Shown here: positions 1-64,000 of the stretch, piece after piece
Layout: each line of letters starts with the position of its first letter
Position numbering within the stretch: position 1 is the stretch's first letter
DNA from: an uncultured Dongia sp.
GTDB lineage: Bacteria > Pseudomonadota > Alphaproteobacteria > Dongiales > Dongiaceae
Assembly (NCBI RefSeq): GCF_936916975.1
Contig: NZ_CAKZGO010000016.1
Location: 1 to 64,000, forward strand
Direction: 5' to 3'
DNA: 64,000 bases
Position numbers and translations under genes: made by a program
The notes under the pieces: generated by a model
Seen by the model: the letters and a program-made list of their open reading frames with translations, nothing else
What the model was told of the DNA's origin: nothing
Databases searched by the model: none

Positions 1-1132
1 TGTCGGTCGAAGGGGACGCGGGGTGTCCAGAAGCCTGTTCGGGCGAAAGGTACTGAACTGTGCCCATGACCTGACCAGTTGCGGTCAAAGGAACCTGGTC
101 AGCAATACGAGCAATACCGAAGTCGGTGATCTTCACCTGACCGGTCGGCGTGATCAGGATGTTGCCGGGCTTCACGTCACGGTGGACCATGCCCGCTTGG
201 TGCGCGGCGTCGAGAGCGCCCGCGACACCGAGCTTATCAGCGAGCAATGCGGTCCGCGCCGGCCAGGCGCGGCCGCGCTCGGCAAGGATGCCGTCCATCT
301 CCGCCACCGTTGCCGGCATGAAGGCGCCGGGGAAGGATGCGGTCGCACGTGACGCGAAGACCAGCGAAGGCACATGGCCGGGGCCGAACTCGCTTTGCAA
401 ATCGCCGGAGAGCGTGCGTCGGCAGCTGAACGCCAGGATGCGGCGATGCTCGGTCTCCTCGACCACCGGCGGATCGTGAAGGGTGATGCGGTGACGATGG
501 CCGAGGTAATCGGTGACTGTGACAAAGAGGTCGAGCCGGTGTCCGGGCGGCAGCAGGCTGGCGCCGGGCTTGGCACCCGCGTCCATGCTGTCGCAGGCAT
601 CCAGCATCCAGCCGGAGAAACGCCGACCGGAGAAAGGTGGCGTGAACCAGCGCGCCTGCACGAAGCGGCGTACCTTGGCACGGGTTTCCGGATCGCCTAC
701 CTGCGGTCCGAAGCGCCGCACCAGGAGATTGTCGAGCATCGGTGCCAGCGGCGCCTTCAGCGCGCGGCTCCACCAACTGGCAGGCGCCGAGAGCTTCGTC
801 ACATCGGCATTCTGCAGCCACAGTTCGCGATGTGACTCAAGCGGCAGGTCATGCGCAAGGGCGCGTGCCAGCATGACGCCGTTGATGCCACCAGCCGACG
901 CGCCTGAGATAAGGTCGATGACGATGCGCAGATCGATTTCCGGCGACAGTGATTTCAGGAGGTCGAGATAGACGGCCGTACTGTCGCCCTCTGCCGCGCC
1001 CCCATCCTCGGCATGCAGCAGCTTGGAGGCGCGGATGAGATTGAGAATCTCGCGCGTGACGCCGTGGATATAGACGGCGAGCGAAACACCGCCATAAAGC
1101 ACCACGGCCAGCCGGACCTCGATCTGCTTCAT
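1..1132 (-). CDS. Patatin-like phospholipase, 3' end replaced by a kinase-like tail; runs off the left edge
   Basis: The reading frame opens at an ATG at 1132 and stays open to base 1. The first ~300 residues are patatin-like: [14 protein letters not shown] forms the oxyanion-loop region, and [10 protein letters not shown] carries the nucleophile Ser in GxSxG. A later TASFPGAF block precedes where the catalytic Asp (DGG/DGA) should be, but that motif is missing. Instead, from about base 230 downward, the same frame encodes a eukaryotic-type Ser/Thr kinase C-lobe: ALDAAHQAG, the catalytic loop [16 protein letters not shown], then [10 protein letters not shown]. No kinase N-lobe (glycine loop, Lys, alpha-C Glu) is present. 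The kinase part resembles actinobacterial PknB-type enzymes and has visibly lower GC. It is either an assembly chimera at a contig edge or a genuine odd fusion; I favour the chimera. The patatin call is strong; the full product is unknown. Confidence 0.75.
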
Positions 1133-1400
1133 GATCCCCCGGGGTTTCCCTGAATGGCCGCGTTCGACTCGGCCTCATCTAGCGCCTCGTCACCAGCATA
1201 TCGCAAGCCGGCAGGGCCAACCATCCCTTGAGCCAGTGTGGTTTTCTGGATGATTCCTGGCGCCGCCATGGGACCGCAATGCGGCATTTCCAGCCCCATG
1301 GGCCTGCAATCTCGGCATGCACCCCCGGCCAATTGACCGCGCATGGGCGGCCGAGGACTTGCTATCCTGCCGTCTCGCCCAGAATGCAGGAGTGCGGTCC

Positions 1401-2420
1401 ATGATTCCCTTTTCGGTCCTTGATCTCTCACCGATCATCGAAGGCAATACTGCGGCCGATGCGTTCCGCAACACCCGTGATCTCGCTCAGCATGCCGAGC
1501 GCTGGGGCTATCACCGCTATTGGATGGCGGAACATCACAACATGCCCGGTATCGCCAGCGCTGCGACAGCTGTGGTGATCGCCCATGTGGCAGGCGGGAC
1601 TGAACGCATTCGCGTGGGATCGGGTGGCGTCATGCTACCCAACCATGCGCCGCTGGTGATCGCCGAGCAATTCGGCACGCTGGAATCGCTGTTCCCGGGC
1701 CGCATCGACCTTGGTCTCGGCCGGGCGCCGGGGACGGATCAGCGCACGGCGCGGGCGCTCCGCCGCAGCATGACCGGCAGCGATGACAGCTTTCCGCAGG
1801 ATGTCGCCGAATTGCAGGCCTGGTTCGCGCCCGTGCAGCCGGGTCAATCCGTGCGCGCTGTCCCGGGGGCCGGGCTCAATGTGCCGATCTGGCTGCTGGG
1901 GTCCAGCCTGTTCAGCGCACAGCTGGCGGCGGAAATGGGGCTGCCTTTCGCCTTCGCCTCGCATTTTGCACCGGACTATCTGACCCGCGCCCTCGACATC
2001 TATCGTTCGACCTTCAAGCCGTCGGAACAATTGGCCAAGCCCTATGCCATGGCCGGGTTGAATGTGTTCGCAGCCGAAACGGATGCCGAGGCGCGCCGGT
2101 TGTTCACCTCATTGCAGCAGCAGTTCATCAATCTGCGCCGCGGTACGCCGGGACCGCTGCCGCCACCCCGCGACAGCATGGACGGCTATTGGTCGCCCGC
2201 GGAAGAGCAGATGGTCTCGCATTCGCTGGCCTATGCCGTGGTCGGCGCGCCGGACACGGTGGCCCACGGCATCGGTGAGTTCCTGGCAGCGACCAAGGTC
2301 GACGAAGTGATGGTGACCGGGCAAATCTTCGATCACCAGGCGCGCCTGCGCTCGTTCGAAATCGTGGCCAATGTGCGCGATCGTCTGGCGCAGGGCGGTA
2401 AGCTTGCCAATGCCAGCTAG
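1401..2420 (+). CDS. Luciferase-like (LLM class) flavin-dependent oxidoreductase
   Basis: A 339-residue bacterial-luciferase-fold monooxygenase, expected to use reduced FMN and O2. The N-terminus (FSVLDLSPI), then [13 protein letters not shown], then [17 protein letters not shown] and [14 protein letters not shown], are the typical blocks of the MsnO8/YhbW-type single-component subgroup. I chose the ATG at 1401, preceded by AGGAG about 9 bases upstream, over an in-frame ATG at 1317 that would add 28 residues with no family resemblance. It stands alone: the patatin-like gene is divergent, and ilvA follows after 77 bases. The substrate cannot be read from sequence. Confidence 0.85.
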
Positions 2421-2497
2421 CCCCAATGTCAGCTAGCTTGGGCGGCGCCTGCACATTATCCTGACGCCCTTACCGCCTCAGGAAAGAAGCTCATTCC

Positions 2498-4015
2498 GTG
2501 ACCGACTATGTCCGCCGCATTCTGGATGCCCGTGTCTATGACGTGGCGATCCAGAGCCCGCTTGACGCGATGCCGCGCCTGAGTGCGCGGCTGGACGCTC
2601 AGATTTTGCTGAAGCGGGAGGACCTGCAGCCGATCTTTTCCTTCAAGATCCGCGGTGCTTACAACAGGATGGCCCGGCTATCGCAAGCGGCCCGTGACAA
2701 AGGCGTTATCTGTGCGTCCGCCGGCAATCACGCACAAGGTGTGGCGCTGTCGGCACAGAAGCTCGGCATTGCGGCCACCATCGTCATGCCGATCACCACG
2801 CCGCCGATCAAGGTCGATGCCGTGCGCCATTGGGGCGGTCAGGTTGTGCTCCATGGTGATGCGTTTGATGAGGCCTATATCCATGCCAAGCGGCTGGAGC
2901 AGGAACAGGGATTGATCTTCATTCATCCCTTCGACGATCCTGATGTCATCGCCGGTCAAGGGACCATCGGCATGGAGATTCTTCATCAGCATGCCGACCC
3001 GATCGAAGCCATCTTCGTCCCGGTGGGTGGCGGTGGCTTGGCCGCGGGTATTGCGTCTTACGTTAAATTCCTGCGCCCGGAGATCAAGGTGATCGGCGTC
3101 GAGCCGGTCGATGCGGCCTCGATGAAGGCGGCGATCGATGCCGGCACCCGCGTGACACTCGACCGGGTCGGCCTGTTCGCTGATGGTGTCGCCGTGCGCC
3201 AGGCCGGGATCGAGACATTCCAGCTTTGTCAGGCGCTCCTTGACGATATTCTGACCGCCGATACCGATGAGATGTGCGCGGCGGTGAAGGATATCTTCGA
3301 GGATATGCGGGTCATCGCTGAGCCCGCCGGTGCCCTGTCGCTTGCTGGACTCAAGACTTATGTGGCTGCAAATCCAATACGGCGTGGCGCGCTCATCGCC
3401 ATCAACAGCGGCGCCAATATGAATTTCGATCGTCTGCGGCATGTGGCCGAGCGGGCGGAAGTCGGCGAAGCACGTGAGGTCTTGCTGGGTGTCACCATTC
3501 CGGAAAAGCAGGGCAGCTATCGCCGCTTCGTCCAGGTGCTGGGCAGCCGCAACATCACGGAATTCAACTACCGCTATGCCAGCAGACAAGAGGCGCATGT
3601 CTTCGTCGGCATAAAGCTAGGCGGCGAGGGGAGCGAGAAGGCAATGCTCCTCGCTGAGTTGCGCCAGCTTGGCTATGACGTGCTTGATATCAGCGCCAAT
3701 GAAACGGCAAAGCTTCATGTGCGTTATATGGTGGGTGGGCGGACAGCCAGTCTGCAGGACGAAGTGATTCTGCGGTTCGAATTCCCTGAACGCCCCGGTG
3801 CACTTTTGAAGTTCCTCGACGAGGTGGCGTCGAACTGGAACATCACCTTGTTCCATTACCGGAATCACGGTGCCGATTACGGGCGCGTGCTGGCTGGCCT
3901 GCAGGTGCCGGTGGCCGATCGGGTGCGCTTCAATGAGCGCTTGGCAACGCTCGGCTACCCATACGAAGATGAGACGGCAAACCCCGTCTATCAGATGTTC
4001 CTGTCCAACCTTTGA
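2498..4015 (+). CDS. ilvA: Threonine ammonia-lyase (threonine dehydratase), biosynthetic type
   Basis: A PLP enzyme that deaminates threonine to 2-oxobutanoate, the entry to isoleucine synthesis. The PLP lysine is in FSFKIRGAYN (Lys50); SAGNHAQGVA binds the substrate and GGGGLAAG cradles the PLP phosphate. At 505 residues it has the length of the biosynthetic form: after the catalytic domain (about 1-320) come two ACT-like regulatory domains, the second beginning around EFPERPGALLKFL. Isoleucine feedback is therefore expected. The start is a GTG at 2498 with AGGAAAG about 12 bases upstream. The last ACT repeat ends in NPVYQMFLSNL, as is usual for the family. Confidence 0.95.
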   Translation: MTDYVRRILDARVYDVAIQSPLDAMPRLSARLDAQILLKREDLQPIFSFKIRGAYNRMARLSQAARDKGVICASAGNHAQGVALSAQKLGIAATIVMPITTPPIKVDAVRHWGGQVVLHGDAFDEAYIHAKRLEQEQGLIFIHPFDDPDVIAGQGTIGMEILHQHADPIEAIFVPVGGGGLAAGIASYVKFLRPEIKVIGVEPVDAASMKAAIDAGTRVTLDRVGLFADGVAVRQAGIETFQLCQALLDDILTADTDEMCAAVKDIFEDMRVIAEPAGALSLAGLKTYVAANPIRRGALIAINSGANMNFDRLRHVAERAEVGEAREVLLGVTIPEKQGSYRRFVQVLGSRNITEFNYRYASRQEAHVFVGIKLGGEGSEKAMLLAELRQLGYDVLDISANETAKLHVRYMVGGRTASLQDEVILRFEFPERPGALLKFLDEVASNWNITLFHYRNHGADYGRVLAGLQVPVADRVRFNERLATLGYPYEDETANPVYQMFLSNL

Positions 4016-4141
4016 CGAGGTTCGGTGCTTCGCCGGGCATTTACTTTCATCCGGCTGCGCAGCAACGGGCGCGCGTCGGGCCGTCCGGCCGGTGAGCGGG
4101 AAACGGTCGGCGCAAGGCCGACAATCTAACCCGCGAAGTGT

Positions 4142-5497
4142 TTACTGAACGGACTGGGCTACGCTGCTATCGGCCTTCAGCACCAAGCAATCGGTCTGCT
4201 TGGCTTTCAGCTTCTTGCAGGCGGCGTCGGCATCGGCCTTGGTAAGGCCGAAGACACGGGCGCGGTAGATGCTGCTGTTGCCGCCCTGATCAATCACGAT
4301 GCGCGCATCGGACAACAGGGTCGGCACGGCCTTGGTGGCGCGTTCCGCGGCCTTCTGGGCCGGCTTGAACTTCGAATAGGCGCCGACCTGGATGCCGAAC
4401 TGGTTCTTGTCGCTGCTCCAGACATTGGCCACGGCCTGATTGTCGGGCGAGGCCACAGCCGGGGCCAACGAGACGCTGGCCATGGTAGCGATGGCGGTGC
4501 CGATCGAGTCATCGGGGCGCGTAGCAGGCTTGGGCGTCGGGACCAGAGCGCTGGCGACGACTTCATCCATCGTCGGCTCGCTGGCAGTCGGCACATCGAC
4601 TGCAGCTACGACCGGCACGACACGCGCCGGACCGGCGCTGTCGGGAGCCTTGGCCATCAGCACATCGCCCATGCCGCGGTTGGTCTTGAAGCCGTTGGTG
4701 AGCAGCGCCACCATCTGCTTGTCACGCACCGGCGCGCTGGTGCCGCCGAGCACGACGCCGATCAGACGGCGGCCATCTCGTTCAGCGGACGAGACGAGGT
4801 TGAAACCGGCGGCGCGGATATAGCCAGTCTTGATGCCATCGGCGCCGGCGAACTTCTTCATAACGCGGTTATGGCCACCATAGGTGTTGCCGCGATAGGT
4901 GAAGCTGTTGCGGCTGAAATAGCCATAATAGGTCGGGTGATCGCGCAACAGAGCGACGCCCAAGGTCGCCATGTCGCGGGCGGTCGTCACCTGCGCCGGA
5001 TTGGGCAGGCCGTTGGCGTTGCGGAACACGGTCTTGTTCATGCCGAGCGCACGCGCCTTGGCAGTCATCATTTTCGCAAAAGCGGCTTCGGTGCCGCCGA
5101 GCTTTTCGCCGACGGCCGTCGAGACGTCATTGGCCGAACGCACCACCATGGCCAGGATCGCCGTTTCGACCATGATCTGGTCGCCGGCCTTGACGTTCAT
5201 GTTGGTGGCCGGCTCGCCGGCGGCATTGGCGGAGAATTTGATCCGGTCGGTGAGCTTGATCGTACCCTTGTCGAGGGCATCGAACAGCAGATAGAGGGTC
5301 ATCATCTTGGTGAGCGAGGCCGGGTACGTCATCGTATCGGCATTGGAACGTTGCAGCACTTCGCCTGTTACAGCATCTACCACGATACTGGCAGCGACCG
5401 GCTTGGCGTGGGCAGTCTGAATGGCCGCGCCGAGGCCAGTCACGCTGACCATAGCCATGAGCGCGAGGGTAGCGCCGGTTTGGCGCAAAAATGACAT
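4142..5497 (-). CDS. D-alanyl-D-alanine carboxypeptidase (class A low-molecular-weight PBP, S11) with C-terminal SPOR domain
   Basis: A periplasmic peptidoglycan D,D-carboxypeptidase of 451 residues. A signal peptide ends at TAHA (about residue 30). The three penicillin-binding motifs are present: SLTK (with PASLTKMM), SAN (RSANDVSTAVGEKLGG) and KTG (GIKTGYIRAAGFN). After a Pro/Thr/Ala-rich linker comes a C-terminal SPOR-like domain (FGIQVGAYSKFKPAQKAAE to the end), which in other proteins binds denuded septal glycan, so a role at division sites is likely. I start it at the ATG at 5497, behind GGGGA, because this gives a clean signal peptide; an upstream in-frame start at 5572 would bury it. 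It is divergent from the lipoprotein gene at 5678. Confidence 0.92.
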   Translation of the reverse strand: MSFLRQTGATLALMAMVSVTGLGAAIQTAHAKPVAASIVVDAVTGEVLQRSNADTMTYPASLTKMMTLYLLFDALDKGTIKLTDRIKFSANAAGEPATNMNVKAGDQIMVETAILAMVVRSANDVSTAVGEKLGGTEAAFAKMMTAKARALGMNKTVFRNANGLPNPAQVTTARDMATLGVALLRDHPTYYGYFSRNSFTYRGNTYGGHNRVMKKFAGADGIKTGYIRAAGFNLVSSAERDGRRLIGVVLGGTSAPVRDKQMVALLTNGFKTNRGMGDVLMAKAPDSAGPARVVPVVAAVDVPTASEPTMDEVVASALVPTPKPATRPDDSIGTAIATMASVSLAPAVASPDNQAVANVWSSDKNQFGIQVGAYSKFKPAQKAAERATKAVPTLLSDARIVIDQGGNSSIYRARVFGLTKADADAACKKLKAKQTDCLVLKADSSVAQSVQ

Positions 5498-5677
5498 AAT
5501 CGTCCCCCGCGTAAGCAGGTGCGGCCGCAGCATCGTGCTTTTCCCCCTAAGCCGGTGAAAAGATGTGGTCAATTTCGTGTCCGATCCTACGTTAACCGTA
5601 GAATCCTGTCTATAGCCTACCGGTCCCTAATTTCTGGTAAACTAAAACAAGACTCAACGGAATCAGGTAACTACCCG

Positions 5678-6412
5678 ATGATCCTCACAGCCTTTGGCGG
5701 GCGCGCCGCCCGCCTGGCCGCCGTTTTTGCGGCCTTTGCCTTGAGCGCCTGCGCCTATAACTCCTCGGCCCGCGTGGGTCAGGGCAGCGGAATCGACAAC
5801 CCGGTGGAGCGCAAATTCACCTGGCTGAGCTATCTTGATGCTGCGGATATTCGCAATTCCTGTGCCGCCGGCGGGCCGGATCAGTACCGGATTGTCTATA
5901 ATGGCCAATATTACGATCACGTCCGGACCTATGAGGTGAGCAGCGCCCAGATCGTGGCCCGGGCACGCGGCACCAGCGGTGACCTCACCGAAATGGGTTT
6001 CAACAGCTTCGACGAATTGCTGGGGCCGTGGAACTTCCAGCGGTCGCAGGCAGCGCTAACCCCCGCGGAATGGACAAAACTGCGTGATCTGCTGCACCAA
6101 TCCGGTTTTGCGCAAGGCAGTCAGGATGGCCTGCGGCTGCATTCCCAGGACTTCTATTGGCTGGTGGCGGGCTGTGAATCCGGCAAATTCTCGTTCAATG
6201 CCTGGGCTGAGAAGCCGAGGGCGCTGCCGCTTACCCGTACGGATTTTCTGGATTTCCTGCTGAAGCATGACAGCACCGGGGTGGGCTATGTGCCGCCGCG
6301 GGCGGTCACCTATATGGACAAAAATGACCAGTCCAAGGGGCAGGGGCGCGATTACAGCGGCGCTTTTGTCATCACGGTCCATAGTGACGGCATCGGCCGT
6401 GCGGGTATTTGA
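5678..6412 (+). CDS. Putative lipoprotein of unknown function
   Basis: I do not recognise the family. The 244-residue product has an N-terminal hydrophobic signal and a lipobox (LSAC, then AYNSS), so it should be a lipid-anchored envelope protein processed by Lgt/LspA. The mature part is soluble, with a central YRIVYNGQYYDHVRTYEV strand block and a C-terminal half rich in aromatic residues. The ATG at 5678 is preferred because it places the signal at the terminus; an upstream in-frame start at 5519 would add 53 basic residues. It shares a 180-base divergent upstream region with the carboxypeptidase gene. Confidence 0.7.
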   Translation: MILTAFGGRAARLAAVFAAFALSACAYNSSARVGQGSGIDNPVERKFTWLSYLDAADIRNSCAAGGPDQYRIVYNGQYYDHVRTYEVSSAQIVARARGTSGDLTEMGFNSFDELLGPWNFQRSQAALTPAEWTKLRDLLHQSGFAQGSQDGLRLHSQDFYWLVAGCESGKFSFNAWAEKPRALPLTRTDFLDFLLKHDSTGVGYVPPRAVTYMDKNDQSKGQGRDYSGAFVITVHSDGIGRAGI

Positions 6413-6507
6413 TCGATGGCCGGCATTTCCGTCCCGGCAAATTTGCAGGCCCCCTATAATGCATGCGCCCCTTTTAACTCGGCCTTAGCATCCAATATGA
6501 TAGACCC

Positions 6508-6954
6508 ATGACAGCGACTCCGACATTCGACCTTGCAGCGAGCAACGACCCGATGGTTCTGACCCCGGCGAACGTTATACGGGCAATCCGTGTCCTGGGC
6601 CCGGCTCTTTCCGGTCCCGAGGATGGCGACGACGGCGATCAGGGCGGCAATAACGGCCGGCCCGGTGTCGGTACGGTCGTCAAAGCCAAGCCGAAGACCA
6701 AGAAGCCGTCGATGTACCGAGTTCTACTGCTCAACGACGATTACACGCCGATGGAATTTGTCGTCCATGTTCTCGAGCGCTTCTTCAACAAGAGCCGCGA
6801 AGCGGCGACCGAGATCATGCTTCATGTGCACCATCGTGGTGTTGGGGTGTGCGGCGTCTATACCTACGAAATCGCAGAGACCAAGGTCTCGCAGGTAATC
6901 GACTTCGCCCGCCGTCACCAGCATCCGCTGCAATGCACGATGGAGAAGGAATAG
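6508..6954 (+). CDS. clpS: ClpS, adaptor of the ClpAP protease (N-end rule recognin)
   Basis: A 148-residue adaptor that hands N-degron substrates to ClpA. The conserved core starts at about residue 70 with [22 protein letters not shown] and the following Met line the N-degron pocket, and [20 protein letters not shown] completes it. Ahead of the core is an unusually long tail: about 35 residues of mixed sequence, a Gly/Asp/Asn-rich stretch, then a Lys/Pro-rich linker (KAKPKTKKP). No strong ribosome site precedes 6508, so a later start cannot be excluded, though no ATG close to the core fits better. clpA follows 111 bases downstream, the usual order. Confidence 0.95.
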
Positions 6955-7065
6955 GGGAATAAGAAAAGCTGTGGGGGATTGAGAGTCGTTGGAAAAAGAA
7001 CAGGCGGCAGGCGGAAATGATCCGTATGACCGTTCCTAGTCAGTCAAGGAAGGATGCCCTGGCCC

Positions 7066-9369
7066 ATGCTGTCGCCCAATCTTGAACAAACTCTGCACCG
7101 CGCTCTGGCCCTGGCCAGCGAGCGTCGGCACGATTACGCGACGCTGGAGCACTTGCTTCTGGCCCTGACCGACGATCAGGACGCGATCGCCGTGATGCGC
7201 GCCTGCAATGTCGATATCGAACGCCTCAAGCGCGACCTGGTCGACTATGTCGACAACCAGCTCGCCAATATCATCAGCAAGCAGCAGGCCGAAGCGAAAC
7301 CCACCGCAGGTTTCCAGCGCGTCGTGCAGCGCGCCGCCATCCATGTGCAGTCGTCCGGCCGCGAGGAAGTGACCGGCGCCAACATCCTGGTGGCGCTGTT
7401 CTCCGAACGCGAAAGCCATGCAGTCTATTTCCTGCAGGAGCAGGAGATGACGCGCCTCGACGCGGTCAATTACATCAGCCACGGCATCGCCAAGGTGGCG
7501 GGCCGCGCCGAACCCAAGCGCGTGCGCGGGGCGGCTGAGAAGGAAGAGGGCGAACCGGCGGCCAAGACCGGCACCGAGGCGCTCGATGCCTATTGCGTCA
7601 ACCTCAACCAGAAGGCTCAGAACGGCAAGATCGACCCGTTGATCGGCCGTGACAGCGAAGTCTCGCGCACCATCCAGGTCCTGTGCCGCCGCACCAAGAA
7701 CAACCCGCTTTACGTGGGTGATCCGGGCGTCGGCAAGACAGCGATCGCCGAGGGTCTCGCGCGCCGCATCGTCAAAGGCGACGTGCCGGATGTGCTGAAG
7801 GGTTGCACGATTTACTCGCTCGACATGGGTTCGCTGCTGGCCGGTACGCGCTATCGCGGCGATTTTGAAGAGCGCCTGAAGGCCGTGGTGAAGGAACTCG
7901 AAAATCTCGAAGGGGCGATCCTGTTCATCGACGAGATACATACCGTGATCGGCGCCGGTGCCACCTCGGGCGGTTCGATGGATGCCTCGAACCTGCTCAA
8001 ACCGGCCCTGCAATCGGGGTCACTGCGCTGCATCGGGTCGACCACCTATAAGGAATACCGACAGCATTTCGAAAAGGATCGTGCGCTGGTCCGCCGCTTC
8101 CAGAAGATCGACGTCAACGAACCGTCGCAGGAAGATGCCGTCAAGATCCTGCGCGGGCTGAAGCCCTATTACGAAAAGCACCACAACGTGCGCTACACGG
8201 CGGAAGCCATTCGTGCGGCCGTCGAGCTGTCGTCGCGCTATATCGGTGACCGCAAGCTGCCGGACAAGGCGATCGACATCATCGACGAAGTCGGCGCGGC
8301 CCAGATGCTGCTGCCGGAATCGAAGCGCAAGAAGACCATCACGGTGAAAGATGTCGAAGCGGTGGTGGCGATCATTGCCCGCATCCCGGCGAAATCCGTG
8401 TCCAAGGACGACAAGATCGCGCTGAAGTCGCTTGAGCGCGATCTGAAGACGATGGTGTTCGGCCAGGATCCGGCGATCACGGCGCTGTGCGCCTCGATCA
8501 AGTTGGCGCGTGCTGGCTTGCGTGAGCCGGACAAGCCGATCGGATCTTACCTCTTCTCCGGCCCGACCGGTGTCGGCAAGACCGAAGTCGCCAAGCAGCT
8601 CGCCCGTGTCATGGGTATCGAGCTGGTGCGCTTCGATATGTCGGAATACATGGAGCGCCACACGGTCTCGCGTCTCATCGGTGCGCCCCCGGGCTATGTC
8701 GGCTTCGACCAGGGCGGCCTGCTGACCGACGCGATCGACCAGCATCCGCATGCAGTGTTGCTGCTCGACGAAATTGAAAAGGCGCATCCGGATCTCTTCA
8801 ACATCCTGCTGCAGGTGATGGATCACGGCAAGCTCACCGACCATAACGGCAAGTCGGTCGACTTCCGCAACGTCATCCTGATCATGACCACCAATGCCGG
8901 CGCCTCGATGATGGCCAAGGCTGCGATCGGCTTCATGCGCGACAAGCGTGAAGGCGAGGACGCCGCCGAAATCGAACGCCTGTTCGCCCCGGAATTCCGC
9001 AACCGATTGGATGCGGTCATTCCGTTCTCGAACCTGCCGGCGGAAGTGGTGGCCCAGGTGGTCGACAAATTCGTCATGCAGCTGGAGGCCCAGCTCGCCG
9101 ACCGCCACGTCAACATCGAGTTGTCGGACGCGGCCCGGAAGCATCTGGCCGAGATCGGCTTCGATCCACTTTACGGTGCAAGGCCGCTCGCCCGCACCAT
9201 CCAGGAGCACATCAAGAAACCGCTCGCGGAAGAGCTCCTGTTCGGCAAGCTGGAGAAGGGTGGCACTGTCCGCGTCGACTTCAACACGGCGACCGGCAAG
9301 CTCACCTTCGAGATTGTCGAATCCAAATCCACGCCGCGCGAAGAGACGGTCGAACCCGTCGATGCCTAG
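7066..9369 (+). CDS. clpA: ClpA, ATP-dependent unfoldase of ClpAP
   Basis: A 767-residue AAA+ hexameric unfoldase. The N-domain opens [17 protein letters not shown] and includes [16 protein letters not shown] module 1 has Walker A GDPGVGKT and Walker [15 protein letters not shown]; module 2 has Walker A GPTGVGKT and [13 protein letters not shown], followed by [11 protein letters not shown] and the C-terminal GARPLAR sensor-2 segment. The start at 7066 matches the family N-terminus; an ATG at 7054 lies almost on top of the AGGAAGGA ribosome site and is less likely. It follows clpS and ends before a candidate terminator at 9442-9476. Confidence 0.96.
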
Positions 9370-9441
9370 AAGTATTTGGGCGTGAAGTAACTTTCGGCAG
9401 GCTAGCCGCCTAACGGTCAGCCAATTCCTGCCTTCCATGAA

Positions 9442-9476
9442 AGCGCCCGGTCCCATAGGATCGGGCGCTGTATTTT
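9442..9476 (+). terminator. Candidate intrinsic terminator after clpA
   Basis: AGCGCCCG (9442-9449) and CGGGCGCT (9462-9469) form a perfect 8-bp stem with a 12-base loop that can pair further (GTCC/GGAT). The T-rich stretch GTATTTTG follows. It sits between clpA and the start of the next gene at 9492. The T run is broken by an A, so efficiency is uncertain. Confidence 0.6.
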
Positions 9477-9491
9477 GTGAAGGGGAACGCC

Positions 9492-10112
9492 ATGAACGAC
9501 CAGACGAAGGTCAACCAGCCGGAAGTGCTGCGCGACCTTTACGGTGAGCCGGTGCCGGCTTCGCTGGTCAAGGAAATGACCTTTCTGACCGAACCCTATG
9601 CAGCCTTCATCAAGGCTTCGCCCTTCGTCATTCTCTCGACCAGCGGCGCAGAAGGCCTCGACGCTAGCCCACGTGGCGGCCCGCCGGGCTTCGTGCGGGT
9701 GGTCGACAAGAAGACCCTCATCCTGCCTGACCGCAGCGGCAACAACCGTGTGGACAGTCTCAGCAACGTGGTCTCCGATCCGCGCATTGCCATGCTGTTC
9801 CTCGTGCCCGGCGCTGGCGAAACCATGCGCGTCAACGGGCAGGCCAAGATCTCGGTTGAGCCTGAGCTGCTGCAATCGTTTGCCGACATCAACGGCAAGA
9901 TCCCGCGCTCAGCCATGATTGTCAGCATCGATCGCTGCTACGTGCATTGTTCGCAATCTCTGGCCCGCTCCAAGCTGTGGGACCCGTCAGCGCAGGTCGA
10001 CCGCAAGACGCTGCCCAGCATCGGCCAGATGCTGCAGGCCTGCCGCGCCGAGTTCGACGGCGCCGCCTACGACAAGCGCAACGCGGAAGAGGGCAGCGAA
10101 CCGGAGGATTGA
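9492..10112 (+). CDS. Pyridoxamine 5'-phosphate oxidase-family FMN-binding protein
   Basis: A 206-residue split-barrel flavoprotein of the MSMEG_1061-like group. The blocks FIKASPFVILSTSG, GLDASPRGGPPGFV, LILPDRSGNNRVDSL and RIAMLFLVPGAGETMRVNG are typical of these proteins, and SRSKLWDPS-like sequence near the C-terminus (ARSKLWDPS) closes the fold. Family members act as FMN-dependent reductases or oxidases of small molecules; the substrate here is unknown. I use the ATG at 9492, behind AGGGGAACG; the GTG at 9477 would add only five residues. It lies between the clpA terminator and a convergent histidine kinase gene. Confidence 0.85.
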   Translation: MNDQTKVNQPEVLRDLYGEPVPASLVKEMTFLTEPYAAFIKASPFVILSTSGAEGLDASPRGGPPGFVRVVDKKTLILPDRSGNNRVDSLSNVVSDPRIAMLFLVPGAGETMRVNGQAKISVEPELLQSFADINGKIPRSAMIVSIDRCYVHCSQSLARSKLWDPSAQVDRKTLPSIGQMLQACRAEFDGAAYDKRNAEEGSEPED

Positions 10113-10185
10113 TTTCTCTTTCGTCATCCAACGGAGCGACCTGCTTAAAGATTTTCTTCCTTACAAACGACCAGAGAGCCGCAAC

Positions 10186-11757
10186 CTAAACTGGATGCCC
10201 CAACGCGAGGCCGATGCCCTTGGCCAGTTCCCGCTCGCCGAACGGTTTGCCGAGCAAGGGCAGTCTTAGCTGCGTATCGTCGGGCGGTTCGGCATAGCCG
10301 GTGGCGAGGAGGATCGGCAGGTTTGGCCAATCCGCCCTCACCAGGCGTGCGAAATCGGCGCCGTTCATCGCCGGCATCGCCATGTCGGTGATGATGAGGT
10401 CGAAGGCCGGTTCTTGACGGAGGATGTCGAGCGCTTCCCGCCCGGAGGTCGCATCTCGTACCAGATGTCCCATGTCTTCCAACATTGCGGCCGTGTTCAT
10501 CAGCACAAGAGGATCATCATCGACCGCCAGCACGCGCAGCTTGCGCGTCGGCGAGATGGCTTGCTCACCAGCTGCGACGAGACGATGGGAGGCCTCAGTC
10601 ACCGTGGTGGTGGCCGGCAGCCAGAATTCGGCAATGGTGCCGACGCCCAACGTGCTCTTGAGAATGAAACGGCCACCCAGCTGCTGCAGCAGGCCATGCA
10701 CCTGGGACAGACCCAGGCCCGTTCCTTTGCCGACGCCCTTGGTCGTGAAGAACGGCTCGCCGGCCTTGGCGAGGGTCTCTTCGTCCATACCCGTTCCGGT
10801 GTCACTGACGGCAAGACACACATAGTCGCCCGCAGCGAGGCCGTGGTCGCTGTCGCTTGTGATTTCGGCGCCACGGGCTGACAGGAACAACGCGCCGCCA
10901 TTTGGCATCGCGTCTCGCGCATTCACGACGACATTGAGGATGGCGGATTCAAGCTGGTTCACGTCCACCATGACGTCGCTCAGTTCAGCCGGAAAGTCGA
11001 ATCCCACCTCGATCGACGGCCCGAGGGACCGGCGAAGGAGGTCCTTCAGCCCACCTACCACCTTAGTCAGCGAGACCGCTTCCTTGCTGAGGGTTTGTCG
11101 CCGGGCAAAGGCCAGCATGCGCTGCGTGAGCGAAGCGCCGCGATTGGCACCCTGTATGGCGTTGTCGATAAAGCGCTTGAGCTTCGGGTCGTCGGGCAGT
11201 CGCTTCTGGGCCAACTCCAGGCTGCTGAGAATCGCCATCAACAGGTTGTTGAAGTCATGCGCAATGCCGCCCGACAACTGCCCGATCGCCTCCATCTTCT
11301 GTGCCTGAAACAGCGCCTCGCGCGTGGCTTGCAGTTCCTGCTCGGCGGCCCTCTTGTCGCTGATATCACGGGTGATCTTGGCAAAGCCGATCAGCTCGCC
11401 ATGCTCGTCGCGGATCGAATCGATGACAACATGCGCCCAGAAGCGCGTGCCGTCCTTTCGCAGGCGCCATCCTTCGTTCTCGAATCGCCCTTCGCCGGCA
11501 GCCGTGGCGAGCGCCCTCGCGGGGAGGCCGATCTGCAGATCTTCCTCGGTATAGAAGCGCGAGAAATGCTGTCCGAGGATTTCGGCAGCCGTATAGCCCT
11601 TGAAACGCTGGGCGCCAGGGTTCCAGCTCGCGACCCGTCCGTGACGGTCCAGCATATAGATGGCGTAATCCGTGACGGCGTCGACCAGCATCCGGTAATG
11701 GTCGTCAGTTCCGCCCAGAACCCGCTGTGGCCCGTCGCCGTTGCCCATAACGGTCAT
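10186..11757 (-). CDS. PAS-domain hybrid sensor histidine kinase with C-terminal receiver
   Basis: A 523-residue cytoplasmic hybrid kinase with no membrane segment. A PAS domain lies at about 18-135 (YAIYMLDRHGRVASWNPGAQRFKGY, read as separate blocks), with a PAC-like end GFAKITRDISDKRAAEQE. The dimerisation helix carries the phospho-His in GQLSGGIAHDFNN. The ATPase has an N box (NVVVNARDAMP), G1 (SDTGTGMDEE) and G2 (GKGTGLGLSQVHGL). The receiver starts at LRVLAVDDDPLVL, with phospho-acceptor Asp in LIITDMAMPAMNG; the usual Lys lies in LLGKPF. No response regulator gene is adjacent, so partner and signal are unknown. Confidence 0.92.
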   Translation of the reverse strand: MTVMGNGDGPQRVLGGTDDHYRMLVDAVTDYAIYMLDRHGRVASWNPGAQRFKGYTAAEILGQHFSRFYTEEDLQIGLPARALATAAGEGRFENEGWRLRKDGTRFWAHVVIDSIRDEHGELIGFAKITRDISDKRAAEQELQATREALFQAQKMEAIGQLSGGIAHDFNNLLMAILSSLELAQKRLPDDPKLKRFIDNAIQGANRGASLTQRMLAFARRQTLSKEAVSLTKVVGGLKDLLRRSLGPSIEVGFDFPAELSDVMVDVNQLESAILNVVVNARDAMPNGGALFLSARGAEITSDSDHGLAAGDYVCLAVSDTGTGMDEETLAKAGEPFFTTKGVGKGTGLGLSQVHGLLQQLGGRFILKSTLGVGTIAEFWLPATTTVTEASHRLVAAGEQAISPTRKLRVLAVDDDPLVLMNTAAMLEDMGHLVRDATSGREALDILRQEPAFDLIITDMAMPAMNGADFARLVRADWPNLPILLATGYAEPPDDTQLRLPLLGKPFGERELAKGIGLALGHPV

Positions 11758-11844
11758 GATTTTCCACGAAAACTCTGCTGCCCCGGTCAGTAACCCAGGC
11801 TCGCAAAAAAGGTTCCCAGCGCAGAAGCGGGGACGCCCGCAATG

Positions 11845-14601
11845 TTACGCGGTGGCCTTTTTTGCCGTTTTCTTGGCGGCTTTTTTCGCAGCCTTGGGTT
11901 TCGCTGTCGTCTTGGTGGCGGCCTTCTTCACCGCGGCTTTCGGTTCAGCAGTCTTGGTCACCGCTTTCTTCGCCACGGCCTTCTTGGCGGCCCTGGGGGC
12001 GGCTTTCTTCTTGCCCTTGCCTTTACCGTTGCCAGCCATCTCTGCACGCGCGGCGATCAGGCCGAGGGCATCGGTGAGCGTAACATCGGCCGGCTCAATG
12101 GCTTTCGGCAGGGTGGCGTTAATTGCACCCATCTTCACATAGGGGCCGTATTTGCCGTCATGGAGAGTCACGGTTTCGCCCGTTTCCGGATGCTTGCCGA
12201 TCTCCTTGCCAGGTGCTGCCTGCCTGCCACCGCGGCCCTTGCTCTCCTGGGAGAGCAACTCGACGGCGCGGTTCATGCCGATCGATAGGACGTCGTCATC
12301 CTTGGGGATCGACTTGAACTTGCCGTCATGGTTCAGGTACGGGCCAAAACGGCCGATGCCGGCCATGATCGGCTTACTTGTCTCCGGATGCTGGCCGACG
12401 ACGCGCGGCAGGCTCAGCAGCTTTTCGGCGATCTCAAGGTTGACCGCATTGGGGTCGAGATCCTTGGTGAGCGAGACGCGCTTTGGCTTCGAGCCTTCCT
12501 CGGCTTCGCCCAACTGGACGTAAAAGCCATAGGGGCCCTTGCGCAACGTGATGCTGCGGCCCTGTGCGTCCTTGCCGAATTCGACGGGACCGGCCGACCC
12601 CGCCGCGATCTCTTCTTCCGTCTGCACCGCCAACGGCTTGGTGTATTTGCATTCGGGATAGTTGTTGCAGCCGATGAAGGCGCCGTTCTTGGCGAGCTTG
12701 ATGCCAAGCTCGCCATTGCCGCAGACCGGGCAGGCGCGCGGCGCCTTGCCGTTGCCAAGGTCCGGGAAGAAATGCGGCGCCAGCGCGTCATTGAGCACGT
12801 CGATCACGACCGAACGCGTGCCGATGCCCTTGTCGAGGAAGGCCACCGCCTCCTGCATCGAAGGGAGCGTGCCGCCGGTGGTTTCTTCCGCCTGATGGAG
12901 ATGGCTGAAATCGTTCCAGAACTCGGCCAGCACGTCCTTCCAGCGGGCGCGTCCGCCGGAGATGTCGTCGAGCTTGCCTTCAAGATCCGCCGTGAAACCG
13001 TATTGCACATAGCGGTCGAAGAAATTGGTGAGGAAGGCCGTCACCAAGCGACCGCGATCCTCCGGCACCAGGCGCTTCTTGTCGAGCCGCACATAGGCGC
13101 GGTCCTCGAGCGTCTGGAGGATCGAGGTATAGGTCGAGGGTCGGCCGATGCCGAGTTCTTCCAGACGCTTGATCAGCGAGGCTTCGGAATAGCGCGGCGG
13201 CGGCTGGGTGAAATGCTGCTCCGGCTTGATTTCCTTCGGATTGACGCCGTCGCCCTGCTTCAAGTTAGGCAGGCGGCGCTCGCTGTCATCGTCCTCAACG
13301 GGTTCGTCGCGATCCTCGGAATAGAGCGTCAGGAAGCCGTCGAAGGTAACGACCGAGCCCGTGGCTCGCAGAACCTGCTTGCCGTCGGCAGAAGCGATAT
13401 CGATCGCGACATTGTCGAGCTCGGCGCTTTCCATCTGGCTGGCCAAAGTGCGCTTCCAGATGAGGTCATAGAGCTTGGCTTCCTCGTCGCGGAGATATTT
13501 CCGCACATGTTCCGGGCGGCGGAATAGATCAGTGGGGCGGATCGCTTCGTGGGCTTCCTGGGCGTTCTTCGCGGCACTCTTATAAATGCGGGGGGATGCC
13601 GGCAGGTATTTCTGGCCGTACTGCTCGCCAATGAGCTTGCGACCGGCAACGACCGCTTCCTGGCTGAGATTCACGCCATCGGTACGCATATAGGTGATGA
13701 GGCCGACCGTTTCGCCATCAAGCTCGATGCCTTCGTAGAGGCGCTGGGCGATCTTCATGGTCTGGGCAGCACCAAAGCCCAGCTTGCGCGAGGCTTCCTG
13801 CTGCAGGGTCGAGGTGATGAAGGGTGGGTAGGGGTTGCGGCGCGACGATTTGCGCTCGACCTGGGCGACCTTGAAGGGCGCACCGGCCTGGACGGCAGCC
13901 AGCGCGGCTTCCGCCGCGGCCTTTTCGCCGATGTCGAACTTGTCGAGTTTCTTGCCGTTGAGATGGGTGAGGCGCGCCGAAAAGGCCTGGCCGTCCGGGC
14001 CTGACAGGATCGCTTCGATGGTCCAGTATTCGCGCGGCCGGAAGGCCTCGATCTCGGCCTCGCGCTCGCAAATGATACGCAATGCCACCGACTGTACGCG
14101 GCCGGCAGAGCGGCTGCCTGGCATCTTGCGCCACAGGATCGGGGAGAGGGTGAAGCCGACGAGGTAGTCGAGCGCCCGGCGCGCCAGGTAAGCATCGACA
14201 AGCTCCTGGTCAATCTCGCGCGGGTTGGCGATCGCGTCGAGGACCGCCTTCTTGGTGATTTCGTTAAAGGCCACGCGCGCCATCGGCAGCTTGGCGAGGT
14301 TCTTCTTGGATTTGAGTTCTTCGCGCAGATGCCAGGAGATGGCCTCGCCTTCGCGATCCGGATCGGTTGCCAGCAACAACATGTCGGCGCCGGCGGCAGC
14401 CGCAGCGATCTCCTTGATCTGCTTGGCGCCGCGACCCTCAGAGTCCCAGGTCATGGCAAAATCGGCATCCGGTCGGACCGAACCATCCTTGGCAGGCAGG
14501 TCGCGGACATGGCCGAAGCTTGCCAGCACGACGTACTCAGCACCCAGATATTTGTTGATGGTCTTGGCCTTGGCGGGAGACTCGACGACGACGACCTTCA
14601 T
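11845..14601 (-). CDS. topA: DNA topoisomerase I (type IA)
   Basis: A 918-residue relaxing topoisomerase. The TOPRIM domain starts MKVVVVESPAKAKTINKYLG, with the metal site LLATDPDREGEAISWHL. The catalytic Tyr is in GLITYMRTDG. A C-terminal zinc ribbon has CPVCGNGELG paired with FIGCNNYPECKY, and several Topo_C-type repeats follow (GRFGPYLNHDGKF, KYGPYVKMG). The last ~55 residues are almost only Lys, Ala, Thr and Pro, a basic histone-H1-like tail that many alphaproteobacterial TopA proteins carry for nonspecific DNA binding. dprA lies upstream in the same direction with a 78-base gap, a classic gene pair. Confidence 0.97.
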   Translation of the reverse strand: MKVVVVESPAKAKTINKYLGAEYVVLASFGHVRDLPAKDGSVRPDADFAMTWDSEGRGAKQIKEIAAAAAGADMLLLATDPDREGEAISWHLREELKSKKNLAKLPMARVAFNEITKKAVLDAIANPREIDQELVDAYLARRALDYLVGFTLSPILWRKMPGSRSAGRVQSVALRIICEREAEIEAFRPREYWTIEAILSGPDGQAFSARLTHLNGKKLDKFDIGEKAAAEAALAAVQAGAPFKVAQVERKSSRRNPYPPFITSTLQQEASRKLGFGAAQTMKIAQRLYEGIELDGETVGLITYMRTDGVNLSQEAVVAGRKLIGEQYGQKYLPASPRIYKSAAKNAQEAHEAIRPTDLFRRPEHVRKYLRDEEAKLYDLIWKRTLASQMESAELDNVAIDIASADGKQVLRATGSVVTFDGFLTLYSEDRDEPVEDDDSERRLPNLKQGDGVNPKEIKPEQHFTQPPPRYSEASLIKRLEELGIGRPSTYTSILQTLEDRAYVRLDKKRLVPEDRGRLVTAFLTNFFDRYVQYGFTADLEGKLDDISGGRARWKDVLAEFWNDFSHLHQAEETTGGTLPSMQEAVAFLDKGIGTRSVVIDVLNDALAPHFFPDLGNGKAPRACPVCGNGELGIKLAKNGAFIGCNNYPECKYTKPLAVQTEEEIAAGSAGPVEFGKDAQGRSITLRKGPYGFYVQLGEAEEGSKPKRVSLTKDLDPNAVNLEIAEKLLSLPRVVGQHPETSKPIMAGIGRFGPYLNHDGKFKSIPKDDDVLSIGMNRAVELLSQESKGRGGRQAAPGKEIGKHPETGETVTLHDGKYGPYVKMGAINATLPKAIEPADVTLTDALGLIAARAEMAGNGKGKGKKKAAPRAAKKAVAKKAVTKTAEPKAAVKKAATKTTAKPKAAKKAAKKTAKKATA

Positions 14602-14679
14602 GGACCCGCTTTCGGGATTAAATATAAATCTAAGGACACGAACAAACCGTCGGGTCCGGGTGCCGGGATATATAGGTGG

Positions 14680-15819
14680 TCAAGCGACCTTGGCGAGCAG
14701 CGAAACCCGGTTGCCGGGGTGACGTTCCAAGCGGCCCGCTAAGTCCAATTCCAGCAGCACCATTCCCATAACGGGAGCGGAGCAATGACACTGCCGAAGC
14801 AGTTCGTCAACCTCCACCGGGCTCGGTCCCAGCAAGGTCAGGATCTCCATGCGGACGTCATCTGTTTCATTTTCTATTTCAGAATCAATATTGTGTGCGT
14901 TGGAATTAAAGTTTTCCGGCAGGCGTGTTTTTAGGCTCATAATCCCATCAATAGCTTCCAGCACCTGGCTTGCATCCTCGACCAGCAGGGCGCCTTCACG
15001 GATCAGGCGGTTGGTGCCGCGGCAGCGTGGATCCATGGGCGAACCCGGAACGGCCATCACCTCACGCCCCTGCTCATTGGCAAAACGGGCCGTGATGAGG
15101 GAGCCGGATTTCAATGCCGCCTCGATCACCACGGTGCCCAAAGACAGGCCCGAGATGATCCGGTTTCGGCGCGGGAACAGGCGGGCACCTGGCTCGGTGC
15201 CGGGCGGCATCTCGGCCACGATCAACCCCTCGACGGCCAGCCGCTCGAACAGTACTTCATGCTCCGGCGGATAAAGCACATCCACCCCGCCTGCCAGCAC
15301 GGCGATGGTGCTGCCGGTCGCGGTCAGGGCACCCAGATGTGCCGCCCCATCGATGCCGCGCGCCATGCCGGAGACCACCGTCATGCCGGCGGCCGACAGT
15401 TCCCGGGCCATGTCATGGGCAAAGCGCCTTCCATTGGCCGAGGCATTGCGGGCGCCCACCAGCGCCACCTGGCGGGACCGGGTGAGGAGGTCGAAGCGGC
15501 CACGCGCCGTCAGTATGGGAGGCGAGTCATCGACTGCGCGCAAGGCTGCCGGGTAGTCCGGCTCGACCCAGGCGATGGCACGGGCGCCCATGGCGGCGAG
15601 GTTAGCGAGTTCCTGCTCGGCGGCTTTCAAGGGGAAGGGCCGATAGACTCGCTGCCCGCCGCGCTTTGCCAAATCCGGTAAGCGTTCAAGCGCCGTCTTG
15701 GCAGAGCCAAATCGTTGGATCAGTTTGCGAAAGGTGGCCGGCCCGACATTCTCGCTACGCGCCAGGCGCAGCCAGTCCATGCGTTCACTGTCTGAGAGGG
15801 CGCGCAATTTCTGCTCCAT
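14680..15819 (-). CDS. dprA: DprA/Smf, DNA-protecting protein
   Basis: A 379-residue single-strand-DNA-binding RecA loader used in natural transformation and recombination. The Rossmann-like core carries VALVGARNASANGRRFA, TVVSGMARGIDGAAHLGAL and FPRRNRIISGLS, all family landmarks. A SAM-like N-domain (SENVGPATFRKLIQRFG) and a C-terminal winged helix (EILTLLGPSPVEVDELLRQC) flank it, so this is the full three-domain form. Between core and winged helix is an Asn/Glu-rich stretch of lower GC than its surroundings, probably a linker. It lies upstream of topA and downstream of plsY, all on the minus strand. Confidence 0.95.
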   Translation of the reverse strand: MEQKLRALSDSERMDWLRLARSENVGPATFRKLIQRFGSAKTALERLPDLAKRGGQRVYRPFPLKAAEQELANLAAMGARAIAWVEPDYPAALRAVDDSPPILTARGRFDLLTRSRQVALVGARNASANGRRFAHDMARELSAAGMTVVSGMARGIDGAAHLGALTATGSTIAVLAGGVDVLYPPEHEVLFERLAVEGLIVAEMPPGTEPGARLFPRRNRIISGLSLGTVVIEAALKSGSLITARFANEQGREVMAVPGSPMDPRCRGTNRLIREGALLVEDASQVLEAIDGIMSLKTRLPENFNSNAHNIDSEIENETDDVRMEILTLLGPSPVEVDELLRQCHCSAPVMGMVLLELDLAGRLERHPGNRVSLLAKVA

Positions 15820-15883
15820 GCGCCGGAGCCTAAAAGATGATTACGCGAGAATCAACCGCGAACGACAACCGACGCGAGACTGG

Positions 15884-16498
15884 CTATTCCGCCTTCTTCT
15901 TGCCGATTCTGGGTTCGGTCCCCTTAAACATCCGGGCGATGTTTTCGCGGTGGCGGATCCAGACCAGGGCTGCGGCGAAGGCGGCAAAGATCACTTGGGG
16001 TCCCGTGCCGAGGATGTAGGCGTAGAGCGGCGCAAGCGCCACGGCGGCAAGGGCCGAGAGCGAGGAAATGCGCAAGGCGAAAGCGACTGCCAGCCAGGTG
16101 AGGCAGGCGGCGATGCCCACCATCCAGTTGATCGCGATCAAGGTGCCGAGCGTGGTTGCGACACCCTTGCCGCCCTTGAAGCGCAGCCACACCGGGAAAA
16201 GGTGCCCGAGCAACGCTGCCCCACCCGCGATGACCGCGAGGAGCGGCGAAAACTGCGCTGCGATCAGCGCCGCGATAGCGCCCTTGCCGCCATCCAGCAG
16301 CAGGGTCGCCAGAGCCAAGGGCTTGTTGCCGGTCCGGAGCACGTTGGTTGCGCCGATATTGCCCGAGCCGATCTGGCGGATATCGCCGAGGCCGGCTGCT
16401 TTGGTCAGCACCAGGCCGAACGGGATCGAGCCCAGCAGATAGCCAAGCACCACCGCAGCGACGTAGGTCCAGGATGGCAGCTCGCTAACAGGATCCAT
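15884..16498 (-). CDS. plsY: Acyl-phosphate:glycerol-3-phosphate acyltransferase PlsY
   Basis: A 204-residue inner-membrane enzyme that makes lysophosphatidate from acyl-phosphate and glycerol-3-phosphate, the first step of phospholipid synthesis. The three PlsY motifs are visible: GYLLGSIPFGL, IGSGNIGATNVLR and FKGGKGVATTLG. About five membrane segments are expected, with a basic C-terminus (RIGKKKAE). Its ATG shares one base with the TGA of pyrC (TGATG), so translation is probably coupled in a pyrB-pyrC-plsY-dprA-topA run. Confidence 0.96.
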   Translation of the reverse strand: MDPVSELPSWTYVAAVVLGYLLGSIPFGLVLTKAAGLGDIRQIGSGNIGATNVLRTGNKPLALATLLLDGGKGAIAALIAAQFSPLLAVIAGGAALLGHLFPVWLRFKGGKGVATTLGTLIAINWMVGIAACLTWLAVAFALRISSLSALAAVALAPLYAYILGTGPQVIFAAFAAALVWIRHRENIARMFKGTEPRIGKKKAE

Positions 16499-17820
16499 CA
16501 GCCTTCTCCATCGGTCGCGAACACCAGGCGGCCATCGACAAAGGTCTGCAGCACAGCGCCTTGCACGGGCCGGCCGTCATAGGGCGAGTTCTTTGACTTG
16601 CTCTTGAAGCTTGTCACGTCGATGCGGCGCGGCTTATCGAGATCGATCAGCACCATGTCGGCGGGCGCCCCTTTGGCAAGGCGGCCCTGCGGCAGGCCGA
16701 GTATTTCCGCTGGCCGGCTGGTCAGGCATTTGAGCAGATCGAGCAGCGACAGCGAGCCCTTGTGATAGAGTTCGAGACTCACCGGCAGCAAGGTCTCCAA
16801 TCCGACGATGCCGGCGGCGGCCTGCACGAACGGCACGCGCTTGCTCTCGACGTCGTGGGGGGCATGGTCGCTGGCGATGCAATCGATGATGCCTTCGGCC
16901 ACCGCGGCAGCAATGGCGCGGCGATCGCTCTCTCCGCGCAAGGGCGGCGACAACTTGGCGAAGGTGCGGTAATCGCCGATCTCGTTCTCGTTCAATGAGA
17001 AATAGGGCGGGGCCGTATCGCAGGTGACGCGCAGGCCTTCCTGCTTGGCGCGACGGATGGCTTCCACAGCGGCGGCAGTCGAGACATGCGCGACGTGATA
17101 GCGCGCGCCCGACATGCGCACGAGATGGAGATCGCGCTCGATCATCATGACCTCGGCGCAGGCAGGGATACCCGGCAGGCCGATGCGGGTGGCGAGCTCA
17201 CCGTTGTTCATGGCGCCACCCGCGGCCAGGGTCGGCTCTTCCGGATGCTGCACGATGAGGAGATCGAAAGTGCGGGCATAATAGAGGGCGCGTCGCATGA
17301 CCTGGGCATCAGCCACGGCATGCAGGGCATCGGTGAAGCCCAGCGCACCGAATTCCGACAGCATGCCCATCTCAACCAGGTCGCGGCCAGCAAGCCCTTG
17401 GGTTAGCGCGCCGTAGCAATAGATCTTGGCCCGCTTGGTTTCCCGGGCTCGCCTGGCGATGTATTCGACCCCGGAAACATCATCAATGATGGGATGCGTG
17501 TTGGGCAGGCAAACCATGCTGGTAACGCCGCCCGCGGCCGCGGCCAAGCTGCCGGTGGCGATGGTTTCCTGATGTTCCTCGCCCGGCTCGCGCAGTTGCA
17601 CGCGCATGTCGACCAGACCAGGGATCAGCACATGTCCGCCGCAATCGACAATCTCGGCGTCCACCGGCGCGTTCTGCTTGGTAACTTGGGGACCGATATC
17701 GACGATCACGCCGTTCTCGACCAGGACGCCGCCGCGCTCGTCGCGTTTGCTTGCCGGATCGACGATCCGCGCGTTGACCAGCAGCAGCGGAAGACCGGAT
17801 TTTTTTCGATCCGCGCTCAT
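16498..17820 (-). CDS. pyrC: Dihydroorotase-family protein lacking the HxH metal motif
   Basis: A 440-residue amidohydrolase of the type I dihydroorotase family, placed directly after pyrB in a pyrimidine operon. The usual HxH metal ligands after strand 1 are replaced: the segment reads [14 protein letters not shown], with Arg and Gln where His are expected. The other landmarks are kept: [17 protein letters not shown] and the catalytic ASDHAPHD. Loss of HxH is a hallmark of the noncatalytic PyrC' (PyrX) partners that support aspartate transcarbamoylase in some bacteria, so this may be a structural subunit rather than the enzyme. Its ATG overlaps the pyrB stop by four bases (ATGA). Confidence 0.88.
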
Positions 17821-18782
17821 CGGTTGCTACCCACAATGTCGCGCGTCAACGCATCGAGGCAGGCCATGCGGACAGCCACACCCATCTCGACCTGCTCGCG
17901 GATGACCGAGCGGTTGATGTCGTCAGCGACCTCGGAATCGATCTCGACGCCGCGATTCATGGGGCCGGGATGCATGATGAGTGCATTTGGCTTCGCCACC
18001 GAGAGTTTCTCATAATCCAGGCCAAAGAAATGGAAGTATTCACGCACCGACGGGACATAGGCGCCCTGCATGCGCTCAAGCTGGAGGCGCAGCATCATGA
18101 CGATGTCGACGTCCTTGAGGCCCTTTCGCATGTCGGTGAACACCTCCACTCCCATGCGGTCGATATTGGACGGCAGCAAGGTGGTGGGTGCGATGACGCG
18201 GACGCGGGCGCCCATCTTGGTCAGGAGATGGATATTGGAGCGCGCGACGCGGCTGTGCAGGATGTCGCCGCAGATCGCCACCAGCAATCCCTGCAGTTTG
18301 CCCAGCCGGCGGCGGATGGTGAGGGCGTCGAGTAGGGCCTGGGTCGGGTGCTCGTGGCGGCCGTCGCCGGCGTTGATGACGGCGCCGTCGACCTTTTGCG
18401 ACAGCAGATTGATGGCGCCCGAATCCGGATGGCGGACGATCATCACGTCGGGTCGCATGGCGTTCAAGGTCATCGCCGTATCAAGGAGGGTCTCGCCTTT
18501 CTTGATCGACGAGGTACCGACCGACATGTTGGTGACGTCGGCGCCCAGGCGTTTGGCGGCCAGTTCGAAACTGGTCTGGGTTCGGGTCGAGTTTTCGAAG
18601 AAGACGTTCATCACCGTGCGGCCGCGCAACAGGGCACGGGCGGTGGAATCGTCCTTGGTCATGTCAGCGTAACGGTTGGAAAGGTCGAGGAGCCGCTCGA
18701 TCTCGGCGGCGGAAAGCCCTTCTATGCCCAGCAAATGCCTGTGGGGGAAGAAGGGATTGGGCGTGCGGGTCTCGGCGCTCAT
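17817..18782 (-). CDS. pyrB: Aspartate carbamoyltransferase catalytic subunit
   Basis: A 321-residue enzyme joining carbamoyl phosphate and aspartate to carbamoyl-aspartate, the committed step of pyrimidine synthesis. Carbamoyl phosphate binds at [22 protein letters not shown] supplies the Ser/Lys loop; [15 protein letters not shown] and [13 protein letters not shown] are the later active-site blocks. No pyrI regulatory gene is nearby, consistent with the class whose partner is a PyrC-like protein. It is the first gene of the minus-strand run, with the upstream region 18783-18984 shared with the divergent lytic transglycosylase. Confidence 0.96.
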
Positions 18783-18984
18783 TGACGCGGCATCATAGTG
18801 GCGTTCGGGCCGAGGTCAACGATTCTGGTGGAGGATTTTCAGGGCCGGTTTGGGTGGGTTCAGAGCCTGTCCGGATGGTTAAACTGTGGTGCCAAAACCT
18901 CGCAAACGCCCGTGCAGCTTGACAACCCCAGGTGGGTAACCGAGCCTGACCATCAGCTAGGTCTTGCGTGAAAGCGGGGGTCCA

Positions 18985-20430
18985 ATGGCCAAAGTTTGCC
19001 GGTATGTCGTTTGGCTTACTGTTCTGTTGGCTGCGGCGTTCCCCCTGCTAACGGATGGTGCCGACGCGGATGAACCGGTCGCTACCCTTTCCGCCGACGG
19101 CAAACCCTGGACCGGCGATCTCGACGGCATGATCAAGCGGCGCACCATCCGCGTCTTGGTCCCCTACAGCAAGACACTCTACTTCGTCGACGTTGGCGGC
19201 AATCAGCGCGGTATCAGCTATGACCTCATGCGCGAGTTCGAAGATGCTCTCAATAAGAAACTGAAAACCGGCAATCTGCGCATCAACTTCGAGTTCATCC
19301 CGCTGGCCCGCGACAACCTCATCCCCGCCCTGATCGAAGGCAGAGGCGACATCGTCGCCGCCAACCTCACCATCACGCCGGAACGCACGGCGTTGGTCGA
19401 CTTCACCACGCCGATCGCTCGTGGCGTGAAGGAGATCGTGATCACCGGCAACGGTGGCCCTGAGCTGAAAACACTCGATGACCTTGCCGGCCAGCAGGTC
19501 TTCGTGCGCCCGACGACCTCCTATTATGAAAGCCTGAAGGCGCTGAACGCAGATTTCCAGACACGTAATTTACCACCGATGATTCTCCAGCCGGCGCCCG
19601 GCAATTTCGAGGCGGAAGACGTGCTGGAAATGGCCAATGCCGGCCTGGTCAAAATCGTCGTCGCCGATGGTTATCTTGCAAGATTCTGGCAGCAGGTTTT
19701 TCCGGATATCACGGTCCATGAAGACCTCGTGCTGCGCGAGGGCGGCGAGATCGCCTTTGCCATTCGCAAGAACTCACCGCTGTTGAAGGCGGAAATGGAT
19801 CCCTTCATCGAAAAGAACCGTGCCGGCACCGCGGTCGGTAACGTTATCCTCAAAAAATACCTGAAATCGCTGAAATGGGTGAAGAATGCCGCCACTGAGG
19901 AAGAGCGGGCCAAGTTCCGCAGCTTCGGCGATCTGTTCAGGCGATATGGCAATCAATACGGCATCGATTGGCTGCTGATGGCGGCACAAGGCTATCAGGA
20001 ATCGCGCCTCGATCATTCGGTTCGCAGCAAGGTAGGTGCCATCGGCATCATGCAGGTCATGCCGGCCACCGGCAAAGAACTTGGCGTTGGCGATATCCGG
20101 GAGATCGATGCCAATATTCACGCGGGCGTCAAATACATCCGCTTCATGATCGACAACTATTACGCCGATGAACCAATGGATGACGAGAACAAGGTCTTGT
20201 TCGCCTTTGCCGCCTACAATGCCGGACCTGGCCGCGTCCGCTCCCTGCGGCGCGAGGCAGTGAAGCGCGACCTGGATCCCAACGTCTGGTTCGATAATGT
20301 GGAATATGTGGCGGCTGACAGGATCGGTCGTGAGACCGTGCAATATGTGCGCAACATCTACAAATACTACATCGCCTACAAACTGATCCTCGCCCAGTTG
20401 CAGGAACGCAAGGAAGCGGCAACGCCGTGA
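18985..20430 (+). CDS. MltF-like lytic transglycosylase with N-terminal solute-binding domain
   Basis: A 481-residue envelope protein. A signal peptide covers about residues 1-30. Next comes a periplasmic-binding-protein type 3 domain (RIRVLVPYSKTLYFVD read from TIRVLVPYSK onward; GRGDIVAANLTITPER is characteristic). The C-terminal SLT domain has its catalytic Glu in AAQGYQESRLD, followed by GAIGIMQVMPATGKELGV and AFAAYNAGPGRV. This is the MltF layout, in which the binding domain regulates glycan cleavage. The ATG at 18985 has GCGGGGG just upstream; an in-frame TTG at 18964 is less likely. It points away from pyrB. Confidence 0.92.
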   Translation: MAKVCRYVVWLTVLLAAAFPLLTDGADADEPVATLSADGKPWTGDLDGMIKRRTIRVLVPYSKTLYFVDVGGNQRGISYDLMREFEDALNKKLKTGNLRINFEFIPLARDNLIPALIEGRGDIVAANLTITPERTALVDFTTPIARGVKEIVITGNGGPELKTLDDLAGQQVFVRPTTSYYESLKALNADFQTRNLPPMILQPAPGNFEAEDVLEMANAGLVKIVVADGYLARFWQQVFPDITVHEDLVLREGGEIAFAIRKNSPLLKAEMDPFIEKNRAGTAVGNVILKKYLKSLKWVKNAATEEERAKFRSFGDLFRRYGNQYGIDWLLMAAQGYQESRLDHSVRSKVGAIGIMQVMPATGKELGVGDIREIDANIHAGVKYIRFMIDNYYADEPMDDENKVLFAFAAYNAGPGRVRSLRREAVKRDLDPNVWFDNVEYVAADRIGRETVQYVRNIYKYYIAYKLILAQLQERKEAATP

Positions 20431-20450
20431 GCCGGCTCTAGAACGGCGTT
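20421..20450. repeat. Perfect inverted repeat at the end of the lytic transglycosylase gene
   Basis: AACGCCGT (20421-20428) and ACGGCGTT (20443-20450) are exact inverted repeats, with a further AGCCGGCT palindrome inside the loop. The left arm lies in the last codons of the transglycosylase gene. It lies between convergent genes and could form a transcript-ending hairpin, but there is no T run on either side. Confidence 0.4.
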
Positions 20451-20504
20451 GCCGGGCATGCTCTGGGGATCAGGTGCAGATGCCAAATTACGACCAGCAA
20501 GTCT

Positions 20505-21722
20505 CTAAATAATCTTCCGTTCCCGCAACCCGGCGATCTCGTCATCCTCCAAGGATAGCAGCTCACGTAGGACCGTGTCGGTATCCTGGCCGCAGACCGG
20601 CGGTGCTAGGCGGTAATCGACCGGCGTCTCCGAGAGTTTGATCGGACTGCCGATGAGGTCGACATGGCCGGAACCGGCCGCAGAATGCGGCATTGAGATT
20701 TTCATCTCGCGAGCCAGCACCTGTGGGTCCTTGAAGACCTGATCGATATTGTTGACGGGCCCCACGGGGACCCCCAGCGCATTGAGGCCGTCGATCCAAT
20801 ATTGCTGGGGCTTCTGTTCGGTCAACGCATTGATCATTTCATAGATCAGCACGCGGTTGCGGACGCGGGCGGGGTTGGTGACGAAGCGTTCGTCCTTCGC
20901 CCATTCGGGGACACCGGCGAACTGGCAGAACTTCTCGAACTGGCTGTCATTGCCAACCGCCAGGATGAAGAAGCCGTCCGCGCAGCGTACGACAGAGTAG
21001 GGCACAATGTTGGGATGTTCATTGCCGAGCCGCTTCGGTACTTCACCGGAGGTGAGATAGTGTAGGCCAACATTGGCGAGGTAGCCGACCTGCGCGTCGA
21101 GGAGGCTCATATCGCAGAACTGGCCGCGGCCCGAGATCTGACGATGATGGAGGGCTGCCAGGATCGCAACGGTCGAATAAATACCGCAGACGATATCGGT
21201 GATGGCGACGCCGACCTTTGTCGGTTGTCCGGCGGGATCGCCAGTGACGCTCATGATGCCGCCCATACCTTGGGCCAGGAAATCGTAACCTGCCAGCGGC
21301 GCATAGGGGCCGGTCTGGCCGAAGCCGGTGATCGAGCAGTAGATGAGGCGTGGGAAATCGTATTTGATCTGTTCGTAGCTGAGGCCATAACGGGCCATGT
21401 CGCCAACCTTGAAATTCTCGACGAAGATATCGGAACGACCGATCAGGCGTTTAGCCAGCGCCTGCCCCTCAGGCTTTGAAACATCCAAAGTGACGGACCG
21501 CTTGTTGCGGTTGATCGAGAGATAGTAGCCGCTTTCATGGGTATCCTTGCCGGCCGCATCCTTGACGAAGGGTGGCCCCCATTTCCGCGTATCGTCACCG
21601 GAACCCGGCCGCTCGATCTTGATCACGTCGGCGCCGAGATCGCCCAGGATCTGCGTCGCTGTCGGCCCCGCCAGAATGCGGCTCAAATCGAAAACACGAA
21701 TACCGGCGAGTGGTCCAGACAT
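20505..21722 (-). CDS. CaiB/BaiF (class III) CoA transferase
   Basis: A 405-residue CoA transferase of family III, which moves CoA between acyl groups; the acceptor is unknown. The family N-terminus (GPLAGIRVFDLSRILAGP), GADVIKIERPGSGD and NKRSVTLDV are present. The catalytic Asp is expected in CDMSLLDAQ. C-terminal GVPVGPVNNIDQVF is also typical. I start at the ATG at 21722 (MSGPLAG); an in-frame ATG at 21737 would add five residues but lies inside the arm of a strong inverted repeat. The phytase-like gene lies upstream, with that repeat between them. Confidence 0.9.
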   Translation of the reverse strand: MSGPLAGIRVFDLSRILAGPTATQILGDLGADVIKIERPGSGDDTRKWGPPFVKDAAGKDTHESGYYLSINRNKRSVTLDVSKPEGQALAKRLIGRSDIFVENFKVGDMARYGLSYEQIKYDFPRLIYCSITGFGQTGPYAPLAGYDFLAQGMGGIMSVTGDPAGQPTKVGVAITDIVCGIYSTVAILAALHHRQISGRGQFCDMSLLDAQVGYLANVGLHYLTSGEVPKRLGNEHPNIVPYSVVRCADGFFILAVGNDSQFEKFCQFAGVPEWAKDERFVTNPARVRNRVLIYEMINALTEQKPQQYWIDGLNALGVPVGPVNNIDQVFKDPQVLAREMKISMPHSAAGSGHVDLIGSPIKLSETPVDYRLAPPVCGQDTDTVLRELLSLEDDEIAGLRERKII

Positions 21723-21728
21723 GAAAAT

Positions 21729-21761
21729 CCCCGACATTGATTGTTCGCGTCAATGTCGGGG
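21729..21761. repeat. 12-bp perfect inverted repeat between the phytase-like gene and the CoA transferase gene
   Basis: CCCCGACATTGA (21729-21740) and TCAATGTCGGGG (21750-21761) are exact inverted repeats with a 9-base spacer. Read on the minus strand, the hairpin is followed by ATTTTC and then the CoA transferase ATG. It could be an intrinsic terminator for the upstream gene, an attenuator, or an operator. Confidence 0.6.
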
Positions 21762-21795
21762 GCGGTGCGCTCAAAAGCAAGCTGGATTTGGCGTT

Positions 21796-22938
21796 TCAAA
21801 TCACCGGCACGGGCAGTCTAAGCCGCAGGATCTTCGTCCGTGCGCCCTCGATCCCGAAATCATTGTCGTTGATGATCACCAGCGTATCCGGCGGGATGAT
21901 CGCAACACCCTCGATCTTGCTGGGAATATCATCGCGTTCGGTGCTGTCCAGCCATTTGACCTTGGCGAGCGGCGTAACACTTGCGTGGGCCGGGTCGATC
22001 TGCTCAAGGCTGGGCGAGGTGGCGATGTCGTCCCATTTCGACCCCAATATGTCGCTGCCGCTGGCCAGATTGACGGCATATAGCTTGGTGGTATGCGTTA
22101 CGCGCTCCAGGACGACCAGCTTGTCCGGGCCGAGCGCGGATAGCTCGCTGATGCGTACATCGGATTGCTTGTTGGCGCCAGTATCGTCCGTGAAGTCGGT
22201 ATGAGGTTCCAGTTCATAGATGTACTCGGCCATCGGCTGCCCGGTTGCAGTCTCGATCTTGAACAGGCGTATGGCCTTGGCACGCTTGTAGGCAGCGACA
22301 TCCGGGTTGGCGAGCGGGTTCTGCATCACGGCATAGAGATGCTTCTCGTCCGGTGAGACGGCGATGCCTTCAAAGCCGCGGTTGAGGTGGCGCCTGGCAA
22401 GGATCGCCGGCAGAGTTTCGCGGATCCGATAGCTGGCATCCGCGAGATCGCCTGCAAGGCCGTGCGGCACCAGCCGTTCGATGATCCGTCCATCCGCTGC
22501 CACATGCACCAGGCTCGGCGCATATTCGTCGGCCAACCAGAACGTGCCGTCGGACAGCCGCACGAGCCCCTCGGTATCGAGGCCGTTGGGATCGAAGGGC
22601 AGGCGCGCGCCATCCTTGTCATAGGCGAGCTCGGTCTTCGCAACTTTGAGCGGGTTGGGCAGGCCAGTGATCGGCCTGCCAGCTGCGTCACAGATGTTGA
22701 TCATCTGCGTGAGGCGGAATTTGCCATCGGTCCCAAGTTCGATGCGTTGGATCGACGGCACAAATGCCGGCTGGGGGAAGGTCTTTGCGGTCGACTCGTC
22801 GCGGTCGATATTGGGGCCGCGATCGGTCACCGAATAGAAGACGTTATCCAGGTCACCCGGCATGTGGAACAGCGAGCTGCCGATGCCCCGCGTCAGCGTC
22901 GGCCCCAGGGAGAGGGCAGGATCGTCGCTGGTGAAAAT
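21796..22938 (-). CDS. Phytase-like esterase family protein, probable ATT start
   Basis: About 380 residues of the family annotated as esterase-like activity of phytase. Landmarks are FYSVTDRGPNIDRD, GLDTEGLVRLSDGTFWLADEYAPSLV, NRGFEGIAVSPDEKHLYAVMQNPL and the C-terminal SKIEGVAIIPPDTLVIINDND, consistent with a beta-propeller. The first ATG in frame is at 22863, but conserved-looking sequence (LTRGIGSSLFH) continues upstream of it to a stop inside ruvX, with no ATG, GTG or TTG. An ATT at 22938 sits 7 bases after AAGGAGGG, just past the ruvX stop, and gives MFTSDDPALSLGP. I take this as the start; a CTG or a sequencing error are alternatives. No signal peptide is visible from that start, so the location is unclear. 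Confidence 0.75.
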   Translation of the reverse strand: MFTSDDPALSLGPTLTRGIGSSLFHMPGDLDNVFYSVTDRGPNIDRDESTAKTFPQPAFVPSIQRIELGTDGKFRLTQMINICDAAGRPITGLPNPLKVAKTELAYDKDGARLPFDPNGLDTEGLVRLSDGTFWLADEYAPSLVHVAADGRIIERLVPHGLAGDLADASYRIRETLPAILARRHLNRGFEGIAVSPDEKHLYAVMQNPLANPDVAAYKRAKAIRLFKIETATGQPMAEYIYELEPHTDFTDDTGANKQSDVRISELSALGPDKLVVLERVTHTTKLYAVNLASGSDILGSKWDDIATSPSLEQIDPAHASVTPLAKVKWLDSTERDDIPSKIEGVAIIPPDTLVIINDNDFGIEGARTKILRLRLPVPVI

Positions 22939-22945
22939 CTCCGGT

Positions 22946-22953
22946 CCCTCCTT
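22946..22953 (-). promoter_or_regulatory. Strong Shine-Dalgarno ahead of an ATT codon
   Basis: Read on the minus strand, AAGGAGGG begins three bases after the ruvX TAA and is followed, 7 bases on, by ATT TTC ACC AGC in the phytase-like frame. This nearly perfect site at ideal spacing decides the start of the downstream gene despite the lack of a standard start codon. Confidence 0.6.
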
Positions 22954-22955
22954 GA

Positions 22956-23417
22956 TTATCGCTTCAGACTGTCGAGCGCACCTTGCAGGATGAACGCCGC
23001 CGCCGATTGGTCAACGATTTTTGCACGCTTGGCCCGGCTCACGTCAGCAAACAGCATGTCCCTTGTGACGGCGACAGTCGAGAGCCGCTCATCCCAGAAG
23101 GTCATCGGCATGTCGCGTATCTTGGCGAGGTTGCTGGCGAACTGCCGCACGGATTGGCAGCGTGGCCCTTCCGAACCGTCCATGTTGAGCGGCAAGCCGA
23201 TGACAAGCCCACCCACTTGACGCTCGTCGATCAGCTTCAGCAAGGCCTTTGAATCCTCGGCAAACTTCGTCCGGCGGATGGTCGTGATCGGAGTGGCGAT
23301 CATATGCCCGGGATCGCTTACCGCGACGCCGATGGTCTTCTCGCCCAAATCCAATCCCATCAACCGGCCGTGACGGGACAGGAGTGTGGTTACTTCCTGA
23401 ATCGAGGCAATAATCAC
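22956..23417 (-). CDS. ruvX: RuvX/YqgF, RNase H-fold pre-16S rRNA nuclease
   Basis: A 153-residue RNase H-like nuclease linked to processing of the 5' end of pre-16S rRNA and formerly called a putative Holliday junction resolvase. The first catalytic Asp is in GRLMGLDLGEKTIGVAVSD; VIGLPLNMDGSEG and FWDERLSTVAV follow, and the last acidic residue is in KIVDQSAAAFILQ. It starts with a GTG at 23417 that overlaps the stop of the upstream flavoenzyme gene by four bases (GTGA), so translation is probably coupled. Confidence 0.94.
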   Translation of the reverse strand: MIIASIQEVTTLLSRHGRLMGLDLGEKTIGVAVSDPGHMIATPITTIRRTKFAEDSKALLKLIDERQVGGLVIGLPLNMDGSEGPRCQSVRQFASNLAKIRDMPMTFWDERLSTVAVTRDMLFADVSRAKRAKIVDQSAAAFILQGALDSLKR

Positions 23418-25486
23418 GGCAGCAACTCGACCATCTCACGTTTGAAAGGCAGCGCGTCGCCGATGTCCGGCGCGTCGAACTCCTCGGCATAGCGCCGTCC
23501 GGCATAGGTCGCAGCCGCGATGGTCGACGGCGCCCAGCAATCGCCGATGCCTTTCACATTGCTGATGCCGGCATCAAGCCAATCCCGTTCGCGGGCTTTG
23601 AGATCGAGATAGAGTTGGTCGAGCGGCAGCCGGGCTGTCACCAGCACCAGCCCATCCGCCGGAAATTGGCGAATCTTACCGGTAAAGACACATGCCAGCT
23701 CCATGTGATCGGCATGAGCTGCGGCGACGACATGGCTGACGATTACCTCGACTCCCATGTTGAGGAGGCGGGCCTGGATCTTGTCCTGCTCCAGCGTATT
23801 GCGGGTCCAGGTCGAGACCTCCGGCGCCGGTGTCACCAGGGTCACTTGGTGCCCCGCCTTCACCAGCAGCTCGGCGCAGATCCCACCCATGTAATAGTGG
23901 TCGTCGTCGTAGAGCACGATGCGCCGGCCGGCGGGACGCTGTCCCGCCATGAGGTCGTCCGGGGTCAGGACGGTGACATCTGCCGCCACTGGAAGCGCAG
24001 ACAGGTGATGGTGCGCGACACCATCACGTCGCCAGACACTGCCGGTCGCGACGACCACTTGGTCGAAGCCGAACTCCAGGACCTGCGCCGCATCCAGTTT
24101 GCTGTCGAGATAGACGCTGACATTGGGCGTCTTGTTGATCTGCCCGACCCGCCAATCGCGCACACGGCCCCAGGCGCTTAAGGTTGGCAGACGGCATTCG
24201 CGGGCAACACGGCCGCCGAGTTCGGTACCGGCCTCCGCAAGAGCGACCTCATAGCCGCGCTGACCGAGCGCACGTGCCGCTTCAAGGCCTGCGGGGCCGG
24301 CGCCGATGACGAGAACGCGAGACTCGCTTTCGCGGATGCGGATGAATTCCGGATGCCAGCCTTTGCGCCATTCCTCGCCCATGGCGGGATTCTGTGTGCA
24401 GCGGCTGGGCGACATGGTCATGTCACCGGAGACGCAGATGTTGCAGCCGATGCATTCGCGGATGTCGTCGATGCGGCCTTCGTCGATTTTGAGCGGCAGG
24501 AACGGATCGGCGATCGAGGGGCGCGCCGCGCCGATAAGATCAAGAATGCCCGACTTCACCTGGCGCACCATGAGATCGGGCGAGGTGAAACGACCGACGC
24601 CGACCACCGGCTTGGTGGTAAGGCGTTTGATGCCGCGCACGAATTCTTCCTCGGCACCTTCTTCCGTGAAACGCGAGGTCCGGGAATCGTTGCTCCAGTC
24701 AGAGAGGGTAACGTCCCAAAGGTCCGGCGTTTCCGCCATGCGACCGATCACGTCCTCGATCTCGGCGGTGTGAAGGCCGCTTTCGCCCATCAGCTCGTCG
24801 ACGGCGATACGGACCGCAACCGCCGCTTTGTCGCCGACGGCATCGACCGTGTCCTCGGTGATTTCGCGCAGCAGGCGCATGCGGTTCTCCAGGCTGCCGC
24901 CATATTCGTCGGAGCGCTGGTTGAACCGGCGGGAGAGGAAATGCTGAATGATAGAAAAGCCGTGTGCTGCATAGACGTAGACAATGTCAAAGTCGGCACG
25001 TTTGGCGCGGATGGCCGCGTTCTTATGCCAGCGGCGCAAATTCTTGATATCTTGCCCATCCATCGCTCGCGCCTGAACGGGGTCATAATAGAAGGTGGCG
25101 ATCGGCAGATGAGAAGGGCCGAGCGGCACCTCGCGGGTATAGTTGTTGGAGCCGTTGGGGCCGTTATAGGCAAGCTCAATTCCCGCCAACGCATTCTCGG
25201 CATGGATCGCTTCGCTCATCTTGGCGAGGGCAGGGATGTCGCGGTCGTCCCACAGACGCAGTTCGATGAACGGCGTGATCTCGGAGGTGTGGTGGATCTC
25301 GGCCTGTTCAGTACACAACACCCCCCAGCCACCGGCCGCCTTGTTGCCGCGCATCTTGGCCACCGCGGACGGGTCGCGATAGCCTTGCCCATTGCAATGC
25401 GGCACCTGATAGAAGCGGTTCTTGGCCGTGACGGGCCCGATCTTTACGGGCTCGAACAGGATATCGTACCGCGGATCACGCGCCAT
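23414..25486 (-). CDS. Trimethylamine/dimethylamine-dehydrogenase-like Fe-S flavoprotein
   Basis: A 690-residue old-yellow-enzyme-family protein colinear with trimethylamine dehydrogenase. The N-terminal barrel begins ARDPRYDILFEPVKIGP, and NRFYQVPHC keeps the Cys that binds FMN covalently. VYVYAAHG holds the active-site His. The 4Fe-4S motif is CIGCNICVSG plus the Cys in SRCTQNP. The C-terminal half has an ADP-binding fold (VLVIGAGPAGLEAARALG) and a second Rossmann region. Residues of the amine-binding bowl differ from the trimethylamine enzyme, so a different amine is likely. Start is the ATG at 25486; an in-frame upstream extension to 25720 shadows the flavin reductase gene. Confidence 0.88.
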   Translation of the reverse strand: MARDPRYDILFEPVKIGPVTAKNRFYQVPHCNGQGYRDPSAVAKMRGNKAAGGWGVLCTEQAEIHHTSEITPFIELRLWDDRDIPALAKMSEAIHAENALAGIELAYNGPNGSNNYTREVPLGPSHLPIATFYYDPVQARAMDGQDIKNLRRWHKNAAIRAKRADFDIVYVYAAHGFSIIQHFLSRRFNQRSDEYGGSLENRMRLLREITEDTVDAVGDKAAVAVRIAVDELMGESGLHTAEIEDVIGRMAETPDLWDVTLSDWSNDSRTSRFTEEGAEEEFVRGIKRLTTKPVVGVGRFTSPDLMVRQVKSGILDLIGAARPSIADPFLPLKIDEGRIDDIRECIGCNICVSGDMTMSPSRCTQNPAMGEEWRKGWHPEFIRIRESESRVLVIGAGPAGLEAARALGQRGYEVALAEAGTELGGRVARECRLPTLSAWGRVRDWRVGQINKTPNVSVYLDSKLDAAQVLEFGFDQVVVATGSVWRRDGVAHHHLSALPVAADVTVLTPDDLMAGQRPAGRRIVLYDDDHYYMGGICAELLVKAGHQVTLVTPAPEVSTWTRNTLEQDKIQARLLNMGVEVIVSHVVAAAHADHMELACVFTGKIRQFPADGLVLVTARLPLDQLYLDLKARERDWLDAGISNVKGIGDCWAPSTIAAATYAGRRYAEEFDAPDIGDALPFKREMVELLP

Positions 25487-25524
25487 TTTTTTCAAACGCC
25501 TTGAATACGGACCGATGCGGTTGA

Positions 25525-26058
25525 TCAGTCTGACAGGGGCCCGGGGGCGAGATAGGTTCGGTCGCAATAGACCAACGGCTTCACATTGCGATGGGCAGCC
25601 CCCACGACGCGGCCGATGAAGATGGTGTGCGAGCCGGCCTCGACGATGTCGTGAATGACGCAATCGAGATTGGCCACCGCATCGACCAGGGCCGGCGCCG
25701 CGGTGGTGAGCGTCATCCATTCGGCAGTTGAGAAATCGAAGGGCTGGCCATTGCTCGGGCGGCCGGCAAAAGTGTTGGCAAGCTCGCTTTGCTCGGCGCT
25801 GAGGGCATTAATGCAGAAGACGCCGTTCTGGCGGATGGCGGCGACCGACGGGCTGCGGCGGTTGACGCAGGCCAGCAGCAAGGGTGGCTCGGCCGAGACG
25901 GCGGTCATGGCGCTGACGGTCACACCGGTCTTCCCGCCAGGGCCATCGGACGTCACCAGGTTGACCGCAGCGGCCTGCACACGCATGGCGCCGACGAAGG
26001 TCTCCACGTCGACTCCGTCCAGCACCGTTTCGCTAAGGTCGACCAGAACTTTGGTCAT
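25525..26058 (-). CDS. Flavin reductase-like FMN-binding protein
   Basis: A 177-residue split-barrel flavin reductase of the HpaC/DIM6 group, which supplies reduced flavin to partner monooxygenases. Family blocks: AAAVNLVTSDG, GVTVSAMTAVSAEPPLLLACVN, NGVFCINALSAEQ and SHTIFIGRVVGAA. The ATG at 26058 follows GAGGAATTGAATTG; a TTG one codon earlier is possible. It lies 38 bases upstream of the trimethylamine-dehydrogenase-like gene on the same strand and probably shares its transcript. No obvious two-component monooxygenase is adjacent, so it may serve that flavoenzyme or act elsewhere. Confidence 0.88.
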   Translation of the reverse strand: MTKVLVDLSETVLDGVDVETFVGAMRVQAAAVNLVTSDGPGGKTGVTVSAMTAVSAEPPLLLACVNRRSPSVAAIRQNGVFCINALSAEQSELANTFAGRPSNGQPFDFSTAEWMTLTTAAPALVDAVANLDCVIHDIVEAGSHTIFIGRVVGAAHRNVKPLVYCDRTYLAPGPLSD

Positions 26059-26208
26059 CAATTCAATTCCTCACTTCAACCCCATATAGCACCTGCCGAT
26101 ATCACTCCGGGGCCGATTCCATCTCGTAAAATCGATCATGGGAGACAGTCTGCAATAGGGGAAGGTATTTAGGAAATCGAATTCATCGAGGGTCGGTATT
26201 AAGTTTTT

Positions 26209-27657
26209 CTATTCTGCCGGCGAGCCGGACCGGACCAAAGCTGCGTGGCGGGCGCCCGAACGCAGGAAAACCAGGGCTGCGAGGGTCGCAAGGACTGCAA
26301 TCAGCGCGCCGCCGCCGAATACGCCGAGGGAGCCGTGGGCCACAATTTCGGTCGTCAGCGGACCGGCAAAGCCGGCGGCATTGCCAATGAGACCCGCCGC
26401 CGCCGCCCCGATGGCGCCACCCAGGCATTCCAGGGTCGGGATCGCGGTCGCGGTCGCATCTTCCTGGCCCTCTGGCGCAGCTGCCATGATCCGCTGGTTG
26501 ATGAAGGAATGTGAGATGCCGAAGCCGATCCCGACGAAGGCCAGCGCGATGCCGACGTAAATGAGCGGGCCGCCGGTCATCGTGATCGATTGGACGGCGA
26601 GACCGAAGGCAAGCGCTGCGGGTCCAGCGAGGATGACTGTGCTGTGCCAGCGCGGCGGCAGCCACGCCACGGCAAGCGCGGAGGCGGACCAGGTGAGGGC
26701 ATGGATTGCCCCGAAATAGCCGGCCCAGGTGGGCGACAGGTCGCGATCCAGTTGCAGGAGATAGGGCGTGTAGACGAACACACCGGCCTCCGCCATCGGC
26801 ATCAGGATCAAGATCCAGAGGCCCAGCGAAACGCGATGGCGAAGGCTGGGAAACACCGTGGTGATGAGATGCGTTGCGGCATGACGGTCGAGCTTCAGCG
26901 CCAACGCCACGGCGGCGATGCCGGCAACGATCGCCAGCGCACCCAGGGTCGAACTGCCGATGCGGTCAGCTATCGCAATGCCGATAACGCCGATGGCCAG
27001 CAGGGAAACCCGCAGCAGCGGCGGCTTGCCGACGAAGATCCGTTCATGCTTGTCGCGCAGGATCATCCAGGCCAAGGCCTGCATCGGCAGCGGTAGCAGG
27101 GCGGCTCCCAAAAAAGCGACGCGCCAAGAGAACAGCTCGGTGAGGACACCGCCGACCAGTGGACCAAAGAAGACGGCGCCACCCCAGGTCGCCGCCAGTG
27201 TGCCGAAGACACGCGGGACGAGGCGATTGTCGAACAGCTCGCGCGTGATGACATACGAAAGCGCGATGAGCACGCCTTCACCGAGACCCTGGATGCAGCG
27301 GCCGGCGAGGATGAAGCCGACGGTGGGGGCCGTGGCCGAGACCAGCCCCCCGATCATCACGACGAAGCCGGCGCCCAACATCGCATTGCGGGCGCCATAA
27401 TGGCCTTTCAGCATCGCGGTGACGGCGCCGCCAAGGATCGTGGTCACTAGGTAGAGACTGCCGACCCAGCTTAAATATTCCGCGCCGCCAACCTCGCCGA
27501 TCGCGGTGGGCATAGCGGTGGCGGCCATGTACCAGATGACGGCATGAAGGCCGACGCCGAGATTGACCAAAGCGAGCGGCGCGATGTTCGCGCGCTGGAG
27601 GAGGCGAGGTGGGGCGTCGACTGCGCCGGCTGCCGAAGATGTGTGGGTTGCTGACAT
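26209..27657 (-). CDS. MFS transporter, drug/proton antiporter type
   Basis: A 482-residue integral membrane protein with 14 or so hydrophobic segments. The DHA-type pattern is visible: motif A-like MLKGHYGARNAMLGAG after segment 2, then GRCIQGLGEGVLIALSYVI and GPLVGGVLTELFSWRVAFL (motif C region). Substrate is not deducible. It is transcribed away from the SufR-like regulator at 27731 across a 73-base gap, which makes that regulator the likely controller. Confidence 0.88.
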   Translation of the reverse strand: MSATHTSSAAGAVDAPPRLLQRANIAPLALVNLGVGLHAVIWYMAATAMPTAIGEVGGAEYLSWVGSLYLVTTILGGAVTAMLKGHYGARNAMLGAGFVVMIGGLVSATAPTVGFILAGRCIQGLGEGVLIALSYVITRELFDNRLVPRVFGTLAATWGGAVFFGPLVGGVLTELFSWRVAFLGAALLPLPMQALAWMILRDKHERIFVGKPPLLRVSLLAIGVIGIAIADRIGSSTLGALAIVAGIAAVALALKLDRHAATHLITTVFPSLRHRVSLGLWILILMPMAEAGVFVYTPYLLQLDRDLSPTWAGYFGAIHALTWSASALAVAWLPPRWHSTVILAGPAALAFGLAVQSITMTGGPLIYVGIALAFVGIGFGISHSFINQRIMAAAPEGQEDATATAIPTLECLGGAIGAAAAGLIGNAAGFAGPLTTEIVAHGSLGVFGGGALIAVLATLAALVFLRSGARHAALVRSGSPAE

Positions 27658-27730
27658 GAGGCGGAACTTAGGAGGCGATCCTTGGAAAGTAAATGCTTTC
27701 TAAATTAGGTGCAGTGCGATATTTTGGGTC

Positions 27731-28357
27731 ATGGCAGATTTTGGTCCGACACGGGTTCTGGTAGTCCTGAAAGCCGAGGGGGCGCTCACCGCGTCCCGTA
27801 TCGGTACGCATCTCGACATGACAGCGGTGGGTGCGCGGCAGCATCTCAATCGGCTGTGCGCCGCCGGGCTGGTCACCTTTGAAGACCGGCGCCAAGCTAT
27901 CGGCCGGCCGCAGCGTCTATGGTCCCTGAGCGACCAGGGCCACGCCCATTTCGACGACCGCCACCGGGATCTCGCCAGCGAGTTGCTGGCTGCCATCATC
28001 ATCGCCAAGGGCGACGATGGCCTTGCTGACATCCTCGCTGCGCGCGAGGCGCAGCAACTGCAACGCTATCGCGCGACATTGGGGGCCGACGGATCGCTGG
28101 CGGATCGCGTCCGCCGTCTCACCGATCTCCGTCGCATTGATGGCTATATGGCAGAGTGCCGGCAGGACATGGATGGTGCCTGGCTGATGACCGAAAACCA
28201 CTGCCCGATCGCACAGGCGGCGAAGGCATGTTCAGGTCTGTGCGGGGCGGAACTGAAGCTGTTCCAGGACGTGATGGGCAAGGATGTCAGCGTCACGCGC
28301 ACCCAGCATATGCTGGGTGGCGATCGGTGCTGTGCATATCGGATTGAGGCAAGGTAA
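27731..28357 (+). CDS. Winged-helix regulator with Cys-rich, SufR-like sensor domain
   Basis: A 208-residue repressor-like protein. The N-terminal winged helix (MTAVGARQHLNRLCAAGLV, then RQAIGRPQRLWSLSDQG) has the DeoR/ArsR-like layout of SufR. The C-terminal half holds four or more clustered Cys: ENHCPIAQAAKACSGLCG and GGDRCCAYRI, matching the Fe-S-binding sensor region of SufR and related regulators. It should respond to iron-sulfur status, redox or a metal. It sits divergent from an MFS transporter, and not beside suf genes, so its regulon may be the transporter. The shared upstream gap includes GAAAG-N6-CTTTC at 27683-27698. Confidence 0.82.
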   Translation: MADFGPTRVLVVLKAEGALTASRIGTHLDMTAVGARQHLNRLCAAGLVTFEDRRQAIGRPQRLWSLSDQGHAHFDDRHRDLASELLAAIIIAKGDDGLADILAAREAQQLQRYRATLGADGSLADRVRRLTDLRRIDGYMAECRQDMDGAWLMTENHCPIAQAAKACSGLCGAELKLFQDVMGKDVSVTRTQHMLGGDRCCAYRIEAR

Positions 28358-28391
28358 GGCCTGCCTGAAATTGCCAAACCGTCCGAGAGCG

Positions 28392-29102
28392 TTACCTTGC
28401 CGCGCTGGCAACTGATGCGGCCGTCTGGTTGAACAGGATGCTCTTGCTGGCTTCCGTCACGGCCGGGCGGTTGGAGAGTTCGAGGCCCTTCGCATAAGCG
28501 GCCTTCGTAGCAGGCCTTCCCGCGATCGCTTCGAACCAGCGCTTCAGATGCGGCGTGTCTTCCAGTTTCTGCCCCTGACGTTCGTAGGGCACGACCCACG
28601 GATAGCTGGCCATGTCGGCGATGCTGTATGCGTCGCCGGCGAGGAATGCGTGTTTGGCCAAGCGTCGATCGAGTACGCCATAGAGGCGGTTGGTCTCATT
28701 CACATAGCGGTTGATGGCGTAGGGGATCTTCTCCGGCGCGTAGATGGCGAAGTGGTGATTCTGCCCGGCCATGGGCCCTAGGCCGCCCATCTGCCAGAAC
28801 ACCCATTCGAGCGTCGACTTGCGGCCGCGCAGATCCTTGGCCATGAAGCGCCCGGTCTTTTCCGCGAGATAGACCAGGATGGCGCCGGATTCGAACACGG
28901 TGACCGGTTCGCCGCCATCGACGGGATTGTGGTCAACGATTGCCGGCATGCGGTTGTTTGGCGCGAAGGCGAGGAAGTCGGGCTTGAACTGGTCGCCGGC
29001 GCCGATGTCGACCGGCACGATGCGATAGTCGAGACCGGCTTCTTCCAGGAACATCGTGATCTTGTGGCCATTCGGCGTCGGCCAGTAATAGAGATCGATC
29101 AT
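28392..29102 (-). CDS. Glutathione S-transferase, YfcG/YghU (nu) type
   Basis: A 236-residue cytosolic GST. The thioredoxin-like N-domain has LYYWPTPNGHKITMFLEEAGL, where Thr and Asn of the TPN motif contact the disulfide or glutathione in nu-class enzymes; NNRMPAIVD supplies the cis-Pro, and VFESGAILVYLAEK the glutathione gamma-glutamyl site. The helical domain carries WQMGGLGPMAGQNHHF and AGDAYSIADMASYPWV. Nu-class members act as disulfide-bond reductases using GSSG. RBS GAGGAAAG precedes the ATG. It lies alone between the regulator gene and a small protein gene. Confidence 0.93.
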   Translation of the reverse strand: MIDLYYWPTPNGHKITMFLEEAGLDYRIVPVDIGAGDQFKPDFLAFAPNNRMPAIVDHNPVDGGEPVTVFESGAILVYLAEKTGRFMAKDLRGRKSTLEWVFWQMGGLGPMAGQNHHFAIYAPEKIPYAINRYVNETNRLYGVLDRRLAKHAFLAGDAYSIADMASYPWVVPYERQGQKLEDTPHLKRWFEAIAGRPATKAAYAKGLELSNRPAVTEASKSILFNQTAASVASAAR

Positions 29103-29240
29103 GTAGGAGCTTTCCTCATCTTCAGTATTTCGTTGAGATGAGAGTTAGGCGAGGCGACGCCTCAGACAAGCGACAATTCTGCGGGGGCGAGCCGGGAGCC
29201 ATGCAAAAAGAAAAACCGCGTGTGAAACGGGGATAAGTTG

Positions 29241-29471
29241 TCAGCGCCGATTGCGCGGGTGCTCGGCAGCTTTGCGTTCGTTGCCGCGTTTGTAATTGCC
29301 GGTGAGACGCGCCATTACTTGCTGGGCACTTGCGTGGTCGCAATCCTCCATCTCCCGCAGGAAGTCATCGGCTCGCGCGCCGCGCAAGGTGGCGGCGAGG
29401 CGACCATGATGATGGATATGAACCTCGCCGGTCTTACGGGCGGTAAAGGTGAAACCGAGATCGTCCTGCAT
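29241..29471 (-). CDS. Small conserved hypothetical protein
   Basis: A 76-residue soluble protein that I cannot assign. It starts MQDDLGFTFTARKTGEV, has a central IHHHGR, then ATLRGARADDFLREMED, and ends in a basic Arg/Lys-rich tail. It has strong coding character: third-position GC matches neighbouring genes, and GGAG precedes the ATG by about 8 bases. An upstream in-frame start at 29516 would add 15 residues. The tight His cluster could bind a metal, but this is a guess. Confidence 0.6.
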   Translation of the reverse strand: MQDDLGFTFTARKTGEVHIHHHGRLAATLRGARADDFLREMEDCDHASAQQVMARLTGNYKRGNERKAAEHPRNRR

Positions 29472-29551
29472 GAGAGGGCTCCAAACGAAACCGCGACCGT
29501 CTGGAGATAAATCCAAACGGCCGCGGGATCAAGTAATCGACTTGTCAGTGC

Positions 29552-30925
29552 CTACTTCAGGCCGACATCCTTGGCGGTGGCATCCAAGGCAATGGTCGCG
29601 AGCTTCATGAACTCGTCGACATGTTCTTTGGTCCAGGTCAATGGCGGCGACATCAACATGGTGTCGCGGGTGGCCCGCATCACGAGACCATTCTTGACGC
29701 AATGATCGCGGCAGATGGTGCCGGTCTGGCCCAAAGGCTCGAAGGTCTTGTGGCTCTTCTTGTCCTTGACCAGCTCGATGGCGCCGACAAAGCCCATGGA
29801 GCGGACTTCACCGACCAGCGGATGGTCGCGCAATTCGTCCAGACGCTTGGCGAGATAGGGACCGGTCACATCATGGACGTTCTCGACCAGCTTCTCCTCG
29901 CGGATGATGCGGATGTTCTCAATGGCAACCGCACAAGAGACCGGATGGCCGGAATAGGTAAAGCCATGGTTGAAATCGCCGAATGAGTTGATCACCTCGG
30001 CGACACGGTCCGCGACCATGATGGCCGAGAGCGGCATGTAGCCGGAGGTGAGGCCCTTGGCCAGCGTCATGAAGTCCGCTTCGATCTTGAATGGCTCCGA
30101 GGCGAACATGTAACCCGTCCGACCGAAGCCGCAGATAACTTCGTCGGCAATGACAAGAAGGTCGTACTTCTTGCAGATCTTCTGGATTTCCGGCCAATAG
30201 GTCGCCGGCGGAATGATGACGCCGCCGGCACCCTGGATCGGTTCGCCGATGAAGGCCGCGCAATTCTCGGCGCCGAGTTCGAGGATCTTGTCCTCAAGCG
30301 CTTTCGCTGCCTGCAGGCCGAATTCGTCGGGGCTGAGCGTACCGCCTTCACCATACCAGTAAGGCTGCTTGATATGAGCATGGCCGGGCAACGGCAGATC
30401 CGCGAGTTCGTGCATGTAGTTCATGCCGCCGAGCGAGGCTGCCACCATGGTTGAGCCATGATAGCCGTTCCAGCGGCTGATGATGGTCTTCTTCTTCGGC
30501 TGCTTCTTCAAATTCCAATAGGTCCGCACCATGCGCACGATCGTGTCGTTGGCGTCCGACCCGGAAAGGCCATAGAAGACGTGGTTGAACTGCTTGGGGG
30601 TCATGTCGACCAGCAGCTTGGAAAGCTCTGCGACCGGCGGATGGGTGGTCTTGAAGAAGGTGTTGTAGTAGGGGAGTTCCAGCAACTGCGCGTGGGCGAC
30701 ATCCGCGATCGACTTGCGACCGTAGCCGATATTGACGCACCACAGGCCGGCGAAGGCATCCAGCATCTTGTTGCCATCGGAATCGAACAGATACGTGCCT
30801 TCAGCCCTGGCAATGACACGAGCACCCAGTTTGCCGAGTTCATTGTGGTCGGTGAACGGGTGCAGATGCTGCCGGTCCTGGGCTTGCCATTCGGCGGTGC
30901 TGTTGCGCTTCATTTGTACGGTCAT
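29552..30925 (-). CDS. Class III aminotransferase, SpuC-like (putrescine/omega-amine:pyruvate)
   Basis: A 457-residue PLP aminotransferase of subgroup III. Landmarks: HLHPFTDHNELGKLG at the N-terminus, FAGLWCVNIGYGR, HVFYGLSGSDANDT (phosphate contact), NGYHGSTMVAASLGG, VIADEVICGFGRTG with the PLP Asp, and LAKGLTSGYMPLSAIM with the Schiff-base Lys. It is closest in style to SpuC putrescine:pyruvate and related omega-aminotransferases; taurine:pyruvate aminotransferase looks very similar and is an alternative, given xsc 14 kb away. It lies downstream of the glutamylputrescine-synthetase-like gene on the same strand with a 182-base gap. Confidence 0.88.
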   Translation of the reverse strand: MTVQMKRNSTAEWQAQDRQHLHPFTDHNELGKLGARVIARAEGTYLFDSDGNKMLDAFAGLWCVNIGYGRKSIADVAHAQLLELPYYNTFFKTTHPPVAELSKLLVDMTPKQFNHVFYGLSGSDANDTIVRMVRTYWNLKKQPKKKTIISRWNGYHGSTMVAASLGGMNYMHELADLPLPGHAHIKQPYWYGEGGTLSPDEFGLQAAKALEDKILELGAENCAAFIGEPIQGAGGVIIPPATYWPEIQKICKKYDLLVIADEVICGFGRTGYMFASEPFKIEADFMTLAKGLTSGYMPLSAIMVADRVAEVINSFGDFNHGFTYSGHPVSCAVAIENIRIIREEKLVENVHDVTGPYLAKRLDELRDHPLVGEVRSMGFVGAIELVKDKKSHKTFEPLGQTGTICRDHCVKNGLVMRATRDTMLMSPPLTWTKEHVDEFMKLATIALDATAKDVGLK

Positions 30926-31107
30926 GATGGAAATCCTCAGTAAGATTGACGGGGTATTGGGTGACGTTCGGTCCGCCAGACCTCACGGGTTGAAGTTCAC
31001 ACGTGCCGTCAAAATCAGGATCTCACTCCGGCGCGACAATCGGCTGACCGCCGCCTCGATCGAGGCGGCGGCGCTGGCCGAATATTTGCCGGTCGTTCTG
31101 CGCATAC

Positions 31108-32457
31108 TCAGACGTTCAACAGCAGGTGCTCGCGTTCCCACGAGCTGATGACGTCCTGATAGGCTTCAAGCTCAGCCATCTTGACGATCCACAGCGCCTT
31201 GATGAACTTGTCACCTAGCAGCGGTCGGATCGGTTTGCAGGCCATGAAGCGCTGCAACGATTCCTGCGCCGTCTTAGGCAGCGTATGCGCCATGCGATAG
31301 GCGCTGCCGGTGATCTGGTTCGTTGGCTTCAGACGTTCGGTCATACCGAGATAGCCAGCCACCAACGACGCCGCCATGGCGAGATAAGGATTGGCATCGG
31401 CACCGGCGAGCCGGTTTTCGATGCGTCGGCCCGGGCCACTGGAGACCGGCACGCGCAGGCCGCAGGACCGGTTGTCGACGCCCCATTGGACATTGATCGG
31501 CGCATCGAATTGCGGACGCAGGCGACGATAGGAGTTCACGTTCGGCGCCAGCATCGGGATCAACTGCGGCAGATACTTCTGCAGGCCGGCAACATGGGAA
31601 CGGAACAAGGCGGAATCACGCCCCTTGGAATCCGCGAACAGAGTCTTGCCAGTGCGCTTCTCCACCACCGATTGATGGATATGCATCGAGGAGCCCGGTT
31701 GGTTGGCCAAGGGCTTCGACATGAAGGTCGCATAGATGCCATGCTTCAACGCGGCCTGACGCACCGTGCGCTTGAACAGGAACGCCTGATCGGCGAGTTC
31801 GAGCGGGTTGCCGTGGTTGAAGTTGATCTCCATCTGCGCCGAGCCCGATTCATGGACCAGGGTGTCGACGTCGATCTCAGACCGTTCGCAGTAATCGTAG
31901 ACGTCTTCAAAGATGTGATCGAATTCGTTGACCGCATCGATGCCGTAAGCCTGGCTGCCGGTCTCGGCACGGCCGGACTTGCCGATCGGCGGTAACAGCG
32001 GAAGGTCGGGATCGGTGTTGACCTGGACCAGATAGAATTCCAGTTCCGGCGCCACGATCGGTTTCCAACCCTTGGCATCGTAGAGCTCAAGTACGCGCTT
32101 CAACACATAGCGTGAGGCGTGTTCGACCGGCTTGTCATTGACGTCAAAGCAGTCGTGAATGACCTGCGCTGTCGGATCGGCATACCACGGCACAATGCGA
32201 ATGGTGTTGGGGTCGGGTCGCAGATAGACGTCGGGGTCCTGGAAGGAGCCCACCGTGTCCTCTTCGATATCTGGATATTCGCCGGTGACGGTTTGCAGGA
32301 ACACGCTGCTCGGCAGACGCAGGCCGTCATCGCGCACACCCTTCATGAACTTGGTCGCAGGCAGGATCTTGCCGCGCGGAATTCCGTTCATGTCGGGGAC
32401 GAGGCATTCCACCTCATCCACTTTTCGTTCAGCAATCCAATCGTCTATATACTTCAT
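31108..32457 (-). CDS. Glutamine synthetase-like gamma-glutamylputrescine synthetase
   Basis: A 449-residue member of the glutamine synthetase superfamily that is not GlnA. It has a shortened N-domain (VECLVPDMNGIPRGK) and catalytic blocks APELEFYLV, HESGSAQMEINF, SSMHIHQSVV, NSYRRLRPQF and ENRLAGADANPYLAMAA. PuuA/SpuI proteins with this layout ligate glutamate to putrescine or other amines with ATP. The neighbours support an amine role: a SpuC-like aminotransferase downstream and, 3 kb upstream, a PuuR-type regulator. The exact amine is inferred, not read. Confidence 0.85.
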   Translation of the reverse strand: MKYIDDWIAERKVDEVECLVPDMNGIPRGKILPATKFMKGVRDDGLRLPSSVFLQTVTGEYPDIEEDTVGSFQDPDVYLRPDPNTIRIVPWYADPTAQVIHDCFDVNDKPVEHASRYVLKRVLELYDAKGWKPIVAPELEFYLVQVNTDPDLPLLPPIGKSGRAETGSQAYGIDAVNEFDHIFEDVYDYCERSEIDVDTLVHESGSAQMEINFNHGNPLELADQAFLFKRTVRQAALKHGIYATFMSKPLANQPGSSMHIHQSVVEKRTGKTLFADSKGRDSALFRSHVAGLQKYLPQLIPMLAPNVNSYRRLRPQFDAPINVQWGVDNRSCGLRVPVSSGPGRRIENRLAGADANPYLAMAASLVAGYLGMTERLKPTNQITGSAYRMAHTLPKTAQESLQRFMACKPIRPLLGDKFIKALWIVKMAELEAYQDVISSWEREHLLLNV

Positions 32458-32680
32458 GATAAAGAGCCATATATCTCAAATGTGATGGTCGGCTATGACC
32501 TTGTGTGCCAACCAAATGGGTCGGCAATGCCCGCAGAAACTAGCCTAGAACGGGCCTTTTGTCCAAGCCGGGCCGTTATGCGCACGTCGCATGAGGGGAA
32601 AGTGCGGAAGAACGTGGAGCTTCTGCGGATTAACGAATTCGGGTGCCGGGATAGCTGTCCATCTGTGAAGGAAGAAAGCG

Positions 32681-33115
32681 ATGTCAATTCGAGCGAGAAT
32701 CAGCCTGATCACCCTGGGTGTCCGAGATCTCGCACGAGCGAGACAGTTTTATGAAAGCGGCCTCGGATGGAAGCCGTCCACCGCCGGCAACGATGACGTG
32801 GTGTTTTTTCAACTGGCTGGCGGTTTGGCGCTAGGTCTCTTCAGCCGCAAGTCACTTGCCGAAGATGCACATATCTCGGATGTGGGCTCGGGCTTCGGCG
32901 GCATCACGCTGGCGCAGAATCTTGAATCAAAGGCTGAGGTCGACCGTGTCATTGCGACGGCCGTGGCCGCCGGCGGTACATTACTGAAGGCTGCCGAGGA
33001 TGTGTTCTGGGGCGGCTATTCCGGCTATTTCGCCGACCCCGAGGGGCATGCCTGGGAGATCGCGTGGAATCCGTTCTTTCCGTTGACGGAAGATGGTGGG
33101 ATTACGCTGCCCTGA
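32681..33115 (+). CDS. VOC-superfamily (glyoxalase-like) protein
   Basis: A 144-residue vicinal-oxygen-chelate fold protein. The paired beta-alpha-beta-beta-beta modules begin at RISLITLGVRDLARARQFYESGLGW and end in YSGYFADPEGHAWEIAWNP, whose Glu is a usual metal ligand. Members include glyoxalases and resistance proteins; function here is unknown. AAGGAAG lies just upstream of the ATG. It is divergent from the glutamine-synthetase-like gene and convergent with ald. Confidence 0.85.
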   Translation: MSIRARISLITLGVRDLARARQFYESGLGWKPSTAGNDDVVFFQLAGGLALGLFSRKSLAEDAHISDVGSGFGGITLAQNLESKAEVDRVIATAVAAGGTLLKAAEDVFWGGYSGYFADPEGHAWEIAWNPFFPLTEDGGITLP

Positions 33116-33121
33116 AACAAA

Positions 33122-33149
33122 AACGGCGGAACCTCTCGGTCCCGCCGTT
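33122..33149 (-). terminator. Intrinsic terminator of ald
   Basis: Read on the minus strand, AACGGCGG pairs with CCGCCGTT across a 12-base loop and is followed directly by TTTTTG. It lies between the convergent VOC and ald genes and fits the end of the ald transcript; on the plus strand the stem is not followed by T residues. Confidence 0.8.
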
Positions 33150-33172
33150 CTCGCAAAGTCGGGTGATGTGGC

Positions 33173-34291
33173 TTAGAGGCCGAGAGCCTCGGCGGCCGAC
33201 ACGTATTTCTTCTTCAGATCCTCGGCTACTGCTTTGTAGGTGATCTTGCCTTCATGGACGTTGAGGCCATTCATGAGATGGGGATCGTCCGCCATCGCCT
33301 TCTTGGCACCCTTGTCGGCGAGTGCCAGCGCGAAGGGTAGGGTCGCGTTGTTGAGAGCGAAGGTCGAAGTGCGGCTGAGACCACCCGGCATGTTGGCGAC
33401 GCAGTAGTGGATGATGCCGTCGACCACATAGACCGGATCGGCATGCGTGGTGGCCTTCGAGGTTTCGAAGCAGCCGCCCTGATCGATCGCGATATCGACC
33501 AGTACCGAACCCGGCCGCATCTGCTTGATCATCTTGCGGGTGACCAGCTTCGGCGCCGCGGCACCGGGCACCAGGACAGCGCCGATGACGAGGTCGGCGC
33601 CGATGACGTGCTCTTCGATGGCATCGAGGGTCGAGTAGCAGGTGTAGATCTTGCTGCCGAACATCTCGTCCAACTGGCGCAGGCGGTCGACCGAGCGGTC
33701 GATGACGGTGACATGCGCTTCCATGCCCATCGCCATACGCACCGCATTGGTGCCGGAAACACCGCCGCCGATGACGACGACCTTGGCCGGGGCCACGCCG
33801 GGAACACCGCCGAGCAGGATGCCAGCGCCACCCTGGGCCTTTTCAAGATAATGCGCACCGACCTGGACCGACATGCGGCCAGCCACTTCCGACATCGGCG
33901 CCAGGAGCGGCAAGCCGCCGCGCGCGCTGGTGATGGTTTCATAGGCGATTGCGGTGCAGCCCGACTTGACCAGGCCTTCAGTTTGCACGGGATCCGGGGC
34001 CAGATGCAGATAGGTGTAGAGGATCTGCCCCTTGCGGAGCATCTTGGTTTCCCTGGGCTGCGGTTCCTTGACCTTGATCACCATCTCGGACTTGGCAAAG
34101 ACGTCTTCGGCGGTCTTGGCAATCGTGGCGCCGGCTGCCTTATAAGCGCGGTCGTCGAGGCCGATGCCTTCACCGGCGCCGGTTTCGACCAGCACCTTGT
34201 GGCCGTGATGGACGAGTTCGCGCACAGAGGCCGGCACCAGGCCGACGCGGTACTCGTGGTTTTTGATCTCTTTAGGAACGCCGATAAGCAT
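33173..34291 (-). CDS. ald: Alanine dehydrogenase
   Basis: A 372-residue NAD-dependent enzyme interconverting L-alanine and pyruvate plus ammonia. The N-terminus [20 protein letters not shown] is characteristic, with catalytic Lys and His in VIKVKEPQ and YLHLAPD. The NAD fold is [32 protein letters not shown] and [19 protein letters not shown] are further signatures. It sits just downstream of an omega-amino acid:pyruvate aminotransferase, so it can recycle the alanine formed back to pyruvate and release ammonium. An intrinsic terminator follows. Confidence 0.97.
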
Positions 34292-34358
34292 AGGTCTTCT
34301 CCAATAGTAAACGCACCGGCCAGCCCTTCAGGAGCCAGCCGGTGCGCATGTGCAAGTC

Positions 34359-35717
34359 TCAGTCGATTGATTTCAGAACGTCGGCCATGATCGAGACGGC
34401 CTGGTCGATATGGCTCTTTTCAACGATGAAGGGCGGTGACATGGCGATGATATCGCCGGTGACGCGGATCAGCATGCCCTTCTCATAGGCTTTGAGGAAC
34501 GCATCCATGGCGCGGGCGCCGGGCTTGCCGGGGCGGGATTCCAACTCGATCGCGCCGACCAGGCCGACATTGCGCAGGTCGATGACGTGCTTGGTGCCCT
34601 TGAGGCTGTGGATCGCGTTTTCCCAATACGGGGTGAGGTCTTTCACGCGGTCGAACAGGCCTTCGTTCTTGTAGATATCAAGGACAGCGAGGCCGGCAGC
34701 GCAGGCGACCGGATGGGCCGAATAGGTGTAGCCGTGGAACAACTCGATGGCGTTTTCCGCAGCACTGCCCATGAAGGTGTCGTAGATGTCTTTGGAGACG
34801 ATGACGCCGCCCATCGGGATGGCACCGTTGGTAAGGCCCTTGGCGCAGGTGATGAGGTCCGGCGTTACGCCGAAATAGTCCGCACCGAAATTAGTACCGA
34901 GGCGACCGAAACCGGTGATGACTTCGTCGAAAATCAGGACGATGCCGTGCTTGGTGCAGATCTCGCGCAGCTTCTCGAGATAGCCCTTCGGCGGAATGAG
35001 CACACCGGTGGACCCGGCGACCGGCTCGACGATGACGGCGGCGATGGAGCTCGCGTCATGGAGTGCCACGAGACGTTCGAGGTCGTCGGCCAAATGGGCA
35101 CCCCAGGCCGGCTGGTTCTTGCTGAACGCCATTTCCTTGGCGTTGTAGGTGTGCGGCAGATGGTCGACGCCACCCAAGGCGGTGCCGAACCATTTGCGGT
35201 TGTTGACCATACCGCCCACGGAAATGCCACCGAAACCGACGCCGTGATAGCCGCGCTCGCGGCCGATCAGGCGCGTCCGCGTGCCCTGGCCCTTGGCGCG
35301 CTGATAGGCGAGGGCGATCTTCAGCGCCGTGTCGACGGATTCAGAACCCGAATTGGTGAAGAAGACATGGTCGAGGCCGGTAGGCGCCAAAGCGGCAACA
35401 CGTGAGGCGAGCTCAAACGCGGCGGGATGCGCCATCTGGAAAGGCGGGCAGTAATCCATTTCCTGGATCTGATGGGCGACAGCTTCCGAGATTTCCCGCC
35501 GGCCATGGCCGGCATTGACGCACCACAGGCCTGCCGTCGCGTCGAGGACTTTCTTACCCTCGATATTGGTGAAATGCATGCCCTCGGCTTTGACGAACAG
35601 GCGCGGATTGCCCTTGAAATGCCGGTTCGAGGTGAACGGCATGAAGAAGGCTTCGAGATTGTTCGGTGTCGGCTTGAACTGGGTCGCTTCGAACGACTTC
35701 GTGGTGCGGTTGGACAT
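34359..35717 (-). CDS. Class III aminotransferase, beta-alanine/omega-amino acid:pyruvate type
   Basis: A 452-residue PLP aminotransferase close in layout to the Pseudomonas omega-amino acid:pyruvate enzyme. Blocks in order: FFMPFTSNRHFKGNPRLF, TAGLWCVNAGHGR, DHVFFTNSGSESVDTALK, GRERGYHGVGFGGIS, LIFDEVITGFGRLG, CAKGLTNGAIPMGGVI with the PLP Lys, and HGYTYSAHPVACAAGLA. It should move the amino group of beta-alanine or a similar omega-amino acid to pyruvate. The start MSNRTTK at 35717 is preferred over an upstream codon at 35732. ald lies 67 bases downstream, making a functional pair. Confidence 0.9.
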   Translation of the reverse strand: MSNRTTKSFEATQFKPTPNNLEAFFMPFTSNRHFKGNPRLFVKAEGMHFTNIEGKKVLDATAGLWCVNAGHGRREISEAVAHQIQEMDYCPPFQMAHPAAFELASRVAALAPTGLDHVFFTNSGSESVDTALKIALAYQRAKGQGTRTRLIGRERGYHGVGFGGISVGGMVNNRKWFGTALGGVDHLPHTYNAKEMAFSKNQPAWGAHLADDLERLVALHDASSIAAVIVEPVAGSTGVLIPPKGYLEKLREICTKHGIVLIFDEVITGFGRLGTNFGADYFGVTPDLITCAKGLTNGAIPMGGVIVSKDIYDTFMGSAAENAIELFHGYTYSAHPVACAAGLAVLDIYKNEGLFDRVKDLTPYWENAIHSLKGTKHVIDLRNVGLVGAIELESRPGKPGARAMDAFLKAYEKGMLIRVTGDIIAMSPPFIVEKSHIDQAVSIMADVLKSID

Positions 35718-35909
35718 GGCTGGTCCCCTCATGGTTTTCCGGGCGGGTTGGGTTGCCGCGAGATTATCACGCTAAAGAAAATAAACAAGCGGCAGGCAGA
35801 TCAATTCAATTGGTACAAGAATACCAGCCAAAATCATTGATTCTGTGAATTATGTGATTAATATACTTATCACTGAGCGTGTGCTGTTAAGCATTTAGCG
35901 GGGGCCAGG

Positions 35910-36470
35910 ATGGACGAAAACAGTGGATTCGACCTGGGTGCGCGCCTCAAGGCACTGCGCGATTCTCATAATCTTTCGCAGCGGGAGCTGGCCAAGCGCG
36001 CCGGCGTTTCCAATGCGATCATTTCGATGATCGAGCAGAACCGCTCCTCCCCCTCGGTCGGCATGTTGAAGAAACTCCTGGATGGGTTCCCGATGAGCCT
36101 CGCCGAGTTCTTCGCCGATGATCTGAAGCCGCGCCCCCAGATCTTTTTTTCCGCCCCCGAACTGGTCGAGCTGGCCGGCGGTGCCGTTTCCTATCGCCAG
36201 GTCGGGCGCGACATGTCAGGCAAAGCCATTCAGGTGATGCACGAGCATTACCAACCGGGTGCTGATACCGGCGCCCAGATGCTGAGCCACGAGGCGGAAG
36301 AGGGCGGCGTCATCATCCGCGGCAAGCTGGAGGTCACGGTTGGTGACCAGGTTCGCGTACTTGGGCCGGGCGATGCCTATTATTTCGACAGCCGCACGCC
36401 GCATCGTTTCCGCAATGTCGGCGGTGACGAGTGCGAAGTCGTGACCGCCAACTCGCCGCCGAGTTTCTAA
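35910..36470 (+). CDS. PuuR-like transcriptional regulator (XRE helix-turn-helix plus cupin)
   Basis: A 186-residue regulator. The XRE domain covers about 8-65 ([24 protein letters not shown]... read as [20 protein letters not shown], then [13 protein letters not shown]). The C-terminal cupin ([17 protein letters not shown], then [16 protein letters not shown] and [13 protein letters not shown]) senses a small ligand; in PuuR this is putrescine. It is divergent from the omega-aminotransferase/ald pair across 192 bases and probably represses it. Its TAA overlaps the TAG of the convergent enolase-family gene by four bases. Confidence 0.88.
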
Positions 36471-37567
36471 AGCTCGCTCTTCTGATACTGCGCCTTGTCG
36501 AGCCAGTCCTTGCGGATCTCGACACCCCAGCCGGGGCCTTCGGGGATCTGGACCTTGCCATCCTTGGCCACCAGCACCGGGTCGAACAGGCCGGTCTCCC
36601 AAGGGTAATAGTCCAGACCCTCGATCGAATATTCGACATATGGCCCGGCGTTCTCGATGGCGCCCATGAGGTGGAGCGTGAAGACGGTGACCAGCGATTG
36701 GTTGGCGGAATGCGGCGTCACGGGCAGGCCGGCGGCTTTGGCCATGTTGACGACCTTCATGGTGCGATTGATGCCGCCAAGGTAACACACGTCCGGCTGC
36801 ACCACATCGACTGCGCGCATATCGATGGCAAAGCGCCAGAGGGCGAGATCGCAATCCTGCTCACCACCGGTGACATCCAGCTTGAGAGCTTCCTTCACCT
36901 CTTTGGTCCAATGATATTCCCAGTAGGGGCAGGGCTCTTCGAAATGAATGATGCCGTTCTGCTCCAGCATACGGCCGACCTCGATGGCCTTCTTGGGCGT
37001 ATAGCCGCTATTGCCGTCAACCAGCAGCCGGACGTCGTCGCCCAGCGTCTTGCGGATCAAGGGTACTATCTCGTCGGTGCGGCCGGGCCATTCATCCTCG
37101 TCATGGCCGCATTCCTTGCCGACGCGAAACTTGAACGCATCATACCCGTGCGCATCACGCAGCTTGATAAAGCGCGCGGCTTCTTCCTTGGGCGTGATCT
37201 CGCCGCGTTTCATGCTGGAGGCATAAACCGGAAAAGGGCGCGGCTTGCCTCCCAGAAGCTCGCAAACGCTCTTGCCTTCGATTTTGCCACGCAGATCCCA
37301 GAGTGCGGTGTCGAGGCCGGTGAGGGCTCGCATCAGATAGGAGCCGGGAAACTTATGTTCGCGTTCGGGAATTGCCGTAACGAGCGTTTCAATGTCGAGC
37401 GCGTCGGCCCCCAACGCATAGCGTGCGACCTGGCGGTGGAAGATCTGGCAAGTGATGTCGGCATTATAGGTCGAGACTTGGCCCCAGCCCTGGCGGCCAT
37501 CGTCAGTCGTCACCCGGACAAAACCCACAGCTTGGTTGCTGAAGGTCTCCAGTGTCTTGATCTTCAT
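36467..37567 (-). CDS. Mandelate racemase/muconate lactonizing enzyme-family protein
   Basis: A 366-residue enolase-superfamily enzyme. The capping domain ends near [16 protein letters not shown]. Barrel residues: FKFRVGKE (catalytic Lys strand), LLVDGNSGY (metal Asp), IHFEEPCP (metal Glu), [10 protein letters not shown] (metal Glu), [12 protein letters not shown] and TPHSANQSL (Asp-His dyad). This is the layout of mandelate-racemase-like sugar-acid dehydratases or racemases; the substrate cannot be read. It converges on the PuuR-like gene and lies downstream of no close partner, so its link to amine metabolism is only by position. Confidence 0.87.
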
Positions 37568-38184
37568 AACGAACGCGCTCCCCCGAAATCTGCCGCAAAA
37601 GAATTCCTGCTGCCGCCGCGAGTTTAACTAGCCCCAGGAAGTGCTGCAATCAGGGTCAAATTTGATAACCTATCGGCATTGGGTTGCAGGGCTGTGACAG
37701 ACGACCCTGAGGCCGGGGCCGCGGGCACATCTTGTCCTGGCCCAAGAGGTTCCGCGAATCTGGCCCCGCTTGCGGGCCATTCGCGTCTGCGGTAAAAGCG
37801 TCATATCCAAATCTCATAGTCGCTTTGGGGGCAGATCGATGACGAGAGATTTCACGTTCGCGACGCCGCAAGATGGGGGAATTGGCGACGCTGGGGGCGC
37901 ATTTGTCATTCTATGACTGGATCGCCGGGGCCGTGCGTCACGATTGGGTGTTCATCCCTAATCACGCAACACCAAGAGATTTTTGGGCTAATGGCAGAGA
38001 CAGATCGTGGTGACCGCTCGCCGGTTGCCGCGGCTTCCCCGTAACGTGAATTCACTTTTTCAGCCCGAAATGCATAATAGACAGTCCACACGGTAAAAAA
38101 ACGAAACGTAAGAGTTACTGGCAAATCTACAGGGAATTGATTGTCGCGGCGGGCATTCCGCTCACCGCCATCAGGGAGGTTCGA
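37568..38184. other. 617-base intergenic region upstream of the polyamine-type ABC operon
   Basis: The longest gap in the window. I find no convincing coding sequence; open frames here have basic, low-complexity products. It must hold the promoters of the divergent enolase-family gene and of the ABC operon. It contains a strong hairpin at 37753-37785 and an AT-rich stretch around 38050-38120 (TTCACTTTTTC, GGTAAAAAAACG), the most likely promoter area. No tRNA-like or recognised riboswitch sequence is seen. Confidence 0.6.
37753..37785. repeat. Extended hairpin in the region upstream of potD
   Basis: CGCGAAT (37753-37759) pairs with ATTCGCG (37779-37785); inside, GGCCC (37762-37766) pairs with GGGCC (37774-37778) around a 7-base loop, with a 2-base bulge. 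This 33-base structure has no T run, so it is a leader-RNA or operator candidate and not a plain terminator. Confidence 0.45.
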
Positions 38185-39351
38185 ATGACAAAAAAGACTT
38201 TAACTTCCGCGCAAGAGACGATGCGTGCTGCAATGGTATCTCGTCGCAAAATACTCCAATCAGCTACAGCGATCGGCGCCGTCGGCCTGACCTCGCCGTT
38301 CCTCGTCAAGAATGCATTTTCATCGTCGGGCGAGTTGAATCTGCTGATGTGGTCGGACGAGTTTCCCGATCCGGTGATCCCCAACTTTGAAAAAGCGACT
38401 GGTATCAAAGTGAACCAGACGCCGTTCTCGCAGAACGAGGAGCAGATCAACAAGCTGCAGGCGACCGGGGGCGAAGGCTTTGATCTCTGCCAGCCGACCC
38501 GCAACCGTGCGCCGCAGTACAAGGATCTAGCCGTGCTGGCGCCGTTCGACACCAATAAGATCAAGAACTCGGGTAATGTCATTCCTTCGTTCCTGGAGAG
38601 CGCCGCCAGCCTGTGGACCTGGGAAGACGGCCTCTATTATGTGCCGCATGTCTGGGGCACCGAGGCGCTGTCCTATCGCACAGACCTCTATCCGGGCGAT
38701 GTCACCAAGCTCAGCTACGGTTCGCTGTGGGATGAAGCCGTGAAGGGGCATACCCAGGGCCGCGGTCACTCCTTCCTGCTCGGCATCGGCCTGTGGTGGG
38801 ATGCGTCGGGCAAGATGCCCTCCAACCGCATGCAGGACGGTTACAAGGACGAAGCGAGCTTCAAGAAGCTGTGGGATCCGATCCTTGCCTTCGCGACCGA
38901 GAACAAGGCCTTCGTGAAGCAGTTCTGGGATTCGGCCGATAACACGAAGTCGGGCCTGATGGAGAACGACGTCTGGATCGGCCAGACCTGGGATGGTCCG
39001 GTTCTGTCGCTGAAGAAGGAAGGCAAGCCGGTCAACTATACCGCTCCGTCCGAAGGTGCCATCGCGTGGCTCGATGGCCTGTCGCTGATGAAGGCGGCGA
39101 AGAACACGGACCAGGTCTATGAGTTCATCAACTACCTGCTGACCCCGGAAGTCTCGGGTCAGTTGGCAGAGGGCTCAGGCTATAACCCGGTCGTCACCGG
39201 CGCTGACGGGTTTACCTCGGACGTCTACAAAAAGAACTTCCAGGATGCCTTCCCGGGCGATGCGCTTAGCAAAGTCTGGCATTGGCCGGCCGAGCCGACC
39301 TGGTACGCGGAAATCCGCAGCCAGTACGTGCAGCAGTTCCAGGCTGCCTAA
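38185..39351 (+). CDS. Polyamine-type ABC transporter, substrate-binding protein (PotD/PotF family)
   Basis: A 388-residue periplasmic binding protein. The N-terminus has SRRKILQ, a twin-arginine-like motif, before a hydrophobic stretch, so Tat export is likely. The mature protein opens ELNLLMWSDEFPDPVIPNFE, with GFDLCQPTRN and YYVPHVWGTEALSYR, then WIGQTWDGPV and PSEGAIAWLDGLSLMK, all typical of spermidine/putrescine binders. The ATG at 38185 is preceded by CAGGGAGG. It heads a four-gene importer operon; a hairpin separates it from the ATPase gene. Confidence 0.92.
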   Translation: MTKKTLTSAQETMRAAMVSRRKILQSATAIGAVGLTSPFLVKNAFSSSGELNLLMWSDEFPDPVIPNFEKATGIKVNQTPFSQNEEQINKLQATGGEGFDLCQPTRNRAPQYKDLAVLAPFDTNKIKNSGNVIPSFLESAASLWTWEDGLYYVPHVWGTEALSYRTDLYPGDVTKLSYGSLWDEAVKGHTQGRGHSFLLGIGLWWDASGKMPSNRMQDGYKDEASFKKLWDPILAFATENKAFVKQFWDSADNTKSGLMENDVWIGQTWDGPVLSLKKEGKPVNYTAPSEGAIAWLDGLSLMKAAKNTDQVYEFINYLLTPEVSGQLAEGSGYNPVVTGADGFTSDVYKKNFQDAFPGDALSKVWHWPAEPTWYAEIRSQYVQQFQAA

Positions 39352-39371
39352 GCCTGATAAGGTTGGATGTG

Positions 39372-39405
39372 GTCAGCCCCGGTTCGCCGGGGCTGACTCA
39401 TTTTT
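39372..39405 (+). terminator. Hairpin with T run between binding-protein and ATPase genes
   Basis: GTCAGCCCCGG (39372-39382) and CCGGGGCTGAC (39387-39397) form an 11-bp perfect stem with a TTCG tetraloop, followed by TCATTTTT. It has the form of an intrinsic terminator inside the operon. Such elements often stop most transcripts after the binding-protein gene, or protect its 3' end, giving more binding protein than ATPase. Confidence 0.82.
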
Positions 39406-39507
39406 GCCGAGAATATCTGCCGGGGTTTGATCCTGCTTGATCTCGCCTGATCTTGGGGTGAAACTCGGCCCAATGATAAAATAAAAAAATAGAGACAGGG
39501 CAAGCAT

Positions 39508-40593
39508 ATGAGCGCGGGCGTCGAGCTTGACCGGGTAACGGTCCGCTTCGGTGAGTTTACGGCTGTCGATAACGCGACACTCGACATCAAGGGCGGTGAA
39601 TTTTTCTCCTTTCTGGGGCCGTCGGGCTGCGGTAAGACGACAATTCTGCGCACCGTGTCGGGTTTCCTTGAGCCAACCCATGGCCATGTGAGGATTGGTG
39701 GCCAGGACATGTCCGGCATCGGCCCCAACAAGCGGCCGACCGCGCTGATCTTTCAGAACCTCGCGCTGTTTCCGCTGATGTCCGTAGCCGAGAATATCAC
39801 CTATGGCTTGCGCGTCCGGGGCGTTGATAAGGCCTCGCGCCGGAAGAAGGCCGACGAATTGCTGGACCTCATCGCGCTGCCGGGGCAGGGCGACAAGCTG
39901 GTCAGCGAGCTTTCAGGTGGGCAGAAGCAGCGCGTGGCGATCGCGCGCGCACTTGCCGTGCAGCCTAAGGTGCTCTTGCTCGATGAGCCGTTGTCGGCGC
40001 TCGATCTCAAACTTCGCCAGCATATGCGCAGCGAGTTGCGCAGTATCCAGCAGAAGGTGGGTATCACCTTCATCTACATCACCCACGACCAGGGTGAAGC
40101 CTTGACCATGTCCGACCGTATCGCGGTGATGAGCGACGGCGTTATCCAGCAGATCGGGGATGGCAAGGCGGTCTATGATGCGCCGACGACCGCATTCGTG
40201 GCGTCATTCGTGGGAGAGAACAATCCGTTTCCGGGCATTGTTGCCCAGGCCGATGACAATTATGCCACCGTAGATACGGCGTTCGGCCGGCTCCGGGGTA
40301 GAAACCCGCGGGGAGCAAAAGCGGGTGACAAAGCCATTCTGTTCGTGCGGCCTGAATCGGCGCGGCTGGGCCAAGGTGAGACCGATACCACGTTCGCCTC
40401 GACCGTGAAGAACGTCGCCTTCGAAGGCAACATGACGCATGTCTATCTTGAGGGTATCGGCAAGAAGGATGTCACGGTGTCTGTCGGGCGCCGCAGCAGC
40501 ATGACTATACCTGCACCGCACGAGGCGACGCCCATCTGCTATGACGCCGAGCTCGGTATCGTCCTGCCGGAAGGGATGCTTGCCCGTGAGTAG
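39508..40593 (+). CDS. Polyamine-type ABC transporter ATP-binding protein (PotA family)
   Basis: A 361-residue nucleotide-binding subunit with intact catalytic motifs: Walker A GPSGCGKTT, Q-loop IFQNLALFPLMS, signature ELSGGQKQR, Walker B LLLDEPLSALD, and switch His in YITHDQGEA. The C-terminal ~120 residues form a TOBE regulatory domain (FVRPESARLG). It energises the two permeases that follow. The permease gene starts inside its last codons (8-base overlap), so translation is coupled. Confidence 0.95.
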   Translation: MSAGVELDRVTVRFGEFTAVDNATLDIKGGEFFSFLGPSGCGKTTILRTVSGFLEPTHGHVRIGGQDMSGIGPNKRPTALIFQNLALFPLMSVAENITYGLRVRGVDKASRRKKADELLDLIALPGQGDKLVSELSGGQKQRVAIARALAVQPKVLLLDEPLSALDLKLRQHMRSELRSIQQKVGITFIYITHDQGEALTMSDRIAVMSDGVIQQIGDGKAVYDAPTTAFVASFVGENNPFPGIVAQADDNYATVDTAFGRLRGRNPRGAKAGDKAILFVRPESARLGQGETDTTFASTVKNVAFEGNMTHVYLEGIGKKDVTVSVGRRSSMTIPAPHEATPICYDAELGIVLPEGMLARE

Positions 40594-41590
40594 CCGCGCA
40601 TTCGTCTTCATTATTCCGGTCATTGTCATCGCCATTTTCTGGGTGATGGCGGTGCGCGAGGCGAAGCGGCGCCCGGACCCGACCCGCAAGGGTTTCTTTG
40701 AGCGCAACGGCGTCGTTCTGGGCAGCGTGTTCATAGCGTTGGTGGCGTTCTGGACCCTGTTCCTGGTCGCCTTGCCATACCTCTATATGGTGGTCGAAAG
40801 TTTCCATCCGGCCTTGCCGCCGATGAAGCGCGGCGGGCCGGACGATGTTGTCACGATCGCGCAGTACAGCTCCTTCGTTGTCAATCCGACCATTGGGGCG
40901 GTCAACTGGCTGCATATGAGCGCGCTGCTGTTCTCGATCATTGCCTCTATCGCGGTGACGGCTCTCAACTTCGCGATATGCTACCCGCTTGCTTACTACA
41001 TGGCGCAGGCTGGCACGCCGCAGAAGATCCGTCTGCTGATGCTGGGGCTGATCGTGCCCTACTGGGTCAACGAGATTCTGCGCGCCTTTTCATTGCGATT
41101 GCTGCTTGCGTCGCGGGGCCTGATCAACCAGGCGCTGATGGGCCTCGACATCACCGATGCGCCGATTGATTTCCTCGGCAACAATACCGGCCTCTATGTC
41201 GGTCTTTCTTATGCCTATCTCCTGGTGATGATGTTCCCGCTCTACAATGCGATAGAGAGCCTCGACAAGAACCAGATCGAGGCCGCGCGCGATTTAGGGG
41301 CGCCGTGGTGGCGCATCCATAGGGACGTCGTCATCCCCTATGCCAAGCCCGGCATCGCGTCTGGCTGCACGATGGTCTTCATGCTATCGGTTGGGTCGCT
41401 GGCGGCGCCGCAGTTCCTGGGTGGTCCGCGGACGCTGTGGTTCACGGCAGTCATCTACGATTTCTTCTTCCAGAGTTTCAACTGGCCGCGTGGTGCCGCC
41501 TACGCGTTCATCATGCTGATAGTCTGCATTGCCTTGGTCATGGCCATGCTCCGTCTCTTCAAGGTATCCCTTGGGGAGGCCATAAAATGA
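40586..41590 (+). CDS. Polyamine-type ABC transporter permease (PotB family)
   Basis: A 334-residue inner-membrane permease with six or seven hydrophobic segments. The coupling (EAA) loop is EAARDLGAPWWRIHRDVVIP. The long first periplasmic loop and NEILRAFSLRLLLASRGLINQAL region are typical of PotB/PotH proteins. I start at the GTG at 40586, 9 bases after GGAAGGG and overlapping the ATPase stop; the frame extends upstream but without family resemblance. Its TGA overlaps the next ATG by four bases. Confidence 0.93.
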   Translation: MSSRAFVFIIPVIVIAIFWVMAVREAKRRPDPTRKGFFERNGVVLGSVFIALVAFWTLFLVALPYLYMVVESFHPALPPMKRGGPDDVVTIAQYSSFVVNPTIGAVNWLHMSALLFSIIASIAVTALNFAICYPLAYYMAQAGTPQKIRLLMLGLIVPYWVNEILRAFSLRLLLASRGLINQALMGLDITDAPIDFLGNNTGLYVGLSYAYLLVMMFPLYNAIESLDKNQIEAARDLGAPWWRIHRDVVIPYAKPGIASGCTMVFMLSVGSLAAPQFLGGPRTLWFTAVIYDFFFQSFNWPRGAAYAFIMLIVCIALVMAMLRLFKVSLGEAIK

Positions 41591-42465
41591 CCTCGAAAAT
41601 GATCATGCGCGGGATGATCGGGTTCTACATCCTGCTGTTCTTCGGCTATCTGTTCGGCCCTCTGGCCGTAATGGGTATCACCGCGTTCAATACGCCCAAC
41701 TATCCGCAGGCCTATCCCTTTGAGGCCTTCACGCTCGATTGGTTCGTGAAGCTGTGGAACCACCGTTCCATGATGGACGGGCTGAAGAACTCGATCATCA
41801 TCGGTATCGGGGTGGTGGCCATATCGGTGCCGGTGGGCCTTGCGGCGTCGATTATCATGAGCCAGATCTATCACCGCGCGCGCGGCCTCTATTATCTGGT
41901 GACGATTTCGCCGTTGCTGACCCCAGGGGTCATTATCGGCATTTCGACGGTGATTTTCTGGAAAGACGTGATGAGCGTCACCGATCTTACAAAGGGATTG
42001 TTCTACAAAGGCATCATCCTGACGATCCTTGGCCAAGCGAGTTTTGTCTCGGCCTATTGCTTGCTGATCTTCATGGCCCGCCTCACGCGCTTCGATCGTG
42101 CCCAGGAGGAGGCAGCTCTCGATCTCGGCGCCTCCTACCCACAGGTCTTCTGGCACATCCTGCTGCCCTACCTGAAGCCGGCTGTCGTTTCGGCCGTGGT
42201 CATCGGCTTCCTGTCGTCCTTCGAAAACTACAACACGACCACCTTCGCCATATTGGCTGACAAAACGTTGGTGACCGTCCTGGCGGGCGAGGTACGGCAG
42301 GGCACGACGCCGGCCCTATCGGCGCTGGCGGTCATTATCATCGGTATCTCGCTGCTAGGCGCCATCGGCTATGAGATCGCCAAACGCCGGGAGCAGACCC
42401 GCGCCGACCGTGCTTACCGGCAGGCGCAGATCGCGGAGCGCGATGAGGTCGAGGCCATAGCGTAG
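41587..42465 (+). CDS. Polyamine-type ABC transporter permease (PotC family)
   Basis: A 292-residue permease, the second membrane subunit. Six hydrophobic segments are visible. The coupling loop is EEAALDLGASYPQVFWHILLP; FLSSFENYNTTTF is typical of PotC/PotI. It starts at ATG 41587 within ATGA, overlapping the PotB stop. The tail is charged and cytoplasmic. It ends the importer operon, 105 bases before the MocR-type regulator on the same strand. Confidence 0.94.
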   Translation: MTSKMIMRGMIGFYILLFFGYLFGPLAVMGITAFNTPNYPQAYPFEAFTLDWFVKLWNHRSMMDGLKNSIIIGIGVVAISVPVGLAASIIMSQIYHRARGLYYLVTISPLLTPGVIIGISTVIFWKDVMSVTDLTKGLFYKGIILTILGQASFVSAYCLLIFMARLTRFDRAQEEAALDLGASYPQVFWHILLPYLKPAVVSAVVIGFLSSFENYNTTTFAILADKTLVTVLAGEVRQGTTPALSALAVIIIGISLLGAIGYEIAKRREQTRADRAYRQAQIAERDEVEAIA

Positions 42466-42570
42466 GGATACCTTGTCCGGGGGCAGGAAACCGGTCGTTT
42501 TCCGCCCGCACTGCGTGTCAAAGAAAGCTGTTGATGCCGAGGCCCGGGGCGTCGATGCTGGTCGGGTAGA

Positions 42571-44106
42571 ATGCCGATCGATACCTGCTTGGGGGATATC
42601 CGCTTGGGCCACGACAGCCGCGCCATCCTGTTCCATCTGGAAACCGACCGGACGACCACGCTCCAGGCGCAGCTGCGGCGCATGCTGGTGTCGGCGATCC
42701 TGGATGGACAGATCCCGGCCGGGAGCCCGCTGCCGTCCTGCCGGGCGCTGGCCCAATCCCTGAAGATCGCCCGGAACACGGTTGTCCTCGCCTATCAGGA
42801 TCTGGCCGAGGAAGGGTTCCTGATCGCCAAGGAGCGCAGCGGCTTTTTCGTCAACCCGGACGTGGTGGCGGCGAAACCCAAGGAACTGGCGGCACCGGCA
42901 GCGCCCAAGGTCGAAAGCCCTGAGGCGAATGATGAGCCCGACTGGGTGATGCGCTTCAAATGCCGGCCATCGCTGCAACGCAATGTGGTGAAGCCGGCCA
43001 ATTGGCAGGACTACCCCTATCCCTTTATCTATGGGCAGATCGACCAGAACCTGTTCCCGCTCGCCGCCTGGCGGGAATGTTCGCGCCAGGCGTTGAGCGT
43101 CAACGCAGTCCGCGAATGGGCCAAGGACCGCTTTGCCGAGGATGACCCGCTGCTGGTTGAACAGATCCGCACCCGGCTGCTGCCGCGCCGCGGCGTCCGG
43201 GTGGGGCCGGACGAGATTCTGGTGACGGTAGGGGCACAGCAGGCGCTCTATCTGCTGTCGGCGCTGCTGTTTGACCACAAAACGACCTTCGGCATCGAGG
43301 ATCCTGGCTACACTGATGCCCGCAACATCGCTGCCTTGCGCACCAACCGGCTGGTGTCGCTGCCGGTCGACGACCAGGGGTTGGTCCTGGGACCGGAGCT
43401 GGGTGGTTGCGACTATGTTTACGTAACCCCTAGTCATCAGTTCCCGACCACCGTCACCATGTCCCTGGAGCGGCGCCATGCCCTGCTCGAGACAGCGGTG
43501 GCGAAGGATTTCCTGCTGATCGAGGATGATTACGAGAGCGAACTCACCCATCACGGCTCGCCGCAGCCGGCGCTGAAATCCCTCGACCGCCACGGGCGCG
43601 TGATCTTCGTCTCCAGCCTGTCGAAGACCCTGGCGCCGGGCCTGCGCATCGGCTTCCTGGTGGCACCGAAGCCGCTCATTGCCGAGTTGCGGGCGCTGCG
43701 CCGGCTGATGATCCGCCATCCCGCCGCCAACAATCAGCGCACCATCGCCTTGTTCCTGGCGGATGGGCATCATGACACGCTGCTGCGTCGCCTGTGCAGC
43801 GTCTACCGCGAGCGTCTGGCAGCGGCGGTGACGGCGCTGGCCAAGCACCTGCCCGAATTTTCCGTTAACCTCACCGCCGGCGGGACGGCGCTGTGGATCA
43901 AGGGACCGAAGGGCTGCGATATGGCGGCGATAGCCGCTGCGGCGCAACGGCGCGGCGTGGTGATCGAACCCGGTGCCGTGCATTTTCTGGGGCAACCGGG
44001 ACCGGCTAATTTCTGCCGCCTCGGCGTCTCGTCGATCTCGACCGACCGGATCGAGCCGGGGATCAAGCTTCTGGCCGAAGCCATGCGAGAAGTGGCACAG
44101 GGCTAA
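42571..44106 (+). CDS. MocR-family (GntR-aminotransferase) regulator, TauR-like
   Basis: A 511-residue fusion of a GntR winged helix (about 25-95: QLRRMLVSAILDGQIPAGSP, RALAQSLKIARNTVVLAYQDL) to an inactive or low-activity class I aminotransferase domain that holds PLP. The PLP Lys is in VSSLSKTLAPGLRIGF, with LIEDDYESEL supplying the Asp. MocR regulators sense PLP-amine adducts; TauR activates taurine genes. The next gene is xsc, the sulfonate-cleaving enzyme, which supports a TauR-like role. A candidate operator lies in the gap to xsc. The start at 42571 lacks a clear ribosome site, so it may be slightly off. Confidence 0.88.
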   Translation: MPIDTCLGDIRLGHDSRAILFHLETDRTTTLQAQLRRMLVSAILDGQIPAGSPLPSCRALAQSLKIARNTVVLAYQDLAEEGFLIAKERSGFFVNPDVVAAKPKELAAPAAPKVESPEANDEPDWVMRFKCRPSLQRNVVKPANWQDYPYPFIYGQIDQNLFPLAAWRECSRQALSVNAVREWAKDRFAEDDPLLVEQIRTRLLPRRGVRVGPDEILVTVGAQQALYLLSALLFDHKTTFGIEDPGYTDARNIAALRTNRLVSLPVDDQGLVLGPELGGCDYVYVTPSHQFPTTVTMSLERRHALLETAVAKDFLLIEDDYESELTHHGSPQPALKSLDRHGRVIFVSSLSKTLAPGLRIGFLVAPKPLIAELRALRRLMIRHPAANNQRTIALFLADGHHDTLLRRLCSVYRERLAAAVTALAKHLPEFSVNLTAGGTALWIKGPKGCDMAAIAAAAQRRGVVIEPGAVHFLGQPGPANFCRLGVSSISTDRIEPGIKLLAEAMREVAQG

Positions 44107-44135
44107 GTGGGTCCAAGTAGGGTAGTCGGGATAAG

Positions 44136-44168
44136 CTGGCCCCACGCTGCACCCATGGCTGGACCTAT
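44136..44168 (+). promoter_or_regulatory. Candidate TauR operator (two direct repeats)
   Basis: CTGGACCTAT at 44159-44168 matches nine of ten positions of CTGGACYTAA, the TauR box as I recall it from Rhodobacter. A weaker copy, CTGGCCCCAC, lies at 44136-44145, 23 bases earlier in the same orientation. Both precede xsc and follow the TauR-like gene. Confidence 0.35.
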
Positions 44169-44237
44169 GAAGGGGCCAGAGCCCTCCCTATCGTGATGGT
44201 AGCTAGTTCAAGCCCTTTAGCGGAATGGAATTCCACC

Positions 44238-46013
44238 ATGAAAATGACGACGGAAGAGGCCTTTGTGAAGGTCCTGCAGATGCATGGCATCGAGCATGCG
44301 TTTGGCATTATCGGCTCGGCCTTCATGCCGATTTCCGACCTCTTTCCCAAGGCCGGCATCAAGTTCTGGGACGTGGCGCATGAGTGCAACGGCGGCCTGA
44401 TCTGCGACGGTTACACGCGGTCGACCGGCAAGATCGCCATGGCCATCGCGCAGAACGGTCCCGGCATCACCAACTTCGTCACACCTGTGAAGACCGCCTA
44501 TTGGAACCACACGCCGATGCTGCTGGTGACGCCGCAGGCCGCCAACAAGACCATCGGCCAGGGTGGGTTCCAGGAAGTCGAGCAGATGGCACTGTTCCGG
44601 GACATGGTCTGCTACCAGGAAGAAGTGCGCGATCCCTCGCGTATCGCTGAGGTCTTAAACCGCGTGATCCTCAAGGCGCTACGCGGATCGGCGCCCGCGC
44701 AGATCAACGTGCCGCGGGACTACTGGACCCAGGTCATCGACATCGAGCTACCGCAGATCGTGCGGCTCGAGCGTCCGGCCGGTGGCGCTGACGCTATAGC
44801 CAAGGCTGCAAAGCTGCTCTCCACCGCCAAATTTCCGGTGATCCTGTCGGGTGCCGGCGTGGTCATCGCCAATGCCATCCCGGATTGCCAAGCGCTTGCG
44901 GAGCGATTGGATGCGCCAGTCTGCAGCGGCTATCAACATAATGACAGTTTTCCGGGTTCCCATCCTTTGGCTGCTGGCCCACTCGGCTATAACGGTTCCA
45001 AGGCGGCGATGGAACTCATCGCCAAGGCCGACGTCGTCCTTGCCCTGGGTACGCGCCTCAACCCGTTCTCGACTCTGCCGGGCTATGGCATCGATTACTG
45101 GCCGAAGAACGCCAGCATTATCCAGGTCGACATCAACGCCGATCGCATCGGCCTCACCAAGAAAGTGACCGTCGGCATCTGCGGCGATGCCAAGCAGGTT
45201 GCGCAGCAGATCCTGGCACAGCTCGAGGCCAATGCTGGCAATGAGGGCCGCGCTGAGCGCAAGGCGCTCATCCACCGCACGAAATCGGCCTGGCTGCAGG
45301 CCCTGAGCAGCATGGACCACGAGGACGACGACGTAGGCACCAGCTGGAACGCGGATGCGCGAAAGCGAGATTCCGACCGTATGTCGCCGCGCATGGCATG
45401 GCGTGCGATCCAGGCCGGCTTGCCCAAGAACGCGATCATCTCGTCAGACATCGGTAACAATTGCGCCATTGGCAACGCCTATCCGACTTTCGAGAGCGGC
45501 CGGAAATATCTGGCGCCTGGTCTGTTCGGCCCCTGCGGCTACGGCTTCCCGGCCATCCTCGGCGCCAAAATCGGCTGCCCGGACGTGCCGGTGGTGGGCT
45601 TTGCTGGCGATGGTGCCTTTGGCATCAGCATGAACGAGATGACGTCGTGTGGCCGCGACGAATGGCCGGCCATCACCATGGTCGTGTTCCGCAACTACCA
45701 ATGGGGTGCGGAAAAGCGCAACACGACACTCTGGTACGACAACAATTTCGTCGGCACCGAACTTGATCCGGAATTGAGCTACGCCAAGCTGGCCGAAGGT
45801 TGCGGGTTAAAGGGCGTCCAGGTGCGTACGCAGGCCGAACTTACCAGCGCGCTGCAGACCGCCTGCAAGGCGCAGGATGACGGCGTCACGACTTTCATTG
45901 AAGTGATCCTCAACCAGGAACTGGGTGAACCGTTCCGGCGCGACGCCATGAAGAAGCCCGTTGTGGTGGCCGGGATCGATCCCAAGGATATGCGACCACA
46001 GCAGGTTGGCTGA
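44238..46013 (+). CDS. xsc: Sulfoacetaldehyde acetyltransferase
   Basis: A 591-residue thiamine-diphosphate enzyme that converts sulfoacetaldehyde plus phosphate to acetyl phosphate and sulfite, the desulfonation step of taurine catabolism. MTTEEAFVKVLQMHGIEHAF, GIIGSAFMPISDLFPKAGI and HECNGGLICDGYTR are strongly Xsc-like. The ThDP motif is GFAGDGAFGISMNEM followed by an Asn in FRNYQWG. The ATG at 44238 fits the family N-terminus; the frame opens 15 codons earlier. A terminator follows, then a convergent TauE-like sulfite exporter. A phosphate acetyltransferase gene, often adjacent, is absent. Confidence 0.94.
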   Translation: MKMTTEEAFVKVLQMHGIEHAFGIIGSAFMPISDLFPKAGIKFWDVAHECNGGLICDGYTRSTGKIAMAIAQNGPGITNFVTPVKTAYWNHTPMLLVTPQAANKTIGQGGFQEVEQMALFRDMVCYQEEVRDPSRIAEVLNRVILKALRGSAPAQINVPRDYWTQVIDIELPQIVRLERPAGGADAIAKAAKLLSTAKFPVILSGAGVVIANAIPDCQALAERLDAPVCSGYQHNDSFPGSHPLAAGPLGYNGSKAAMELIAKADVVLALGTRLNPFSTLPGYGIDYWPKNASIIQVDINADRIGLTKKVTVGICGDAKQVAQQILAQLEANAGNEGRAERKALIHRTKSAWLQALSSMDHEDDDVGTSWNADARKRDSDRMSPRMAWRAIQAGLPKNAIISSDIGNNCAIGNAYPTFESGRKYLAPGLFGPCGYGFPAILGAKIGCPDVPVVGFAGDGAFGISMNEMTSCGRDEWPAITMVVFRNYQWGAEKRNTTLWYDNNFVGTELDPELSYAKLAEGCGLKGVQVRTQAELTSALQTACKAQDDGVTTFIEVILNQELGEPFRRDAMKKPVVVAGIDPKDMRPQQVG

Positions 46014-46020
46014 TCATACA

Positions 46021-46050
46021 AAGGCGGGTTTTCGGACCCGCCTTTTTCTT
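46021..46050 (+). terminator. Intrinsic terminator of xsc
   Basis: AAGGCGGGT (46021-46029) and ACCCGCCTT (46036-46044) form a 9-bp perfect stem with a short TTTCGG-type loop, followed by TTTCTT. It lies eight bases after the xsc stop. Confidence 0.9.
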
Positions 46051-46825
46051 ATGCACCCGACCAATCGTAGAGCGCCTTGACCAGGGTGAGGACGGCAAGT
46101 CCCATCAGGATCACGAGCACGATCCGGCGAAACAGGGCTTGGTTCACGCGGCGGAAGAAGTGCGCCCCGACCCAAATGCCGATCAGCAGGGTCGGCAGCC
46201 AGGCGAGGAACTGAACGAAGCTCTGTTCGGTGATGAGCCCCTCATAGTAGTGGCCGCCCAGGCCGAGCACATCGGTCGAGAGGAAGAAGGCGATGACCGA
46301 GGCGCGGCTGACTGCTGCGGCGGCCGGTGTCGAAAAATAGAACAGCACCACCGGCGGGCCACCGATGCCGAAGGCGCCGTTGAAGATGCCGGAGGCAGCG
46401 CCGGTGATCGTTGTTGCCGTGGCGCTGGGCGTTTTTTCCAGGCGGAAGCCGCGCAGCATCATGATGGCAGTGACGAAGACAAAGATCGACATTGCCAACT
46501 GCATCGGCGGTTCGGGAAAGCGCGACAGGGCGAATATGCCGAAAGGCAGGGCAATCACATAGCCAAGCAGCAGCCAGCGGATCGATCGCCAGTCGATCTC
46601 GCGCCAGATGCTAGGGATCATGTTGATCGAGGCGGCCACTTCCAGCAGGAAGATCGAAGGAACGATTTCCTTGGGCGGCAGCAGCAGCGAAATGGCGGTG
46701 ATGCTGAGCAGCGAAAAGCCGAAACCGGAGAAGCCCCGCACGATGGCGGCCAGGAAAATTGCCGCACTGCTGATGGCCAGCAGATGCCAATGCGAAGCGG
46801 CGTAAGAGAGGAGGGCGTCGATCAT
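46049..46825 (-). CDS. TauE/SafE-family anion exporter (probable sulfite exporter)
   Basis: A 258-residue membrane protein with about seven hydrophobic segments and the family pattern RGFSGFGFSLLSITAISLLLP in the first repeat (read as RGFSGFGFSLLS) and GIFNGAFGIGGPPVVLFYF in the second. TauE/SafE proteins export sulfite or sulfoacetate. Next to xsc, which frees sulfite in the cytoplasm, sulfite export is the natural role. I start at ATG 46825 (MIDALLSYAA); the frame extends to 46879 but that adds a non-membrane tail. It converges on xsc and is upstream-adjacent to the subtilase gene end. Confidence 0.88.
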   Translation of the reverse strand: MIDALLSYAASHWHLLAISSAAIFLAAIVRGFSGFGFSLLSITAISLLLPPKEIVPSIFLLEVAASINMIPSIWREIDWRSIRWLLLGYVIALPFGIFALSRFPEPPMQLAMSIFVFVTAIMMLRGFRLEKTPSATATTITGAASGIFNGAFGIGGPPVVLFYFSTPAAAAVSRASVIAFFLSTDVLGLGGHYYEGLITEQSFVQFLAWLPTLLIGIWVGAHFFRRVNQALFRRIVLVILMGLAVLTLVKALYDWSGA

Positions 46826-46888
46826 GGGATCGGGACTGTAGCCGACCGCCCCGCAGCCGCCTAGGCCAGCATGCCCCATTCGATGGGT

Positions 46889-48187
46889 TCAGGGCAGTTG
46901 TTTGAGCGCCGAGGCTGCGTCGATACGTCCGGCCCCGAAGGCCGGGTCGCGGGAGGGCGCGCCCAGATCGACAGCGGAACCTTCCACCACCTTGCGCAGC
47001 TCGGTGACGGTAAGGCCAGTGTCGGACGCCATCAACAGGGCGGCAAGCCCAGTGACATAACCGGTCGCCATCGAGGTCCCACTGAAGAAGTCGTAGGCGC
47101 CGCCGGGCTTGGCGCCGAGGATATCGACGCCGGGCGCTGCCACGGAAATATAGTCGCCCTGGTTGGCACGCTTGTAGAGCTGGTCCTTGTGGTCGGTGGC
47201 GGTGACGGCGATGACGCCGTCTTGCGCGGCGGGATAAGCGGGCCGTGCTTTAGGGCCCTCATTGCCCGCTGCCGCGACGATGCCGATCTTGTGCATCAGG
47301 GCCTCGTTGACCATCTGCGAGACTAGCTTGTCCTGTGGGCCGGTGAGGCTGAGGTTGATGATCTGCGCGCCGTTCGTGACCGCTGTTTCGATCCCCAATG
47401 AAAGTAGGAAAGATGAACTCTCTGCGGCGCCAATCTTGGCGTCGACCTCACGAAAGGCGCGGACGGCAATGAGATTGGCCTTCGGTGCCACGCCGACCAG
47501 CGGTCCTTGGCCCACCAGAATGCTGGCGATGACAGTGCCATGGGTTTCCGGCATTACCTTGGCGGCGCCATCGACCACATCGATCGCCGTGATGCTCGCG
47601 CCACGCAGTGATTCATGGCCGATATCGACTCCGCTATCGACTAGGCCGATGGTGACGCCGGCACCACCCGAAGCCTGAATCGATGCAGCATCGGCGTGAA
47701 TTTGTTGCAGGGCATATTGCTGACTGGGGGCGTCGCCGACACTGGTGCGATAGATAAAATTCTTCTGGACCCAAAGCGGGCGCTGGTCGGCCGCCGCTTC
47801 GTCGAAGACTTTGTCGAGCTCGGCTCCTTCGGCGATGCGCATGAGAAACACGCGCAAGCCAAGGCCGGTCATGGTGAAGTCGCGCGTCAGCTCCAAGTCC
47901 AGGTCGGCTGCGAAGCGTGCCGGCGCATTCGGGTCGACGGCCGGAGGAAATATCACGCATAGCTCGTTGGGCACGGCATCGGCCTCATTGCCGGCATTTT
48001 TGCGGTCGGAATCGATATCGTCTGGCGTGTTGAAGAGATCCGGCACGGAGGCGTCCGGCCCCTGGCTCGGCAGATTGACGGTGGGGATGTTGGTGCGCGG
48101 GCCGGGCGGTGCGGTCTGCGCCCAAGACTGGCTGGCGCCGGCCAGCAGCATCAGGATTGCGGCAAGGATACCCCAGCGCCCGCACAT
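46889..48187 (-). CDS. Secreted subtilisin-like serine protease (S8)
   Basis: A 432-residue protease. The signal peptide ends near QSWA (about 23). A propeptide-like region follows (about 70-150: LCVIFPPAVDPNAP, LGLRVFLMRIAEGAEL, WVQKNFIYR). The catalytic triad is visible: Asp in IGLVDSGVDIGHE, His in MPETHGTVIAS, Ser in FSGTSMATGYVTGLAAL, with the oxyanion Asn in AAAGNEGPKA. No membrane anchor or sorting domain is seen, so it is free in the periplasm or secreted. It starts four bases after the anti-sigma gene stop and should be translated with it. Confidence 0.93.
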   Translation of the reverse strand: MCGRWGILAAILMLLAGASQSWAQTAPPGPRTNIPTVNLPSQGPDASVPDLFNTPDDIDSDRKNAGNEADAVPNELCVIFPPAVDPNAPARFAADLDLELTRDFTMTGLGLRVFLMRIAEGAELDKVFDEAAADQRPLWVQKNFIYRTSVGDAPSQQYALQQIHADAASIQASGGAGVTIGLVDSGVDIGHESLRGASITAIDVVDGAAKVMPETHGTVIASILVGQGPLVGVAPKANLIAVRAFREVDAKIGAAESSSFLLSLGIETAVTNGAQIINLSLTGPQDKLVSQMVNEALMHKIGIVAAAGNEGPKARPAYPAAQDGVIAVTATDHKDQLYKRANQGDYISVAAPGVDILGAKPGGAYDFFSGTSMATGYVTGLAALLMASDTGLTVTELRKVVEGSAVDLGAPSRDPAFGAGRIDAASALKQLP

Positions 48188-48191
48188 GACG

Positions 48192-48887
48192 CTAGCGACG
48201 CTGTACGCTCGCGACCAGATCGGGCCGCGATTGCAGCTTGGCGATGGCGTCGTCGGCGCTGGCGGCGTCGGTCAAGGCGAGGATGAAGGTCTGGCCGGGC
48301 TTCGGACCGTCGATCAACGTGGCATCGATCTCGCTCAGCATCTGCGAAAGTTGCGCCGTGGTGACCTCGGGCCGGAAGGAGACAATCAGGCTCGCGGTCG
48401 GAACCGGCAGGCTAGCGCCATCGCTCGCGGAGACATAATTCTCGCCGGTCTCGGCATCACCGGATGACTGGAACGGGAAGGCGCCGAGCTGATAGAGGAA
48501 GGCGCCCTGTGCCACGATCAGGGCACAGGCTGCCACAAGCGCGAATTGCAGCGCCGGGCGCGGCGCAAACCACGGCCCTAGCACACGTTCCAAGAAGCCG
48601 GGTTCATTCGCGGCGACATAGCGGCGCTGCTTGGTGGTTTCGATCTGCTGCAGCAGCTTGGTGAGATTGCCGGTCGCGGGGCCACCGACGGCGTCGCTGC
48701 TCTCCACCACTGCGCGGCGCTGGTCGCGGGCGGTATCCAGCTGCTCGCGCAGATCGGCAGAGCCTTTCAACATCCCCTCGACTGCATCGGTCTCGACGCG
48801 CGACAATTTGCCGGTCAAGTACCAGGGCAGCAATTCCTGCGCATCCTCGAGATTGAGCGGGCGCTTATCATCTTTTTGGGCGCTCAT
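48192..48887 (-). CDS. Anti-sigma factor, single-pass membrane protein
   Basis: A 231-residue protein. The cytoplasmic N-domain (LEDAQELLPWYLTGKLSRVE) resembles anti-sigma domains, but lacks the HxxxCxxC zinc site. One membrane helix is near 110-132 (LQFALVAACALIVAQGAFLY). The periplasmic C-domain (SLIVSFRPEVTTAQLSQMLS, DGPKPGQTFILAL, DAIAKLQSRPDLVASVQ) has the alternating pattern of subtilisin-propeptide/I9 inhibitor domains. It overlaps the sigma gene by four bases (ATGA) and is followed directly by the subtilase gene. Binding the sigma factor is inferred from position and layout. Confidence 0.8.
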   Translation of the reverse strand: MSAQKDDKRPLNLEDAQELLPWYLTGKLSRVETDAVEGMLKGSADLREQLDTARDQRRAVVESSDAVGGPATGNLTKLLQQIETTKQRRYVAANEPGFLERVLGPWFAPRPALQFALVAACALIVAQGAFLYQLGAFPFQSSGDAETGENYVSASDGASLPVPTASLIVSFRPEVTTAQLSQMLSEIDATLIDGPKPGQTFILALTDAASADDAIAKLQSRPDLVASVQRR

Positions 48888-49459
48888 GCGATCGCTCCTT
48901 TCACTCCGGCTGCTTCCAACAGCACCTTGAGGCGCTGCCGGGCATAAAACATACGCGTCTTGACCGTGTTCTCCGGCAGATCCAAAACCTCGGCGATCTC
49001 CTGGACCGAAAACTCCTGATAATAGGCAAGCTGCAGAATCTCGCGGTGATCCAGCGACAACCGGTCGATCAGGCTGATCAGCAAGCGCGACATGTCGCGG
49101 TCCGAGGCCTGGATATCCGGTGTCGGCGCGCCGTCTTCGATATTGGCGGCGACTTCCTCATCCAAGGCGACCTCGCGCATGCGGCGCAGGCGGCTGACGG
49201 CCTTGTGGTGGCCGATCGAAAACAACCAGGTCGTGACCGACGACTTGCCCTCGAAACGACCGGCCTGGCGCCAGACGTCCAGCATGGTCTCGCTCAGGAC
49301 CTCTTCCGCCATCTCGCGGTCCCTTACCAGCTTGACCAGAAAGGCAAACAGCGCACGGTTATGACGCTGGTAAAACTCAGTAAAAGCTGCCCGGTCGCCC
49401 TTGGCAATACCGTCCAGGAGCTTTCCGTCGGGTATCACATTGCCCGCGTCCAGTCTCAT
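48884..49459 (-). CDS. ECF-type RNA polymerase sigma factor
   Basis: A 191-residue sigma-70 family factor with regions 2 and 4 only. Region 2: FTEFYQRHNRALFAFLVKLV, DREMAEEVLSETMLDVWRQA and SVTTWLFSIGHHKAVSRLR. Region 4: LDHREILQLAYYQEFSVQEI, VLDLPENTVKTRMFYARQRL. I start it at ATG 49459 (MRLDAGNVIPDGK); the frame extends to 49534 without family-like sequence, and the ribosome site is weak either way. It heads the sigma/anti-sigma/subtilase operon and is probably autoregulated. Confidence 0.93.
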   Translation of the reverse strand: MRLDAGNVIPDGKLLDGIAKGDRAAFTEFYQRHNRALFAFLVKLVRDREMAEEVLSETMLDVWRQAGRFEGKSSVTTWLFSIGHHKAVSRLRRMREVALDEEVAANIEDGAPTPDIQASDRDMSRLLISLIDRLSLDHREILQLAYYQEFSVQEIAEVLDLPENTVKTRMFYARQRLKVLLEAAGVKGAIA

Positions 49460-49725
49460 ACTGCGTCTGCCATGTTGTACAATCTGTCGCCCGATCACAT
49501 CATTGGGTTCAAGAAAATGTCCGTAATAAGACAATGTTCTGATGGCCCGTTATTGCTATCCCGATCTGCATCAATACACGGATCGGGGTCCCCAGCATGG
49601 GCCGGCGGCAGGGTAATCTGCCCGACCCGGCTTGTATAGGCCGCTTGCCAGGTGACGATACCTGGGATAAGCGGGTCATAAGGTTGAAAAATTTGCTTAA
49701 AACGACCCTGGGCGGAGCATCCGGT

Positions 49726-50697
49726 ATGGGACATGTCGTCGATTGTGCGGTTTACGAGGCGGGACGACGTGTCGGTAGTCTCGATATCAACGACCCGGAA
49801 CAGATGCGGGTTGAGCCGGGCCGGGTGATCTGGATCGGCCTCTATGAACCCAGCCAGGAAGAACTGGCCAAGCTGCAGAACTATTTCGGCCTCCATGAAC
49901 TGGCGATTGAGGACGCCTACCGCGCCCATCAGCGCCCCAAACTGGAACTCTATGGCGAGACGCTCTTCGTGGTCATGAAGACCGGGCAGATGGACGGTCC
50001 ACATGTCGCGATGGGAGAGACCAGCTTCTTCATCGGCCGCGGCTATGTCATCACCGTGCGCCATGGTCCCTCGACGCCCTACACTGAAGTGCGGGCGCGC
50101 TGCGAACACACACCGGAGAGTTTCAAGAAGGGCGAGGACTTCATTCTCTATGCGCTGATGGATTTCATCGTCGATCGCTACTTCCCAATCGTGGAGAGCA
50201 TCGAGGACGATATCGAGCGGCTGGAGGAAGTGGTACTGGATGGCAAGAGCACCTTCGATGTGCTGGAGGAGATCGTGGTGTTGCGCCGGGACCTCCTGCA
50301 TATGCGCCATGCCGTGGCGCCACTGCCGGAAATCTGCCAGCGCCTGATGCGCTACGACATGGCGCTGATCGACCGCAACACGCATCCCTATTTCCGCGAC
50401 GTGTTGGATCATGCCACCATCCTGCTCGATCGCATTGAGAGCCTGCGCGAACTCATCAAGACGGTTGTGGATACCAAGATGCTGACCAGTGCCATGAAGC
50501 AGAACGAGGTGATGCGGCAATTGGCGGCCTGGGCCGCCATGCTGGCGGTGCCGACGGCGGTTGCCGGCATCTATGGGATGAACTTCGAGCATATGCCGGA
50601 ATTGACCTGGAAATACGGTTATTTCGGCGTGCTTGGGTTCATCATCGCCATCTGCGGTGTTCTGTTCTGGCGCTTCAAACGGTCTGGCTGGCTCTAG
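49726..50697 (+). CDS. corA: CorA-family magnesium transporter
   Basis: A 323-residue divalent-metal channel. The large cytoplasmic funnel domain (about 1-250) has LGVEDAYRAHQRPKLELYG-like sequence (here AIEDAYRAHQRPKLELYGE), and two C-terminal membrane helices bracket the pore signature YGMNFEHMPEL. A basic tail, WRFKRSGWL, stays in the cytoplasm. The ATG at 49726 has GGAG eight bases upstream; an upstream frame from 49597 is rejected. The TAG overlaps the stop of the convergent pspF by four bases. Confidence 0.94.
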   Translation: MGHVVDCAVYEAGRRVGSLDINDPEQMRVEPGRVIWIGLYEPSQEELAKLQNYFGLHELAIEDAYRAHQRPKLELYGETLFVVMKTGQMDGPHVAMGETSFFIGRGYVITVRHGPSTPYTEVRARCEHTPESFKKGEDFILYALMDFIVDRYFPIVESIEDDIERLEEVVLDGKSTFDVLEEIVVLRRDLLHMRHAVAPLPEICQRLMRYDMALIDRNTHPYFRDVLDHATILLDRIESLRELIKTVVDTKMLTSAMKQNEVMRQLAAWAAMLAVPTAVAGIYGMNFEHMPELTWKYGYFGVLGFIIAICGVLFWRFKRSGWL

Positions 50698-51689
50698 ATA
50701 ATCTGGTACTTTTTCAGCAATCGCCGGAGCTGATGGTAGCTGAGGTCGAGCCGTTGTGCGGCCTCGGTTTGGCTACCGCCCGATGCCCGCAAGGCCCGGC
50801 GCAGGAGATCTGTTTCGAAATCCGCCACTGATCTGGCAAAGGCAGCCGGCGGGGAAATGGCCGGCTTTTCCACCACGCCACGGCCAAGCCGCCAGGGGCT
50901 GTCGAATGGATCGATTGCCACCTCCGCGATCGGCTGCTCGGTCGGACCGGCGCGATAGACAGAGCGTTCAATCACATTGCGCAACTCGCGCACATTGCCG
51001 GGCCAGGCATGCGCCAGCAGCACCTTGCGGCATTCCTGGGTGAAGCCTGGGAACAGCGGGTGGCCCAATGTCTTCGCCATGCGGACGCCGAAAGCATCAC
51101 TGAGGTCCATGATATCACTGGGTCGCGCCCGCAAGGGCGGCAGCGTGATGACATCGAAGGCGAGGCGGTCGAGGAGGTCGGCGCGGAAGTCGCCTTTGGC
51201 GGCGAGATCCGGCAGATCGACATTGGTGGCGCCCACTATGCGCACATCGACCTTCAAGGTCTGTTCGCCGCCGACCCGCTCGAACTCGCCATATTCGATG
51301 ACACGCAGGATCTGTTCCTGGAGGCGTGCCGAGGCGGTGGCAATCTCGTCGAGAAAGAGGGTGCCTCCGTCGGCCCGCTCGAAGCGACCCCGGCGGCGCG
51401 TCCTTGCGCCGGTGAAGGCACCCGCCTCGTGACCGAACAGCTCGCTCTCCAGCAGGGTTTCGCTCAGCGCCGCGCAATTTACTTTGGTGAACGGCCCTTC
51501 CCATCGCGGGGAAAGGAAATGCAGGCGCTCAGCGAACAGCTCCTTGCCCGTGCCGCGCTCGCCAATCACCAAAGCTGGACGGTCGAGCTGTGCCAGCCGG
51601 GATACATGCTCCAGCGCCTCCAAAAAAGCGGGGTCGGAGCCCAGCAAAACCATGGGCTCGTTCGATTGGCTGGTCGAGATCGTTTCCAT
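50694..51689 (-). CDS. pspF: PspF, sigma-54 activator of the phage-shock-protein operon
   Basis: A 331-residue bacterial enhancer-binding protein with no N-terminal receiver, as in PspF. AAA+ motifs: VIGERGTGKELFAERLHFL (Walker A), sigma-54 loop GHEAGAFTGARTRR, Walker B GGTLFLDEIATAS, arginine region FRADLLDRLAFDVI and sensor 2 AWPGNVRELRNVIE. A Fis-type helix-turn-helix closes the protein (GGSQTEAAQRLDLSYHQLRR). In E. coli PspA inhibits this protein directly. I start at ATG 51689; an in-frame ATG at 51707 is possible. It is divergent from the psp operon, with a sigma-54 promoter between. Confidence 0.93.
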   Translation of the reverse strand: METISTSQSNEPMVLLGSDPAFLEALEHVSRLAQLDRPALVIGERGTGKELFAERLHFLSPRWEGPFTKVNCAALSETLLESELFGHEAGAFTGARTRRRGRFERADGGTLFLDEIATASARLQEQILRVIEYGEFERVGGEQTLKVDVRIVGATNVDLPDLAAKGDFRADLLDRLAFDVITLPPLRARPSDIMDLSDAFGVRMAKTLGHPLFPGFTQECRKVLLAHAWPGNVRELRNVIERSVYRAGPTEQPIAEVAIDPFDSPWRLGRGVVEKPAISPPAAFARSVADFETDLLRRALRASGGSQTEAAQRLDLSYHQLRRLLKKYQII

Positions 51690-51711
51690 TTGGCGACAAT
51701 AGATCATATTG

Positions 51712-51735
51712 GCGATTATCGATAGCTATTATCGC
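51712..51735. promoter_or_regulatory. Candidate PspF-binding palindromes upstream of the psp operon
   Basis: In an AT-rich stretch, GCGAT (51712-51716) is mirrored by ATCGC (51731-51735), with ATCGAT and TAGCTA palindromes inside. It lies about 55-80 bases upstream of the sigma-54 promoter, where enhancer sites for PspF are expected, and at the pspF start, where it could also autoregulate. Functional assignment is inferred. Confidence 0.4.
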
Positions 51736-51788
51736 TAATTTATTACATCCAATAGAACTAAGTAATTGGAATTATTGTATTTATGCCT

Positions 51789-51804
51789 TGGCACGACGTT
51801 TGCC
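51789..51804 (+). promoter_or_regulatory. Sigma-54 (-24/-12) promoter of the psp operon
   Basis: TGGCAC (51789-51794), five bases, then TTGCC (51800-51804): an almost perfect match to TGGCAC-N5-TTGCW. GG and GC are at the correct spacing, placing the start near 51815, 26 bases before the first gene of the operon. The adjacent pspF gene encodes the required activator. Confidence 0.88.
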
Positions 51805-51840
51805 ATAAGAAGCGGGTATTTGAGCCTACAGGAGCCCGCT

Positions 51841-51993
51841 ATGACCGATGATACCGACCCCCGTTTCCGCCGCGGCTTCGCCGCCGATCTCGACCGGGCG
51901 GTCGATTGGACCAAGGCCTATCTCAGCACGCGCAAAGCGTCGGATTGGGCCTTCTTCGCCTGCGGCATCGCCATCGGCCATTTCCTGTTCTGA
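51841..51993 (+). CDS. 50-residue membrane protein, first gene of the psp operon
   Basis: A 50-residue protein I do not recognise. It starts MTDDTDPRFRRGFAADLDRA and ends in a hydrophobic segment (DWAFFACGIAIGHFLF) that would make one short membrane helix at the very C-terminus, so it is probably tail-anchored with an acidic/basic cytoplasmic N-terminus. AGGAG lies upstream of the ATG. It is the first gene after the sigma-54 promoter and 45 bases before pspA, so it should be induced with the phage-shock response. It is not similar to E. coli PspD or PspE as far as I can tell. Confidence 0.72.
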   Translation: MTDDTDPRFRRGFAADLDRAVDWTKAYLSTRKASDWAFFACGIAIGHFLF

Positions 51994-52038
51994 CCCCCAT
52001 CACCATCTCTGAATTGACCATCTTGAAAGGACTGCCAA

Positions 52039-52710
52039 ATGGGCATTTTTTCGCGCCTCAGTGACATCGTGAACGCCAATCTCAACTCGCTCCTGGACCG
52101 GGCCGAAGATCCGGAAAAGATGGCCAAGCTGATGATCCAGGAGATGGAGGACACGCTGGTCGAGGTGCGCTCGGCGGCCGTGAAGAACATCTCGGAAAAG
52201 AAGGAAATTCAGCGCCGGCTTGAACAGTTGGGTGCGGCGGAGACCGATTGGGCCCAGAAGGCAGAATTCGCCATCGGCAAGGGCCGCGACGATCTCGCCA
52301 AGGGCGCCTTGCTGGCCAAGCGCAAGCTCGCCGAAAGCGCCGACATGCTGCGGGGCGAACTCGCCGCCGTGGAAGAGGCGCTCACCCGCCATGACGAGGA
52401 TCTGGCCCGCCTGCAATCCAAACTGCAGGAAGCCAAGGCCAAGCAGAAGGCGCTCCTCATCCGTCTCAATGCCGCCCAGAAGCGGGTCCAGGTGCGCCGG
52501 ACCCTGGCCGATGGCCGGGTTGACGATGCCTTGGCGCGCTATGAAACGCTCCACCAGAAGATCGACGAGCTTGAAGGTCGGGCCGAGGTTTACGATATGG
52601 GTCAGGCAAAGACCCTGGAGCAGGAGTTTGCCAGCCTTGAAGCCGAGACCGGCCTTGATGCAGAGTTGGACGCGCTCAAGGAGAGGCTCCGGTCCGAGCG
52701 CAAGGCCTGA
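52039..52710 (+). CDS. pspA: PspA, phage shock protein A
   Basis: A 223-residue coiled-coil protein of the PspA/IM30/ESCRT-III family. The N-terminal amphipathic helix is MGIFSRLSDIVNANLNSLLD, followed by RAEDPEKMAKLMIQEMEDTL, the most conserved block. The rest is alpha-helical coiled coil to an acidic/basic C-terminus. It stabilises stressed inner membrane and inhibits PspF. AAAGGA lies before the ATG. It is the second gene of the sigma-54 operon, followed by pspB and pspC. Confidence 0.96.
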   Translation: MGIFSRLSDIVNANLNSLLDRAEDPEKMAKLMIQEMEDTLVEVRSAAVKNISEKKEIQRRLEQLGAAETDWAQKAEFAIGKGRDDLAKGALLAKRKLAESADMLRGELAAVEEALTRHDEDLARLQSKLQEAKAKQKALLIRLNAAQKRVQVRRTLADGRVDDALARYETLHQKIDELEGRAEVYDMGQAKTLEQEFASLEAETGLDAELDALKERLRSERKA

Positions 52711-52770
52711 GCAACATGTTCTGGCTATGCGCCTTGAGCCCCGCTGCCCAACCTCCCAAAGGGATCGTAG

Positions 52771-53010
52771 ATGAGTGCCTTCCTCGAGTTCATGTTCGTC
52801 CCCGCGGTTCTATTCATGGTCATTGTGGCGCCGCTGTGGCTGATCTTCCACTACAAGACGATGTGGAGAAATCAGAAGCAGAGCGGAGCAGCGGACGAGA
52901 AGTCGTTCAAGGAAATGTGGGGCGTGGCCCAGCGGCTTGAAAGCCGCGTGGCCAATCTGGAAAAACTGCTCGACGCTGAAGCGCCGGGCTGGCGGGAGCA
53001 CAATAAATGA
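52771..53010 (+). CDS. pspB: PspB, phage shock protein B
   Basis: A 79-residue membrane protein with one N-terminal helix (LEFMFVPAVLFMVIVAPLWL) and a cytoplasmic tail predicted to coil (EMWGVAQRLESRVANLEKLL). PspB and PspC form the inner-membrane sensor that sequesters PspA under stress. AGGGA lies seven bases before the ATG. Its TGA overlaps the pspC ATG by four bases. Confidence 0.93.
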   Translation: MSAFLEFMFVPAVLFMVIVAPLWLIFHYKTMWRNQKQSGAADEKSFKEMWGVAQRLESRVANLEKLLDAEAPGWREHNK

Positions 53011-53432
53011 GTTGGGACAATTCGTCAGGCACGTCGCGTCCGTTCTGGGCTTTCCGAGGACTGCACCGCATTCCGGAGCAAGGCAAGGTCAGTGGCATCT
53101 GCGCTGGCATTGCCGTGCATTGGGGCGTCAGGCGGAAATGGGTGCGCGTGGCCGCCGTCATCGCGCTGATCTTTGCGCCGATGCTGACGCTGATCGCTTA
53201 TGGCCTCGGCACCCTCTTCCTGAAGCCGATCGATGTAATGCCTGAGCGTGCTGCGGAGAAACCGAGCGAGAAGGACAATTGGGCCGCAGGCGAACTGCCG
53301 CCCGATCTCAGCTTTCCGAATTTGCGGCGAAAATTCCGTGAACTCGAAGAGCGGGCGGGGGCCATGGAGACGCAGGTGACCTCGCAGGAATTCAGCCTGC
53401 GCCGCGACTTCAGGCGGATGGGTGAGGCCTAG
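53007..53432 (+). CDS. pspC: PspC, phage shock protein C
   Basis: A 141-residue membrane protein. The PspC domain occupies about 10-75 (RGLHRIPEQGKVSGICAGIA, HWGVRRKWVRVAAVIALIF, YGLGTLFLKPID) with one or two membrane segments; a cytoplasmic or periplasmic coiled-coil tail follows (FPNLRRKFRELEERAGAME). It partners PspB. Its TAG overlaps the stop of the convergent DUF1491 gene by four bases. Confidence 0.93.
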   Translation: MSWDNSSGTSRPFWAFRGLHRIPEQGKVSGICAGIAVHWGVRRKWVRVAAVIALIFAPMLTLIAYGLGTLFLKPIDVMPERAAEKPSEKDNWAAGELPPDLSFPNLRRKFRELEERAGAMETQVTSQEFSLRRDFRRMGEA

Positions 53433-53764
53433 AGAATCTTGCCCGGGAAAGGATTGCGTCCGGTGCGATCTTCGATCTCGACCACCCAGAGATCGGGATC
53501 GCGCTGGACCGATCGTGCAATGTAGGAATCGGCATCCGCTTCGTTCATCAGCGCGCCGCTTTGCACCGGCAGCCAGGCGATTTCACCTTCTTCGTCTCGT
53601 GTCTGCGTCAGCAGCTTGCAGCCGGGTCCAAGCAGATTGAGTTTGATCAGAATGGCGCCGCCCCAGGCGTCACCCTTATGGGCAACGACAGCTGTCAGTC
53701 CCAGCGAGAAGCATTGCCGCACATGGCCCTGGACGAAGAGTTCAGTCGAGAGCCGGTCGGTCAC
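53429..53764 (-). CDS. DUF1491 family protein
   Basis: A 111-residue protein of the alphaproteobacterial DUF1491 family, function unknown. Characteristic parts: LSTELFVQGHVRQCFSLGL, GDAWGGAILIKLNLLG, and the C-terminal RDPDLWVVEIEDRTGRNP. It is soluble and without known catalytic motifs. The GTG start at 53764 overlaps the stop of the upstream ThDP enzyme gene by four bases (GTGA), so the two are probably translated together. Confidence 0.85.
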   Translation of the reverse strand: MTDRLSTELFVQGHVRQCFSLGLTAVVAHKGDAWGGAILIKLNLLGPGCKLLTQTRDEEGEIAWLPVQSGALMNEADADSYIARSVQRDPDLWVVEIEDRTGRNPFPGKIL

Positions 53765-55449
53765 GCCTTCTGTGCCTTGAGGGCTGCTTCACGCAGGTCG
53801 GTGAGCGACGCCTTGGGGGTGATCGCTTCTGGGTCGAGCCGCAATTCGAGCAGCGCCGGTCTGCCGGCGGCAAGCGCGCGTTCAAAGGCTGGCGCAAACT
53901 CGGCCGTCTTCTCGACCAGCTCAGCATGGGCGCCATAGGCTTTGCCGAGTGCCACAAAATCCGGATTGTGAAGCTCAGTGCCGCTGACGCGGCCGGGATA
54001 GGTCTTTTCCTGATGCATGCGGATGGTGCCGTACATGCCGTTATTGATCACCAGAAACACGGCATTGGCGCCGTATTGCACGGCGGTTGCCAATTCCTGG
54101 CCGTTCATCATAAAGCAGCCGTCGCCATTGAAGGAGACGACGATGCGCTCTGGTGCCGCGAGCTTCGCCGCAACCGCGGCCGGCACGCCATAGCCCATTG
54201 ATCCGTTGGTCGGCCCGAGCTGTGACCGGTATTTGCGATACTGGTAGAAACGATGGCTCCAGGTCGCGTAATTGCCGGCGCCGTTGGTGAGGATGGCATC
54301 TGCCGGCAGGCGCTCACGTAACCAAGCCATGATGTCGCCCATCTGCAGGCTGCCTGGAATGGTACCGTGCTTGATGTTCTCAAGATAGTCGGCGCGGGCA
54401 CCCACCGTCCAATTGTCCCAGGCCTTGTGGTCGACCGGACCCATTTTCCGCACGGCACGGGCAAAAGCCGCCATGCCGCTGTTGATCGGCAACGCCGCCT
54501 GATAGACGCGACCCAGTTCTTCGGCGCTGGCATGCACGTGAACGAGCTTCTGCGCCGGCACCGGAATATCGATCAGCGTGTAGCCCGAGGTCGTCATCTC
54601 GCCAAGGCGTGCGCCAACGGCAATCAGAAGGTCACTCTCGCGGATGCGCTGCGCCAGTTTCGGATTGATGCCGATACCGACATCGCCCACATAGTTGGGC
54701 AGCGTGTTGTCATAGAGATCCTGGCAGCGGAAGGCGCAGCCGATCGGCAGATTGTTGGCTTCGGCAAAGATGCGGATGTCGGCCACGGCCTCGGCATCCC
54801 AGCCGCCGCCGCCGAGAATGACGAGTGGTCGCTGCGCCTTGGCGAGCATGGGGCGGAAACTCGCCATGTCTTCCTCGCCAGGATGGGCGCGGCTCACCTT
54901 GTAATGCTCGGCATCGCCAACTTCGACCACATCGGTCAGCATGTCTTCCGGCAAGGCCAGCACGACCGGGCCCGGCCGACCGTTGACGGCGCGGTGAAAT
55001 GCCTGGCTCACCAATTCGGGAATGCGATGCGCGTCGTCGATTTCTGCCACCCATTTCACCATCGGGCCGTACATCCGGCGGAAGTCGATCTCCTGAAAGG
55101 CTTCACGCTCGACTTGGTCGCGAGCGACCTGACCAATGAACAGGATCATCGGCGTCGAATCCTGGAAGGCCGTGTGAACGCCGACCGAGGCATTGGTGGC
55201 GCCGGGGCCGCGCGTCACAAAACAGATACCAGGCTTGCCGGTGAGCTTGCCATAGGCGTCGGCCATGTAGGCGGCACCGCCTTCCTGGCGGCAGACGATC
55301 AGCTTGATCTTGTCCTTGGAATCATGGAGTGCGTCGAGGGCGGCGAGATAGCTTTCCCCAGGAACGCAGAATGCCATCTCCACTCCGTGGGCGATCAAAG
55401 CATCGATCAGGATTCGGCCGCCATTGCGGGGTTTCACGTTCTTGGTCAT
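53761..55449 (-). CDS. Thiamine-diphosphate enzyme, acetolactate synthase-like large subunit
   Basis: A 562-residue ThDP enzyme of the acetolactate synthase/benzoylformate decarboxylase superfamily. The catalytic Glu is expected in FCVPGESYLAALDAL (GES); RQEGGAAYMADAYGKLTGKP and FVTRGPGATNASVGVHTAFQ are the shared PYR-domain blocks. The ThDP motif runs from SFNGDGCFMMNGQELATAVQ to an NN in FLVINNGMYGTI. No small regulatory subunit gene is adjacent, and the sequence GMYGTIRMHQEKTYPG suggests a non-IlvB member. The reaction cannot be given. It is upstream of DUF1491 and downstream of the amidase. Confidence 0.87.
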   Translation of the reverse strand: MTKNVKPRNGGRILIDALIAHGVEMAFCVPGESYLAALDALHDSKDKIKLIVCRQEGGAAYMADAYGKLTGKPGICFVTRGPGATNASVGVHTAFQDSTPMILFIGQVARDQVEREAFQEIDFRRMYGPMVKWVAEIDDAHRIPELVSQAFHRAVNGRPGPVVLALPEDMLTDVVEVGDAEHYKVSRAHPGEEDMASFRPMLAKAQRPLVILGGGGWDAEAVADIRIFAEANNLPIGCAFRCQDLYDNTLPNYVGDVGIGINPKLAQRIRESDLLIAVGARLGEMTTSGYTLIDIPVPAQKLVHVHASAEELGRVYQAALPINSGMAAFARAVRKMGPVDHKAWDNWTVGARADYLENIKHGTIPGSLQMGDIMAWLRERLPADAILTNGAGNYATWSHRFYQYRKYRSQLGPTNGSMGYGVPAAVAAKLAAPERIVVSFNGDGCFMMNGQELATAVQYGANAVFLVINNGMYGTIRMHQEKTYPGRVSGTELHNPDFVALGKAYGAHAELVEKTAEFAPAFERALAAGRPALLELRLDPEAITPKASLTDLREAALKAQKA

Positions 55450-55533
55450 CGGGCACCTGGGGAAGAAGGGACAAGTAAAAGGCAGGCTAGGGCTAGCGCC
55501 TTTTGCGCCTGCTTGGCAAGAGCCAGGGTAGTA

Positions 55534-56946
55534 TTACAAGGATGGTCGTTTGGCGGCCCAAGGTTGCAGCTTTTCCAGCGCCGCCCCTAGACCCAGGACG
55601 CCCAGATCGTCATGGCGCCGGCCGATGATCTGCAGGCCGATCGGCAGCTTGTCGCTGGTGAAGCCTGCGGGTACGGATAGTGCCGGACAGGGACTGACGA
55701 AATTCCAGACCGACGTGAAGTCGAGGGCATGGTAGCGGCCCTGTGCGTCGAGCTGCCAGTATTCGGCATCGTTGCGGCCGACCTTGGCCGCCGGCTGGCA
55801 CATCGTGCCGGTGAGGATCGCCTCATTGCGGGCCAGGATTGGCTGGATCTCGCCCCACATGCGGGTACGCACGATCTCGATCTTCTTGAACTCGACGGCG
55901 TTCATGGCGAAGCCCGCTTCCATCAAGCGCACCACATTGGGGTCCATCTGGGCGCGATAATCCTTCAGCACGTGGCCGAAGAACGTCGCAAGATAGACGC
56001 CCCAATGCTGGCTCCATAGATCGTCTTCGTCCTTGCCCCAAGGCAGCGAAACCTCCTCGATGATGGCGCCCTGTTTGGCGAAGAGATCGGCCGCCTGTCG
56101 TACGGCAGCCTCGACCTCCGGGTTCCAGACATGATTGCCGACATTGAGCAGCAAGGCGAGGCGCCGACCTTTGAGATCGCTGGGGAGTGGCGCCCCAAAA
56201 TCGAGAGCCGGTTGCAGCGATTGGATGTCGCGTTCATCCGGTCCCTGCGTGATCTGCAGAAACAGGCAGGTGTCGGAGATCGTGCGTGCCAGCGGACCGA
56301 AATGCGAGATCTGGTCGAACTGGCTAGGCAGGATGGTGAAGGGGATACGCCCAAAGCTCGGCTTCAAGCCGACAATGCCGCAGAAGCTGGCTGGAATCCG
56401 CACCGAGCCGCCCATATCTGAGCCTTCGGCAAACGGCACGCAGCCACTGGCCACCGCAGCGCCCGACCCACCCGACGAGCCGCCGGCGGTGCGTTCCGTA
56501 TTCCAGGGGTTACGCGTGATGCCCCAGAGCGGGCTTTCGGTGAAACTCGAATAGGCGAACTCCGGCGTCGTGGTCTTGCCGATGAGGATACCACCGGCCT
56601 TGGCCAGAGCCTCGGCGATCGGTGCGTCATGATCCGGTACCCAATGCTCGTAGGCGAAGGAACCCAACGTCGTACGCTTGCCCTTGGTCGGCGTCAGATC
56701 CTTGAGCGCGTAGGGGACGCCGTGGAGCGGGCCGCGAAACTTGCCGGCTTCGGCCTCGGCCTCCATCACTTTGGCCAGCGCCAGCGCTTCTTCCGGATAG
56801 ACGAAGCAGAAACAATTGAGAGCCGGGTTGACCTCCGCGATCCTCGCCAAGGCGTTGCCGACCAGCGTCACGGGCGACAAGGTACCTGCGCGAATGCGGG
56901 CAGCGAGTTCGGTTGCGGGGGTAAAGCAGAGGTCGAGATCGGTCAC
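55534..56946 (-). CDS. Amidase signature-family protein
   Basis: A 470-residue amidase. The Ser-cisSer-Lys triad is visible: Lys in GVPYALKDLTPTKG, the Gly/Ser-rich GGSSGGSGAAVASG, and the nucleophile Ser in SDMGGSVRIPASFCG. Length and layout match AS-family amidases such as those acting on indole-acetamide, acylated amines or Glu-tRNA (GatA), but no gatC or gatB is nearby, so it is a catabolic amidase of unknown substrate. It starts with GTG at 56946, two bases after the stop of the upstream permease; the transported compound may be its substrate. Confidence 0.88.
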   Translation of the reverse strand: MTDLDLCFTPATELAARIRAGTLSPVTLVGNALARIAEVNPALNCFCFVYPEEALALAKVMEAEAEAGKFRGPLHGVPYALKDLTPTKGKRTTLGSFAYEHWVPDHDAPIAEALAKAGGILIGKTTTPEFAYSSFTESPLWGITRNPWNTERTAGGSSGGSGAAVASGCVPFAEGSDMGGSVRIPASFCGIVGLKPSFGRIPFTILPSQFDQISHFGPLARTISDTCLFLQITQGPDERDIQSLQPALDFGAPLPSDLKGRRLALLLNVGNHVWNPEVEAAVRQAADLFAKQGAIIEEVSLPWGKDEDDLWSQHWGVYLATFFGHVLKDYRAQMDPNVVRLMEAGFAMNAVEFKKIEIVRTRMWGEIQPILARNEAILTGTMCQPAAKVGRNDAEYWQLDAQGRYHALDFTSVWNFVSPCPALSVPAGFTSDKLPIGLQIIGRRHDDLGVLGLGAALEKLQPWAAKRPSL

Positions 56947-56948
56947 GA

Positions 56949-57761
56949 TCAGTATCCATTCCAGACATGAGGCAGGCGACGAAGCCGACGGGTCACCACA
57001 ACCAGCAGGACCACATCAATGAACCCCATCAGGGCAACGAGAGCATGATAGAGCGGAGAGGCGTTCTGGGCGACACCGGAGAGGATAGCGCCGGGCAGCA
57101 GCACGGCGTCACCCGACAGGGCATTGCCGAGATAAAAATCTCCCAGCGACAGGATGAATGCCAGCAGCCCGCCAAAGGCAGCGTATGGGCGCAAGCTCGG
57201 CCAAATCAGGCGCCGGAAGATCGTGATCTCGTCGGCACCGGCCTCGAGAGCGGCTTCCCGCCAATGCGGATCAACCTGGCGCCAGCCAAGGCACAGGATT
57301 GCCGCCACCAGGGGGGCGGCAATGGCAGCCTGGCTCACGGCCACAAGACCGAGGCCCAGCGCATTGCCGCCCCATTGCGCGAGCTTGAGGCAAGCGAGGA
57401 GAAAGAGTGTCCCGACGCCAAAGCGCGGCAACAGGAAAGGCAAGGCCGAGATCGCCACCAGGGACATGCGTCGCTCAGCCAGCCAGTGCCGCCAGAGAAA
57501 CGACAGGCACAGGCCCCAGGCCGAAGCAAGCATTGCCACGAGGATGGCAATGAGCGGGGTTTGCAGCATTGCCGGCATGATACCGGCTTCCTTGGCGAGG
57601 GCTGCCATCAACTGGCCCGTATCGGCGACGAGGAAGATACCGAGGCTGTAATAGAGCCCGAGACCAAAGATGGCTGCCACCGGCAGCAGCAGGAACAGCG
57701 CCAGCAGCAAGGCAAGGATCTGCATGATCCAGGATGGTGCATGGTTGATGCGACGGATCAC
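56949..57761 (-). CDS. ABC transporter permease (PotC/PotI-like)
   Basis: A 270-residue membrane protein with six hydrophobic segments. The coupling loop is REAALEAGADEITIFRRLIWP, and SLGDFYLGNALSG near the end is typical of polyamine/spermidine-type permeases. The GTG start at 57761 overlaps the stop of the upstream permease (GTGA). It pairs with that permease to form the membrane part of an importer whose ATPase subunit (58594-59691) is degenerate; no binding-protein gene is in the window next to it. Confidence 0.88.
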   Translation of the reverse strand: MIRRINHAPSWIMQILALLLALFLLLPVAAIFGLGLYYSLGIFLVADTGQLMAALAKEAGIMPAMLQTPLIAILVAMLASAWGLCLSFLWRHWLAERRMSLVAISALPFLLPRFGVGTLFLLACLKLAQWGGNALGLGLVAVSQAAIAAPLVAAILCLGWRQVDPHWREAALEAGADEITIFRRLIWPSLRPYAAFGGLLAFILSLGDFYLGNALSGDAVLLPGAILSGVAQNASPLYHALVALMGFIDVVLLVVVTRRLRRLPHVWNGY

Positions 57762-58594
57762 GCGGCACCGCCTTGCCTGTGCCGGGCCAGCAGCATGACC
57801 AGCAATGGCAGGATGGCCAGACCGAACATCAGCAACAGCATGACGGCGGCATAAGGCCAGCCGGTCTCACTTTCGAGTGCGCGCTGCAGCCATTCGGTGG
57901 CCTGCTGGAAATCACCGCTGCCGAGCAGGCGCGGCTCCAGGAAGTTGCCGATCGAGCCACAGAACACGATCGCTGCTGTGAATAGGACAAGACGACGGTT
58001 GAGCGGCCACAGGATGCGCCGTAGCAACACGAAAGTTGTGGCGCCACATTCCCGCGCCGCGGTCAGGATAGCGCGGTCGGTGCGGGCAAAGCCGAAGGCC
58101 AGGCAGAGGATTGCCATCGGCAGCCAGGCGTGCAGGCTGGCAATCAGTTCGGACGGAAATCCGGCCAGTAGGCCCACTGGCACGAAATCAACCAGGGCCA
58201 GGTATTTGAAGGCCTGCATCCAGCCCAGGATGCGCATGCCAGGATCGAAGAACCACACCATGAGAACGATGGCGAGAGTCAGCCGCCCCAGGAATTTGCC
58301 GCGAATGCCGATCAGATAGGCAAGCGGCGTTGCGAGCAATAATGACGCCAGCACTGTAAGGCCAGCAAGCAGCAGGCTGTTGAGCAACGCCATGCGTGCT
58401 TCGGGTGAGCCAAGGACGCTCAGCCAGGCCGTCGGCGTCAGCGCGACATTGGCATCGGGCGCGCCTTGCAGGCTGAGCCAAAGCACCAGCAGCAGCGGCG
58501 CCCCGAAGAGCAGGATCTGCGCGGTGACCGCGACCCAGGCAAGTCCCGCCAAGGGACCACGCAAGGGCGAATCTGCCTTTCTGTTGGCCGACAT
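57758..58594 (-). CDS. ABC transporter permease (PotB/PotH-like)
   Basis: A 278-residue permease with about six hydrophobic segments. The family pattern WFFDPGMRILGWMQAFKYLA and a coupling-loop region RTDRAILTAARECGATTFVL (an EAA-like helix with Glu-Cys-Gly) followed by LLRRILWPLNRRLV are visible. I start at ATG 58594, which overlaps the TGA of the ATPase-like gene by one base; the frame extends to 58633. It is the first of two permeases downstream of the ATPase-like gene. Confidence 0.87.
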   Translation of the reverse strand: MSANRKADSPLRGPLAGLAWVAVTAQILLFGAPLLLVLWLSLQGAPDANVALTPTAWLSVLGSPEARMALLNSLLLAGLTVLASLLLATPLAYLIGIRGKFLGRLTLAIVLMVWFFDPGMRILGWMQAFKYLALVDFVPVGLLAGFPSELIASLHAWLPMAILCLAFGFARTDRAILTAARECGATTFVLLRRILWPLNRRLVLFTAAIVFCGSIGNFLEPRLLGSGDFQQATEWLQRALESETGWPYAAVMLLLMFGLAILPLLVMLLARHRQGGAA

Positions 58595-59691
58595 CAGTTG
58601 GCCGGCAACAGAAAGGCGTCGGCGCGATTCCATCCCAGCGTGATGCGTCGGCCGATTTCCAACGGGAAGGGTGCGGGCAACGGGACGTCGGCAATTATAC
58701 CTGGCGGGAAGCTCTCGATGGTGACACGGATCTGGGCGCCGCCACCCCGTGGCATGACGTCGGCGATCGCCCCTTCGGCCAGCATGTCAAAGCGGCGGAT
58801 ACCCAGGAACAGGCGCACGGCTTCGGGCCGCACCAGCATCTGCGCTGGCCCACTGCTCAGCGACAGATGACAGCGATCGCGTCCGACATCACCGCTGCCG
58901 GTCTGCAGCATGGCGCTGCGCAGCATAACTTTGGTATCCAGGACATCGATCTCGATCGGCACTAGGTTACACGGTCCCGCGAGGCGCGCGATGGCGGCAT
59001 TGGCAGGCCGGCCGAACAGCTCTTCTGGCTTGCCGCGCTGTGCTTCCTTACCGTCCACCAGGACGGATATGACATCGGCAACCGCCATCGCTTCCGCAAG
59101 ATCGTTCGTCGCAAGCAACGTGGTCAGGCCAAATTGGCGATGCAGGCGTTTCAACTCAGGCAGGAAGGCGCGCCGTGCTGCCGGCGGCAGCGAATGCAGG
59201 GGCTGTTCCAGCAGCAGCACTTCCGGCTCGCCACCGAGTGCGCGGGCCAGCGCCACGCGCAATTTCTGCTCGGCCGAGAGTGCCTCCGGCAGCAGCGCTA
59301 GCATCTCGGGCGTGATACCGCATTCCTCTGTCAGGCGGTCAATGCGATTCTTGATCTCATCGCGGTCGTGGCCGCGTTGCTCGAGCGGGAAGGCGATATT
59401 GGCAAGCGAACTCAAATGCGGAAAGAGCGCGAGATTAGGCCGCACGGTCATCACGCCGCGTTCGCCGGGCCCGCGCAGGCCGAGATCCTTGCCATCGAGC
59501 AGGATACGGCCGTGCTGCGGTCGCGCGAAGCCAGCGACGAGATTGATCACGGCGTCAGCCGCACGCATGTCAGGGGCGACCAGCGCATAGAGCGCACCGC
59601 GTTCCAGGCTCGCCGAAAATCCGTCGAGGACCGGCCCCGTCGCTCCGCCGACCGTCAGATCACGTAGATCGAGATGCGTCGGCACGGACAT
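58594..59691 (-). CDS. ABC-type ATPase-like protein with all nucleotide-binding motifs degenerate
   Basis: A 365-residue protein colinear with PotA-type ATPases: SASLERGALYALVAPDMRAA, GFARPQHGRILLDGKDL, FPHLSSLANIAFPLEQRG, a TOBE-like C-terminus (LVRPEAVRLFLG). Yet every motif is lost. Walker A GxSGxGKTT becomes APDMRAADA (catalytic Lys to Ala); the Q-loop Gln is gone (TVRPNLALF); signature LSGGQ becomes LSAEQKLR; Walker B LLLDEP becomes LLLEQP (catalytic Glu to Gln); the D-loop LSALD becomes LHSLPP; the switch His is Asn (LLATNDLAEA). The frame is intact and long, so it is not an obvious pseudogene. It precedes two permease genes. ATP hydrolysis is not expected. Confidence 0.85.
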   Translation of the reverse strand: MSVPTHLDLRDLTVGGATGPVLDGFSASLERGALYALVAPDMRAADAVINLVAGFARPQHGRILLDGKDLGLRGPGERGVMTVRPNLALFPHLSSLANIAFPLEQRGHDRDEIKNRIDRLTEECGITPEMLALLPEALSAEQKLRVALARALGGEPEVLLLEQPLHSLPPAARRAFLPELKRLHRQFGLTTLLATNDLAEAMAVADVISVLVDGKEAQRGKPEELFGRPANAAIARLAGPCNLVPIEIDVLDTKVMLRSAMLQTGSGDVGRDRCHLSLSSGPAQMLVRPEAVRLFLGIRRFDMLAEGAIADVMPRGGGAQIRVTIESFPPGIIADVPLPAPFPLEIGRRITLGWNRADAFLLPAN

Positions 59692-59710
59692 CCTTACCCC
59701 AACCGGTCAC

Positions 59711-60055
59711 TCAATGATGATGCGCTTCATGCAACATGCTCTGGCGCATGCCGGTATCGTAGCTATGGCCGGCGGGTGTCAGGATGCAGGCACGGGGGAA
59801 CATCGACTGGATGAGTCCCTTGCGCTCCAGGGCGCGCCAGGCGGCCTCGTTGCCAAGGCCGGTGGCGTCGCTGGCGGAAAGCACCCAAGGGCCCAAATGG
59901 AAGTGATCGCCATGGGCGTGGGGCAGACGCTGGATGAGGGTGTGGCCGGCCTCCTCGGCGGGGACGCCATAGCCTTCAAGGCCGGAGAGTGCCTGGAACA
60001 AGGTCAGCGTCTTCAGCTGCAGGGCGTTGAGGTTGAGCGGGTTCTTTTTCGGCAT
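59711..60055 (-). CDS. Small His-rich hypothetical protein
   Basis: A 114-residue soluble protein that I cannot assign. It starts MPKKNPLNLNALQLKTLTLF, has a central HAHGDHFHLGPWVLSASDA, and ends MLHEAHHH. The two clusters of His suggest a metal site or a metallochaperone-like role, but no known motif fits. NEAAWRALERKGLI and ACILTPAGHSYD could form a winged-helix-like region. It lies 20 bases downstream of nothing on its strand and 25 bases from the GNAT gene, probably in the same transcript. Confidence 0.65.
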   Translation of the reverse strand: MPKKNPLNLNALQLKTLTLFQALSGLEGYGVPAEEAGHTLIQRLPHAHGDHFHLGPWVLSASDATGLGNEAAWRALERKGLIQSMFPRACILTPAGHSYDTGMRQSMLHEAHHH

Positions 60056-60079
60056 GACGGTATTTCCTGCGTAAGGGCC

Positions 60080-60541
60080 TTAAGCGGCGAGTGTCTTTTC
60101 CATGAAGAGCGAATTTGCGTCCGGCTGATAGGCGCCGAACGGCCCAATCTCGCGGAACCCGGCGCTGCGATAGAGCGCCACGGCCTCAGGCTGCTTGATG
60201 CCAGTCTCCAGGCGTAGGCAGGTGAGGCCGACAGTGCGCGCGTCCGATTCCAGGGCCGCCAGCAAGCGGCTGCCGAGCTTCAGGCCACGTGCCTTGGGGT
60301 CGACGAACATCCGCTTGATCTCGGCATAGCCATTCTGGCGCAGGAGGGCACCGATGCCGCGCACGGCACCATCAACCCGCGCCACGAAGAAGGTCGTATC
60401 TGACCGCTGCAACGATTGCATGTCGATGAGATGATTGCTTTCGGCCGGATAGAGCGCTGCGTGATAGGCGTCGCTAGCTGCCAGGAGATCGCGGATCTCC
60501 GGCTGGTCCGGATTCTCGATACGGATGACGGGATTGATCAA
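60080..60541 (-). CDS. GNAT-family N-acetyltransferase
   Basis: A 153-residue acetyl-CoA-dependent acetyltransferase. The core runs FFVARVDGAVRGIGALLRQN (strand 2-4), EIKRMFVDPKARGLKLGSRL (motif A; RGLKLG binds the acetyl-CoA pyrophosphate), then ALYRSAGFREIGPFGAYQPD. The start is TTG at 60541, a few bases after AGGT, nine bases beyond the yajQ stop. The substrate is unknown; the C-terminus resembles PhnO/YhhY-like small-molecule acetyltransferases only generally. Confidence 0.85.
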   Translation of the reverse strand: MINPVIRIENPDQPEIRDLLAASDAYHAALYPAESNHLIDMQSLQRSDTTFFVARVDGAVRGIGALLRQNGYAEIKRMFVDPKARGLKLGSRLLAALESDARTVGLTCLRLETGIKQPEAVALYRSAGFREIGPFGAYQPDANSLFMEKTLAA

Positions 60542-60550
60542 GATGTACCT

Positions 60551-61036
60551 TCAGTCGCGGAAGTTGGTATATTGCAGTGGCTGCTCGATCTTGAGACCTT
60601 TGACGAACGCGATCGCCTCTTGCAGATCGTCCCGCTTCTTGCCGGTGACGCGCAGTTCGTCGCCCTGGATGGAGACCTGGACCTTCAGTTTGCTGTCCTT
60701 GATGTCTTTGACGATCTGCTTGGCGAGCTTCTGATCGAGACCTTGCTTCACGAGCACTTCCTGGCGCCGGGAATTGCCGGTCGCCTTTTGCTCTTCCTTG
60801 AATTCCAGGCAGCCGGCATCGAGCTTGCGGCGCGTGATATAGACCTTGATTAGCTCCTGAACCTGCTTGAGCTTCAGGTCGTCATCGGCATTGATCGTGA
60901 TCACCTCATCCTTGCGCTCGACGGTGCATTTCGAGCCCTTGAAGTCGAAGCGTGTTGCGATCTCGCGTACGACGCCCTGGATGGCGTTGTCGACTTCCGC
61001 GAGTTCGGTCTTTGAAACGATGTCAAATGACGGCAT
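60551..61036 (-). CDS. YajQ family cyclic-di-GMP/nucleotide-binding protein
   Basis: A 161-residue protein with two ferredoxin-like domains. MPSFDIVSKTELAEVDNAIQ at the N-terminus and STRFDFKGSK-like sequence (here TRFDFKGSKCTVE) are diagnostic; DDLQEAIAFVKGL closes the protein. Homologues bind c-di-GMP or RNA and, in Xanthomonas, control virulence transcription with a LysR partner. I start at ATG 61036, after AGGAGG; the frame extends 12 codons upstream. The GNAT gene follows on the same strand. Confidence 0.95.
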   Translation of the reverse strand: MPSFDIVSKTELAEVDNAIQGVVREIATRFDFKGSKCTVERKDEVITINADDDLKLKQVQELIKVYITRRKLDAGCLEFKEEQKATGNSRRQEVLVKQGLDQKLAKQIVKDIKDSKLKVQVSIQGDELRVTGKKRDDLQEAIAFVKGLKIEQPLQYTNFRD

Positions 61037-61096
61037 CGGAGCCTCCTGTATCTTGTGGGGAATGTGCCACACCGAGGGTCAATTCGCCAGCACCAC

Positions 61097-62428
61097 TCAA
61101 TGCGCTAAGGCTCTGAGAATGCGGGGGTACCATAAATAGAGGGTCAGCGCCCGCAGGACGAAGAACAGCATCAGGGACGCCCACAGGCCATGATTGCCGT
61201 AGGCGGGGATGAGGAAATACTGCGCCACGATGGCGCCGAGAGCCGCAATCACCATCCCGTTCCGCATCTCACGGCCGCGTGTTGCCCCGATGAAGACCCC
61301 ATCCAGGATGTAGCACCACAGCGCCACGACCGGTGTCGCCACCAGCCAGGGCAGATAGGGCAGCGCCTGGATGATGACGCCGGGGTCGCTGGAGAAAAAT
61401 CCGACGACGATGGCGCCGTATTGATAGAGGACGGCGGACAGAGCCGCCGCGATAATGAAGGCCCAGAAAAACGCCCCCCATACGGCGCCCCGCAGTTGGC
61501 GACGGTCACGCGCGCCGATCGCCTGGCCAGTCAGGGTCTCGGCCGATTGGGCAAAGCCATCGAGAATCTGCGCTATCATCGCCATGAGGACGAACAGCAC
61601 CTGGTTGGCGGCCAGCGTGGCATCGCCCATGCGGGCGCCGAGACCGACGAAGTAGACCATGATGAACATGACCGCGAGCGTACGGAGGAAGATGTCGAAA
61701 TTGACCGAGACGAGTACGAACAGCTTGTCGAGATCGACCAGCGAACCGGCAGTGTCGCTGAGCGGCACGATCCGCAACAGGCGGCGTGCTACTACTAGGC
61801 CAACGACGGCCGTCACCGTCTGGGCAATGGCGGTTGCGATGGCGGCGCCGTCGACGCCCAGATGGAACTGGAAGACCAGCAGGTAGCAGAGGATGACGTT
61901 AAGGCCGTTAAGCAGGAGTTGGAGTGCCAGTGCGCGGCCCATCCGCTGCAAGCCGAGCAGCCAGCCCAAGATGACGTAATTGGTGAGGTCGAACGGTGCA
62001 CTGAACAGGCGGTAATGGAAATAGCGCGCGGCGAGATCGGACACCGCCTCACTGGCGCCGAACAGCGGCACCGTGACGAAGGCCAGCGGTACCATCACCA
62101 GCAGCACAACAAAGCCAAATATCCAGGCCAGGGCGAGCGCGCGGTTGAGGGTCGCCTTGATTTCGTCGCCGTCCTCGGCCCCGAAAGCCTGCGCCGTGAA
62201 GCCGGCTGTCCCCAATCGCAGGAAGGCGAACGCCCATAATACGAAGGTCGCGAGCGAAGCGCCGACCGAAATCCCGCCCAAGGCGATGGCATCGCCCGTC
62301 TGACCGACCAGGGCTGTGTCGACCAGATTCGGCAGAACTGCGGAGAAATTCGCGAGGATTGCCGGGATCGCCACGGCCAGAATCCGGCTGTGCGTCAAAC
62401 GGGGCGATGGGCTGGCTGTGTCTGTCAT
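61097..62428 (-). CDS. MATE-family efflux transporter (DinF-like)
   Basis: A 443-residue membrane protein with about 12 hydrophobic segments in two halves. LTHSRILAVAIPAILANFSA, LPNLVDTALVGQTGDAIALGG and LGTAGFTAQAFGAEDGDEIKA at the N-half, and QSAETLTGQAIGARDRRQL in the second half, are MATE landmarks; DinF proteins look like this. It should extrude drugs or metabolites using Na+ or H+. I start at ATG 62428 (MTDTASPS); the frame extends further upstream without likeness to the family. Confidence 0.9.
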   Translation of the reverse strand: MTDTASPSPRLTHSRILAVAIPAILANFSAVLPNLVDTALVGQTGDAIALGGISVGASLATFVLWAFAFLRLGTAGFTAQAFGAEDGDEIKATLNRALALAWIFGFVVLLVMVPLAFVTVPLFGASEAVSDLAARYFHYRLFSAPFDLTNYVILGWLLGLQRMGRALALQLLLNGLNVILCYLLVFQFHLGVDGAAIATAIAQTVTAVVGLVVARRLLRIVPLSDTAGSLVDLDKLFVLVSVNFDIFLRTLAVMFIMVYFVGLGARMGDATLAANQVLFVLMAMIAQILDGFAQSAETLTGQAIGARDRRQLRGAVWGAFFWAFIIAAALSAVLYQYGAIVVGFFSSDPGVIIQALPYLPWLVATPVVALWCYILDGVFIGATRGREMRNGMVIAALGAIVAQYFLIPAYGNHGLWASLMLFFVLRALTLYLWYPRILRALAH

Positions 62429-62695
62429 GCTGCTGCGATGCGATGGGCGGCGCAATATAGGCAGGGCGCTGGTTGGCTGGCAAGTTTGGCCGACCCGGCC
62501 TGCGAGGTCGGAAGTGCCAGATTTTGTCACTATTTCAGAGGGCTAGGGCGATGCTAAGATATCTTTAATCAATTCACTCTAGGTAACGAAGACCATTTTC
62601 GCGATTGATCAGCAGCGCCACCCCGGCGATTCTGGTCAATCCAACCCCTAGCCCAGGGACGCCTGCGCGCGTCCTGGCCGAGATCGGGTGGCACG

Positions 62696-64000
62696 ATGCA
62701 CGACGGCCATATTGTCTGTGTGCTCGATAACGACGCGGAAAGCGCGGCCGTCCGGGCCGCGTTTGGCGATGGGCGCTACGACATCGACACGGCGCGATCA
62801 CGGGAAGATCTCATTGCTGATACCGGTGGCGAGCCGCCGGCCGACCTCCTCTTGATGCGGGCGCGGCGGTCCGATGCCGATGGCGATTTCATCCGCAGTA
62901 TCCGCCAGCATCATGCCTCCGACCGCTTGCCGATCGTTTTCCTAGTCGATGAGGGAGAAGAAGCGCTCATCGAACACTGCCTTGCCTGCGGCGGTGACGA
63001 TTTTCTGACCGTGCCAATTCATGGCGCCGAACTGCTGGCGCGAATCCGCAGCCAACTCTCGCGCGCCCGCGCCATTGCTGCGAGCCGGCTGGAGCGCGAG
63101 CGCTTTGCTCTCGCGGTCGCCGGGTCCAGCGACGGCATCTGGGACCTGACACTCACCGATGACGGCCTGTTCATGTCAGCGCGCTGCTCCGAACTTCTTG
63201 GTCGCAACAGCGACGACGGGTTCAAGCGGCTCGATGATTGGCTGGCCATCATTCATCCCGACGACGTCGACCAGTTTCAGGTCGAATTGCGAAACCATCT
63301 TGAGGGGATCACACTATCCCTGCAGATGGAATGCCGCATGCTGCACAAGAACCAGACCTATCGCTGGTTCCTCGTGCGTGGCACCGGCCAGCGCAACGGC
63401 ACCGGCAAGGCATTCCGCGTCGCCGGCTCGCTCACCGATATCAGCGAGCGCAAGCTGACGGACGCGATGACGGGTCTGCCCAATCGCATCGTGCTTTATG
63501 ACCGGCTCAACCAGACCATCGTCAAGAACCGGCGCAAGACATCGGCGAATTTCGGCATTATCCTGCTGCAGATCGACCGCTATGAGACGATGCGTGAGGC
63601 CTATGGCCAGGTATTCTGCGATGCCGTGCAGAAGGTCGTGGCACAGCGCCTGGTCGGCACGTTGCGCACGACTGACACGCTCACCATCATGGGCGAGAAC
63701 ACGATGTGCATCCTCTTGGACGTGATGCGCGACGATACCGATCTGGTGCGCGTCTCGCACCGTGTGCGGTCCGCGGCCGAAGAACCGATCACGCTGGGCG
63801 ATGAAAGCGTGCTGCTCAGCCTCTCTATCGGCATGGCCCAGGCCCAGGCGCATCATCAGAGTGCCGAGGATTTGATCCGCGACGCCACGGCTGCCCTCAA
63901 CAAGGCGCGGGCGGAGGGCGGCGGACAGGAAGTCGTGTTCGATCCCGATATGCAGCGTCGCGCGCGCGATCGATTGCGGATTGAGGCGGAACTGCATCTC
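62696..64000 (+). CDS. Receiver-PAS-GGDEF protein with degenerate receiver and GGDEF; runs off the right edge
   Basis: At least 435 residues. A receiver-like N-domain (HIVCVLDNDAESAAVRAAFG) lacks the phospho-acceptor Asp (DLLLMRARRSDADG) and the Lys (TVPIHGAE), so it is a pseudo-receiver. A PAS domain follows (about 145-255: SSDGIWDLTLTDDGLFMSAR, VAGSLTDISERK). The GGDEF domain (DAMTGLPNRIVLYDRLNQ, NFGIILLQIDRYETMREAYG) has MGENTM in place of GGDEF, so it should not make c-di-GMP. The last residues (RARDRLRIEAELHL) look like the linker to an EAL domain beyond the window. No clear ribosome site; the start is tentative. Confidence 0.82.
   Translation, partial: MHDGHIVCVLDNDAESAAVRAAFGDGRYDIDTARSREDLIADTGGEPPADLLLMRARRSDADGDFIRSIRQHHASDRLPIVFLVDEGEEALIEHCLACGGDDFLTVPIHGAELLARIRSQLSRARAIAASRLERERFALAVAGSSDGIWDLTLTDDGLFMSARCSELLGRNSDDGFKRLDDWLAIIHPDDVDQFQVELRNHLEGITLSLQMECRMLHKNQTYRWFLVRGTGQRNGTGKAFRVAGSLTDISERKLTDAMTGLPNRIVLYDRLNQTIVKNRRKTSANFGIILLQIDRYETMREAYGQVFCDAVQKVVAQRLVGTLRTTDTLTIMGENTMCILLDVMRDDTDLVRVSHRVRSAAEEPITLGDESVLLSLSIGMAQAQAHHQSAEDLIRDATAALNKARAEGGGQEVVFDPDMQRRARDRLRIEAELHL

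Follow-up and report, generated by a model that had tools for sequence, protein, structure and literature searches.

A conserved ABC importer operon with a predicted pseudo-ATPase, seen so far in one genus

What can an ABC importer operon do when its ATPase subunit has kept none of its nucleotide motifs? The question is raised by three adjoining genes of the window (the whole stretch of 64,000 nucleotides analyzed here). An initial annotation proposed selection on a non-hydrolytic role and, as one possible role, pairing with the ATPase encoded at 39508; the analysis supports the former proposal and gives no support to the latter. The locus is a real, conserved importer operon with a predicted pseudo-ATPase, so far known from one genus. 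Its parts and flanking genes are as follows.

58594..59691, minus strand: pseudo-ATPase subunit of the PotA/MalK type with a TOBE domain, 365 aa, every nucleotide motif lost
59545..59577, minus strand: degenerate P-loop (codons 39-49), near-neutral, within the most diverged stretch of the pseudo-ATPase
59383..59436, minus strand: constrained stretch following the Q-loop (codons 86-103); the Q-loop Gln ahead of it is lost and Arg84 is fixed in 6/6
58603..58851, minus strand: regulatory TOBE region at the C-terminus (codons 281-363); residues fixed specifically in this lineage include FLGIRRFD
57758..58594, minus strand: permease 1, PotB-like; likely start 58594, longest ORF beginning at 58633
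56949..57761, minus strand: permease 2, PotC-like; GTG start overlapping the permease 1 stop
55534..56946, minus strand: amidase, flanking gene directly downstream of permease 2
53761..55449, minus strand: thiamine-pyrophosphate enzyme (PRK08199 family), flanking gene

Operon organization and predicted subunits

The coordinates and frames first assigned to the three ABC genes are right, all lie on the minus strand, and the amidase is next from 56946. The tight overlap described for the two permeases is also present: TGATG at 58596-58592 is common to the pseudo-ATPase stop and the likely permease 1 start, and the GTG start of permease 2 overlaps at the second junction. Because TGATG joins that stop and that start, permease 1 probably begins at 58594 rather than at the upstream ATG at 58633; the longest permease 1 ORF begins within the pseudo-ATPase gene (the two candidate starts lie in window 58592-58633, minus strand). 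In the five orthologous loci, too, the end of the pseudo-ATPase frame and the start of the permease 1 frame lie within a few bases of each other, meeting or overlapping. No binding-protein gene adjoins the operon within the window, and the five orthologous loci gave no match to three binding-protein queries, a search that a distant, shared or unlike protein would escape. Between the flanking genes there is no second ATPase in any of the six carrier genomes, and the operon thus lacks the site-completing partner that defines a heterodimeric transporter with one consensus site.

By family profile, the closest solved chains are PotB for permease 1 (8y5f_B, E 3.8e-27) and PotC for permease 2 (8y5f_C, E 2.3e-22). 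The Pfam family BPD_transp_1 is above cut-off in both, and ARECGA and EAGADE stand at the EAA place. In the pseudo-ATPase, Pfam detects ABC_tran (35.4 bits, cut-off 25) and TOBE_2 (23.7 bits, cut-off 21), which at E <= 0.01 are found in 6/6 and 5/6 orthologues. The predicted fold is MalK-like and aligns with PotA over 347-348 residues, so the likeness to PotA claimed earlier seems fair; the model was derived from aligned intact ATPases and is unable to reveal what the pocket really looks like.

The cleft of MalK that receives the permease helix is formed by F81-Y87, according to the excerpted text of PMC7658222. In the matching residues 84-90 of the pseudo-ATPase, Ala-Leu-Phe is kept in 6/6 orthologues while Arg stands in place of Phe81 and Gln is absent, and for this reason the permease docking site would appear to be remodelled rather than lost.

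Loss of every nucleotide motif

Alignment to intact ATPases confirmed all six motif readings of the initial annotation. The P-loop is APDMRAADA, with Lys45 replaced by Ala and the Walker A glycines and serine gone as well. The Q-loop Gln85 is Pro, the signature is LSAEQ, Walker B is Glu162-Gln163, the D-loop Asp169 is Pro, and the switch His196 is Asn. Across the six orthologues the Walker A Lys is A/T/L/L/C/C and the Q-loop Gln is P/A/A/A/T/A. Both signature glycines are replaced, the first by A or P and the second by Glu; the Walker B Asp is Glu and the Glu after it Q/W/R/R/R/R, the D-loop Asp is P or A, and the switch His is N or D. Replacements identical in 6/6 include Arg84, Glu141, and Glu162.

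We compared the protein with 52 further ATPase loci from its genome, out of 77 other matches, using a profile of intact ATPases, 58 rows, and five scored sites. Forty-four rows are canonical at all five sites, eight deviate at one to three, and five are gapped fragments. The Walker A Lys and Walker B Asp are present in every other row that covers those sites. Since the pseudo-ATPase alone among the 58 rows deviates at all five sites, its total motif loss is not chance.

Column conservation gives a similar picture. Sixty-seven columns show at least 90% conservation among 26 intact ATPases; all six orthologues keep 28 of these, some but not all keep another 21, and none keeps the other 18. The 17 nucleotide-motif columns, a list set by hand from textbook motifs after the alignment had been viewed, include none kept in all six orthologues and 11 lost in all six; among the 50 non-motif columns, 28 are kept and 7 lost (Fisher p 2.4e-5). 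The intact ORFs comprise 8 known ones and those selected from 18 loci, no locus being left out, for showing a Walker A and an SGG pattern, and because of that choice the motif conservation of the reference is partly built in. A control is provided by the C4 operon, an intact relative on contig C4 of the same genome with its own binding protein: its ATPase in the same six genomes is invariant at 13/13 P-loop, 11/11 signature, and 12/12 Walker B positions. We predict that the pseudo-ATPase is without the chemistry of ATP binding and hydrolysis and that this loss predates the split of the six species.

Distribution of the operon

The operon occurs at the same place in six of the seven genomes of the genus that were compared, the window's own genome (G000) included, G004 being the one without it; the five other orthologues are 56-80% identical to the window protein. 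With a full-length profile no orthologue was found outside the genus in 17 genomes of the order (E <= 1e-60; other hits were C4-type ATPases) or in 385 sampled genomes of the class (E <= 1e-70, best candidates per genome). The same was true of a permease 2 profile in the 385 class genomes (E <= 1e-30) and of a C-terminal profile in 398 genomes of the phylum (E <= 1e-15), again among the best candidates per genome. The class and phylum sets are partly overlapping samples, and scoring was confined to 5, 6, and 10 candidates in each genome. A single-protein scan of genome contigs returned one clostridial ATPase only, at 21% identity. A tblastn search of plasmids matched at least 5000 records, all below 60% identity, with 31.5-34.5% among the 12 matches listed. 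So far, then, the operon has been seen in one genus among those sampled, and it may occur more widely.

Selection and constraint

The pseudo-ATPase has no internal stop in any of the six genomes, and the permease frames are also open; a TAG in the G005 match to permease 2 arises where the match extends beyond the end of the 266-aa frame. Over the whole pseudo-ATPase gene, dN/dS (Nei-Gojobori; 4 of 15 orthologue pairs are given) is 0.163 (G000-G002) and 0.128 (G005-G003) in two sister pairs, and 0.153 (G000-G005) and 0.365 (G006-G001) in two pairs for which dS exceeds 1 and the estimate is poor. Permease 2 has values of 0.10-0.13 in two sister pairs. Neither a broken frame nor a dN/dS near 1, as expected of a pseudogene, was found. 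The initial annotation had suggested looking for the same losses in orthologues and for dN/dS well below 1; all six lack every motif and the two sister pairs give 0.13-0.16, which supports selection for a non-hydrolytic role. When one orthologue was randomly changed to the third-position divergence of G000-G002, a mean of 5.9 stops arose, and only 5 of 2000 runs were stop-free.

Constraint is unevenly distributed along the protein. Measured in six segments as the ratio of first plus second to third codon-position change, it is weakest in the P-loop (0.90, and 1.04-1.09 in windows starting at 39-42, i.e., nearly free sequence). The signature (0.69) and the helical part (0.52) are intermediate, and residues 86-103 (0.28), 281-316 (0.25), and 339-363 (0.38) are constrained. 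In a matched control across six genomes, the core of the C4 ATPase has an identity of 0.913 and dN of 0.064, against 0.617 and 0.319 for the pseudo-ATPase core, and the C-terminal domains of the two are alike (0.657/0.291 against 0.646/0.287). Constraint on the core of the pseudo-ATPase has thus dropped to that of its regulatory domain, yet persists.

Origin of the locus

In the carriers the operon is flanked on one side by a small gene, ORF59711, and on the other by the amidase. The stretches around the amidase in 11 non-carriers (G004, G007-G016) contain no ABC gene (blastp with the operon proteins and intact relatives, E <= 1e-4); one of them, L050, stops at a contig end. The order YajQ, ORF59711, amidase is kept in 10 of the 11; the exception is G016 (L052), where ORF59711 is 12 kb distant, at the border of the stretch read. 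Because non-carriers have the flanking genes without the ABC genes, the latter would most simply have been inserted in the ancestor of the six carriers. The thiamine-pyrophosphate enzyme is likewise found without ABC genes in most of the relatives read. A functional link of the operon to the amidase or to this enzyme is therefore not implied, and none is counted as evidence here.

The nearest same-genome relatives of the pseudo-ATPase and of permease 2 are both in the C4 operon; for permease 1, the comparison covered the C4 and Pot permeases. In a phylogenetic tree the six orthologues share one long stem (2.29 changes per column, support 100/100). A tree of the C-terminal region groups them with the C4 and C22a groups (98/95), and their placement next to C4 is weak (80/53). 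We read the operon as a putative old and diverged sister of the C4 importer, with weak tree support for the sisterhood.

Evolution of the permeases

Across five genomes, mean identity is 0.530 for permease 1 (0.895 in the intact C4 operon) and 0.667 for permease 2 (0.875). Invariant positions in the coupling loop number 8/19 versus 18/19 for permease 1 and 11/19 versus 14/19 for permease 2, and in neither permease does the loop exceed the remaining sequence in conservation (p 0.12 and 0.14). Both permeases evolve faster than their intact counterparts, which counts against a tightly coupled machine.

One block of permease 1, chosen after the alignment had been viewed, is invariant at 26/32 positions. 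It aligns with PotB at about 222-253, around the spermidine-binding Tyr223, if the numbering agrees as assumed. Because the same block is invariant at 32/32 in the intact operon and the matching outer block of permease 2 shows no excess conservation (17/31, p 0.18), we regard this block as a lead, not proof.

Proposed function and alternatives

Our favored proposal, to which we give slightly less than an even chance, is that a PotABC-type importer related to C4 no longer depends on ATP and most likely works as a sensor or a gated facilitator. Stated in full, it is a shade more tentative: both ATPase places would be filled by a subunit without nucleotide chemistry, in a selected ATP-independent sensor or gated facilitator whose motor now serves as a regulatory platform. 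ATP chemistry would have been lost before the six species diverged, with no binding-protein gene beside the operon. The pseudo-ATPase may still be seated beneath both permeases, where it would serve for docking and regulation without hydrolysis, and ATP-driven pumping by the complex would have been abandoned. A ligand, alone or via a shared binding protein, could contact the conserved permease 1 block from the substrate side; the permeases could then relay their state to the conserved C-terminal domain, the output or gate replacing the motor. As the motor is erased while the permease 1 block and C-terminal domain are kept, the conservation pattern seems to suit a sensor or gated facilitator more than a pump. 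Against this stand the faster permeases, the less conserved coupling loops, dN/dS of up to 0.37 in G006-G001, and the confinement of the operon to a single genus among those sampled.

It is unlikely, in our estimate, that ATP still powers the permeases through an intact ATPase from another locus (most plausibly C4 or PotG), shared in the manner of MsmX, with the pseudo-subunit occupying one of two ATPase places or competing as a brake. Such sharing has a precedent, since excerpts of PMC7658222 and PMC11466899 describe shared ATPases of type I importers, MsmX among them. A C4-type ATPase (E < 1e-150) is present in 10 of 17 genomes of the order, comprising 6/6 carriers and 4/11 non-carriers, and PotH/PotI-like genes lie near the operon in four of the five other carriers (the fifth locus, L015, is too short to reach them) and, in G000, just past the window end. 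These co-occurrence counts, however, come from a single clade and are non-independent, and constraint on the permease 1 coupling loop has relaxed. Moreover, because Walker A and the signature are both lost in one chain, each site of a mixed dimer would lack one half (no Walker A in one, an abnormal signature in the other), and pairing with an intact ATPase would probably still leave the complex without a complete normal ATP site. For the specific partner first proposed, the ATPase at 39508, the comparison gives no support: its identity to the pseudo-ATPase is about 30%, below the 34-35% of the C4 ATPase, so that it is not the closest paralogue, and it belongs to an operon with its own binding protein and two permeases.

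That operon (window 38137-42465, plus strand) comprises a binding protein, the motif-intact ATPase (39508-40593), and two permeases. Just past the window, at L011:3792-6422 (G000:C16), two tandem PotF-like binding proteins are encoded upstream of a PotG-PotH-PotI-like set.

Less probable again is an ATP-independent facilitator or channel, taking up its substrate downhill or by ion coupling, in which the pseudo-subunit merely holds the permeases in shape. The open permease frames in six genomes, the permease 2 dN/dS of 0.10-0.13 in two sister pairs, and the conserved substrate-side block of permease 1 fit such a role, and solitary BioY, said to function without its ATPase module, would be a precedent. 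Facilitation alone nevertheless leaves the lineage-specific fixed residues of the C-terminal region unexplained, and we know of no type I importer that works as an ATP-independent facilitator.

We give the least credence to slow decay of a dispensable operon, its function nearly gone and the gene still unbroken under weak constraint. All three subunits do outpace their intact-operon counterparts, the operon is missing from G004 (1/7 genus genomes), and the samples searched yielded no relative from beyond the genus. Against decay count the six frames still open at 56-80% identity, the rarity of stop-free outcomes under random change (5/2000 runs), dN/dS of 0.13-0.16 in two sister pairs, and a constraint that is weakest at the P-loop, signature, and helical part but strong at 86-103, 281-316, and 339-363; the absence from G004 may be the ancestral state, shared with the remaining non-carriers. 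For group translocation, once suggested as a possible use, we saw no evidence.

Comparison with known systems

The spermidine importer PotD-PotABC and MalFGK2 are type I systems with like subunit types and a subunit fold that the pseudo-ATPase is predicted to share over nearly its whole length. In contrast to them, the subunit described here lacks functional residues at Walker A, the Q-loop, the signature, Walker B, the D-loop, and the switch, and no binding-protein gene was found beside the operon. Operons served by shared ATPases such as MsmX likewise provide no working ATPase for their permeases; they are not known to carry an ATPase gene, whereas the window operon retains a conserved, non-working one. 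Yeast Ssy1 and Snf3/Rgt2 are non-transporting transporter homologues that act as sensors. They resemble the conversion from transporter to sensor that we favor, although the protein families differ and the conversion is here a proposal.

Loss of catalytic residues from an ATPase domain has precedents (excerpts of PMC7756269 and PMC11466899) in ABC transporters with one degenerate ATP site: TM287/288, TmrAB, human ABCC proteins, and the importers RbsA and NupO. These retain one consensus site via a second domain, whereas the single chain of this operon has lost both halves. As far as the same excerpts go, described degenerate systems keep one working ATP site, and an operon with none would differ from them. 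Word searches of the open-access literature, a weak search limited to titles and the starts of abstracts, found no paper on an importer with a wholly degenerate ATPase. If the favored proposal is true, the operon would add to the pseudoenzymes an example of a well-studied importer fold stripped of its energy coupling by evolution, and the abilities of ABC permeases without ATP would be open to study, the intact sister operon of that cell serving as a control.

Other divergent ATPase pairs in the genome

Two further pairs of ATPase genes in the same genome show motif changes. At G000:C10:22951-24812 (L181, L162), two adjoining genes have partial, differing changes, one with ISAGQ, a Q-loop Glu, and a D-loop Glu, the other with LSNGQ, a Walker B Asp-Asp, and a switch Gln; the products perhaps form a heterodimer. 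At G000:C13:67472-69291 (L184, L180), profile alignment places Thr at the switch His of one protein and the signature LTADG in the other, and this pair perhaps shares one consensus site.
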